A program made the position numbers and the translations under genes. Positions 1 through 34,672 of a DNA stretch of 34,672 nucleotides are shown here, in pieces. The notes beneath the pieces were generated by a model. The model was not told where the DNA came from, searched no databases, and saw nothing but the letters and a program-made list of their open reading frames with translations. The stretch is from Anaerolineae bacterium (GTDB taxonomy: Bacteria > Chloroflexota > Anaerolineae > Aggregatilineales > UBA3940): assembly GCA_016926255.1 (NCBI GenBank), contig JAFGOY010000073.1, forward strand, positions 1-34,672, read 5' to 3'. Every line of letters begins with the position of its first letter. Within the stretch, counting starts at the first letter, position 1.

Positions 1-84
1 GTGAAAGCAGCGTCTTGAGGCGCTGCTAGTAACAAGCCCTTATAGGGCTAGAGCAAGCCACCCGCTATGCGGGTGGTCTTGACT
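1..84. repeat. Cluster of three palindromes at the window edge
   Basis: Three hairpins follow one another. GCAGCG (7-12) pairs with CGCTGC (21-26) around a TTGA loop. AGCCCT (35-40) pairs with AGGGCT (44-49). CAAG-CCACCCGC (54-65) pairs with GCGGGTGG-T-CTTG (69-81) with one bulged T, and is followed by TTGACTT. The first two look like the palindromic repeats seen elsewhere in this window, for example at 28360-28535. The third, a long imperfect hairpin ending in TTGACTT, resembles the subterminal hairpin of IS200/IS605-type right ends. The gene that would settle this (a tnpB to the left) lies outside the window. Frame 1 reads VKAAS then stop, too short to identify. Confidence 0.55.
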
Positions 85-178
85 TCATTTTGAGTCACCC
101 CGATTATTATGCGTTCTTCACCTATTCGATGTTTTCTGGGCGGGTAGGAGACGGGTCACCAGAGGTAGATTCCTGATG

Positions 179-184
179 TATAAT
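179..184 (+). promoter_or_regulatory. Probable -10 box of the aldo/keto reductase gene
   Basis: A perfect TATAAT lies about 47 bases before the ATG at 232. The -35 at the right distance (TCACCA, 156-161, 17-base spacer) is weak. AGGA of AAAAGGACATC supplies a ribosome site before the ATG. Confidence 0.5.
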
Positions 185-231
185 GGGGATCGGGATCAAA
201 CAGATAATCACAAACAGAAAAGGACATCATC

Positions 232-1191
232 ATGGACTACCGCCGACTGGGGCGCACCGATCTCATCGTCTCTGAATTGTGCCTGGGAACAATGACCTTC
301 GGCTGGGGAGCCGATCAGCCGACCTCGCATGCGATCATGGATCGTGCCTTCGATGCGGGGATCAACTTTTTCGATACTGCCGACATCTACTCGCGGTGGG
401 CGGAAGGGAATCCCGGCGGGGTTTCCGAGACGTGGATCGGCAGCTGGCTGAAATCGAAGATGCGGCACGAGTTGATCATCGCGACGAAGGTACGGGGCCG
501 GATGTGGGACGGGCCGGACGGCGAAGGACTGTCACGCCCGCACATCATACGGGCGGTGGAAGACAGCCTGCGGCGGCTGCACACGGGCTATATCGACCTG
601 TACCAGACGCACTGGCCTGACGAGGAAACGCCGCTCGACGAAACGCTGCGGGCGCTCGACGATCTCGTGCAGCAGGGGAAGGTGTGTCACATTGGCTGCT
701 CGAACATCCCGGCATGGCTGCTGATGAAAAGCCTGTGGATCAGCGATGTGAAGAGGCTCGTAAGATACGAATCGGTGCAGCCGCATTACCACCTTGTCCA
801 CCGGGATGAGTTCGAGCGGGAGCTGAAGGCGGTGTGCATCGACCAGGAGATCGGGGTGATCCCCTACAGCCCGCTGGCGGGCGGCTTCCTGACCGGCAAA
901 TACACCCGTGAAGACGGCATACCGACCGGTTCGCGGGGCGAAACGATGAGCAAAATGCAGGGCTATATGACCGAGCGGAACTTCGATCTACTCGACACGA
1001 TGGCCGAGATCGGCGAGCGGCAGGGCAAGTCGATTGCGCAGGTGGCGCTGGCCTGGCAGCTCTCGCAGCCGGTGATCACCTCGCCGATCATCGGGGCGCG
1101 GACGGTCGAGCAATTGGAGGAGTCGCTGGGTGCGGTAGGGTATCGGCTGGGGGATGAGGAGATCGAGGTGCTGAATGGGGCGAGCGGATGA
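232..1191 (+). CDS. Aldo/keto reductase
   Basis: A 319-residue cytosolic NADPH-dependent oxidoreductase of the aldo/keto reductase superfamily, a (beta/alpha)8 barrel reducing carbonyl compounds; the substrate cannot be named. The catalytic tetrad is visible: Asp48 and Tyr53 in FFDTADIY, Lys86 in ATKV, His127 in QTHWPDE. The cofactor loops appear as YSPLAGGFLTGKY and, near the C-terminus, [14 protein letters not shown]. The ATG at 232 follows AAAAGGACATC. Length is normal for the family. The last ten residues (IEVLNGASG) differ from the more usual ending ([10 protein letters not shown]) kept in an orphan copy of the 3' end at 2131-2247. A second orphan copy lies at 2942-3034. The intact gene may therefore itself have a slightly altered end. 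Confidence in the family is very high. Confidence 0.96.
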   Translation: MDYRRLGRTDLIVSELCLGTMTFGWGADQPTSHAIMDRAFDAGINFFDTADIYSRWAEGNPGGVSETWIGSWLKSKMRHELIIATKVRGRMWDGPDGEGLSRPHIIRAVEDSLRRLHTGYIDLYQTHWPDEETPLDETLRALDDLVQQGKVCHIGCSNIPAWLLMKSLWISDVKRLVRYESVQPHYHLVHRDEFERELKAVCIDQEIGVIPYSPLAGGFLTGKYTREDGIPTGSRGETMSKMQGYMTERNFDLLDTMAEIGERQGKSIAQVALAWQLSQPVITSPIIGARTVEQLEESLGAVGYRLGDEEIEVLNGASG

Positions 1192-1228
1192 TCAGCCGGT
1201 GGCTACCTAATTGAGGATTCGCGAAGCT

Positions 1229-2128
1229 ATGAGCAAAAGAAAAAGGTTTGTCGAAATCTTGGAACGGTATCGACCTCTGGGGATCATCAAGGCGGGTGAA
1301 CTTCTTCTGCGTCCTGACGATGCACTCCGCCTCGCTGACGAACTGGGGCAGCTTGGTATCGCCATCCTGGGTTGTGATGGCTGGTATTATGTGAAACCGG
1401 GCGACGACAAGGCTATTGCACAGGACTTGGCCGCTGACTTCTTTGTAGGCAATGATGTCTTGCAGGGAAACGATTCCGTTCAGAAAAGTGTCAAGGCGGT
1501 CAAGCAGTTCATCGTGACCAGTATTCCTGAGAAAACGGATTTCATATCTTTTACGTTCGATGTCCCGCCTTCTTGGGACATGGTTTTGAAAGAACATAAG
1601 CAGCGACAATCGGGTCGTGATAAACAAACCGGTGGACTTCTCTCGCTCTTCAAAGAGATGCCAATCGCGGTAATAATTGGTTTTGTCCCCATATTGTTCA
1701 TTGTCGTGTTTGTGCCTCTATTGTTATACGAAATGCTAGCGCCAATGCCACGTGAAGGATTTGAACCTGTGCAGTTCGGCCCCCTCGAACCGGGTATTGT
1801 GAGAGAGACTCAATTCTCCATCCCGGCTGGGGAATGGGGAATCGAACTTCATGTTCATGAATACAATGCGGAATACGCGCAGCAGATCAGGGTACATATA
1901 GTCCCAATTACTGAGACGAGCCTTCACCTATGTGTTAGTAAAAATCGTCGAGATTTGCGAAACTGTATTGTTGAAGATGGGAGAGTCTGGCAGGAAAATA
2001 CTAATGGAGCTTTTTCTGTCGAAGCATCTTTGCCAGCCAGGGGCAAATACTACATCAAAATCTTTGCGTATGAACAGCAGGGTAGCTACCAGATCAGTGT
2101 AGAGGAATTAACACCAGGGATTGAATGA
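1229..2128 (+). CDS. Unrecognised single-span membrane protein with ectodomain (accessory gene)
   Basis: About 299 residues, no family recognised with confidence. The N-terminal ~100 residues look like a small soluble alpha/beta domain ([22 protein letters not shown]...LGCDGWYYV), in style similar to small immunity-type domains, but this is only an impression. One hydrophobic segment (about residues 145-171, [24 protein letters not shown]) is followed by a ~125-residue beta-rich domain ending in [21 protein letters not shown], resembling pre-peptidase/beta-sandwich ectodomains. The ATG at 1229 has TGAGGA upstream; a TTG at 1211 is an alternative start. The gene is AT-richer than the reductase before it. 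Its stop is two bases from an orphan copy of the reductase 3' end, suggesting the two arrived together. Confidence 0.75.
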
Positions 2129-2130
2129 GA

Positions 2131-2247
2131 CCGCCGATCATCGGTGCGCGGACGGTCGAACAATTGGAGGAGTCGCTCGGCGCGGTGGGGTATCGGCTGA
2201 GCGATGAGGCCATGTCGGCGCTGGATGAGGCGAGTGGCTGGGAGTGA
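2131..2247 (+). pseudogene. Orphan 3' end of an aldo/keto reductase, copy 1
   Basis: In frame this stretch encodes [20 protein letters not shown] followed by [18 protein letters not shown] and a TGA, clearly the C-terminus of an aldo/keto reductase. It matches bases 1081-1191 closely. Over the shared core nearly all differences are synonymous (GGG/GGT, GAG/GAA, CTG/CTC, GGT/GGC, GTA/GTG). There is no start codon or N-terminal part. It begins immediately after the stop of the 1229-2128 gene. Its end supplies GGGAG, the probable ribosome site of the next gene. Confidence 0.9.
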
Positions 2248-2251
2248 ATCT

Positions 2252-2929
2252 GTGAATCGATATAGTCTGTCCATCGCTTCGCCACACAGACATAAACTGG
2301 ACATAGTCAGTTCAGTATTAGGTAGTGAGCCTCTGAGACGGATGCTATTCCCTGCTATTATGCACACAGGCCCACAGAGCAGCATAAGGCTAGCAACCCC
2401 CAACGAATTTTCTACCTCATTGATACCTAAAGAGTACTACGCTGACAGTCTCGTCAGAATACCGCTGCATGGTGAGAACGGTACTGACTTTGCAGCCACT
2501 CTGTATTTGAAAGAGACTGTCGTACCGGATGTAATTGTTTTTAAGTTTACCGAACAACATTATCTGAACGATGTGATTACTTATGAAGACTTGAAGACAC
2601 TTATCGCCGGAGTCGTTTCTATCTTTGATGCAGACTACGCAATGCTATTCAACCACGAGATCGACCATATTGAAGGCAGAACGAAATGGGTCAATGGTCC
2701 GGACAGAAAGTTCCTTCGGAAACTGGGGTGGTTTACGTATTTTGGGCCTAGCTTTGTTGACTTTTTGGGTCGGAGGCGGTTCAAGTCATTGCGGTCAGTT
2801 GCCGAGAAGTACGAGTTACACGGTGGTATTATGGTAATCTTGCAGGAAGAGCCGCTTCAAAACGAACCTAAACATCTGGCACGGTTGCGTCAGGCCGAAG
2901 CTGAAATGCGTTTGCATAAGCTATCTTAG
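2252..2929 (+). CDS. Possible immunity-type protein (Imm52-like), accessory gene
   Basis: About 225 residues from a GTG start at 2252, chosen because GGGAG (2240-2244) lies seven bases upstream. The longer frame from ATG 2204 would run out of frame through the copied reductase tail and is unlikely. The C-terminal half (DADYAMLFNHEID, LGWFTYFGPSFVDFL, ELHGGIMVILQEEP) recalls Imm52-type immunity proteins, small soluble proteins that neutralise polymorphic toxins; this rests on pattern memory. No signal peptide or membrane span is visible. No cognate toxin lies nearby, so it would be an orphan. It is AT-richer than the flanking reductase sequence and has an orphan reductase tail on each side (2131-2247, 2942-3034). 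Confidence 0.7.
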   Translation: MNRYSLSIASPHRHKLDIVSSVLGSEPLRRMLFPAIMHTGPQSSIRLATPNEFSTSLIPKEYYADSLVRIPLHGENGTDFAATLYLKETVVPDVIVFKFTEQHYLNDVITYEDLKTLIAGVVSIFDADYAMLFNHEIDHIEGRTKWVNGPDRKFLRKLGWFTYFGPSFVDFLGRRRFKSLRSVAEKYELHGGIMVILQEEPLQNEPKHLARLRQAEAEMRLHKLS

Positions 2930-2941
2930 TCATCTACAAAG

Positions 2942-3034
2942 GCGTGGACGGTCGATCAGTTGGAGGAGTCGCTCGGCGCGGTAGGGTATCGGCTGAGCGA
3001 TGAGGAGCTGGATAATCTGCTGTTAGCAGATTAA
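2942..3034 (+). pseudogene. Orphan 3' end of an aldo/keto reductase, copy 2
   Basis: Reads [18 protein letters not shown] then SDEELDNLLLAD and TAA. The match with 1100-1170 and 2150-2210 is clear until about 3010, where the sequence runs into a hairpin. There is no start codon. It begins 12 bases after the stop of the 2252-2929 gene. The final codons are made by an inverted repeat, which looks like a junction. Confidence 0.88.
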
Positions 3035-3058
3035 TAGGAGTTTTGGCTGCGCCAAAAC
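3014..3058. repeat. Two adjacent perfect hairpins at the end of the reductase tail array
   Basis: AATCTGCT (3014-3021) pairs with AGCAGATT (3025-3032) around GTT. GTTTTGGC (3040-3047) pairs with GCCAAAAC (3051-3058) around TGC. Neither is followed by a clear T-run, so they are recorded as repeats, possibly with terminator function. Confidence 0.6.
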
Positions 3059-3082
3059 GTCCACAACTGCATGGCTGCGCGA

Positions 3083-3148
3083 CATCTCCCCCAAGCTGGG
3101 GGCGATCAAGAAGCGTTCGATTTTGTGGGTGGCATCCCTACGAGCCGG
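3083..3148. repeat. Dispersed palindrome CCCCCAAGCTGGGGG plus TACGAGCCGG
   Basis: The block around CCCCCAAGCTGGGGG (26 bases, 3083-3108) recurs with a single change at 4810-4835. The word TACGAGCCGG at 3139-3148 recurs at 4707-4716 and 4900-4909, each time near the end of a palindrome block. This places the blocks between 3.0 and 4.9 kb in one dispersed repeat family. Confidence 0.65.
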
Positions 3149-3168
3149 TATCAGGTATAAACGAGCTT

Positions 3169-3987
3169 ATGAAACTATCGACGTTATTTCGGTCAGAGGC
3201 ATACAGCGAAATCACCCGGCGCTACCGGCGAGAGCGGCAGCGAATCCCCGACATGATCCGCAACCCGAGCCGGTGGGCTTTGCGGCGGGCGCTGATCAAA
3301 TCGGTGAACCTGCCCGTGTGGGTCGATGCGGGCGAGCGGGGCCGGTACTACCTCAAAGACCCGGTCGATGACCCGACGCTGCAATATCTGCTCACCGCCT
3401 GGGCCGATACCTACTATCCGCCGGAGATCGGGCCGGGGGATGCGCCATCGCTGATCCTCGATATCGGGGCGCACAACGGGATGTTCGCCGTCGGGGCGCT
3501 GATGCACTGGCCGGGGGCCTCGCTGATCGCGGTCGAGCCTGCGGCGGAAGCGGTCGAGTTCATTCGAATCAATGTGAAGGGCAACCGGCTGGGTGATCGG
3601 GTGGAGATCGTGCCGAAGGCGATTGCCGATCACGACGGGTGGAGCGTGCTGGTCGACGTGCCGGGCGATACGTGTGCGCGGTTCTTGCAGGAATTCGACC
3701 CGGCGGCGGATCAGCGCGGCGCGAAAATCCCGACGACCACTTTGGCGGCGCTGCTGGGCGAGCGTCGGCCCGACTTCGTGAAGTGCAACGCGGAGGGCGC
3801 GGAATACGTCGCCGTGCCGCAGTTGTTGGCCCTCGGCGGCGCGTCGACGATGGTGGTGCAGTGCCATTATCGATTCGGTGACCCGGCGGCGCTGGTCGAG
3901 CAGGTCAGGACGGCGGGGTATCAGGCGTCGATGGTTCAGCGCGGGGACGATCACGAGTGGTGGCATTTCATCCGAGATGGCCTATAA
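3169..3987 (+). CDS. FkbM-family SAM-dependent methyltransferase
   Basis: About 272 residues. The start at ATG 3169 is chosen because the upstream in-frame 42 residues lie in repeat sequence and look non-protein-like (CATSPPSWGRSRS). A SAM-binding Rossmann core is visible: SLILDIGAHNGMFAV (motif I), then LIAVEPAAEAVEFIRINV (acidic motif II and the following helix), then IPTTTLAALL and PDFVKCNAEGAEYVAVPQLL. The last block corresponds to the FkbM signature in which D-x-E-G is usual; here it reads NAEGAE, a small deviation. FkbM enzymes usually O-methylate sugars, polyketides or other metabolites, so the substrate is unknown. The neighbours give no pathway context. Confidence 0.88.
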   Translation: MKLSTLFRSEAYSEITRRYRRERQRIPDMIRNPSRWALRRALIKSVNLPVWVDAGERGRYYLKDPVDDPTLQYLLTAWADTYYPPEIGPGDAPSLILDIGAHNGMFAVGALMHWPGASLIAVEPAAEAVEFIRINVKGNRLGDRVEIVPKAIADHDGWSVLVDVPGDTCARFLQEFDPAADQRGAKIPTTTLAALLGERRPDFVKCNAEGAEYVAVPQLLALGGASTMVVQCHYRFGDPAALVEQVRTAGYQASMVQRGDDHEWWHFIRDGL

Positions 3988-4000
3988 TTTGGCATGAGGT
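3983..4000 (+). promoter_or_regulatory. -10 box and ribosome site for the 4008 gene
   Basis: TATAAT at 3983-3988 overlaps the stop codon of the methyltransferase gene. GAGG (3996-3999) follows, then ATG at 4008. The leader would be only about a dozen bases. Confidence 0.45.
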
Positions 4001-4007
4001 GACAGGC

Positions 4008-4334
4008 ATGGAATCGATGACATTTGACCGGGCCTATGCGATCATCAGGCAGCTATCGATAGACGATCAGCACCGGCTGCTCGAAACGCTGCAAGCAGAG
4101 CTTCAACCCGCCGACGAGTGGGCTTTGCAGGGGCCGCAGCTTGCCTTCATGATCCAGCATCATGACGAGATCGAGCGGGCCTATCAAGCCGGTGAGATGG
4201 CCGCGCTGGGGCAGATCGCAGCGTCTGAAGAATACCGGGCGGTGTTCGGCGATATGCCCTGGGACGAGGCATATGATCGCTACGAGGAAACCTGGTGGGT
4301 CGACGATGACGACTTTTTTCGTAGCACCCTTTAA
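4008..4334 (+). CDS. Small antitoxin-like protein
   Basis: 108 residues, soluble and acidic. The N-terminus (FDRAYAIIRQLSIDDQHRLLETLQAEL) has the helix pattern common in small antitoxins that begin with a repeat of the type LP-x-x-x-Q-x-x-LL. The remainder (AFMIQHHDEIERAYQAGEMAALG) is helical and unfamiliar. The ATG at 4008 has GAGGTGACAGG upstream; ATG 4017 is an alternative. The 3' end overlaps the next gene by 29 bases in another frame, and base composition turns AT-rich close to that point. The last residues (WWVDDDDFFRSTL) may therefore be a new ending created by a recombination junction. An antitoxin role is inference; no toxin is recognised next to it. Confidence 0.65.
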   Translation: MESMTFDRAYAIIRQLSIDDQHRLLETLQAELQPADEWALQGPQLAFMIQHHDEIERAYQAGEMAALGQIAASEEYRAVFGDMPWDEAYDRYEETWWVDDDDFFRSTL

Positions 4335-4674
4335 CCCAACCAACTGGAAAACGGTCAAAAGCGATCTTTCGATTGATCCAACCTCATATAAGCAGCAGTT
4401 GATAGCTGATTGGCCCAATACAACATTCCACGATCTGTCACCACACGTATTGCTTGCGTGGAGTATTGCTGGGGAGTATATCTACTGTAGTCTCCAGATG
4501 GACAAACAAACCTTAACACTGGACGCGCCCTATGAAGCGTTTTTCCTGTGGCATCGCAGTGTCATACCTGTTGAATATCGACTATACCTGTTCCACGAGA
4601 GTTCGTCGGACAGTATGGAATTGAAGCCAGCGACAAAACTCGAAGACCTTCACAAATATCTGGGCAGAAGCTGA
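4306..4674 (+). CDS. Unrecognised small soluble protein
   Basis: 122 residues from ATG 4306 (MTTFFVAPFNPTNWKTVK). The longer upstream frame is a shadow of the preceding gene. No signal peptide, membrane span or known motif is visible. A recognisable aromatic-rich block is APYEAFFLWHRSVIPVEYRLYLF, then LEDLHKYLG at the end. It is clearly AT-richer than the genes before it and starts inside them, so it is probably translationally coupled to the 4008 gene. Its size and setting fit an accessory or immunity-like protein, but I cannot name a family. Confidence 0.7.
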   Translation: MTTFFVAPFNPTNWKTVKSDLSIDPTSYKQQLIADWPNTTFHDLSPHVLLAWSIAGEYIYCSLQMDKQTLTLDAPYEAFFLWHRSVIPVEYRLYLFHESSSDSMELKPATKLEDLHKYLGRS

Positions 4675-4684
4675 AGAAGGTTAG

Positions 4685-4909
4685 CGGGCACAGCGGGCTG
4701 TGCCCGTACGAGCCGGAGTACAAAGGTAATCCGTCAGATTCGCTCGGCGGCTCTCAGCCGCGCACTGCGGGCGTGGAAAAAATCGCCCCCTCTGGCCGAC
4801 TTTGTCGCCCATCTCCCCCAATCTGGGGGCGATCAGGGTTGGCATGGATTGATACGGCATGGGATGGCGATCAGGGCGGGCGACCGCGAGGGTCGCCTCT
4901 ACGAGCCGG
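4685..4909. repeat. Gene-poor stretch of palindromic repeats
   Basis: Between the genes ending at 4674 and starting at 4922. It contains CGGGCACAGC/GCTGTGCCCG (4685-4706), the CCCCCAATCTGGGGG block (4810-4835, second copy of 3083-3108), and GGCGACC (4879-4885) pairing with GGTCGCC (4891-4897). TACGAGCCGG follows the first and last hairpins (4707-4716, 4900-4909). Hairpins of the form GGGCGACC...GGTCGCCC followed by TACG are a common intergenic repeat type in Chloroflexota and some other phyla. An antisense rsmH tail (4734-4775) is embedded here. Confidence 0.65.
4734..4775 (-). pseudogene. Orphan 3' end of an rsmH gene
   Basis: On the minus strand this short stretch reads HARSARLRAAERI then TGA. 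The intact rsmH at 5501-6436 ends [16 protein letters not shown] then TGA. Over the ten aligned codons ARSARLR-x-AER I count 24 of 30 bases identical, with only one residue changed. The orientation is the same as rsmH. It lies about 770 bases beyond the true rsmH end, with the plus-strand accessory gene 4922-5488 between. It is short, but the C-terminal signature is highly characteristic of rsmH. Confidence 0.72.
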
Positions 4910-4921
4910 GAGCATAATGAG

Positions 4922-5488
4922 ATGAGATTAAGAAAGAGCGTTTACCTCGTATCACGATTGACGCTGGAAGAGACGATCAAGCGGCTGTCAGAGCATAACG
5001 GTCGCAAGACAAAACGTGTCAACACATTGCTACCAACCCCAAGTGGGGCATGGTTCGAGATCGTCGACGGCGATGCCGAGCGTATCACCTTTCAACTTTA
5101 CAGGCCCGGCTACCGGCGGATACTGCCCGGTTTTCGCGGTGCGAAACTGGGCGGCATAGTCATTCGTGGCATCATTCGCGAAGGCGGCGAGCAGGTAACA
5201 AGCATCGAGGCTTCATCGCAGGTTCTGATCGGGGATTTATTGATGACCAGCCTGAGCATGCTTGTGATTTCTGGCTCTTTAATGATCTATCCGCTCATCA
5301 TGTTTCATATGTTGGGATACCCAATTGGCATCGCCTTTCTGGTTGTGCTGGTATTGGCCGTCCTGATGCTGCCCCTGTGGCGCAATCTGCTGATGCGGAT
5401 TGTCGACGAGTTGTTTGCCACCCTGAAGGAGACTGTCCACGGTAGCCCAACCTGGACATTGGTCGAGGATCATCACAGTGACAGCTAG
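4922..5488 (+). CDS. Unrecognised protein with two membrane spans
   Basis: 188 residues from ATG 4922 (MRLRKSVYLVSRLTLEETIKRL), with GGGAG about ten bases upstream. The N-terminal ~100 residues form a predicted alpha/beta soluble domain (RKTKRVNTLLPTPSGAWFEIVDG...FQLYRPGYRRILPGFRGAKLGG). Two adjacent transmembrane helices follow (LMTSLSMLVISGSLMIYPLIMF and GIAFLVVLVLAVLMLPLWRNLL). The C-terminus (RIVDELFATLKETV) is cytosolic if both ends face inward. No family recognised. It lies between the intact rsmH and an orphan rsmH tail and converges on rsmH with a 12-base gap, so it is likely an insertion. Confidence 0.72.
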   Translation: MRLRKSVYLVSRLTLEETIKRLSEHNGRKTKRVNTLLPTPSGAWFEIVDGDAERITFQLYRPGYRRILPGFRGAKLGGIVIRGIIREGGEQVTSIEASSQVLIGDLLMTSLSMLVISGSLMIYPLIMFHMLGYPIGIAFLVVLVLAVLMLPLWRNLLMRIVDELFATLKETVHGSPTWTLVEDHHSDS

Positions 5489-5500
5489 TTGGAGCGAGGA

Positions 5501-6436
5501 TCACCCCACCCGCTCCGCGACTCTCAACCTTGCGCTGCGGGCGCGGGGATTGTCGTCGATTTCGGCCTCCCCGGCCATGATCGGCTTACGGCTGATCAGC
5601 GTCAGCGCCGCTTTGTGATCACAGGTGCAGAAGGGGCGCTCCGGCGGGCAGATGCAATCCTGTGATTCGCGCCGCATGAACTGCTTGACGATCCGGTCTT
5701 CGAGCGAGTGAAAGCTGATCACCGCCAGCCGTCCGCCCGGCTTCAACAGGTCGAGGGTCTGGGGGAGCACGTCCTCTAGTTCGCCAAGTTCATCGTTGAC
5801 CGCAATTCGCAGCGCCTGAAAGGTGCGCGTCGCGGGGTGGATCGACGCGCTGCGTCGATCCTTCGATCTCGGCACCGCCCCGGCGATGATGTCGGCCAGT
5901 TGGGAGGTCGATTCGATGGGGCGCGATTGGACAATCGCCCTGGCGATTCGGCGCGAGTGGCGTTCCTCGCCGTACTGGTAGATCAGATCGGCGAGTTGAT
6001 CCTCACGCAGCCCGTTGATCAGGTCGGCGGCGCTGGTCGATTGGCGACGGTCGTAGCGCATGTCGAGCGGGCCGTCGTAGCGGAAGGAGAAGCCGCGTTC
6101 CGGGTCGTCGATCTGGATCGAGGAGAAGCCGAGATCGAGCAGGATGGCGTCGACGGGGGCAAATCCGAGCGCCGGGGCGCGTCGACCCATCTCCGCGTAG
6201 GAACCCTGAACCAGCGTCACCCGATCACCGTAATCGGACAAGCGGCGGCGTGTCAGTTCGACGGCCCCGGCGTCGCGGTCGAAACCCAGCAGGCGGCCAT
6301 CGGCGGTGGCATCGAGCCAGGCGGCGGCGTGACCTCCCGCCCCGACCGTCCCGTCGATGAGCGATGCGCCGGGGCGCGGGGCCAGCGCGTCGAGGACTTC
6401 GGCGAGTAAGACCGGCTGGTGGGTGGGTTCGTTCAT
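5501..6436 (-). CDS. rsmH: 16S rRNA (cytosine(1402)-N(4))-methyltransferase RsmH
   Basis: 311 residues, normal length. It methylates N4 of C1402 in 16S rRNA using SAM, tuning decoding at the ribosomal P site. Diagnostic motifs in order: [26 protein letters not shown] (SAM motif I), [67 protein letters not shown], and the terminal [14 protein letters not shown]. In many bacteria the gene sits in the mraZ-rsmH-ftsL division cluster; here it stands alone, with no mraZ upstream and no division genes. No strong ribosome site precedes the ATG. An AT-rich -10-like stretch (GATAAATAATG on the minus strand) lies about 20 bases upstream, so the mRNA may be nearly leaderless. Confidence 0.98.
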
Positions 6437-6457
6437 GGGGATGATGATACATTATTT

Positions 6458-6476
6458 ATCCACAGATGACACAGAT
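6458..6476 (+). repeat. Dispersed ATCCACAGATGACACAGAT repeat, copy 1
   Basis: Near-identical to 9285-9302 (one base differs over the shared 18). Both copies are followed within about 120 bases by a CCGCGAATTGG word (about 6554 and 9383). This looks like an intergenic repeat family. The ACAGAT word is itself repeated within each copy. Confidence 0.6.
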
Positions 6477-6617
6477 ATCACAGATTTTTGTCTTCATGAG
6501 ATTGTGGGCGGATAGGCCTGGAGTGAGTGTGGGCAGCGTTGGAGGATTCGATCCGCGAATTGGAAATTTAGGCGACCGGCCACCGTCCGCCGAGGGTAAT
6601 CTATGATGACGCGGCTA

Positions 6618-6665
6618 TTGCCATAATATATTATGTCATGTAGCATGTTTGCTTATAATAAGCAA
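6618..6665 (+). promoter_or_regulatory. Palindrome-rich promoter region of the lipoprotein gene
   Basis: CATAATATATTATG (6622-6635) is a perfect 14-base palindrome. TTGCTTA-TAA-TAAGCAA (6649-6665) is a perfect 7+7 inverted repeat with TATAAT at 6654-6659 inside. TTGCCA (6618-6623) could be a -35, with TAGCAT (6641-6646) at 17 bases as an alternative -10. The two palindromes would suit dimeric regulator sites. Confidence 0.5.
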
Positions 6666-6717
6666 CAAGGGTAAATTAAGGTAAAGACGCCACTGACGTT
6701 GAATCTCGGAGAAAACC

Positions 6718-8121
6718 ATGAACATCAAGAGATTGCTATTTTCGATTACACTCTTCCTTGCCCTCTTTGGAGTATCTTGTTCACCTGCCCCAGTTGCTAT
6801 AGAAGAGACTGATACGCCAACTCCCTTACCATCCGCTACACCTGTTACACCTACTGAGACACCAACGCCAATTGAACCGACAGCAACTCTCACTCCCACT
6901 GATACGCCTACTCCTGCCCCAACTCCAATACCTGTGAGTCCAATAACGACTTATGATCCCGACCTTGACATGGAGTTTGCTGGTTTTGAAGTGGATATAA
7001 ATGGTCGTTCTTACGCCATTGTCGAAAACCTGGAGCGCTTTGAAATAACTGGTCTGAACGGAGAGGAGTTTCGTGATCATATCGAACTTCTCGATTATCA
7101 TATCGCGGGAGAGGAAGACAATATTCCGATTGTCGTCGAACTCATTGATTATGAAATAGATCAAAGCGCCGTTGCATGGCCTACATATACCATTAACGGT
7201 GATGGCGGGTTGCCCTGGTACACCCTTACACACCATCTAGGGCCATATGGCCGCACATCATGTATTGGGAATGGCGAAGATGTCTGCCGTATACGAGTTT
7301 TTGTCTCTGAGGAATTCTTTAATTTTGTTGTTGAAGATATAGCCTACACGCGCTTTCCTGAAAACGCAGAATCAAATATTAATACCAGTTACTATCTTTT
7401 GGTTCAAAGGGCTTTATGGCTTGAACACCGATATCCTACCATAGATCAGGCAGCAGGCACAATTGGACTGGGAATACGTGTAGATGAGTGGCTGGGTATT
7501 ACAACTCAGGAAGATCTGGTAGACACGCTTCAAGTGAGTGTTATCAGAGATTTGGGAATCATTCCCGAAGACGAATATCCATTTACATACAATTTTAGTG
7601 AAGATTACTCCTATTGGATGGAGATGGACGAGGTTTCTGCGGTAGATGGCAGTTATATGTACCTGTCCGGTGGCGATTGGATGTTTGAAGAATTTGAAGA
7701 AAAGGATGCTTTTTGGCTAGACGCGCCAGAACCAATCTCATTTGAAGGAGATGGTACGATTGAGTTGACCGTAGACCGAGTGGTTGAATGGGGCGGATTG
7801 ACGCTGCGAGCCGGGAATAGTGGTACGCTGATGCTGTTTATGGCAGGCCAGCCTGACGGCTCCGAATTGAGTGTTGGTTTCTCTAAACCCTGGCAGGATG
7901 AGTGGTGGGATGTGATCGGCAAGATAGAAAATCCTTCAACTCCTATAACTCTAAGATTGGTATTTGAAGATGATACACTGCGAGTCTATGTGAACGATGA
8001 GCTTATTGGTAGCGATACATCCGATCACTATCGAGATATAAAATCCATTATGGGTTTCCGAGTTGGAATAAATTCTGAGTTTGCAATAGAGAGCCTGCGC
8101 ATTACTCAGAACACAGAGTAG
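6718..8121 (+). CDS. Secreted lipoprotein with Thr/Pro linker and LamG-like C-terminal domain
   Basis: 467 residues. The N-terminus is a lipoprotein signal peptide: MNIKRLLFS, a hydrophobic core, and the lipobox FGVSC with Cys21 as the lipidation site. Residues ~32-75 are a Thr/Pro-rich flexible linker of the kind common in Chloroflexota surface proteins. The middle (about 80-300) is unrecognised, includes a Cys pair (TSCIGNGEDVCRI) and ends in a helical region. Residues ~330-465 look like a concanavalin-type beta-sandwich (IELTVDRVVEWGGLTLRAG, TLRLVFEDDTLRVYVNDELIG, GFRVGINSE), a fold that often binds carbohydrate. CGGAG gives a good ribosome site seven bases before ATG. The gene is markedly AT-richer than its neighbours and flanked by inverted repeats, so lateral acquisition is likely. 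Confidence 0.88.
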   Translation: MNIKRLLFSITLFLALFGVSCSPAPVAIEETDTPTPLPSATPVTPTETPTPIEPTATLTPTDTPTPAPTPIPVSPITTYDPDLDMEFAGFEVDINGRSYAIVENLERFEITGLNGEEFRDHIELLDYHIAGEEDNIPIVVELIDYEIDQSAVAWPTYTINGDGGLPWYTLTHHLGPYGRTSCIGNGEDVCRIRVFVSEEFFNFVVEDIAYTRFPENAESNINTSYYLLVQRALWLEHRYPTIDQAAGTIGLGIRVDEWLGITTQEDLVDTLQVSVIRDLGIIPEDEYPFTYNFSEDYSYWMEMDEVSAVDGSYMYLSGGDWMFEEFEEKDAFWLDAPEPISFEGDGTIELTVDRVVEWGGLTLRAGNSGTLMLFMAGQPDGSELSVGFSKPWQDEWWDVIGKIENPSTPITLRLVFEDDTLRVYVNDELIGSDTSDHYRDIKSIMGFRVGINSEFAIESLRITQNTE

Positions 8122-8128
8122 TTCTCTG

Positions 8129-8211
8129 TTTAAGCCTGTGTCCTGACTCAATATCCCAGGGGTCGCTGTAATATTTCCGCGAAAATTGTGGACATTCCAA
8201 CCAGGCTTAAA
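8129..8211. repeat. Perfect 10-base inverted repeat flanking 63 bases
   Basis: TTTAAGCCTG (8129-8138) and its exact complement CAGGCTTAAA (8202-8211) bound a short non-coding segment right after the AT-rich lipoprotein gene. It could be a tiny mobile-element remnant or a long-range stem in the 3' UTR. Confidence 0.5.
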
Positions 8212-8213
8212 GT

Positions 8214-8243
8214 ATCCCCACACCATGTGGGGATGTTCTTTTT
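8214..8243 (+). terminator. Rho-independent terminator of the lipoprotein gene
   Basis: ATCCCCACA (8214-8222) pairs perfectly with TGTGGGGAT (8226-8234) around CCA. GTTCTTTTT follows. Confidence 0.8.
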
Positions 8244-8283
8244 CGATACCGGGGACAATGGCGTTTCAGGGTTGCGAGAGACA

Positions 8284-8318
8284 CGCGGAAACATCATTCC
8301 GCGTTCCTCCGGTATAAT
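8284..8318 (+). promoter_or_regulatory. Hairpin and -10 box before the SAM methyltransferase gene
   Basis: CGCGGAA (8284-8290) and TTCCGCG (8297-8303) form a perfect inverted repeat in the -35 region. TATAAT lies at 8313-8318, 35 bases before the ATG. No good -35 hexamer is visible, so the inverted repeat may bind a regulator. Confidence 0.45.
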
Positions 8319-8353
8319 TGGGCTGATCGCCATATGGAAAGGACAATCGAAGG

Positions 8354-9295
8354 ATGACCAGACGTCGATACTGGTTGGGAACAGGGCTGGCACTGGGCGC
8401 GGGGATCAGCGCCGGGGTGATGCTCTGGCAGCGCGAACAGCGCAAACTGCGGTCGGTGAGTGTGCCTGCACAGCGGGCGCGGAGCCTGCTCGAACGGGCC
8501 GCACCGCTGATCCGGCTGCCCACCTCGCCCGGCTGCGAGCCGCAGGTACTCAACAACGGATCAGGGCTGCGCTGCCAGGAAACCGGGACGATCTACCCGT
8601 ACCGGCGCGGGGTGCTCGACCTGATCGTCGGGGAAACGGACAACACATTTACCCAGGACGCGCTCGATACGCCGCTGACGGCCTGGGGATACGATGCGGC
8701 ACGGGGGATGATCACCGGGCTGCTGCGCGTGCAGCCCTTCGCCGAGGAGTTCTCCGACATACAGGAAATCCAGCAGTACCGGGCGGGCGATGTCGCCTTC
8801 GACCTGGCGTGCGGGCAGGGCAACTTCACGGTGGAGATCGCCAAGCGGGTGGGCGACGACGGGCTGGTGATCGGCCTCGACCTCTCCCCGGCGATGCTGG
8901 CGCGGGCCGCGTATCACGTCGAGCGGTGGGGGCTGAAGAACGTCTTCCTGATCCGGGGCGATGCGCTCAACCTGCCGTTCCATGACGGGGTGTTCAAAAA
9001 GCTCAACTGCTCCGGTGGGTTCCACCAGTTCCCCGATCTCCCACAGGCGATCAGGGAGTTGGGGCGGGTGAGCAGCAGCGGGGCGATCCTGACGGCGGGG
9101 ACGTTCGCCGAGGGAACGTCAGACCGGTACGCGGCGATCAAGCGGCGGCTGAAAGAGCGATTCGCGCTGCACTTCGTGCCACTCATCCCGCTGGGATCGG
9201 AGCTGGAGGCGGTGGGCTTCAACGATTATGACTGGTCGATGCCGGGGCCGTGGTTCGGGTATGCGTCGGCGCGGAAGGATTCAGTCCACAGATGA
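8354..9295 (+). CDS. Membrane-anchored class I SAM-dependent methyltransferase
   Basis: 313 residues. An N-terminal hydrophobic segment (WLGTGLALGAGISAGVMLW, residues ~7-25) probably anchors it in the membrane. A short Trm112-like stretch follows (LRCQETGTIYPYRRGVLDLI, about 72-91), often found before ubiE/BioC-like methyltransferases. The SAM fold shows motif I as VAFDLACGQGNFTVEIAKRV, the acidic end of strand 2 as VIGLDLSPAML, then IRGDALNLPF and LPQAIRELGRV. The substrate is unknown; lipid or quinone-like molecules would fit the anchor. The stop codon falls inside the dispersed repeat at 9285-9302, so the last residues (DSVHR) may be derived from the repeat. Confidence 0.9.
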   Translation: MTRRRYWLGTGLALGAGISAGVMLWQREQRKLRSVSVPAQRARSLLERAAPLIRLPTSPGCEPQVLNNGSGLRCQETGTIYPYRRGVLDLIVGETDNTFTQDALDTPLTAWGYDAARGMITGLLRVQPFAEEFSDIQEIQQYRAGDVAFDLACGQGNFTVEIAKRVGDDGLVIGLDLSPAMLARAAYHVERWGLKNVFLIRGDALNLPFHDGVFKKLNCSGGFHQFPDLPQAIRELGRVSSSGAILTAGTFAEGTSDRYAAIKRRLKERFALHFVPLIPLGSELEAVGFNDYDWSMPGPWFGYASARKDSVHR

Positions 9296-9302
9296 CACCG
9301 AT
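9285..9302 (+). repeat. Dispersed TCCACAGATGACACCGAT repeat, copy 2
   Basis: Second copy of the repeat at 6458-6476. It overlaps the stop codon of the methyltransferase gene (TGA inside GATGACAC). Confidence 0.6.
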
Positions 9303-9383
9303 TCCCCAGATGTTTGGATGGGTCGAAACTGTTCTCTATCAGGCTTGAGTCGGGTGTAAAGGTGATAGGCGGGGATTTGGCCC

Positions 9384-9419
9384 GCGAATTGGCAATAAAG
9401 AACATTGCGCCAATTTCGC
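9384..9419. repeat. Imperfect hairpin with GCGAATTGGC arms
   Basis: GCGAATTGGC (9384-9393) faces GCCAATTTCGC (9409-9419), complementary apart from one extra T. It sits between two convergent genes. The CCGCGAATTGG word also occurs near 6554. There is no T-run, so it is probably part of the dispersed repeat unit rather than a terminator. Confidence 0.45.
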
Positions 9420-9465
9420 GAATTTCAGGGCCGGGCTACCCGTCCAATTCTCTTCCACAAATGTT

Positions 9466-9837
9466 TTAGACTTCTGGTTTCTGGACAAGGCCCCTGGCTC
9501 CACCGACCACAATTGCAGCGCCCAGGAAAAAGAAAACGACGTTTCCCAGGTAGGGGATCGGCAGCCTAAGGAAGAAGATAATCACCCCGCTCAAGGTGGC
9601 GATCAGGATGCCCAGCGACAGCATCGCACCGCCTACCATGAAAAAGATCGACATGGCTTTCATGAACACGTTCTGTTTCGACGAGATTTTGTCCCGGTTT
9701 TCCTCTCTAACCAGGGCGACAAACCGGCTGGCCTCGTTCCACTGCATATCGTACTTCTGGCACAGTTCCATGATGATGTCGTCCGGCTTCCTGTAGCCCG
9801 TCAGCCCTTTGACGACGAGTCTCTCGCGCTCATCCAT
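9466..9837 (-). CDS. Small membrane protein with two spans, function unknown
   Basis: 123 residues. The N-terminal ~50 residues form a soluble helical region (ERLVVKGLTGYRKPDDIIMELCQKYDMQWNEASRFVALV), like small helical modules in uncharacterised Chloroflexota proteins. Two transmembrane helices follow (MSIFFMVGGAMLSLGILIATLSGVIIFFL and YLGNVVFFFLGAAIVVGGARG). GAGGAG lies eight bases before the ATG on the minus strand, a strong ribosome site. It is transcribed divergently from the 10080 gene and convergently with the methyltransferase. No known family recognised. Confidence 0.8.
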   Translation of the reverse strand: MDERERLVVKGLTGYRKPDDIIMELCQKYDMQWNEASRFVALVREENRDKISSKQNVFMKAMSIFFMVGGAMLSLGILIATLSGVIIFFLRLPIPYLGNVVFFFLGAAIVVGGARGLVQKPEV

Positions 9838-9949
9838 CGACGAAGCTCCTCTACTGGTATCTGCCTGTCACATACGGGAACAGCCCCGCCCCTTGTGTAG
9901 AATACCATACATTGATTCCATAGAAAAGCCCGGCGTCCGGGAAGCGTCA

Positions 9950-9983
9950 AAACGGCGGGAGGAAGGGGAATTTCGCCGTTTTT
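9950..9983. repeat. Stem-loop in the divergent intergenic region 9838-10079
   Basis: AAACGGCG (9950-9957) and CGCCGTTT (9974-9981) form a stem followed by more T. A smaller hairpin, CCCGG-CGT-CCGGG, lies just upstream (about 9930-9942). Both flanking genes start away from this region, so these would be leader or attenuator hairpins rather than ordinary 3' terminators. Nothing else is visible in the 242 bases. Confidence 0.45.
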
Positions 9984-10079
9984 CGTATCCTTTTCCGACT
10001 TTATGCGTCTAAATAGTTGACGATGGGCGCAGTGCCTATCGCCAACGAACACATACAAATCGACAGGACAAAGGATTGA

Positions 10080-10769
10080 ATGACCAACAAGACTATCGCT
10101 GCGGGGAACACCACCCGCATCCAGAAAAAACCAATATCGACAAAAACACGCAATAACTGGCTGATCGACGCCGCCGTCTTTTTTGGGGCGCTGTTCACGC
10201 TGCTGTCGGGCATCTACTTTCTGTTTCTGCCCATCGGCGGAAGCCAGGGCGGGCGGAATGACACCTACGACGTGACGATCCTCTTTGACCGCCTCACCTG
10301 GGAGATGTTCCACACCTGGGGCGGCGTGGCGATGATCCTCGCCGTCGTGATCCACTTTGCGATCCACTGGAAGTGGGTGGTGACGATGACCAGGCGGGTG
10401 ATCGACAAAGTGCGCGGCAGCGGCACCACTGCCTCGTCGGGCAGTTGGACAAACCTGATCATCGACGCGATCATCGGCCTCAGCTTTTTGATATCCGCCA
10501 TCTCCGGCATCTACTTTCTGTATGTCCCGGTGGGCGGCTACCAGGGTGGTCGAAACCTGGATTGGGAGGCGGTGTTCATTTTCAACCGCACCACCTGGGA
10601 CGTGATCCACACCTGGGCGGGGGTGATCTTCATTCTCGCCGCCGTGCTTCACTTCGTCATCCACTGGAAGTGGGTGGTCAAGGTGACAAAGCGGGTATTC
10701 GACTCAATCGGTGCGCGGCGCGCGTCGAAGCCGCAGGTTCAGACTGTTCCCGGTGCTGATGTTGTTTGA
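10080..10769 (+). CDS. Tandem DUF4405 cytochrome-b-like membrane protein
   Basis: 229 residues built from two copies of one module (about residues 25-105 and 123-203). Each has LIDA...LSGIYFL-x-x-P-x-GG-x-QGGRN, then W-x-x-x-HTW-x-G, and a second helix ending HF-x-IHWKWVV. Each copy keeps three histidines (78, 92, 96 and 177, 191, 195) placed as in membrane cytochromes that bind heme between helices, which suggests an electron-transfer role; this follows from the DUF4405 family and is not proven. The predicted topology is four transmembrane helices. AAGGATTGA precedes the ATG. It forms a likely two-gene operon with the anchored protein 51 bases downstream. Confidence 0.88.
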   Translation: MTNKTIAAGNTTRIQKKPISTKTRNNWLIDAAVFFGALFTLLSGIYFLFLPIGGSQGGRNDTYDVTILFDRLTWEMFHTWGGVAMILAVVIHFAIHWKWVVTMTRRVIDKVRGSGTTASSGSWTNLIIDAIIGLSFLISAISGIYFLYVPVGGYQGGRNLDWEAVFIFNRTTWDVIHTWAGVIFILAAVLHFVIHWKWVVKVTKRVFDSIGARRASKPQVQTVPGADVV

Positions 10770-10820
10770 CAATGTAGACTGTTCAACTCGAACAGAGTTT
10801 CAAATGGAATGGAGTAAGCA

Positions 10821-11558
10821 GTGAAAATCGGAAAAATCTTGTTATGGATACTGTACGCGGGGTTCGCTGCCGCGTTGGTCACCGGCGGCGTGATCCGCAC
10901 CCAGAGCCGCCTCGAAGTCGTCAGCGCCGAGCATGAATATCGAAGCGACCGGCAGGGCGGCGGGATCGGTGCGGGCGGCGAGGGCCAGGGCCAGAACCAG
11001 GGTCAGAGCAGCGGCGACCGACAGGGCGGCGGGATCGGTGCAGGTGGTGAAGGCCAGGGCCAGAATCAAGGCGATGGACAGGGGTCGGGTCGCGGTGATG
11101 GCGGGCAGGGTCAGAGCAGCGGCGACGGCGGAGGCCAGGGCCAGAATCAGGGCAGTGGTGGACAGGGCGGCGGAAATGGTCAGGGCGGTGACGGACAAGG
11201 CAGTGGAGGTCAGGGTCAGGGTAACGGTGGTCAGAATGATGATAACTACCAGTATCGTGACGAAGACGAAATCCTTACTGCCGACGACTGGCTGACCGAA
11301 TCAGGGGAAGCGGTTGAAGTCAGCAGCGACCTGCTGCTGGTCGATACCGGCAGCGATGACGACCTGCTGATCGAGGGGCGGGCGTGGCGTTACGCGCTTG
11401 AGGAAGGCTTCTCGGTGCAGGTCGGCGACGCTCTCGACGTATCCGGTTACTGGGAGGATGGCGAGTTCAAACCGGGGGTGATCGAGAACCAGTCGACCGG
11501 GGAGACGGTCACACTGCGCGATCCGGATGGCCGCCCGATGTGGTCGGGCAACCGGTAG
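10821..11558 (+). CDS. Membrane-anchored Gly/Gln-rich protein with C-terminal OB-like domain
   Basis: 245 residues from a GTG start with GGAG six bases upstream. Residues 6-25 form a signal anchor (ILLWILYAGFAAALVTGGVI). Residues ~40-140 are low-complexity Gly/Gln/Ser/Asn sequence with an imperfect 23-residue duplication (DRQGGGIGAGGEGQGQNQG occurs twice; the DNA repeat unit is 69 bases, starting about 10948 and 11017). The C-terminal ~95 residues (from DEILTADDWLTE) form a compact beta-rich domain (LIEGRAWRYALEEGFSVQVG, LDVSGYWEDGEFKPGVIEN, LRDPDGRPMWSG) resembling a small OB fold. It lies outside the membrane if the anchor is N-in. Pairing with the DUF4405 protein suggests it is a partner, perhaps redox-related; that is inference. 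Confidence 0.82.
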   Translation: MKIGKILLWILYAGFAAALVTGGVIRTQSRLEVVSAEHEYRSDRQGGGIGAGGEGQGQNQGQSSGDRQGGGIGAGGEGQGQNQGDGQGSGRGDGGQGQSSGDGGGQGQNQGSGGQGGGNGQGGDGQGSGGQGQGNGGQNDDNYQYRDEDEILTADDWLTESGEAVEVSSDLLLVDTGSDDDLLIEGRAWRYALEEGFSVQVGDALDVSGYWEDGEFKPGVIENQSTGETVTLRDPDGRPMWSGNR

Positions 11559-11571
11559 AATTCCACTCTGG

Positions 11572-11621
11572 TATAATCGTATTTCTACGCGGGCACGGAG
11601 AAATCTACCGTGCCCGTTTTT
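11572..11621 (+). terminator. Terminator with a -10-like box just upstream (module 1)
   Basis: CGGGCACGG (11590-11598) pairs perfectly with CCGTGCCCG (11608-11616), then TTTTT. It ends the 10080-11558 operon. A perfect TATAAT (11572-11577) lies 12 bases before the stem, so a transcript started there would stop almost at once. A similar arrangement occurs at 11743-11791. Confidence 0.8.
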
Positions 11622-11742
11622 GATTCCCACCGCTGGCGTGGCAGTCTGAACCGGTACACACGATTTCCTTTCCTGCTCGCCCGATGGATGGGAGGGGGAG
11701 TGATCGGGGGTTACTTGTCCCCGCGTGGATTTCAACCGGTGA

Positions 11743-11791
11743 TACAATCCGTTCCGCCGGTAGGGGCAGGGCTTGTCCCTGCCCGTTTTTT
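11743..11791 (+). terminator. Second -10/hairpin/T-run module
   Basis: GGGCAGGG (11764-11771) pairs with CCCTGCCC (11777-11784), then G and six T. TACAAT (11743-11748) lies 15 bases upstream. GGGCAGGG-type palindromes next to TAGG are a common intergenic repeat. The stretch 11559-11960 contains no gene. Besides modules 1 and 2 it holds ATCCACAATCCTCAAATCTG (11881-11900), loosely like the ATCCACAGAT repeats. Confidence 0.6.
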
Positions 11792-11934
11792 GCTCCTGTC
11801 AGGGGGAGGCAATTGACCGATTCTCCAGTGGCGCGCTCCAGTCCCATTGAAGAGGGCGGGATCATCGACGTATCAATCTGATCCACAATCCTCAAATCTG
11901 TGATACTTTTTAATCAACCGTCAATATAGTCATA

Positions 11935-11944
11935 GAGATATCTC
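11935..11944 (+). promoter_or_regulatory. Palindrome GAGATATCTC before the sigma factor gene
   Basis: A perfect 10-base palindrome 16 bases before the ATG at 11961, just upstream of the CGGAG ribosome site. It could be an operator for autoregulation. Confidence 0.35.
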
Positions 11945-11960
11945 ACGGAGAACGATATGT

Positions 11961-12530
11961 ATGGATCATTCACTCACTTTGCCCGCAGGCAAGCGGCGGC
12001 TGCGTGAGCGCCCGGCGGTGAAGCCATCGGTCTTTGCCCGCATCTACGAGGACTACTTCGACCGCATCTACAGCTTCGTGCGCTACCAGGTGGCCGCCGA
12101 TGCCGATGCCGACGACGTAACCGCCATCGTCTTTGAGCGAATACTGACCGGGATCAACCGTTTTGACCCGAAGCGCGGCGATTTCACCGGCTGGGTGTTC
12201 GGCATCGCCCGCAACACGCTGCGCGAATATTACCGCCAGCGCCGCGCCCAATCGTCAATCGACTGGCAGCGCCTGGAGCAGATCAAAGCTCCCGGCCAGC
12301 TCCCGGAGCAGGTCATCGCCCGGCAGGAGGAAAACCACCGCCTGCTCGATGCGGTCGCCCGGCTCAGCGAGCGGGAGCGTGAAATCCTCGCCCTGAAATT
12401 CGGGGCCGGGTTGACCAACCGGGCGATAGCGAAAGTGGCCGATCTGAGTGAAAGCAACGTCGGGACGATACTCTACCGGTCACTGCGTCGGCTTCGCGGC
12501 CTGTTAGGAGAGGAGAGCAGCCGTGAATAA
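11961..12530 (+). CDS. RNA polymerase sigma factor, sigma-70/ECF type
   Basis: 189 residues with two conserved modules. Region 2 (about 24-95) reads VFARIYEDYFDRIYSFVRYQ, then DADDVTAIVFERIL and FTGWVFGIARNTLREYYRQRR, binding the -10 element and core polymerase. Region 4 (about 128-180) reads LSEREREILALKFGAGLTNRAIA and LSESNVGTILYRSLRRLR, the helix-turn-helix for the -35. Regions 1 and 3 are absent, as in group 4 factors. The ATG at 11961 has ACGGAG upstream; the ATG at 11957 is out of frame. The stop overlaps the start of the next gene (GTG at 12523 inside CGTGAATAA), so the pair is translationally coupled. This is the standard arrangement for a sigma factor and its membrane regulator. Confidence 0.95.
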   Translation: MDHSLTLPAGKRRLRERPAVKPSVFARIYEDYFDRIYSFVRYQVAADADADDVTAIVFERILTGINRFDPKRGDFTGWVFGIARNTLREYYRQRRAQSSIDWQRLEQIKAPGQLPEQVIARQEENHRLLDAVARLSEREREILALKFGAGLTNRAIAKVADLSESNVGTILYRSLRRLRGLLGEESSRE

Positions 12531-13431
12531 GCATATCGATCAGCCCGCTCTGCAAACCGACCTCGCCGACAATCCGATCGATGCCCTGCTAGCAGGCGTG
12601 CCGCTGGAAATGCTGCCCGTTCAATATAATCTGAGCGAGCAGGACTGGCAGGCCCTTGAGATGGCCGATCAGTTAGCCAGTACCGATCTGGCGTCACACA
12701 GCCAGATACGAGGAGCGTTGAAATTGTATATGACACAGGAAATAGCAGCCCAACAGGAAACCTATGAAGCACAGGCCCGGCGGAAGGGAAAGAAGCGGTG
12801 GAGCGTTTCACCCTGGCTGATCATCACCGGGGTCATAATAATGTTGATCGTTATGGTGATGATCGTTTTCCTCATCGACTCTGCGCCCCCACCCGACTCT
12901 TTTGAGTATGCTGGTGCCCCATCAATCGCCGATGACCCCGACTTTTATGCTGGAGAATCCCAGTACGGGTACCCGGTCTATACGCTGGACGGCATCGTCT
13001 TTGGCGATCTCTTTACCCTGAGCCAGATGATCGTCAAAACCGACGACTACGGCAATTCGACCGATGGGATCATGCTGGTTTTTAACCTGGCTCGCCCGGT
13101 GCGCAGCGGTCGATACAGCATCGTTCTGGACAAAATCTATGTCGAGACGATGGATTCCCATGGCGCGGAATCATTCCGGCTGATCATGCCCAACGATCAG
13201 CGGTTGACCTTTGCCGTCGAGTATGATCTTTACTACGATTACGTCCAGCCTTCATATTTCTACCGGTTGGAGATTGTCGATACCGAGACCAGCGAGCGTC
13301 TGACGCTCCCCAGCGGCGCGGATTTCTTCGAACTGCGCCCGGTTCCGGCCTCGATAGAACCAGCTTCCGATACCGGTATCGTCGATGAACTGCCGACCGC
13401 TGCCCCACCATCCGTAACACCCGAATCGTAA
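12523..13431 (+). CDS. Single-span membrane protein, putative anti-sigma factor
   Basis: 302 residues from a GTG start overlapping the sigma stop by 8 bases, preceded by AGGAGAGGAGAG. The cytosolic N-terminal ~93 residues are helical (LSEQDWQALEMADQLAST) and include no obvious zinc-binding HxxxCxxC motif. One transmembrane helix follows (about 96-118, WLIITGVIIMLIVMVMIVFLI). The extracytoplasmic ~180 residues are beta-rich (YTLDGIVFGDLFTLSQMIVKT, GIMLVFNLARPVRSGRYSIVL) and end in a Pro/Ala-rich tail. The anti-sigma role is inferred from position and topology; the N-terminal domain is not a class I recognise. Confidence 0.8.
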   Translation: MNKHIDQPALQTDLADNPIDALLAGVPLEMLPVQYNLSEQDWQALEMADQLASTDLASHSQIRGALKLYMTQEIAAQQETYEAQARRKGKKRWSVSPWLIITGVIIMLIVMVMIVFLIDSAPPPDSFEYAGAPSIADDPDFYAGESQYGYPVYTLDGIVFGDLFTLSQMIVKTDDYGNSTDGIMLVFNLARPVRSGRYSIVLDKIYVETMDSHGAESFRLIMPNDQRLTFAVEYDLYYDYVQPSYFYRLEIVDTETSERLTLPSGADFFELRPVPASIEPASDTGIVDELPTAAPPSVTPES

Positions 13432-13444
13432 GGTAAACCAATCA

Positions 13445-13470
13445 ACAGGGCACCCGTGAGGGTGCCCTGT
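13445..13470. terminator. Strong hairpin between convergent genes
   Basis: ACAGGGCACCC (13445-13455) pairs perfectly with GGGTGCCCTGT (13460-13470) around GTGA. It sits 14 bases after the anti-sigma gene and before the convergent gene ending at 13565. The following run is weak (AATTTCT). A CCCCCACGGGGGG hairpin follows at about 13528. Confidence 0.65.
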
Positions 13471-13564
13471 AATTTCTCCGTTTGCCCGTTCTCCATTTGG
13501 CCAGCGACGGTTTTTATCGCGCACTTCCCCCACGGGGGGCGAACTCGATTTTGGGCGTGAAGAA

Positions 13565-14434
13565 TCACCCACCTAAAAACCCCAGCACAACCGACTGATA
13601 CGCTGCCGGTTGGACCATCGACGCCATGTGCCCGGCATTTTCGAAAGTATGCACCTGCGCCTCCGGGTAGAGATCGCGGAGGGCTTCACGCCGCCCCGCG
13701 CTGATCGCCTCGTCGTTCTCCGATTCGATGATCAACACGCTGCCGCCCCAATTGGTCAGGTCACCAACGTGCCACTCGAAATTCTGCGCGAGGTCAATCG
13801 TGCAGTCGTACATCGCCAGCGCTTCTTGCTTGCTCTCCCGCTCCACCAGCTCCTTGAAGAAGGCCGCGTAAAACGCCCGATCTTCTTCTTCCAGGCCCTT
13901 CATATTGCCGAGCATGCTCTGTAAATATGCCGACCGAAGTGTCGACTGCGGGAACAGCCGCGCCCGGTTCCGCGCATTCTTCACCCGTTTTGTGTAGGCT
14001 GACAGATATCGCCCGGCGGTATTCGACAGCACCAGTTTGCCGATCCGCTCCGGGTGCTGCTGGGCGAAAACCTGTGCCACCCCGCCGCCGAACGCCTTGC
14101 CGATCACGTGAACTTTTTCGATGCCCTCCGCGTCCAGGATGGCGACCAGCCCGTCGACGATCTCGGCGACGGTCGTCACGCCGGGGTAGGAGGGGGCGAT
14201 CACGCGGTAATTGCTCTCCAGCGTGCCGATCAACTGGAAGTAGGTTTCGCCGTAGCGCACACCGCCCGGCAGGATCAGCACTACCGCGCCGCCCGCGCCG
14301 CCGTCGAGATACTCCCACGTCCACTCCCCGACCTCGATCTCCTTCGGCGGGTGGTTTTCACGGAAACGCCGCAGTGCCTCGCGCAGTCGCTCGTTTGCGT
14401 CTGCGTATAACTCGTCGAAATTCGTGTCTGTCAT
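13565..14434 (-). CDS. Alpha/beta-hydrolase-fold protein lacking the serine nucleophile
   Basis: 289 residues with a clear alpha/beta hydrolase fold: oxyanion region VVLILPGGVRYGETYF, strand VIAPSYPGV, then the nucleophile elbow VIGKAFGGGVAQVFAQQHPERI. The usual G-x-S-x-G reads G112-K-A-F-G116, with Ala114 in place of the catalytic Ser. The other two triad members remain in place: Asp241 in IESENDEAI and His269 in NAGHMASM. The codon is GCC, so a Ser codon is not a trivial misread of a repeat. Either the protein is a non-catalytic binding or scaffold relative, or it uses another mechanism. The fold is certain; the activity is doubtful. It is followed 27 bases upstream on the plus axis by the 14462-15085 gene in the same direction, suggesting a shared transcript. 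Confidence 0.9.
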   Translation of the reverse strand: MTDTNFDELYADANERLREALRRFRENHPPKEIEVGEWTWEYLDGGAGGAVVLILPGGVRYGETYFQLIGTLESNYRVIAPSYPGVTTVAEIVDGLVAILDAEGIEKVHVIGKAFGGGVAQVFAQQHPERIGKLVLSNTAGRYLSAYTKRVKNARNRARLFPQSTLRSAYLQSMLGNMKGLEEEDRAFYAAFFKELVERESKQEALAMYDCTIDLAQNFEWHVGDLTNWGGSVLIIESENDEAISAGRREALRDLYPEAQVHTFENAGHMASMVQPAAYQSVVLGFLGG

Positions 14435-14461
14435 TGGTTGTCGATCCCTGTCAATGATGTC

Positions 14462-15085
14462 TTAATCTTCGATCACGTAGCCGGTGCGCTCCCACGCCTC
14501 GCGCATTACCGGATTGCGCATCAAATACGCATCGACGATCTGCTTCGGGACATGGTTGGCCGGACAGGAAAAGTTGATGCAGCGCGAGCAGATCGTCCGG
14601 TAGATCAGCACCGAACCGATCACCGTTACCGCCGCCGTCAGCGCCGCGAACAGCCATTCCCCGCCGAGGATCATCAGGAGAAAGGGGTATAGAACCAGTA
14701 TCCCGGCCCCGATCATAAACTGCCACTGTTCGAAGCGGCTCATCGGCTCCGGGTGGTATCGCCAGATTTTCAACACGCCGTGATTGGCAAGGCAGTGGAG
14801 CACAAGGCTGTTCTCCGCGTAATACGGGCAGTGACTGCACAAAATTCGGCTCTCCCATATGAAGAAAAAGAACACCGCATATCCCAGCCATCCCCACAGC
14901 CACAGCCCATACCCGGCGCGGATCACCCCGATGATCGCTGGCACGCCGAACAGCGAAAAGTAGAGATAGAAACGCAGCAGGTCGGCCCAACTGTGGCGGC
15001 AGTTGATCGCCGCCCCGGTCTGGCAGCCTTCGCAGGCACTTTCCGGCTTCCAGGTGCAGAGATTGAAGGGGTTTTTCGGGTCCAT
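14462..15085 (-). CDS. Cysteine-rich polytopic membrane protein
   Basis: 207 residues from ATG 15085 (MDPKNPFNLCTWKPESACEG), chosen because GGAAGGA lies seven bases upstream; the longer frame adds 21 unlikely residues. Four to five hydrophobic segments (LLRFYLYFSLFGVPAIIGVIRAG, LWGWLGYAVFFFFIW, GAGILVLYPFLLMILG, LFAALTAAVTVIGSVLIY) alternate with three Cys clusters: C-x8-C-x2-C-x7-C near the N-terminus, C-x2-C plus C-x3-H in the middle (CSHCPYY, HCLANHG), and CSRCINFSCPANH near the C-terminus. The spacing suggests iron-sulfur or metal sites in a membrane redox protein. I cannot assign a named family. It is co-directional with the hydrolase-like gene downstream. Confidence 0.8.
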   Translation of the reverse strand: MDPKNPFNLCTWKPESACEGCQTGAAINCRHSWADLLRFYLYFSLFGVPAIIGVIRAGYGLWLWGWLGYAVFFFFIWESRILCSHCPYYAENSLVLHCLANHGVLKIWRYHPEPMSRFEQWQFMIGAGILVLYPFLLMILGGEWLFAALTAAVTVIGSVLIYRTICSRCINFSCPANHVPKQIVDAYLMRNPVMREAWERTGYVIED

Positions 15086-15176
15086 GAACAGTCCTTCCGA
15101 GACGAACGGATCAGCGGCTACGCTACCAGCATACCGGCAAGCGGCCAACTGTTCAAGTCAATGGGGGCAGCGATCT

Positions 15177-15203
15177 AAAAAGCCCCCGCATTTCTGCGAG
15201 GGC
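15177..15203 (-). terminator. Terminator of the cold-shock gene
   Basis: On the minus strand GCCCTCGCA (15203-15195) pairs with TGCGGGGGC (15190-15182), with one mismatch, and is followed by TTTTT (15181-15177). Confidence 0.8.
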
Positions 15204-15226
15204 CTTTCCGTGTCTCAGTCTAAAAT

Positions 15227-15439
15227 CTAGATTTTGACGACGTTTGCTGCGGCTGGGCCTTTTTGGCCCTGCTCGACGCTGAACTCGACGCGGTCGTTCT
15301 CGTCGAGGCTTGCGTAGCCATCCATCTGGATAGCTGAGTGATGGACGAAAACGTCCTTGCTACCGTCATCGGGAGCGATGAAGCCGTAGCCCTTGGTGGC
15401 GTTGAACCACTTTACAACACCGGTGATACGTTCTGACAT
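15227..15439 (-). CDS. Cold-shock protein, CspA family
   Basis: 70 residues, exactly one cold-shock domain. It is a small RNA/ssDNA chaperone that melts mRNA structure. RNP1 is KGYGFI (16-21) and RNP2 is VFVHH (30-34); WFN at 11-13 and the ending [10 protein letters not shown] are typical. AAGGAG lies about ten bases before the ATG. A long gene-free leader (15440-15633) with stable hairpins precedes it, as is usual for temperature-regulated csp mRNAs. Confidence 0.97.
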
Positions 15440-15633
15440 GGGTATTTTTCTCCTTACCCTACAAATATACTGTGTAGCGTGCAGGTAAGGTCCATCAGTG
15501 CCTGCGGTTCATCGCATTTTAGACGAAACCCCAGCAGGTTGCCGGGGTAAGCTTTCTCACTAAAGTCTTTGATCCTGCAATCTACTCTTAACGAGTGTAC
15601 ACTAAGTGTGCAAAGAATGCGAATCGAGATTTT
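15440..15633 (-). promoter_or_regulatory. Structured leader/promoter region of the cold-shock gene
   Basis: On the minus strand it contains, from the promoter side, TTGCAC followed 17 bases later by a weak TAAGAG. The palindrome AGTGTACACT (15594-15603) lies within that spacer. Further down comes a hairpin with CCCC/GGGG outer arms and TGCC/AGCA inner arms (15529-15547, one G-T pair). GCAGG...CCTGC (15481-15505) lies closer to the gene. The CCCC hairpin may instead end the upstream ICMT-like gene. Confidence 0.45.
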
Positions 15634-16188
15634 TCAGTTCGCTGACACTCCCCGCCTGCGCAGCCGGGGAATGAACATCCCGACTTCGCGCATGTAGTCC
15701 CGGTAGTCCTCGCCGAACTTGTCGAGCAGCAGTTTCTCCTCATGCCGGGCGATGAACACGTAGAATGCGACTATCACCAAAAACACGCCCGCCGCCGCCA
15801 GCGAGAGGGCATGGGCCAGGAAACCGACATACACCAGGATCGCCGCCAGGTAAATCGGGTGGCGCACCACGCCGAACACACCGTCGCGAATCACCGCTGG
15901 TTCCGCGCGTTCTTCGCCGAACACTGTCGACAGCCCGCGCCAGGCCAGGAGCCCGGCAAACAACTGTATCGCCGACCCGGCAATGGATCGCACCGCTGAT
16001 GGGATCACATCACGCAGGATTACCGACTGGCGCAGGATAAACGAATCACCGATCCATACGGTCAGAAATATCAGCAGCAGGATCAACTGGCCGATGTCGC
16101 CCAGGCGATGCTCGCCCGCGAGGTCTTCGCGTTCTTCAAACCGACCGTGGTGATGCCCTCGTTTTTTCGCTTCTTGCTGCTCCGTCAT
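15634..16188 (-). CDS. Isoprenylcysteine carboxyl methyltransferase-like (ICMT/PEMT) membrane protein
   Basis: 184 residues. After a charged, His-rich N-terminus (KKRGHHHGRFEERED) come four or five transmembrane helices. The family signature follows: GVFGVVRHPIYLAAIL (cofactor-binding loop with RHP), then ARHEEKLLLDKFGEDYRDYMREV, the C-terminal E-E-x-x-L-x-x-x-F-G-x-x-Y motif. Members of this family in bacteria methylate varied membrane-associated substrates, so none can be named. It is co-directional with the cold-shock gene. A second, divergent member is at 20853-21575. Confidence 0.9.
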   Translation of the reverse strand: MTEQQEAKKRGHHHGRFEEREDLAGEHRLGDIGQLILLLIFLTVWIGDSFILRQSVILRDVIPSAVRSIAGSAIQLFAGLLAWRGLSTVFGEERAEPAVIRDGVFGVVRHPIYLAAILVYVGFLAHALSLAAAGVFLVIVAFYVFIARHEEKLLLDKFGEDYRDYMREVGMFIPRLRRRGVSAN

Positions 16189-16219
16189 TATCCATATCCG
16201 TTTGCTGCTAAAAAGTTGA

Positions 16220-19200
16220 TTACGGTGCCACGAAGGATATCAGCCAATCCTCAAAGGCCGAAAATCCAGGCAGGCCCCCATAGATTGTGTACAGGTTATA
16301 GGTCGACCACGGGCAGGCATCCGGTATCGATCCCCACTGCGTCGTCGAGGCGATCTCCTCACCGGTTTGGGCATCGTAGAGGACGATAGTCATTGATTTG
16401 CGGTAGCGATCAATGGTGCCGGACGGCACGCCGGATTGATAGTAGTACTGGCAGGACTGAACCAGCGCGGATTCCTCGGTCGCACAGGCTGCCAACTGCG
16501 GTGGATGCTCCCGATCGGCTTTCCATTCGTCTGGAATATCACTGGCAAAACCGGAAGACTGCTGCATCACCAGCGGGTGTGGGCCTTCGCCGTCAGGGTC
16601 ATAAGAACCCATGGTAGCTATTCCAACACCATCCCCGCAGATCGATTTTTCAACGAACGGTTCGATGGGGTCCGCCCAGATGAGTTCGATATCGGTGAGG
16701 TCAGCACCGCTGATAGCACTTCTCTCGAACATGGTACCGTCGAGCAGTGCGCCTGAGAGGTCGATACTATACATATCAGCCCCCAGGAAATTGGTATCAA
16801 TCAACGATGAGCCGCTGAATGACGATAAAGTAATCGTTGACCCACTGAAATCGGTACCTGCCAGTGTGGATTGGCTCAGGTCAACACTTTCGAGCTGTGC
16901 CTCCTTCAGTGTGGTCTGGCTCAAATCAGCCGATTGTAGATTGACTCCATTCAACTGGACGCCATTGAGCGATATACCTGAGAGATTGGTCTGGCTGAGG
17001 TCTCCGCCATCGAATACGGCAGATTCCAGGTCTGTGCTGGTGAGGTCCAACCCTGACAGGTTTATTCCCGAAAGCGCAGCTTCGCTCAAGTCCGCATCGG
17101 ACAGATTGGCTTCCCGCAGGTCGATGCTGTTGAGCCGCGCCCCGGTCAGGTCGGCACCGGCAAGGTTTACATCCAACGCCTGTGATTGGGTGTTGAACAC
17201 GAAGATATCGTCGACGAAATCGTCTGATCCGAAGCTGAAAGCTATATACTGGCCCGATTCCGAGGCTGCATAGGTGGTCCAATACGTGTCGCTCATGAGG
17301 AATTGATTCACTTCCCCGGTATCGATGTGGTATATCGCAGCACGGTTGGCTGTATAGTTGTATAACAACAGCGTATCGTTGTCGAGCCACTCCAACGGGA
17401 CGCCGCCACCCTGCTGTTCGTCAATCTGCGCTATGATCTCGAAAGAACCGGTATCCCAGATCACGACACTCTGGCTGATGGTATTTGCGGCCAGCCTATC
17501 GCTCTCAGGTGAGTAAACGATAGCCCCCCATTGTTCTGGCTCGCCGCCGGTTGATCCGAGGTCATCGCCGGAAATCAAATGTACATCCGCGCCGCTTTCG
17601 ATATCCTGTATCTGGATGTCGGTGGTTTCTACCACCATTGCAAGGTGCGAATCGGTTATATCCCAACTGGCGTAACCGATATCGTCTGACAGACTGGTAT
17701 AGTCCCACAGCGGTTCATCCGGGGAGTCTTTCCAGTCCCATACCCTGTAGCCTGTATCTGTCCTTACACCCAGGTAGCGGCTGTCGGGTGACCATATGCT
17801 CCATGGGAATTGATCCATCCCTGGAAATGACAGCGCAACCGGTTCAGCATCGGAGGCGCTGTCGATCAAGAGAACAGTGTCCTGAAACGACTGCAGCATA
17901 ACTACATGCTGATTATCAGGTGCCCAATGAAAATACGTGAACGTGTAGGGATATTCGTCGCTTTCAACCGGGCCGTACGAGCGGATTTTACCATCCGCTG
18001 CATACCATATGGATATCCCTTCTTCGTTAATTCCGGCTATTCTGGTTGCATCGGGTGAACAACTCAGTGAAGAATACAGCGGAATGATTTCCTCACTCAG
18101 CATTTCGCCGGTGCTGATGTCCCACTGCCGGATCATGGTGCCGGGGCCACGTTCGTCGGTTTCATCGACCTCGCTGCCCGTCATCAGGATTTCAGCGCCG
18201 TCGGCGGAACTCCAACTCAGCATGTTTGTGCGGCCAACCTCCGACGACAGGACAAGTGACCCGCTGCCGAGTGTAATCTCGCGTAGATTAGCGCCTTGGA
18301 GGTTGGCACCATACAGCAGCGTTGAAGTCAGGTTCTGACCTTCGAGTATCGCTTTGCTGAGGTCGGCGTTACTCAGGTCTGTGCGAATCAGGGTCAGATC
18401 AGTGAGGTCCATGCCGGACAGGTTCGCACCGGTGAGGTTTGCACCGGTGAGGTTTGCCCTCGACAGCGTCCAGTCACGCAGGTCTTTCCCACTGAGATCA
18501 ACGCCGCTGAGGTTCGCGGCGGCCATGTTTGCACCAGCCAGTTCAACGTCAGATAGATCGAGGCCGGATAGATCGGCTCCCGAGAGGTTCGCGCCCTGAA
18601 GTGATGCGCCTGCTAAGTTCCACCCGGTAAGGTCACGCCCTGCCAGATCGACATCGCCGAGATCGGCCCCGGACAGCGATACCCCATCGAGGACGGTCTT
18701 GAACAGGTTTGCGCCGTGCAGGTTCGCGCCGCTGAGGTTTGAATCGGTCAGGATCAGGTAGGAGAGATCGGCTTCGCTGAGATCGGCGCCCTGCAGTGAT
18801 ATCGCCCCCATGTCCAATCCGTCCGGGCCGCCGTAGTTGAGGTTCGCGCCGTTCAGATCGGCATCAGTCAGATCGGCTCCGGTCAGTTCTATATCACTCA
18901 GGTCCATGCCGCTCAGGTCGACTCCATCCATTTGTGCGCCCGTCAGGTCGGCCCCGGTCAGGGTCGTGTCTGTCAGGTCAAGCCCATTGAGGATAGCATT
19001 CTCCAGGTCGGCATCGCTCAGGTCAGTGCCGGTCAGAACTGCATCACTCAGATCGGCACCACTCAAATCCGCCCCGGTCAGAATGGCGTTTGTGAGATCG
19101 ACTTCACTCAGATTTGCGTCAACCAGCAGGGCATTGGTCAGGTCTTTGTCGCTGAGATCTCGCCCGGAGAGATCGCGGCCCGTCAGGTCTGCGTCGGGTT

Positions 19201-19261
19201 CGTATTGTGTGCCGCAGGCCAGCCAGGCTAAAACCAGGGCCAAGTAATGCCCAAATAACAT
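16220..19261 (-). CDS. Giant pentapeptide-repeat lipoprotein with inserted beta-propeller; N-terminus probably frameshifted
   Basis: 1013 residues. Residues ~24-327 are an unbroken pentapeptide-repeat array (A(D/N)LxG pattern), a right-handed quadrilateral beta-helix. Residues ~330-695 are WD40/propeller-like blades (WSPDSRYLGVRTDTGYRVWDW, YSPESDRLAANTISQSVVIWD). A second pentapeptide array follows (~697-857), then a ~155-residue C-terminal domain with five cysteines. The N-terminus is hydrophobic and ends WLACG, a lipobox-like Cys. The ATG at 19261 has no ribosome site at proper distance. AGGAGG (19286-19281) sits six bases before a different ATG (19274) in another frame, whose product starts MNRKHVIWALLG. 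Removing one G from GGGCC at 19237-19241 would join that start to LVLAWLACGTQYEP and give a classic lipoprotein signal. Confidence 0.9.
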   Translation of the reverse strand: MLFGHYLALVLAWLACGTQYEPDADLTGRDLSGRDLSDKDLTNALLVDANLSEVDLTNAILTGADLSGADLSDAVLTGTDLSDADLENAILNGLDLTDTTLTGADLTGAQMDGVDLSGMDLSDIELTGADLTDADLNGANLNYGGPDGLDMGAISLQGADLSEADLSYLILTDSNLSGANLHGANLFKTVLDGVSLSGADLGDVDLAGRDLTGWNLAGASLQGANLSGADLSGLDLSDVELAGANMAAANLSGVDLSGKDLRDWTLSRANLTGANLTGANLSGMDLTDLTLIRTDLSNADLSKAILEGQNLTSTLLYGANLQGANLREITLGSGSLVLSSEVGRTNMLSWSSADGAEILMTGSEVDETDERGPGTMIRQWDISTGEMLSEEIIPLYSSLSCSPDATRIAGINEEGISIWYAADGKIRSYGPVESDEYPYTFTYFHWAPDNQHVVMLQSFQDTVLLIDSASDAEPVALSFPGMDQFPWSIWSPDSRYLGVRTDTGYRVWDWKDSPDEPLWDYTSLSDDIGYASWDITDSHLAMVVETTDIQIQDIESGADVHLISGDDLGSTGGEPEQWGAIVYSPESDRLAANTISQSVVIWDTGSFEIIAQIDEQQGGGVPLEWLDNDTLLLYNYTANRAAIYHIDTGEVNQFLMSDTYWTTYAASESGQYIAFSFGSDDFVDDIFVFNTQSQALDVNLAGADLTGARLNSIDLREANLSDADLSEAALSGINLSGLDLTSTDLESAVFDGGDLSQTNLSGISLNGVQLNGVNLQSADLSQTTLKEAQLESVDLSQSTLAGTDFSGSTITLSSFSGSSLIDTNFLGADMYSIDLSGALLDGTMFERSAISGADLTDIELIWADPIEPFVEKSICGDGVGIATMGSYDPDGEGPHPLVMQQSSGFASDIPDEWKADREHPPQLAACATEESALVQSCQYYYQSGVPSGTIDRYRKSMTIVLYDAQTGEEIASTTQWGSIPDACPWSTYNLYTIYGGLPGFSAFEDWLISFVAP

Positions 19262-19466
19262 GTTTGCGATTCATGGGGTGCCTCCTGAAAGGGTAATGAC
19301 AACAGCCGCTCTCCAACTCAGGTAGCATACACTGACTCATTTGAAGGGACAAAATCGCTGCCCAACCTGCTCGATTGGCCATTGAGTATTCTTCGACATT
19401 CCTGTAAGATGATAGCAGGGTTTTTCTTCTCTGAACGCACCTTTCCGCCCGGACAGGAGTGCCGCT

Positions 19467-20840
19467 ATGAAAGTCTTTCCTTACCCGTTCGACAACCGCA
19501 AGATCAGCAAGAACGTTGACCAGTGGGTACCGCTGAAGGCCGGGGAGTCTTACATCGCCCTCCTCAATCCCTATCACCCGTTCTCGAAGGCCCATGGCAT
19601 CCTGATCACCTCCCGGCGCGTGGTCGAATTCGAGAAGAGCACCATCGAACATGACCTGCTGTTGAACGATATCGGCCCGGTTATGGTCGAGGTCGAGATC
19701 GACGAGAACAATTACGCGGCGCTCACGTTGAAGATCAACGGCAGCAGCGGGACGCTCGAACAGCGTTTTACCGGCGACGAGTGGAACGCCCTGAATGAGT
19801 TTCTCGATTACCTGGGTAAGGCCGCCGGGAAATCCTACGATGCGGTGGTGAAGGCCGCACTCGAACCGCGCCGCCAGAAATTCCTGGAGACGGTCGATAC
19901 ACCGCTGGCGCAGATGTCGATGACTTCCACCGTCCCTCTGCATTCGGGCGAAACTTACCTCGTCTACCATGCCAACCGGATCGCCGCAGGGACGCTCGAA
20001 TATGCGCTCACCAACAAGCGGCTTGTCGAGTACAACACCGTGACCGGGATCGCCTGGGAAGTGCCGCTCTCGGCTATAAAATCGTGCAACTATGGTGTGA
20101 TGGGCTACCTACAGGTGTTCGATAAGGCCGGGAACAAACGCACGATGTTCGTGGAGAACGTCTATCACTATGAGGCCTTCCGCAGCCTGATCGACGATGC
20201 ACGCCGGGGTCGGCTGGACAAAAAGGAGAAACCGGCCCGGACAGCCGCCGAACTGCCGCCGCTTCACTATCCGCTCGACCTGCTGATGGAATCACGCGGG
20301 TGGATGGAGGGATTCAAGTACGAGGTGTACGACGCCGAAAAGAAGCTCGCCTTCCTCGCCGAGTGCCGGGATAAACAGACAATGTATGTCGCACGCGGCG
20401 ACGTGATCGTCGCGGTCATCCGCATGGTGAAAGATCAGGAACACTACCGCTTCGAAACCGCCGATGGGCAGCCTGCCGGTGAAATCAAGAAGTTGAAGGA
20501 AGGCTTCCTCTCACCGGAAAGCGTGATCATCCTGGATGGGCAGGGGGACTCTGTTGGTACGGTCGACAAGAAGCCGGGGGTCAAGGCGTGGGCAAGCCGG
20601 GCTTATTACCTGCTGTGGGGCGGCCAGCCTGCCCTCGAAATGCACTGCGAATTCCAGCACTTCCGCACCGGCTTCAAGATCGACAAGCTGCGTACCATCC
20701 CGGAGGAGATCGAGCAGATGTTGTTGAACTGCGCCTTTGTGCTGCGCCTGCTTGAGCCGGACATCATGGAAGACCCCATCCGGGGAGTCGTCAAAGACAT
20801 CCGGGGCGATTTCAAGGATTCTGTCGACGGGCTGTTTTGA
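19467..20840 (+). CDS. Protein with two PH-like domains and a tubby/LURP-like C-terminal domain
   Basis: 457 residues, no signal peptide. Two PH-like beta-barrel modules appear in sequence: about 20-110 (LKAGESYIALLNPYHPFSKAHGILITSRRVVEFE) and 155-250 (LHSGETYLVYHANRIAAGTLEYALTNKRLVEYNT). Both show the bacterial PH pattern in which a 'NKR' or 'SRR' turn precedes a strand. The C-terminal ~180 residues (YEVYDAEKKLAFLAECRDKQTMYV, GEIKKLKEGFLSPESVIILDGQGDSVGTVDKK) resemble the tubby-C/scramblase-like (LURP-one) fold, which often contacts membrane lipids. Domain calls rest on pattern resemblance. AGGAG lies eight bases before ATG. It converges with the gene ending at 20853. Confidence 0.72.
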   Translation: MKVFPYPFDNRKISKNVDQWVPLKAGESYIALLNPYHPFSKAHGILITSRRVVEFEKSTIEHDLLLNDIGPVMVEVEIDENNYAALTLKINGSSGTLEQRFTGDEWNALNEFLDYLGKAAGKSYDAVVKAALEPRRQKFLETVDTPLAQMSMTSTVPLHSGETYLVYHANRIAAGTLEYALTNKRLVEYNTVTGIAWEVPLSAIKSCNYGVMGYLQVFDKAGNKRTMFVENVYHYEAFRSLIDDARRGRLDKKEKPARTAAELPPLHYPLDLLMESRGWMEGFKYEVYDAEKKLAFLAECRDKQTMYVARGDVIVAVIRMVKDQEHYRFETADGQPAGEIKKLKEGFLSPESVIILDGQGDSVGTVDKKPGVKAWASRAYYLLWGGQPALEMHCEFQHFRTGFKIDKLRTIPEEIEQMLLNCAFVLRLLEPDIMEDPIRGVVKDIRGDFKDSVDGLF

Positions 20841-20852
20841 TCGGGATACCGG

Positions 20853-21575
20853 TTACCATATTCCCGGAAACAGCCGATACCGCGTCTGCTGAGTGAATGC
20901 CTCGTAGCCTTCTAATTCTGCCCGAAGCGTTCGATCCTCAAGCGCCGTTCGCACGATGAACACAACAGTCGCCAGCACGCAGGGGATCAGCGCCCAATAT
21001 GAGCCAAGCAGGAACCCGGTTGCGAGGTTATAGAAAATCGCTCCCACGTAGCCGGGGTGCCGCACGATCCGGTAAGGCCCGCCCGTATACACGGTCTGGT
21101 TTTCCTGTATCTGCACCGTTGTCGTGAAGTAAGCATTCGAATAGGTCGCCCAGAGAATCAGCACCCAGCCAAGCGCGAAGACCAGCGCCCCGCCGATATG
21201 CAGTCCCAGGCTCATCCCCGGCCCCCAGCCGTTCCGTAAGTCCAACGGCGCGACGATCCAGCCGATCATCCCCAGCAGCGACGCTATCGACAGCACCCAG
21301 CGATCCCACTTCTTCGCATAGGCCCGGATTCCCGTCGAACGTTCCGCCAGCAGCGCCGGGTTGGTCGGGAGGAGCAGCAAAACGTGGACGACCGCAGCGG
21401 CGGCCATCAATCCGATGAACGCCCAGCCCCACAACCAATCCCACCTGCCGCGAAGCAGCATCAGCAGCGCGGCGTAAAAGATAATTCCACCCACCGATTT
21501 GTAGATGTAGGATCGAACGCCCTTCTGGATTTCGGCTTCCGTCAGCACCGATTGTTTGCCTGTTGTCTCAGCCAT
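20853..21575 (-). CDS. Isoprenylcysteine carboxyl methyltransferase-like membrane protein, second copy
   Basis: 240 residues from ATG 21575 (MAETTGKQSVL), with GGGAGGAA six bases upstream; the frame seven codons longer is unlikely. There are five or six transmembrane helices. The signature is YTGGPYRIVRHPGYVGAIFYN, with RHPGY as in ICMT/NnrU-like methyltransferases, then LEDRTLRAELEGYEAFTQQTRYRLFPGIW at the C-terminus, matching E-x-x-L-x-x-x-x-x-G-Y-x-x-(F/Y). The substrate is unknown. It is distinct from the 15634-16188 protein, with a longer N-terminal half. Confidence 0.9.
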   Translation of the reverse strand: MAETTGKQSVLTEAEIQKGVRSYIYKSVGGIIFYAALLMLLRGRWDWLWGWAFIGLMAAAAVVHVLLLLPTNPALLAERSTGIRAYAKKWDRWVLSIASLLGMIGWIVAPLDLRNGWGPGMSLGLHIGGALVFALGWVLILWATYSNAYFTTTVQIQENQTVYTGGPYRIVRHPGYVGAIFYNLATGFLLGSYWALIPCVLATVVFIVRTALEDRTLRAELEGYEAFTQQTRYRLFPGIW

Positions 21576-21858
21576 AATGTTCCTCCCTCTACACAACCTT
21601 GAATGTTATTGTCACCTATCTGCCGGGCAGCCATCCCCACCCGGCGTGGGGACTGATCGAGTGATATACTTTCCAGGTATCAAATCCACGCAAACGGCTT
21701 CACCCGGTTGGAAAAATGTGTATCACTGGTTTATAGTGATGGTAGGCTGTACGATGTGGCGGTATAGTCTGATTGTTGCAAATGTTGTCAGATAACCTGT
21801 TGGTTTTAGGCCATCGTCAATTCCAAACTGAGATGGCTTTTCATCGGGAGTCCTTATT
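21576..21858. other. Intergenic region between divergent ICMT-like and histidine kinase genes
   Basis: 283 bases, no convincing gene. It contains ATCCCCACCCGGCGTGGGGA (21632-21651), a GC hairpin. ATCACT (21722-21727) and AGTGAT (21735-21740) form an inverted repeat enclosing a TATAGT. A second TATAGT at 21763-21768 is a candidate -10. The inverted repeat would suit an operator for the kinase gene. Confidence 0.4.
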
Positions 21859-24372
21859 TTGGAGCAGCAGCGGCTGTTGCATAATCCAATACCGACCGTA
21901 GTAATCATTGTTGCTGTACTCTTCGGCTTATACCTTTCGAGCCTCTACAACTACCTCCTCTTCCACTCACTCGCCGAAATCGCCAGCGCAGTCATTGCTT
22001 GCAGTGTATTCGTCGTTGCCTGGAATTCAAAGCGCTACTTCGACAACAATTACCTGCTCTTCCTGGGGATATCGCTGCTCAGTGTGGCGCTGCTCGACCT
22101 GACCCACATGCTCGCCTATAAGGGCATGAATGTCTTCTCCGGCTACGATGCGAACCTGCCCACCCAGCTATGGATCGCTGCACGCGGCGTCCAGAGCCTT
22201 TCGCTGCTGATCAGCCCGCTGTTTCTACACCGCAAGATGAACGCCGGGCTGGTGTTCTCCGGGTATGCGCTGATCACGCTCATCCTGCTGGGGCTGACTT
22301 TCGGCGGCTGGTTTCCCGTCTGCTATGTTGAAGGGGTTGGGCTGACACCGTTTAAGGTGATCAGCGAATACGTCATCTCAGCGATTCTGCTGGCTTCGAT
22401 GGGCCTGCTGATCCGGCTCCGCAAGGGGTTCGACCAGGGCACGCTGTGGTTGATGCTCGGCTCCATCGGGCTGACGGTTGTCGCCGAACTGCTCTTCACC
22501 TTTTACGTCAGTGTCTACGGGTGGCCTAATTTGCTGGGCCATCTTTTCAAGGTCGCCGCGTTCTACCTGATCTACCGCGCGCTGATCGACGTGGGTCTTG
22601 TCGAACCGTTCCGGCTTGCCTTCGGCCCCATCCAGCAGACACAGAAGAATCTACAGAAACACCGCGATCTCCTCGCCGAACTGGTCGCCGAGCGGACGGC
22701 GGAGCTGGTGCAGAGCAACGTCCAGCTCAAGCAGGAAATCCAGGAGCGCCAGCAGGCCGAAACCGCGCTCAAACAACGCGCTGCCGAACTGGAACTGATC
22801 AACCAGGTGTCCGGCCAGATTGCATCGATGCTGGATATCGACGAGATGCTCACCACCGCCGCGCAGTTGATCAGGGAGAGCTTTGATTACCAGCAAATCT
22901 GCATCTACATGATGGACGAAGAAAGCGGCTTACTGAATCTTAAGGCGAATGTTGGGATGTTTTCCGATCAATATCCCGCCGGTCACCAATTGAAGCCGGG
23001 TGAGGGAATGGTTGGATGGGTGGCACAGGAAGGAAAACGACTGATTGCCAACCGCGTGCATGGCGAGAAACACTATATGAGCCTGTTCGACAAAGACTTC
23101 AGCCAGGCCAAGCTCTGTGTCCCGATCCATGCCGCCAACCGGGTTCTCGGCGTGCTGGCAATCCAGAGCGAGCAGGAAGACGCCTTCGACGAGAATGATA
23201 TCAGGCTCCTGGAAACACTCGCCGATCAATTGGCGATAGGCAGCCAGAATGCGCAGATGGTCAAGCAGTTGGAGTACTATTCGAGCGGGCTGGTACAGGC
23301 CGTCGCGGAGCGCACGGAGGAACTCCTCAGAAGCAAAGAGCGCACCGAAGCCGTCCTCTACTCCGTCGGCGAAGCGGTGATGACCATCTCTGCCGATGGG
23401 ATCATCCAGCAGGTCAACCCGGCTTTCACCGAGCAGACCGGCTACTCCGGCGACGAGGTGGCGAAGCGGCATTACCGGCTGATCCTGCCGGACAGCACAG
23501 CCTCCCCGGATTTACTCAAACTGGCAGTCGTCGCCTGGCAGTCCCGCCAGCCCTGGCGCGGGGAGCTGGATGTCCGCCGGAAAAACGAGACGGTCTACGA
23601 GGCTGCGGTGACCATCACGCCGCTTCTGGGCAGCGGGGGGAAGATCGATGCCTTCGTGGGCAGCATGCGCGACATCTCGTACTTGAAAGAACTCGACCGG
23701 ATGAAAGACGTTTTCCTCTCGACCGCCGCCCACGAGCTTCGCACGCCGCTGACGGCCCTGCGCGGTTTCAGCGAGATTCTGCTCACGCGGGAACTCGACG
23801 AGCGGCGGGCGCGGCGCTACCTGACCATGATCAACGACCAATCGACACTGCTTTCCCAGATCATTAACGATCTCCTCGATCTGTCCCGGTTGGAAGCAGG
23901 GTTTAACCTCGAGATAGAACGGCAGCCGGTTCATTTCTACGAACTGGCGCAGACGGCGCTTCAGCCCTTCAAAGAGGGGGCTGTCAAACATGCCTTCCGC
24001 AACAAGATACCCGAAGAGGCTCCCCCCGTCTGGGGGGATACCCTTCGGCTGAAGCAGTTGGTCACCAACCTGGTTTCGAATGCGGTGAAGTATTCGCCCG
24101 GTGGCGGCCTGGTGACGCTCAATGCGCGGACGATCAATGGCTTCCTGGAGGTCAGCGTCGAGGACGAAGGGATCGGCCTGCTGCCCGAACAAATGGCTCA
24201 CCTGTTTGAGAAATTCTGGCGGGCCGATACGTCGAACACGGCAATCGGCGGCACGGGGTTGGGGCTGGCGATCTGCAAGCTGATCGTCGAAAGGCACGGT
24301 GGCAAAATCTGGGCCGAGAGCGAGTACGGGATCGGCAGTACATTTACTTTCACCGTGCCCTTTCCCAAATAG
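21859..24372 (+). CDS. Membrane sensor histidine kinase, MASE3-GAF-PAS-HisKA-HATPase
   Basis: 837 residues from a TTG start with GGGAG about nine bases upstream. Residues ~13-250 form a seven-helix membrane sensor of the MASE3 type (HSLAEIASAVIACSVFVVAWNS, LDLTHMLAYKGMNVF, HLFKVAAFYLIYRALI). A coiled coil (~255-300, LVAERTAELVQSNVQLKQEI) follows. The GAF domain spans ~300-465 (VSGQIASMLDIDEMLTTAAQLI, GEGMVGWVAQEGKRLIANRV, LCVPIHAANRVLGVLAIQS). The PAS domain spans ~490-605 (AVLYSVGEAVMTISADGIIQQVNPAF). HisKA has the phosphorylated His625 in AAHELRTPL. The ATPase shows the N-box NLVSNAVKYSP, then DEGIGL and GGTGLGLAI. All catalytic boxes look intact. No receiver domain is fused and no regulator is adjacent; the lone regulator at 26585 is a possible partner. 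Confidence 0.96.
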   Translation: MEQQRLLHNPIPTVVIIVAVLFGLYLSSLYNYLLFHSLAEIASAVIACSVFVVAWNSKRYFDNNYLLFLGISLLSVALLDLTHMLAYKGMNVFSGYDANLPTQLWIAARGVQSLSLLISPLFLHRKMNAGLVFSGYALITLILLGLTFGGWFPVCYVEGVGLTPFKVISEYVISAILLASMGLLIRLRKGFDQGTLWLMLGSIGLTVVAELLFTFYVSVYGWPNLLGHLFKVAAFYLIYRALIDVGLVEPFRLAFGPIQQTQKNLQKHRDLLAELVAERTAELVQSNVQLKQEIQERQQAETALKQRAAELELINQVSGQIASMLDIDEMLTTAAQLIRESFDYQQICIYMMDEESGLLNLKANVGMFSDQYPAGHQLKPGEGMVGWVAQEGKRLIANRVHGEKHYMSLFDKDFSQAKLCVPIHAANRVLGVLAIQSEQEDAFDENDIRLLETLADQLAIGSQNAQMVKQLEYYSSGLVQAVAERTEELLRSKERTEAVLYSVGEAVMTISADGIIQQVNPAFTEQTGYSGDEVAKRHYRLILPDSTASPDLLKLAVVAWQSRQPWRGELDVRRKNETVYEAAVTITPLLGSGGKIDAFVGSMRDISYLKELDRMKDVFLSTAAHELRTPLTALRGFSEILLTRELDERRARRYLTMINDQSTLLSQIINDLLDLSRLEAGFNLEIERQPVHFYELAQTALQPFKEGAVKHAFRNKIPEEAPPVWGDTLRLKQLVTNLVSNAVKYSPGGGLVTLNARTINGFLEVSVEDEGIGLLPEQMAHLFEKFWRADTSNTAIGGTGLGLAICKLIVERHGGKIWAESEYGIGSTFTFTVPFPK

Positions 24373-24406
24373 CGATCCCGCTACGAATCATCAACCGATT
24401 GTGTGG

Positions 24407-24459
24407 TACAATCCCCGCCGTTGATCCAGTTATCAATCTCAATTCAGGTGGTGGACGTG
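24407..24459 (+). promoter_or_regulatory. -10 box and ribosome site deciding the DUF92 start
   Basis: TACAAT (24407-24412) lies after the earliest in-frame GTG (24403), which makes that start unlikely. AGGTGGTGG (24446-24454) precedes the GTG at 24457, giving a better start. Confidence 0.45.
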
Positions 24460-25305
24460 CAAAATCTACTGATTCAACTACCGGTCGGAATCGTTCTTTC
24501 CGGCCTGATCGCCTTCCTTGCCTACAAACGGAACTCTCTCTCGAAAAGCGGCGTGGCCGGTGCGATGCTCGTCGGCACGGCGATTTTTGGTTTCGGCGGC
24601 TGGGCCTGGGGCATGACCCTGATCGCCTTTTTTGTACTCAGCACGCTCCTTTCGCACTACAAAGAACGCGAGAAAGAGCATATCGCCGCCGAGAAATTCG
24701 ACAAGGGCGGCACGCGTGATTTCGGGCAGGCGGCGGCCAACGGCGGGGCCGGGGCGCTGGCGGCACTGGCCTATATTTTCGTACCCGATCCGCTGATCCT
24801 CGCCGCCTTTGCCGGGATCATGGCGACCGTCAACGCTGATACCTGGGCGACCGAAATCGGCGTTTTGAGTACAAAACCTCCCCGCCTGATCACGAATTTC
24901 GAGCCGGTCGAACCCGGAACGTCGGGCGGCGTGACCTGGCTGGGTACGCTCGCCACAATCGGCGGGGCGATTGCCATCGGATTATCGCTGATTTTGTTCC
25001 TGGCCCTCGACGGGATTTTCGGTGGTGCCGGGTTCAGTGTGGCCGGGGGGGCGATTCTCTCGCTGCTCGCCGCTGCTGCGGTCGGTGGGCTGGCCGGGTC
25101 GCTGTTCGACAGCCTGCTGGGGGCCACCGTCCAATCGATCTATTTCTGCCCGACCTGTGAGAAGGAAACCGAGAAGCGGCTCCACACCTGCGGCACGCAG
25201 ACGGATCACGCACGCGGGTGGCACTGGCTGAACAACGACCTCGTGAACTTCATCAGCTCGATTGTCGGCGGCCTGATCGCCGGGCTGGTGTTCTGGCTGA
25301 TGTAG
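24457..25305 (+). CDS. DUF92/VTE6-like (phytyl-phosphate kinase-like) membrane protein
   Basis: About 282 residues from GTG 24457 (M-QNLLIQLPVG); GTG 24403 would add 18 residues. The family (DUF92, TIGR00297) includes plant VTE6, which phosphorylates phytyl phosphate to phytyl diphosphate. Signature blocks are SLSKSGVAGAMLVGTAIFGFGGWAWG, NADTWATEIGVLSTKPPRLITNF, VEPGTSGGVTWLGTLA, and LAGSLFDSLLGATVQ. A cytosolic Cys-His loop (YFCPTCEKETEKRLHTCGTQ) follows, as in other members. There are six or seven membrane helices. A VTE5-like kinase lies 4.3 kb away at 29605-30312. The stop is directly adjacent to that of the convergent hydrolase gene. Confidence 0.9.
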   Translation: MQNLLIQLPVGIVLSGLIAFLAYKRNSLSKSGVAGAMLVGTAIFGFGGWAWGMTLIAFFVLSTLLSHYKEREKEHIAAEKFDKGGTRDFGQAAANGGAGALAALAYIFVPDPLILAAFAGIMATVNADTWATEIGVLSTKPPRLITNFEPVEPGTSGGVTWLGTLATIGGAIAIGLSLILFLALDGIFGGAGFSVAGGAILSLLAAAAVGGLAGSLFDSLLGATVQSIYFCPTCEKETEKRLHTCGTQTDHARGWHWLNNDLVNFISSIVGGLIAGLVFWLM

Positions 25306-26361
25306 CTACTGCCCCTGCACCAGATCGACCATCGCCCGGATCGCGTCGACCGTCGCCTGCGGCTGATCCATCGGGATCATGTGGGAGCTGTTCGCCACGA
25401 CGATATAGCGCCCGCCGGGAGAGGATTCGGCCAGCGTGCGCCAGATTCCCGCCCGGAAGGCTTCCCCGGCGAGGAAATCGGCTTCGGCTTTGCTGCCCGG
25501 ATCGGGACGCTCGTCCGCGTAATCGGCATCGAGGGCAAAGACCGGGATACCGGCAGGGATGGCGAGGTCGGCTGCCGCCGCGCTTGCTTCGGCATAGGTC
25601 GCCTGCATATCGACGCCCGCATAATGCGAACGGCGGGTGGTGAGCGTCTTCAACACGAGGTCGGCCCCTTCCGGGTCGATCATGCGGTCGGCGTAATCCT
25701 CGTAATACTGGCGCGAGGCGGGCATCATCGCCGCTTCGACCAGCACGCGGCTCAATCCCAGCGCGATGGCGGGCCGCTGAATCGATGGCGGGAGCGGATT
25801 GTAATCGCCAAAAACGGCCTCGCCATTCTCGCCGAAAGTGTCCATCTCGATAGACACGATGCCCAGCACACGCGGCTCAGTGTAGCGGCTGAGGTAGAAA
25901 TGGGCGGTCAGGCCGCTGCCGGAGAAGGCGACCAGGATCACTTCGTCTTCGCCCAGGGCGGTGAGCGCCGCGTGCAGATCGTCGGCAGACTGTGACATGC
26001 TGAGCGTCCCAGGGTAGGGGTCGCTCCAGCCGAACCCGGCGGGTTCGTAGGCATAGGTTCGGATAGTGTCGGACAGCTCTGACTGAACCACCCGCCACAC
26101 ACCCGATCCGCAGCCCAGGCAGGGGAGCAGCACAACCGCCGGGCCGTCGTTCTCCATGCCCATTGCTACCATGTGGATATTCCGCCCGCCGATGTCGACC
26201 AGCAGGCTGGTATCGGGGATGGTGTCGAAGGCGCCCGCGTCGAGGATGCTGGCGCGGACGGTGGTGAAGATCAGCAGGACGACGACGATCCCGGCAATGG
26301 TCCCGGCGATCCGTGCGCCGCGTCTGATACAGCCTCGTCGTTGATCTGGTTGTTGTTCCAT
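25306..26361 (-). CDS. Membrane-anchored alpha/beta hydrolase
   Basis: 351 residues. A basic N-terminus (CIRRGARIAG) is followed by a transmembrane anchor (TIAGIVVVLLIFTTV, about 21-35), so the hydrolase domain is extracytoplasmic. The fold is clear: VVLLPCLGCGSGVWR (oxyanion loop), YAYEPAGFGWSDPYPGT, then the elbow ILVAFSGSGLTAHFYLSRY with Ser147. The usual first Gly of G-x-S-x-G is Ala145 (A-F-S-G-S), a tolerated variant in some families. ALDADYADERPDP gives a candidate acid, and His327 lies in ANSSHMIPMDQP. Substrate unknown; an esterase or lipase-type role is possible. A ribosome site before ATG is weak (GGAG at 11 bases). Confidence 0.9.
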   Translation of the reverse strand: MEQQPDQRRGCIRRGARIAGTIAGIVVVLLIFTTVRASILDAGAFDTIPDTSLLVDIGGRNIHMVAMGMENDGPAVVLLPCLGCGSGVWRVVQSELSDTIRTYAYEPAGFGWSDPYPGTLSMSQSADDLHAALTALGEDEVILVAFSGSGLTAHFYLSRYTEPRVLGIVSIEMDTFGENGEAVFGDYNPLPPSIQRPAIALGLSRVLVEAAMMPASRQYYEDYADRMIDPEGADLVLKTLTTRRSHYAGVDMQATYAEASAAAADLAIPAGIPVFALDADYADERPDPGSKAEADFLAGEAFRAGIWRTLAESSPGGRYIVVANSSHMIPMDQPQATVDAIRAMVDLVQGQ

Positions 26362-26493
26362 TGATTATTCCGCTCCGGTTGCAGCACCCGATTCCAGACG
26401 CTATCAAAATCAGGCTCATCATACAGGATTCCGGTGATTGCTGAAAGTCGAGCCTGGATGGTGGGTGCAGGTAAAAAAACTATATCGATCTCC

Positions 26494-26554
26494 TGAATAA
26501 TTCATAAAAATCCGCGCGGCAACTTGAAATATGATATATACTCGATACATCGAG
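26494..26554 (+). promoter_or_regulatory. Regulatory region of the response regulator gene
   Basis: It holds the palindrome TGAAT-A-ATTCA (26494-26504), extending into ATAAAAATCCG, and the palindrome CTCGAT-AC-ATCGAG (26541-26554), then CGAGTTGTG (26551-26559). Versions of both the TGAATAATT element and CGAGTTGTG recur before the Flp pilin gene at 27041-27071. TATACT (26537-26542) is a candidate -10. Confidence 0.5.
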
Positions 26555-26584
26555 TTGTGTTTGATTTAGTGTTAGTGGGTTAGT

Positions 26585-26962
26585 ATGCTGGGACAAGTAT
26601 CCATTTTGACTGGTAAACGTATACTGGTGATGGAAGATGACGACGACCTGGTGGAACTTTATCGTGAAGCGTTAGGACTTAGTGGTTATGAAGTCGATGG
26701 GGTCACCACCATCGGCGAGGCACGCCATCATCTCGAAAACAATCAATACGCAGTTTTCCTGTGCGACCTGTTCATTGGTAGAGAGCGCAGTATCGACCTG
26801 CTGCGTGAAGTCCTGCCGACTCTGAAAGAGACACAGATCGTGATGCTCACCGGGTCGGGGCAGGGGCAGATGGTGGCACAGGAGATCGGCATCGATTTCT
26901 TTTTAGCCAAACCGGTATCGTTACCGGAACTGCTTTCGCTGGTCGACCGGCTGGCGCGGTAG
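26585..26962 (+). CDS. Stand-alone response regulator receiver protein
   Basis: 125 residues, a single receiver domain with no output domain. Acidic pocket E17-D18-D19 in LVMEDDDDL, phosphoacceptor Asp61 in VFLCDLFIG, Thr89 in IVMLTGSGQG, Lys109 in FFLAKPVSLPELLSLV: all key residues present. Such single-domain regulators act by protein contact, in phosphorelays, motility or pilus control. It is followed 242 bases later by a Flp pilin gene in the same direction with which it shares upstream motifs. The membrane kinase at 21859-24372 is the nearest candidate sensor. Confidence 0.95.
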   Translation: MLGQVSILTGKRILVMEDDDDLVELYREALGLSGYEVDGVTTIGEARHHLENNQYAVFLCDLFIGRERSIDLLREVLPTLKETQIVMLTGSGQGQMVAQEIGIDFFLAKPVSLPELLSLVDRLAR

Positions 26963-27010
26963 CGTCGGGCAAATCACCCAGAACCCGGATCGGTAATCAG
27001 GCAAAGAAAA

Positions 27011-27034
27011 CCCCCGCAGGTCGATATGCGGGGG
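27011..27034. terminator. Hairpin after the response regulator gene
   Basis: CCCCCGCA (27011-27018) pairs perfectly with TGCGGGGG (27027-27034). The plus side continues ATGTTTCG, a weak T-run. The minus side has TTTTCTTTG, a better one, although no minus-strand gene enters from that side before murB. It is best read as the end of the regulator transcript. Confidence 0.6.
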
Positions 27035-27040
27035 ATGTTT

Positions 27041-27145
27041 CGAGTTGTGCGTGAATAATTTATGAAAACCGGGTTCTGACGTTCAAAAATGTAACATTTC
27101 GGTAATGTATAACATTCGACATTGGCTGATCTTTTATTGTATACT
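27041..27145 (+). promoter_or_regulatory. Promoter and tandem operators of the Flp pilin gene
   Basis: CGAGTTGTG (27041-27049) and TGAATAATTTATGAAAACCG (27052-27071) echo the motifs before the response regulator. Two inverted repeats follow in tandem: AATGT-A-ACATT (27088-27098) and AATGT-ATA-ACATT (27104-27116). The second touches TCGACA (27116-27121), which lies 18 bases before TATACT (27140-27145). This arrangement fits repression, or activation, by a dimeric DNA-binding protein. Confidence 0.55.
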
Positions 27146-27204
27146 GAGACTAGCCGGACCGTTTGCACAGGGGGTTATAAACCCTTTGCAGAAAGAGAGG
27201 CCTC

Positions 27205-27351
27205 ATGCTTTTCATTCCTAGAGAGGAGGGTCAGGGGCTGGTTGAGTATGCACTGGTTATACTGTTAGTGGCAATTGTCGTAGTCGTGCTGGTGACTGTA
27301 TTAGGACCAGGCATAGGAGATATGTACAGCAACGTTATCAGCTTGATGTAA
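27205..27351 (+). CDS. Flp/Fap-type pilin
   Basis: 48 residues (M-LFIPREEGQGLVEYALVIL then LVAIVVVVLVTVLGPGIGDM and YSNVISLM). It has a very short basic/acidic leader and a G-Q-G-L-V-E-Y motif: processing is expected after a Gly, with the conserved Glu+5/Tyr pair of type IVb Flp pilins. A single hydrophobic helix assembles into the tight-adherence (Tad) pilus. GAGAGG lies four bases before the ATG. None of the Tad export genes (rcpA, tadA/B/C, tadV prepilin peptidase) is in the window, so the pilin is an orphan locally. A terminator follows at 27383-27413. Confidence 0.93.
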   Translation: MLFIPREEGQGLVEYALVILLVAIVVVVLVTVLGPGIGDMYSNVISLM

Positions 27352-27382
27352 ATCCTGACCCGAACAAGCAAGTAGATCGATT

Positions 27383-27413
27383 GAGCAGCCCCGCAAGGGG
27401 CTGTTCGCTTTTT
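27383..27413 (+). terminator. Terminator of the Flp pilin gene
   Basis: CAGCCCC (27386-27392) pairs with GGGGCTG (27397-27403) around GCAA. The stem extends to GAG/TTC with one G-T pair. CGC and TTTTT (27409-27413) follow, overlapping the murB stop. Confidence 0.85.
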
Positions 27414-28329
27414 ACCCTTCAGTCCACTCACCGACCATCTCGACTTCCAGTTCCAGCGATATGCCAAACTGCGCCAGTACTTCACGGCGGGCCAGATCGA
27501 CCAGTGCCCTGACATCGGCGGCAGTCGCGTCTTCGGCGTTGAGGAAGAAGTTGGCGTGCTTCTCGCTGATCTGCGCCCCGCCGATCCGTTTGCCTTTCAG
27601 CCCGGCGGCTTCGATCAACCGACCGGCATGATCGCCGGGGGGATTCATGAACATGCTGCCGATGGTCGCCCCCGGCGGCTGGGTGCGTTTGCGGCGCGCG
27701 TTGAATTCGGCGGCGCGGGCCTTGATCGCTTCCAGGTCGTCCTCCCGGAGGGCAAACTCGGCCCGGAGGATCACCACCGGGTGCGGTTCGCGTTTGAAGA
27801 TCGACGAGCGGTATTCGTATTCGAGATCGCCGGTAGTGAGCCATGTGTCACCTTCGGGGGTGGCAGCCAGCACCCGGCTGACCGCTTTCGACATGTCGCT
27901 GCCGTGTGCACCCGCGTTGCCGATCACCGCGCCGCCGACCGTTCCCGGCACGCCGACTGCCCATTCCAGCCCGGACAGTCCACGCGTGATGCAGCGACGC
28001 ACCAGCGGAATCGTCCCGACCCCCGAATCGGCGGTGATGGTTGTGCCGTCGAAGTCGATTTCACCCGTGCGGTTGGCGACGACGATTCCACGCACTCCCC
28101 GATCTGAGATCAGGATGTTGGAGCCGCCGCCGAGAACGAACAGGGGAACGTCATGCGCCCAGGCGATCCGGGCGGCGGTGCGCAGATCGTCGATAGTATC
28201 GGCGGCGATGAAGGCGTCGGCAGGCCCGCCGATGCGGGCCGAGGTGTGGCGGGCCAGCGGCTCGTCGATGAGCAGGCGGTCGGCGAAGGCGGATCGGAGA
28301 TCGGCCAGTGCGTTGGGTGGGAGAGTCAT
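27412..28329 (-). CDS. murB: UDP-N-acetylenolpyruvoylglucosamine reductase MurB
   Basis: 305 residues. This FAD enzyme reduces the enolpyruvyl group of UDP-GlcNAc-enolpyruvate with NADPH, giving UDP-MurNAc, an early step of peptidoglycan synthesis in the cytosol. Signatures in order: HTSARIGGPADAFI, FVLGGGSNILISDRGVRGIVV (FAD), GLEWAVGVPGTVGGAVIGNAGAHG, YEYRSSIFK, QPPGATIGSMFMNPPG with the catalytic Ser in GSMF, GLKGKRIGGAQISEKHANFFLN, and a terminal ELEVEMVG carrying the catalytic Glu. Length fits the shorter (type II) MurB class. It stands alone, without murC or ftsQ neighbours. Confidence 0.98.
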   Translation of the reverse strand: MTLPPNALADLRSAFADRLLIDEPLARHTSARIGGPADAFIAADTIDDLRTAARIAWAHDVPLFVLGGGSNILISDRGVRGIVVANRTGEIDFDGTTITADSGVGTIPLVRRCITRGLSGLEWAVGVPGTVGGAVIGNAGAHGSDMSKAVSRVLAATPEGDTWLTTGDLEYEYRSSIFKREPHPVVILRAEFALREDDLEAIKARAAEFNARRKRTQPPGATIGSMFMNPPGDHAGRLIEAAGLKGKRIGGAQISEKHANFFLNAEDATAADVRALVDLARREVLAQFGISLELEVEMVGEWTEG

Positions 28330-28359
28330 AAAGTCTCACTTATATGTATCGCAACGATT

Positions 28360-28535
28360 CCTGGGGCTGAAGCCCCAGGCTACAAACTGAGCGTCGCAGT
28401 GTGGCCTTTCAGGTCACCTACGACCGAGCCAAAAAGCGGCTCGAACAATCGGAGCGGAGGCTGAAGCCTCCGTTTTTTCTGGAACAGGTCGCCGGAGGTG
28501 ACGTATCGATATTAGCCGCAGAATTCATTCTGCGG
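28360..28535. repeat. Cluster of palindromic repeats with GGCTGAAGCC-type cores
   Basis: Between murB and the AlkD-like gene (28330-28579, no gene visible). CCTGGGGCT-GA-AGCCCCAGG (28360-28379) is followed by CTACAAACTG. CGGAGGCT-GA-AGCCTCCG (28455-28472) runs into TTTTTT (28473-28478). CCGCAGAAT-TC-ATTCTGCGG (28516-28535) completes the set. All three share long stems around a GA or TC centre. This family of intergenic palindromes is known from many Chloroflexota and cyanobacteria; the second copy looks like a plus-strand terminator with no gene to serve. Confidence 0.7.
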
Positions 28536-28579
28536 AATGCCGAACTGGTATATCGAGCTACGAGGTTAATGATACCGGA

Positions 28580-29449
28580 TCAGCCCTTGACCTGCCGCAG
28601 TTTCGCCAGGGCGCTCTCGACGGACTTGCGATCCTTACTGCCGAGATCGGGATCGGCGGCCCAGCGTTCGAAGTTGGGGATCAGCGAGACGAAATCGGGC
28701 AGGAGCGCGGTCGCCATACTGCGGATGGTATCGCACAGCACCCAGGTGGCGACAGGGTTATCGGGCGGCACGTTCCGGTCGAGGAAGTCGACGATCACCC
28801 CGGTATCGCCGCGCGCGATGATCCGATAGGCGAAGCTCACCGCCTTTTTGACCTCGGTTTCCTCGTGGTCGAGCAGCGGCTCGGTCATTTCGAGGCAGCG
28901 GGCGGCGTAGTCGGCGTGCTTCATCGGCAGACGCCCCACAGCAGTGACCCCCGCCCGGCGCACCCACATGTTTTCGTCGGCGAGCCAGGGTTCGAGCACA
29001 GCCAGCCATTGATCGGGTTTCTTACGGACGATCTGCTCAAGGGCGTCCATCGCCAGCCGGTCGGCGTCTTCCCAGGTGTAGCAGGTTTTACACATGTCGT
29101 ACAATATCGGGATGATTTTCTCCGGGGCGGCGAGTTCCATCTTGCCGAGCGGGATCAGCGTGACGACCCGGCCCTCGCGCCCGTAGTCATCCCAGAGCAG
29201 GCGGGTCAGCGGGATGAAATCGTCGACCCGTTTTCCGGCGCTGCGGGCCAGTTCCTGCCCGATCTTCTTGAGTTCCGGCACCGGGATGCCGACCGTCTCC
29301 TGTTTGGCGCGTTCTTTGGCCTTGATCCCCGCGATGCTTTTCGGCTCGAATTGCAGCCACGCTTCGCGGAGCGCGTCGGCGGTGGGGCGGGGATTGGCGG
29401 GATCGTAGGCGGCGACAATCGCGGCGATTTGTTCCTTTAGATCGATCAT
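28580..29449 (-). CDS. AlkD-like DNA alkylation repair protein (HEAT-repeat DNA glycosylase family)
   Basis: 289 residues, all-helical. The family removes alkylated bases such as 3- or 7-methylpurines from DNA using a curved stack of HEAT repeats, without flipping the base into a pocket. Diagnostic stretches are KERAKQETVGIPVPELKKIGQEL at the N-terminus, LLWDDYGREGRVVTLIPLGKM, TWEDADRLAMDALEQIVRKK, and NMWVRRAGVTAVGRLPM, the W-x-R-R-x-x-x-V pattern at the lesion site. The C-terminal half (LLDHEETEVKKAVSFAYRI) continues the HEAT pattern. It is a little longer than AlkD of Bacillus. The assignment is to the family; glycosylase activity is not shown. Co-directional with the VTE5-like gene upstream and murB downstream, with repeats between. 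Confidence 0.88.
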   Translation of the reverse strand: MIDLKEQIAAIVAAYDPANPRPTADALREAWLQFEPKSIAGIKAKERAKQETVGIPVPELKKIGQELARSAGKRVDDFIPLTRLLWDDYGREGRVVTLIPLGKMELAAPEKIIPILYDMCKTCYTWEDADRLAMDALEQIVRKKPDQWLAVLEPWLADENMWVRRAGVTAVGRLPMKHADYAARCLEMTEPLLDHEETEVKKAVSFAYRIIARGDTGVIVDFLDRNVPPDNPVATWVLCDTIRSMATALLPDFVSLIPNFERWAADPDLGSKDRKSVESALAKLRQVKG

Positions 29450-29507
29450 TGGGTTTCATTTCTACTATTGCATGGAAAGCTGATGGTGTTTATACAATTT
29501 GGTTCAA

Positions 29508-29589
29508 AACCCCCTCTAATCTCGCACTGCTCGATTTTCTCCCCCTTGCAAGGGGGAGACGACGAACCGAAGGTTTGGCTGAGGGGGTT
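29508..29589. repeat. Composite inverted-repeat element, MITE-like
   Basis: Outer arms AACCCCCTC (29508-29516) and GAGGGGGTT (29581-29589) are exact complements. They enclose a perfect 22-base palindrome centred on TCTCCCCCTT/AAGGGGGAGA (29538-29559). The 82-base unit carries no gene. It lies between two minus-strand genes and resembles CCCTCTC-type nested palindromes seen as dispersed elements in other genomes. Confidence 0.6.
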
Positions 29590-29604
29590 CAATCCACCGA
29601 TTTT

Positions 29605-30312
29605 CTATAGCAAACTCATCAGCCACAGCGCGAGCGCCGAGAGCAGCGGCACCGTCAGGTTGTCGAGTCCGGCGGGGGTGACTCCTTCGGCGAGCGCGGC
29701 CACCAGCGAAGCGACCAGCGCCATGATCGCCGCCATGCCGATCCCGATTGCGGCGCTGTTGGGACTCATCGACGAGGCGGGGAGCAGCCAGAGCGTCAGG
29801 AAAACCGAGACGAGGCTGAACAGAAACATCGCCACCGAACCTTCCCAGGTGCGTGTCGATTTGAGGACGGCATAGGTCGATTTACCGAACTTCCTGCCGA
29901 TAATGCTCGCCATGCCATCGCCCCAGGTCATCGCCATGACTGCGGCGGCGGCCAGCGGGACGCGGTCGATCTGGCCTTCGGTGCGCCAGAACAGCGCAAA
30001 CAGGATCGTGATCGAGATAGCGAAGTAGACCGTGCCGGGGGAGCTGTCTTCACTGTCCATCTGCTCGAAGGTGGTGCGGCGGTAGAAAATATAGTTGAGC
30101 ACGATGAAGGTGGCAAAGGGGATGATCCCGAAGTACCAGTGATCGAAGAAGTAGAGAATGCCCCACAGCCACATCCCCGCGCCGATGTGGACGATCTTGC
30201 GGGTGAAGTGCTGCGGCCACTTGAGTTGTTTGCCGGTTGCCTCCACAATAAAGAGCAGGCCAAACGCATAGACATAGGATGTGATCAGCCCGATGATATC
30301 GCCTTGAGTCAT
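29605..30312 (-). CDS. VTE5/dolichol-kinase-family polyprenol kinase-like membrane protein
   Basis: 235 residues with seven or so membrane helices, of the phosphatidate cytidylyltransferase/SEC59/VTE5 superfamily. The family motifs are HFTRKIVHIGAGMWLWG near the N-terminus, then VMAMTWGDGMASIIGRKFGKSTY and TRTWEGSVAMFLFS, where G-D-x-x-A-x-x-x-G-R and K-T/S-x-E-G pairs form the CTP-binding region. In plants VTE5 converts phytol to phytyl phosphate. CGGAG lies seven bases before ATG. Together with the DUF92/VTE6-like gene (24457-25305) the window holds both kinases of that two-step salvage route, though not adjacent. The exact alcohol is unknown. Confidence 0.88.
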   Translation of the reverse strand: MTQGDIIGLITSYVYAFGLLFIVEATGKQLKWPQHFTRKIVHIGAGMWLWGILYFFDHWYFGIIPFATFIVLNYIFYRRTTFEQMDSEDSSPGTVYFAISITILFALFWRTEGQIDRVPLAAAAVMAMTWGDGMASIIGRKFGKSTYAVLKSTRTWEGSVAMFLFSLVSVFLTLWLLPASSMSPNSAAIGIGMAAIMALVASLVAALAEGVTPAGLDNLTVPLLSALALWLMSLL

Positions 30313-30416
30313 GGTAGTCTCCGCACGTTGTGCTGGAATAAATGGATCAATGTTGTGATTATGGTGGTATGATACCAGTGATCGAGAAAAAAGGAATAAT
30401 GCGGTTGATAACCATC

Positions 30417-30436
30417 AGTGTGAAAGGGGTCACACT
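30417..30436 (+). promoter_or_regulatory. Hairpin enclosing the ribosome site of the GH2-like gene
   Basis: AGTGTGA (30417-30423) and TCACACT (30430-30436) are exact complements around AAGGGG. The loop is the ribosome site of the ATG at 30439, and the stem ends two bases before it. Folding could expose or hide the site, or the element could be a dimer-binding operator. Confidence 0.5.
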
Positions 30437-30438
30437 TT

Positions 30439-32007
30439 ATGCTGTATCCAATATCGAATTACTATCGACAGGTCACCGATCTGTCGGGGATGTGGGAAAT
30501 ACGCTTCGACCCGGACGACGAGGGTCGTGAGGCAGGCTGGGCCGCCGGCTTCGAAGGCGGTCAGCCGATAGCCGTTCCGGCAAGCTGGAACGAGCAGTTC
30601 GCCGCCGCCCACGACTATACCGGCGCGGCGTGGGTTCAACTGCAATTCGACCGCCCCTGGGGCTGGGCCGATCAGCGCTGCTACCTGCGCTTCGACGCGG
30701 TCAGCTACCGCGCCGAAGTCTGGCTCAACGGCGTGGCGATGGGCGAGCACGTCGGCGGCTATCTGCCCTTCGAGTTCGACGTGATGCACTACCTCGCCCC
30801 GGTCGACAACATGCTGGTCGTCCGGGTGGAAGGATCGCCGGATGGGGGCGGAGCCTGCGGCATCCAGCGCCCGACGATGATCTATACCCGGCCACACGGA
30901 TCGATCCGCAGCCTGGCCGTGCAGACCGGGATCGACGGCCCGACCGGGCTGGTGCGCGCCGTCATGGAGCGAACGGCAGGCGAGCCGGTGACCGCCCGCT
31001 TTGTGCTGCGCGGTTTCGATATCGAACTGGTCGAGCAGGCCCGATCCGACGAGCAGCTCACCGAGGTGAATTTCAGCGTGCCCGACGCGGAACTATGGGC
31101 ACCGGGCGCGCCGAACCGCTATCAACTCGATGTCGACCTTCTCGGCGACGAGGGGATATTCGATCAATACACGCTGCCGGTCGGAATCCGGTCGGCGGCG
31201 GTCGATGGGGATCAACTGCTGCTGAACGGCGAGCCGGTCGTGCTGCGCGGCTTCGGCTACCGCGACGATTTCCCGGTGACCGGCGAGGGGGTGACCCCGG
31301 CGGCGATCATCAGGGATTTCGAATGGATGCAGCGGCTGGGGGCGAACGCGCTGCGAACGGCAGGGCATCCCTGCTCGGAGGAGGCGATCCGGCTGGCCGA
31401 CCGGCTGGGGCTGATGGTGGTGGTCGAAGCGCCTGCGCTGCCCGATTCCGGCAACCCGGGGGCGGAGCGCAGGCGGGAAGAATCGGCGCAGGTTGTCTGC
31501 CAGATGATCGAGCGCGATAAGAATCACCCGTCGGTGATCGCCTGGTGCGTGGCGAACGACCCGGTGGATCGGGCGGGGACGAAGGCGCTGGTCGACATGG
31601 CGAAGGAACTCGACCCGGCCCGCCCGGTGGCGATAGCCAGCCGCCGGGCGGCGGCGGATTCATTCGAGTTTTGCGACATCGCCTGCCTGACGGTCGACGC
31701 GGGGCAAGGCGGTGCCGACTTACCGGCGGCGGTCGGGGCGGTCGGCAGGCCGGTGATGATCGACGCGGCAGGTGCGGAAGCGGTCGCCGGGCTGCACGCC
31801 GATCCGCCGGAGCCACTGAGCGAGGAACAGCAGGCCGATCTGCTGCTCGATGCCATCGAGGTGATGGAGTCGATCCCGGCGGTGGTGGGGCAGTTCATCG
31901 GGATGCTGTGCGATACTCGGGGGGATCGGTCGGGCGCACTGACGCGGGATCGCAGACCGAAGCTGGCGGCGTGGCGCGTCGGGGAGCGGTGGAGAGATAA
32001 AGGATGA
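30439..32007 (+). CDS. Glycoside hydrolase family 2 (beta-glucuronidase-like) protein with both catalytic glutamates replaced
   Basis: 522 residues. The three GH2 domains are visible: jelly-roll (DLSGMWEIRFDPDDEG, LRFDAVSYRAEVWLNGVAMGEHVGGYLPFEFDV), immunoglobulin-like (~165-265, ending GIRSAAVDGDQLLLNGEPVVLRGFGYRDDFP), and barrel (RTAGHPCSEEAIRLADRLGLMVVVEAP, NHPSVIAWCVANDP). The acid/base Glu expected in the N-E pair after NHPSVI is Asp374 (ANDP). The nucleophile, Glu in the T-E-Y-G motif of glucuronidases, aligns with Ala443 in MIDAAGAEAVAGLH. The sugar-recognising N-x-K loop near LTRDRRPKLAAW is also changed. The frame is otherwise intact, so this looks like a retained non-catalytic relative. 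No signal peptide, hence cytosolic. The next gene overlaps its stop by four bases (ATGA). Confidence 0.93.
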   Translation: MLYPISNYYRQVTDLSGMWEIRFDPDDEGREAGWAAGFEGGQPIAVPASWNEQFAAAHDYTGAAWVQLQFDRPWGWADQRCYLRFDAVSYRAEVWLNGVAMGEHVGGYLPFEFDVMHYLAPVDNMLVVRVEGSPDGGGACGIQRPTMIYTRPHGSIRSLAVQTGIDGPTGLVRAVMERTAGEPVTARFVLRGFDIELVEQARSDEQLTEVNFSVPDAELWAPGAPNRYQLDVDLLGDEGIFDQYTLPVGIRSAAVDGDQLLLNGEPVVLRGFGYRDDFPVTGEGVTPAAIIRDFEWMQRLGANALRTAGHPCSEEAIRLADRLGLMVVVEAPALPDSGNPGAERRREESAQVVCQMIERDKNHPSVIAWCVANDPVDRAGTKALVDMAKELDPARPVAIASRRAAADSFEFCDIACLTVDAGQGGADLPAAVGAVGRPVMIDAAGAEAVAGLHADPPEPLSEEQQADLLLDAIEVMESIPAVVGQFIGMLCDTRGDRSGALTRDRRPKLAAWRVGERWRDKG

Positions 32008-32423
32008 CGGTGGCTGATGAAATACATAAAGACGGCCAGTTTCCGGTACTGATTGATAACAGGGAACGGGCTGTCGAGGCGTTGGATTCGGGCGATCCGC
32101 TCCATATCAAATATGCGCTTGCCCAGATAACCTATTTTGAGCGTGATTGGCAGTGGTTTCAGGATCAATGCCTCCGGTTCTTGCATCATGAGGATCATCA
32201 GGTGAGGGCTTTAGCTGCCGGTAAACTTGGCGATATCGCTATTATTCACAAGCAGAGTGAGCAAAAAGTGATCGATGCTTTGGAAGTACTGCTGCACGAT
32301 CCTGTACCTGAAGTCGCTGTTTCTGCGGAAGAGTCTATTGGTTCAATTCGGCATTATGTCCCCAGCCTTCGGGAGAACCGGTTCAAGCGGCTGTGGGTAA
32401 AGATCGTGCGCAGATCGGGATAG
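32004..32423 (+). CDS. Small HEAT-repeat protein
   Basis: 139 residues, all-helical, soluble. HEAT-type repeats are visible: ERAVEALDSGDPLHIKYALAQITYFERDW, LRFLHHEDHQVRALAAGKLGDIAII, LEVLLHDPVPEVAVSAEESIGSI. The start overlaps the GH2 stop (ATGA), so it is translationally coupled, yet it is AT-richer than that gene. Small HEAT proteins of this kind often occur as immunity or accessory proteins in toxin-related loci; that link is inference here. Next to it lies another immunity-sized gene (32474-32800). Confidence 0.82.
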   Translation: MTVADEIHKDGQFPVLIDNRERAVEALDSGDPLHIKYALAQITYFERDWQWFQDQCLRFLHHEDHQVRALAAGKLGDIAIIHKQSEQKVIDALEVLLHDPVPEVAVSAEESIGSIRHYVPSLRENRFKRLWVKIVRRSG

Positions 32424-32473
32424 ACAGTCTCGTTATCAAGATGAATAACTGACTTTACAAGGTTGCACAACCA

Positions 32474-32800
32474 ATGATCATAGAGTGTGAGAATTACACA
32501 ATCACAAGTATGGATGAAAACTGGGCTGAACCACTCGATATCAACAACGACAATGTCGATGTTTTCGTTGAAATGAACAACGGTGATCGGTATGTGGCGA
32601 CATTCTTCACACTCGAAAACATCAAATCTATAATGGACAAAGATCGGCAAACAAGCGAGTGCAACAGCGGACAGTATTTCTGGGCGTCTGACATGATAAT
32701 CGTTGAAAAGATCACACCGGAGATTGTTCAATCAACGGTGGAATCTTTGATATCGGACGGGGAATTCGAGCGGGCTTTCTCCGGGCCATTCAGGGATTAA
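32474..32800 (+). CDS. Unrecognised small protein, immunity-sized (accessory gene)
   Basis: 108 residues, acidic and soluble, no signal peptide: IIECENYTITSMDENWAEPL, then DNVDVFVEMNNGDRYVATFF, YFWASDMIIVEKITPE and a C-terminal helix ending AFSGPFRD. The even spread and alpha/beta pattern suggest a compact domain; I cannot name the family. AAGG lies about 12 bases before the ATG, a poor distance. It is strongly AT-rich compared with the neighbouring core genes. A copied 3' end of the TauE-type gene starts 38 bases after its stop, as seen for the genes inserted near the aldo/keto reductase. Confidence 0.72.
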   Translation: MIIECENYTITSMDENWAEPLDINNDNVDVFVEMNNGDRYVATFFTLENIKSIMDKDRQTSECNSGQYFWASDMIIVEKITPEIVQSTVESLISDGEFERAFSGPFRD

Positions 32801-32804
32801 CCAT

Positions 32805-32918
32805 ATGCTCGACCAAATGATCGCAACAACCTGGGGTGATCGGCACATCGACCCGGCGCTGTTTTACAAGATCGTGCTGGTGCTGCTGATCGTGTTGGGG
32901 CTGGGGCTGTTGTTTTGA
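32805..32918 (+). pseudogene. Orphan 3' end of a TauE/SafE-type transporter gene
   Basis: A 37-codon frame whose last 26 codons and stop (32838-32918) match the end of the intact transporter gene (33746-33826): DRHIDPALFYKIVLVLLIVL then GLGLLF. Differences include synonymous changes (GAT/GAC, TTT/TTC, TTG/CTG), Tyr for Arg and Gly for Ser. The eleven codons before it (MLDQMIATTWG) are unrelated to the transporter and may be a filler start. It encodes only one hydrophobic segment and is probably not a functional gene. Confidence 0.88.
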
Positions 32919-32981
32919 GGCGGGGACATTGGCAGGGGGCCGGGTTTATGCCGGGGAATATACGACCGGTGGGCACCTGGC

Positions 32982-33044
32982 CTGATCAGAGATTGTTACT
33001 GGCCGACCGCGCTCTACGACCTGGAAAAGGCCCTGTTCGAATAA
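32982..33044 (+). pseudogene. Possible orphan 3' end of an unidentified gene
   Basis: An open stretch reads LIRDCYWPTALYDLEKALFE then TAA. It has a protein-like composition, but no usable start and no recognised parent gene in the window. It lies between the copied TauE tail and the intact TauE gene. The rest of 32919-33112 shows no gene. Confidence 0.35.
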
Positions 33045-33099
33045 GCACCGCTCGTTTCTGAACCATTCGGGATGACGGGATTTATACCGGCCCCGATGG

Positions 33100-33105
33100 T
33101 ATAAT
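33100..33105 (+). promoter_or_regulatory. -10 box of the TauE gene, probably leaderless
   Basis: A perfect TATAAT ends eight bases before ATG 33113, so transcription would start at about the A of the start codon. There is no ribosome site (CCCCCC precedes the ATG). The ATG at 33104 lies inside the -10 and is unlikely to be the start. Confidence 0.6.
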
Positions 33106-33112
33106 GCCCCCC

Positions 33113-33826
33113 ATGCCTGAAATCATCCTCATTTCCGGGATCATGATTTTTGCCAGCTTCACCCAGAGCGTCGCCGGGTTTGGATTGGCGCTGGTTGCGA
33201 TGCCGCTGCTGGTCAACCTGATCGGGCTGGAGGTCGCCGCGCCGTTCATCGCGGTGATCAGCCTGTTCATCCAGATTCCGGTGCTGATCCGCTACCGCAA
33301 AGACCTCGACCTGCGCTCGACCGGTCGGCTCACCGCCGCGATGATGCTGGCGATCCCGATCGGCGTGATCGGGCTGAAGCGGCTCGACGAGAACATCATG
33401 CTGGGCATCCTGGGGATCGTCGTGACCGGCTACGCGATCTACGCGCTGGTCACGCCCCGGCTGCCGGAATTGAAATCGCCGAACTGGGCCTACCCGTTTG
33501 GATTTGTCGGCGGGCTGCTGAGCGGGGCCTACAGCACCGGCGGGCCACCGCTGGTGATCTACGGAAACTTCAGCCGCTGGGAGCCGGGGGAGTTCAAGGC
33601 CAATTTGCAGGCGACTTTCACGCTGACCGCCTTCGTGCAGATCGCGTCGCACGGGCTGTTCGGGAACCTGACGCCGGTCATGTGGCGCAGCCTGCTGTTC
33701 GCGCTGCCGGGCGTGGCGATCGGGGTGGTGCTGGGCCTGAGCCTTGACCGGCACATCGACCCGGCGCTGTTCCGAAAGATCGTGCTGGTGCTGCTGATCG
33801 TGCTGGGGCTGAGCCTGTTGTTTTGA
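33113..33826 (+). CDS. TauE/SafE-family (sulfite/organosulfonate exporter-type) permease
   Basis: 237 residues with about eight transmembrane helices. N-terminal signature ISGIMIFASFTQSVAGFGLALVAMPLL, the first half-repeat of the family. The second repeat shows WAYPFGFVGGLLSGAYSTGGPPLVIYG, the conserved G-x-x-G-G-x-x-x-G-x-(G/S)-GP(P/L) block. The last helix ends LVLLIVLGLSLLF. Members export sulfite, sulfonates or related anions; the substrate is not predictable. Start at ATG 33113 (leaderless, see the -10 entry). An orphan copy of its last ~80 bases lies 0.9 kb upstream. Confidence 0.93.
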   Translation: MPEIILISGIMIFASFTQSVAGFGLALVAMPLLVNLIGLEVAAPFIAVISLFIQIPVLIRYRKDLDLRSTGRLTAAMMLAIPIGVIGLKRLDENIMLGILGIVVTGYAIYALVTPRLPELKSPNWAYPFGFVGGLLSGAYSTGGPPLVIYGNFSRWEPGEFKANLQATFTLTAFVQIASHGLFGNLTPVMWRSLLFALPGVAIGVVLGLSLDRHIDPALFRKIVLVLLIVLGLSLLF

Positions 33827-33862
33827 GGGGGTAGAGATCAGTGAATAATGAATCGACAGGCA

Positions 33863-34474
33863 TCACGGTTGAATAATCAAAAAGGGGAGTGTATTGAAGG
33901 CGAGCATCGGAATAGCCGAAATTGCAGCCTTGAACCAATTCAGTTCATGCGAGACTTTGTTGGCAAAGACACTCAAAACAACCTGATAGGCCACCATGAT
34001 ACTTAGCCATGGATAGCCATGAATACCAAACATTAGCCGAATGCCTATATACCCGATTGCTGTCAGCACATATACTGACGATATCAGAGACGCATAGGTA
34101 AAAAAGAGAGAAGAGAAAGCACCATTCCCGCCCAATCCCCGTGCAACGATTTGCGCAACTCCTGCCGTAAAACCTGCCTCAATGAGACCAATAATGACAA
34201 ATAGTAGTGGAAGCACAAGTAATGGAAGAAGCATTATCAATGATGGCTGAGGTTCTGTATTGAAGCCTTCAAAGAGAAGAAATTCCAGCATTATTGCTAT
34301 TGAGGAGATAGAGAAGCTAATGGCGATCCAGCCTATCGATGTCTTGAGCCACGATCTGTCATCGATCAGGGATAGTAAGCACCTATAGCTTCTCAGGGAT
34401 GGAATGAGCGAATAGCCCCAGGCGTGGATCGTATTGACGAAGAAGTTGCCGTTCTGTGATTGCGTTGCCTTCAT
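33863..34474 (-). CDS. Polytopic membrane protein, Yip1-like
   Basis: 203 residues from ATG 34474 (MKATQSQNGNFFVNTIHAWG), with AAGGA about ten bases upstream on the minus strand; the 19 codons of the longer frame look unconvincing. Four or five transmembrane helices: TSIGWIAISFSISSIAIMLEFLLF, LIMLLPLLVLPLLFVIIGLIEAGF, ASLISSVYVLTAIGYIGIRLMF, WLSIMVAYQVVLSVFANKV and WFKAAISAIPMLAFNTLPFLII. The arrangement resembles Yip1/YIF1-domain membrane proteins, which is a low-certainty suggestion. AT-richer than its neighbours. Confidence 0.78.
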   Translation of the reverse strand: MKATQSQNGNFFVNTIHAWGYSLIPSLRSYRCLLSLIDDRSWLKTSIGWIAISFSISSIAIMLEFLLFEGFNTEPQPSLIMLLPLLVLPLLFVIIGLIEAGFTAGVAQIVARGLGGNGAFSSLFFTYASLISSVYVLTAIGYIGIRLMFGIHGYPWLSIMVAYQVVLSVFANKVSHELNWFKAAISAIPMLAFNTLPFLIIQP

Positions 34475-34555
34475 TGTGATAGTGTCCTTCAAAGGTTTTG
34501 CCCGACCTGCGAATAATCGTAGCAGCGACATATAACCTGCGCAACTCCCTCCAAC

Positions 34556-34584
34556 TTGACGATCCCCGCAAATCGGCGTAGAGT
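34556..34584 (+). promoter_or_regulatory. Sigma-70-type promoter of the FGGY kinase gene
   Basis: TTGACG (34556-34561), a 17-base spacer and TAGAGT (34579-34584), followed by GGAGT (34606-34610) and the ATG at 34615. This is the best -35/-10 pair seen in the window. Confidence 0.65.
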
Positions 34585-34614
34585 GGGCGTCGATACCAAC
34601 GCAGCGGAGTCAAG

Positions 34615-34672
34615 ATGGCTAAAGAAAACATCCTCGTGATCGACTACGGCACGCAGAGCGTCCGCGTGCAGA
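34615..34672 (+). CDS. FGGY-family carbohydrate kinase, N-terminal start only
   Basis: Cut by the window edge after 19 codons: MAKENILVIDYGTQSVRVQ. The ID-x-GT-x-S-x-R motif is the phosphate-1 loop of FGGY kinases (xylulokinase, glycerol kinase and relatives), which phosphorylate sugars or polyols with ATP. In most members the residue after ID is F or Q/I; here it is Y, as seen in several uncharacterised FGGY proteins. GGAG lies just before the ATG. Substrate cannot be told. Confidence 0.85.
   Translation, partial: MAKENILVIDYGTQSVRVQ

Follow-up and report, generated by a model that had tools for sequence, protein, structure and literature searches.

Gene content of the window

The window (the whole stretch of DNA that was analysed, 34,672 nucleotides) carries on its minus strand a large gene with pentapeptide repeats and a lipobox. 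Its features are as follows.

19281..19286, minus strand: Shine-Dalgarno sequence AGGAGG, 6 nt before ATG 19274
19119..19274, minus strand: short frame from ATG 19274, 51 residues plus stop, beginning MNRKHVIWALLG...; probable native start
16220..19261, minus strand: long frame, 1013 codons, ATG 19261 start without a ribosome site
19214..19216, minus strand: lipobox Cys codon, residue 16 of the long frame, in a CGxxxEP/KP motif common to relatives
18272..19198, minus strand, approximate: first pentapeptide-repeat block, about residues 22-330 (Pfam PF00805, PF13576)
17177..18229, minus strand, approximate: propeller-like insert, about residues 345-695, with weak propeller/WD40 matches below curated cut-offs
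16691..17173, minus strand, approximate: second pentapeptide-repeat block, about residues 697-857 (Pfam PF13599, best stretch 704-779)
16223..16702, minus strand: C-terminal domain with four Cys invariant in six sequences and no Pfam family

The gene and its divergent neighbour (19467-20840, plus strand, 457 residues, without a match in Pfam or NCBIfam at E 0.001) are flanked by isoprenylcysteine/phospholipid methyltransferase-like membrane genes at 15634-16188 and 20853-21596, both on the minus strand. The first of these begins about 31 nt past the lipoprotein stop. Elsewhere in the window, a sigma-70-family-like gene and the gene that follows and overlaps it, with a single membrane segment (11961-13431, plus strand), look, from their translations, like a sigma/anti-sigma type pair. 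A glycoside hydrolase family 2 protein (30439-32007, plus strand) has only 522 residues, and its TIM-barrel model is matched to position 244 of 302. No Rfam match was found in the window.

Protein architecture

The long-frame protein was searched against Pfam, giving PF00805 at E 4.4e-94 as well as PF13599 and PF13576. The PF00805 model, which spans 8 repeat copies, matched 14 stretches of the protein. The pentapeptide families listed by NCBIfam included Qnr, HetL and effector models, nearly all below cut-off, and the sole match above it, to the Alr5209 family, reflects the repeats; no Qnr, HetL or effector function is therefore to be read from them. Structure prediction for the long frame was of poor quality (mean pLDDT 40). 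The protein resembles other pentapeptide repeat proteins (PF00805) in its long runs of A(D/N)LXX-type repeats and differs from them in the lipobox at its front, the propeller-like insert and the extra C-terminal domain. The literature found on lipoprotein genes of this kind extended to a review of pentapeptide repeats (PMC8145042), and in its text the words lipoprotein, propeller and WD40 are absent.

The C-terminal domain, roughly 150 residues long and with conserved Cys, is met repeatedly in the order (L032-L036, L043-L068, L098-L110; 16223-16702, minus strand, in the window), where it stands behind or before varied partners, including pentapeptide repeats, WD40-like repeats and other modules. 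It was found in 36/154 genomes of the order (E 0.001), in 15/396 genomes of the class under a tighter limit of E 1e-12, and at cut-off in 44 ORFs of the loci sampled, with L037 and L038 left out. The four invariant Cys would fit an exported, disulfide-bearing domain. Its profile gave no meaningful match among solved structures, the best one (E 0.027, BRCT-type chains) being taken as chance, and only scattered weak matches in Pfam, with no family.

Two reading frames at the start

A perfect AGGAGG at 19286-19281 (minus strand) lies 6 nt before ATG 19274, whose frame translates as MNRKHVIWALLGPGF... (also given as MNRKHVIWALLGPGFSLAG...) and runs up to a stop at 19119. The preliminary description had assigned this ribosome site to ATG 19274 and noted that its frame leaves the long frame, with correct coordinates. 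The long frame (16220-19261, minus strand) translates as MLFGHYLALVLAWLACGTQYEP... and is +1 relative to ATG 19274. An in-frame TGA at 19273 overlaps ATG 19274, so that a start of the long frame earlier than ATG 19261 is excluded. Neither at ATG 19261 nor at the next in-frame start, TTG 19243, was a Shine-Dalgarno match found, the rule being at least 4 bases of AAGGAGGTGA at a spacing of 3-12. As the long frame is open for 1013 codons, it is under selection or was so until recently.

In the long frame a Cys follows a hydrophobic stretch (LVLAWLAC-GT), as in a lipobox. The W at -3 departs from the commonest lipobox. From ATG 19261 the n-region (MLFGHYL) contains neither Lys nor Arg; these are provided only in the frame of ATG 19274 (MNRKHVI), where the opening residues, MNRKHVIWALLG, resemble the part that the signal peptide lacks at its front. 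A loose lipoprotein pattern was applied to the sampled genome and matched 14 ORFs, with Lys/Arg ahead of the last 8 residues in 12 of them. The two without were the gene studied here and window ORF 21859-24372, which is probably a false match of the pattern. Judged by these features, the pentapeptide-repeat protein would be exported by Sec and anchored by a lipid.

Comparison with relatives

A search in nine genomes of the family, including the gene's own, gave matches in all nine, mostly to the pentapeptide repeats. The lipobox, CGxxxEP/KP motif, repeats and C-terminal domain are shared with three genes, L035 (genome G004), L034 (genome G003) and the paralog L036 from the same genome. Stop to stop, these measure 551, 665 and 496 codons, compared with 1013 for the long frame of the window gene, and in L034 a propeller is placed after the C-terminal domain, whereas the window gene has its propeller-like insert between the pentapeptide blocks.

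Homologs beginning MLFGHYLALVLAWLAC behind a properly spaced ribosome site had been named in advance as the finding that would speak against a frameshift. The three nearest relatives instead start in frame, with Lys/Arg in their n-regions and a ribosome site that is clear in L035 and L036 and weak in L034. They are only three and distant, at 45-51% identity to the window gene over the aligned N-terminal stretch. Among C-terminal-domain genes more widely, a lipobox with a start was present in 12 rows, corresponding to 11 distinct genes (L007 is L034), and Lys/Arg preceded the lipobox in 11/11 when the longest of the starts shown was taken; this count depends on the choice of start, and the shorter one listed for L011/L036 would give none there. 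When the order was searched with the first repeat block, many pentapeptide proteins were returned, and a scan of 97 loci added no further CGxxxEP-type lipoprotein. No same-species or close homolog that would settle the frame was found in the family genomes, the genome contigs (two weak matches only) or the viral contigs (no match).

The ribosome site, the charge of the n-region and the relatives together give good support to the one-base offset between start and long frame, as first proposed. Its assignment to GGGCC was too precise. That run is present at 19237-19241 on the plus strand, yet both frames are open across the entire n- and h-region, and it is therefore one of several possible junctions.

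Chance of an out-of-frame ribosome site

Fourteen stretches of the genome that carries the gene (277,001 bases; 311,673 with the window) were sampled, and L036 was also taken into the test. The test covered genes with 200 or more codons between stops and flagged those in which every in-frame start lacked a ribosome site while an ATG in another frame, no more than 60 nt away, possessed one. Of 199 genes only the window gene was flagged (1/192 without L036). The power of the flag is low, with 12/54 planted near-start shifts recovered.

These counts bear on the reading that ATG 19261 is the real start, with a short signal peptide free of Lys/Arg. Translation would then be Shine-Dalgarno-free or rely on ribosomes loading 13 nt upstream, and the upstream ATG would be a coincidence or part of a leader. 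The frame from ATG 19261 is intact, with the lipobox at residue 16, and by our rule an in-frame start with a ribosome site was also absent in 73/199 sampled genes, so that its absence alone says little. The missing site is, however, joined by an n-region unlike that of the relatives, and out-of-frame ATGs with a site as good as that of ATG 19274 are rare: at internal out-of-frame ATGs of the sampled genes, matches of at least 5 bases occurred in 60/1411 and of at least 6 bases in 7/1411. We consider use of ATG 19261, one of the options originally offered, unlikely.

Nature of the offset

To estimate how often the assembly carries frameshifts, a coding-frame model was run on the 311,673 bases. 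It called 6 frameshifts at a penalty of 1e-4, 14 at 1e-3 and 1 at 1e-6, and recovered 103/173, 113/173 and 74/173 planted mid-gene deletions, respectively. Several of these calls are close to gene ends and could be spurious. At the start site no frameshift was called at any of the three penalties; the out-of-frame stretch there is short, and the recovery figures come from mid-gene deletions. Two of the six calls at 1e-4 fall in the window, at 11233 (plus strand) and 26311 (minus strand), both close to gene starts; the latter sits in an alpha/beta hydrolase that looks intact and is perhaps spurious. Frameshifts are thus not abundant in the sampled assembly, by which the sequencing error first suggested is weakened as an explanation, yet remains one. 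A sequencing or assembly error and a real recent mutation stand at about even odds.

Phase variation commonly targets lipoproteins in other bacteria, which would favour a reversible off state, present in part of the population, as the preliminary description had also considered. Phase-variable genes are marked by a simple-sequence tract, invertible repeats or silent copies, and none of these was found here. Near the site no homopolymer is longer than 4, and a short-unit tandem repeat is absent there, the only tandem repeats in 18800-19500 having a period of 15 bases and lying inside the repeat-coding part. No inverted repeats were found in 19050-19466, and the region is single-copy in the genome. 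Mixed reads at the run, proposed as a sign of phase variation, would be insufficient alone, since a strain mixture gives the same picture. A reversible off state was thus rejected as highly improbable.

Programmed +1 frameshifting, by which both frames would be joined in translation, agrees with the direction of the offset. Against it, the first frame has no stop near the junction, being open to 19119, and the leader RNA has no unusual structure, its folding being weaker than that of shuffled sequences (z about +2). Such programmed sites are recognised by a stop at the shift site and an arrangement kept in relatives, and the arrangement occurred in 0/3 of them. Recoding was likewise rejected and is the least probable of the readings considered.

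Interpretation

ATG 19274 is very probably the start of the native gene, with the contig shifted by one base at some point ahead of the lipobox Cys. As a whole we give a probability of roughly 0.8 to the reading that the native gene begins at ATG 19274 behind AGGAGG and would encode a Sec-exported, lipid-anchored pentapeptide-repeat protein, and that a one-off event, either a sequencing or assembly error or a recent private mutation, would have put the contig one base out between the start and the lipobox Cys. The cause of the offset is most likely ordinary rather than a switch, and the offset itself would be unregulated. If it is real, ribosomes loading at AGGAGG would yield a 51-residue product, and the lipoprotein from ATG 19261 would be made poorly or not at all. 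That the offset is both real and maintained, as a reversible allele or recoding event tuning the export of a large surface scaffold, seems very unlikely. A maintained switch would make the case matter more; nothing here points there.

For annotation, an automatic gene caller would pick ATG 19261 and could miss or misjudge the export signal. The window protein is modular, a probable lipoprotein in which pentapeptide repeats are combined with a propeller-like insert and a Cys-bearing C-terminal domain, and the case is largely ordinary. Taking its parts together, the protein is most likely a lipid-anchored extracytoplasmic scaffold whose propeller and C-terminal domain would be displayed for binding. 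Its architecture, in which the propeller-like insert separates two pentapeptide blocks and the Cys-bearing C-terminal domain is a recurring one that lacks a Pfam family, may be of use in studies of the surface proteins of this group.

Follow-up and report, generated by a model that had tools for sequence, protein, structure and literature searches.

Gene ends as sites of displacement in described systems

Integrases insert at the 3′ ends of tRNA genes and of some protein genes, restoring the end that they interrupt. Such elements leave a gene with a new end, an insert and a displaced old end, as do the loci described here, which, however, show no integrase among the insert genes tested and no common attachment core, and whose inserts span only 0.6-2.4 kb. 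In homology-facilitated illegitimate recombination, one end of the incoming DNA is anchored by homology and the other is joined without it; a duplicated end that is always the 3′ one has, to our knowledge, not been described as a signature of this process, and the one-sided events described experimentally usually lead to loss, not to duplication, of recipient DNA.

The same process has been proposed for V. cholerae T6SS effector arrays and for Rhs loci (Kirchberger et al. 2017, PMC5361080). In Rhs/CDI loci and T6SS arrays (PMC5361080), a conserved gene anchors the incoming DNA, the former 3′ end is moved downstream, and arrays grow as such events recur, in a manner resembling the loci reported below. 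In those systems a toxin tip is what becomes displaced, and immunity genes under selection travel as passengers; the loci below have housekeeping genes as parents, their tails comprise the last residues only, the passengers are varied, and among the accessory proteins found in the window there was no Imm family. Homology-facilitated illegitimate recombination in transformable Acinetobacter, Streptococcus and Pseudomonas stutzeri, as cited in PMC5361080 and elsewhere, likewise combines one homologous anchor, one non-homologous join and a net gain of foreign DNA, but those were laboratory events. Finally, Nobusato et al. (2000, via PMC1643837) described restriction-modification genes of Helicobacter pylori as insertions with long target duplication; in that secondary account, accessory genes lie between direct repeats of target sequence, as they do here, but the duplication belongs to the target, whereas the copies considered here had diverged as coding sequence.

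The TauE and aldo-keto reductase loci

The stretch analysed (the window) is a single contig of 34,672 bases (C24) from a 4.61-Mb genome in 82 contigs, whose assembly is 96% complete with 2.7% contamination. Among the genomes listed there was no second member of the genus, and the family was represented by only a few, distant ones. The right-hand part of the window contains the following features:

32004-32423, + strand: AT-rich HEAT-repeat gene (PF02985; GC3 0.52, 1.6th percentile)
32474-32800, + strand: AT-rich gene for a 108-aa protein (from composition and an order-wide family search)
32837-32923, + strand: orphan 3′ tail of TauE, preceding the intact gene (90% identity, ungapped, in frame)
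32982-33044, + strand: short open stretch encoding LIRDCYWPTALYDLEKALFE-stop (parentless in the genome and in the order)
33104-33826, + strand: intact TauE/SafE family gene, the parent (PF01925, E 3.5e-31)
33745-33831, + strand: TauE 3′ end present twice (repeat comparison)

A sequence-only reading of the window had placed a repeat of the TauE 3′ end at 32838-32918, and this observation holds: positions 32837-32923 and 33745-33831 form a direct, ungapped, in-frame repeat of 87 nt with 90% identity (E ~9e-27 within the window), and these two copies are the only ones in the 4.61 Mb of the whole genome. The orphan copy encodes DRHIDPALFYKIVLVLLIVLGLGLLF-stop and its counterpart in TauE DRHIDPALFRKIVLVLLIVLGLSLLF-stop, the stop codon of both copies, read in frame, being TGA. 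The orphan sits behind the HEAT-repeat gene (32004-32423), which overlaps the end of an upstream glycoside-hydrolase-like gene, and the 108-aa gene, both AT-rich, and it lies upstream of the intact TauE.

The gene at 32474-32800 was correctly described as AT-rich (GC 0.44 against 0.58 for the average gene). Its immunity-like size was not matched by an immunity assignment: the protein had no Pfam, NCBIfam or Imm family above cut-off, and relatives were found in 63 of the 154 genomes of the order, one per genome. It is a conserved small protein without a name. Conserved neighbourhood with TauE was considered and rejected, as relatives of the two were not adjacent wherever one genome had both. 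The peptide LIRDCYWPTALYDLEKALFE, which had been taken for the tail of another parent, has no second copy in the genome (by DNA comparison and with the six-frame self-comparison of the window included), and a search for its parent gene in the 154 genomes of the order returned chance-level matches only and no convincing parent; its designation as a tail was a guess. The intact TauE gene (33104-33826) has a GC3 of 0.90, at the top of the genome range, among AT-rich neighbours, and may itself have been imported.

At the other end of the window, an aldo-keto reductase gene is followed by two accessory genes and two tails:

232-1191, + strand: aldo-keto reductase gene, first parent in the window (PF00248, E 6e-79)
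1229-2128, + strand: AT-rich accessory gene 1, between the parent and the first orphan tail (GC3 0.48, 0.5th percentile)
2132-2240, + strand: orphan aldo-keto reductase tail 1 (84% identity to 1082-1190)
2252-2929, + strand: AT-rich accessory gene 2, of no known family (GC3 0.49, 0.6th percentile)
2941-3007, + strand: orphan aldo-keto reductase tail 2 (67 nt shared with the parent at 90% identity, 64 nt with tail 1 at 94%)

The duplicated part of the reductase is its 3′ end (1082-1190), and accessory gene 1 had no family match above cut-off. Tail 1 runs in frame to a stop at 2247, while tail 2 has its own, different C-terminal end with a stop at 3034. The ends read ...DEEIEVLNGASG, a 14-letter ending and ...DEELDNLLLAD, and look like the C-termini of three different enzymes. 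Elsewhere in the window, a 32-nt intergenic repeat (TCCACAGATGACACAGAT...) occurs at 6459-6490 and 9285-9316 with 84% identity and is not a gene tail.

The window thus holds two parent genes (aldo-keto reductase and TauE) and three orphan tails in total. The three unrelated parents in 34 kb counted by the sequence-only reading are not borne out, since neither DNA nor six-frame self-comparison revealed a third. At TauE the orphan is upstream of its parent, unlike the seven other cases described below, where it is downstream. With its order reversed, the TauE locus is the weakest member of the set.

Orphan 3′ ends across the genome

The sequence-only reading also predicted an excess of duplicated 3′ ends over 5′ ends throughout the genome, and this is what we found. 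Of the 4.61 Mb, the search covered 2.02 Mb, made up of 1.67 Mb from 27 contigs and 354 kb from another 20, with genes called by a simple codon-model script that missed some AT-rich genes. Tails were sought at the DNA level by local self-comparison within 8 kb, and at the protein level by comparing each gene with its own 6-kb surroundings. Ten orphan 3′ tails were identified at eight parent genes, against zero orphan 5′ ends and no genuine internal segment in the 2.02 Mb by either scan (two-sided sign test by gene, p=0.008). In the DNA scan, seven genes had a short copy of their 3′ end outside the gene itself, and none had such a copy of its 5′ end; the protein scan found the longer tails again and contributed a further, diverged case on contig C10, where an acyltransferase-like gene is followed by a cyclic-nucleotide-binding-like gene (by eye) and a tail ('WLAYRPLAIYF...'). 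The parents are aldo-keto reductase (two tails), the cell-division protein FtsA (two tails), a MacB/FtsX-like ABC permease, a TPR gene, a flavodoxin, a glycosyltransferase, the acyltransferase-like gene and TauE, the names FtsA, ABC permease, glycosyltransferase and acyltransferase having been read from the sequence without a family search. No clean tail case came from the additional 354 kb.

Several candidates were set aside. Three matches of the DNA scan looked internal: one was the second tail of the aldo-keto reductase, another a dispersed palindromic repeat and the third a giant, repetitive gene. The N-terminal matches of the protein scan were paralogous neighbours. Tandem zinc-ribbon genes on C21 that resembled a 5′ copy are both small and complete, a third FtsA 'tail' at position 20774 of C15 and an internal match on C11 are dispersed palindromic repeats, and a 339-nt match on C34, which extends 63 nt beyond a stop, was left out of the count. 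Contig C14 looked like an integron-like array; the repeats behind its genes are dispersed palindromic intergenic repeats (CCCCCT...AGGGGG type) and not tails. Such REP-like repeats stand behind many genes (window 3083-3108 and 4810-4835; C14 throughout; C15 58250-97578), and on C14 they follow almost all genes of a row that runs in one direction. Contig C23 contains a single 40-kb open reading frame with internal repeats (61836-101936).

As controls, 400 kb from another genome in the order were run through the same DNA pipeline and gave no tails, and 500 kb of E. coli K-12 gave none at housekeeping genes; the latter did yield the known rhsD - ybbC - ylbH displaced tip, which served as a positive control. 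Seven genes per 2.02 Mb correspond to about three expected in the 0.9 Mb of control sequence, where zero were observed (P ~0.045), so that the absence of tails in the control sequence is suggestive only.

Anatomy and composition of the tail loci

The order gene, accessory gene or genes, tail of that gene was found at seven of the eight parents, TauE being the exception. Tails measure 35-210 nt and are 76-96% identical to their parents at the DNA level in the main cases. Two tails each are stacked at the aldo-keto reductase and at ftsA, the latter array reading FtsA - gpmA-like gene - tail 1 - zinc-ribbon gene - tail 2, and stacked tails are unlike each other and unlike the parent. The gaps from the parent stop to the accessory gene (mostly 4-75 nt) and from the tail stop to the next gene in the same direction (mostly 4-69 nt) are of ordinary size, and both therefore look like natural junctions, so that only the joint between accessory gene and tail (1-108 nt) looks new. 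At these accessory-tail boundaries there is no likeness to the parent upstream of the tail and no extended homology, and the tail start points share no common sequence or motif. None of the insert genes tested encodes an integrase or recombinase; action in trans is conceivable.

The accessory genes are foreign in composition: their median GC3 is 0.53, compared with 0.70 across 1,279 genes (p=1.6e-7), the gpmA, toxin-antitoxin and LCM methyltransferase genes being less extreme. Families among the inserts comprise Phd/YefM with YoeB (toxin-antitoxin), a PIN toxin, zinc-ribbon, a SAM methyltransferase with an ISAzo13 transposase, an LCM methyltransferase and HEAT. The possibility that the inserts are orphan immunity genes was rejected, no Imm, NCBIfam or PADLOC family supporting it among the accessory proteins of the window. 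Tails mark a minority of the AT-rich genes: 2 of the 43 low-GC3 clusters called adjoin a tail, several inserts having been missed by the gene caller.

Divergence of parents and tails

Nine parent-tail pairs show 111 differences, of which 32 are at the first codon position, 13 at the second and 66 at the third (p=2e-8 relative to one third), in a test that pools the pairs and in which the youngest case, the TPR tail (96%), is not judgeable alone. The differing codons comprise 51 synonymous and 34 non-synonymous ones. This third-position excess, unlike the decay of a dead copy, indicates that parent and orphan mostly diverged as working genes, before they were joined, which in turn points to different lineages meeting in one chromosome. 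Small indels in the glycosyltransferase, flavodoxin and ABC permease tails indicate that some decay came afterwards.

Origin of the orphan tails

Ten orphan 3′ ends at eight genes against zero 5′ ends make a single recurring process likely. We propose, with a probability of roughly 0.55 and from sequence comparison, that one-sided (homology-facilitated illegitimate) recombination with DNA from related bacteria left the tails behind as scars. A piece of DNA holding the 3′ part of a gene X′ and, behind it, an accessory gene A would pair by homology with the X of the recipient, and its far end, just past A, would be joined without homology inside that X, near the 3′ end. The product would be an intact hybrid X, then A, then the old X tail of the recipient in front of the gene that originally lay downstream. 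Another such event at X would shift the first scar downstream and give X-A1-tail-A2-tail, each event bringing the tail of a different lineage, hence the unlikeness of stacked tails. We infer incoming DNA as the cause, which tail is the old one and the order of events; among the readings considered, one-sided recombination is the best explanation, as a single step of it would leave the parent intact, bring in the passenger, displace the tail, allow for stacking and account for the coding-like divergence. Uptake of DNA by this genome is plausible from its gene content, which includes ComEC- and DprA-family proteins, such proteins being widespread in the control genomes as well. Two DprA-family genes lie about 9 kb apart on contig C78 (43773-44327 and 52714-53343). 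Joining by Ku was discarded as a route, the genome having no Ku gene.

Several points count against one-sided recombination. The experimentally described events of its kind are rare and usually of the deleting sort; the order at TauE is reversed; small indels show that some of the tails decayed later; and by itself it leaves the shortness of the tails (35-210 nt) and the lack of 5′ duplicates unexplained, so that selection is needed. Selection may lie behind the lack of 5′ scars, in that a leftover 5′ end would keep its promoter and start codon while a leftover 3′ end would be silent, and an old tail would preserve the start signals or start region of the next gene. At TauE, a second TauE copy may have been overwritten from the upstream side, its last 81 bases being left as the orphan; we hold this loosely, as the simplest reading of that orphan.

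The anatomy of the loci also recalls accessory genes inserting by a process that duplicates 35-210 bases of the target, a kind known in the literature, in which selfish or accessory genes lie in an insert between direct repeats. Tails formed in this way would be identical at birth and would decay evenly, whereas the differences are mostly at third positions and stacked tails are unlike; only the TPR tail (96%) is young enough for an easy fit, and the 3′ restriction would be left unexplained, which makes long target duplication quite unlikely. Tandem gene duplication followed by truncation of one copy would make the TauE orphan the last piece of an older TauE copy, and its position upstream of the intact gene does fit a truncated first copy better than X-A-tail; remnants of both 5′ and 3′ ends and of every length would be expected, however, in place of short 3′ ones with an accessory gene at each boundary, and we consider this origin unlikely. 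As for misjoined strains of a mixed sample, the 82 contigs, the 2.7% contamination and tail differences within the between-strain range would allow for them, but a misjoin requires homology at the junction, which A and tail do not have, case-bearing contigs reach 195 kb, and assembly errors have no 3′ preference; an artefact of this sort is highly improbable.

A mobile system targeting 3′ ends, the other mechanism suggested by the sequence-only reading, found no positive support. An enzyme that inserts genes near 3′ ends in a site-specific or cassette-like manner, restoring the end and displacing the old one downstream, would account for the 3′ restriction, and the compact inserts (1-108 nt from A to tail) and the stacking recall a cassette array; with tail starts that share no common sequence, no integrase among the insert genes tested and eight unrelated targets, it is nevertheless very doubtful. 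More speculatively, host gene tails could be exchange sites of a cassette-like gene pool, that is, attachment sites without an integrase, where, once an X-A-tail locus has formed, tail-tail recombination would release a circle of A plus tail able to enter related genomes at their own X tail. We regard this as improbable; if true, the 3′ restriction would be a property of the system and not of selection alone. Of the two suggestions, homology-assisted illegitimate recombination is the better supported form of one recurring process. Taken together, the initial observation is partly confirmed and its interpretation partly supported: the TauE repeat and the 3′ excess stand, a third parent was not found in the window, the 'tail-like' peptide has no convincing parent, and the order at TauE is the reverse of that at the other seven genes.

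Significance of the orphan tails

The mechanism is probably a known one and the set of loci unusual; what is new is that the tails of housekeeping genes record the process, repeatedly, in one genome. If one-sided recombination is the correct reading, orphan tails would be a readable footprint of single-gene gain by this route, for which direct traces are usually lacking when it is invoked. From them one could read the exact insert, the gene that received it, how many events took place and in what order, and whether a genome acquires genes in this way, and selection could be tested against mechanism as the cause of the missing 5′ copies. Genes as constrained as ftsA would then serve as landing sites for foreign genes.
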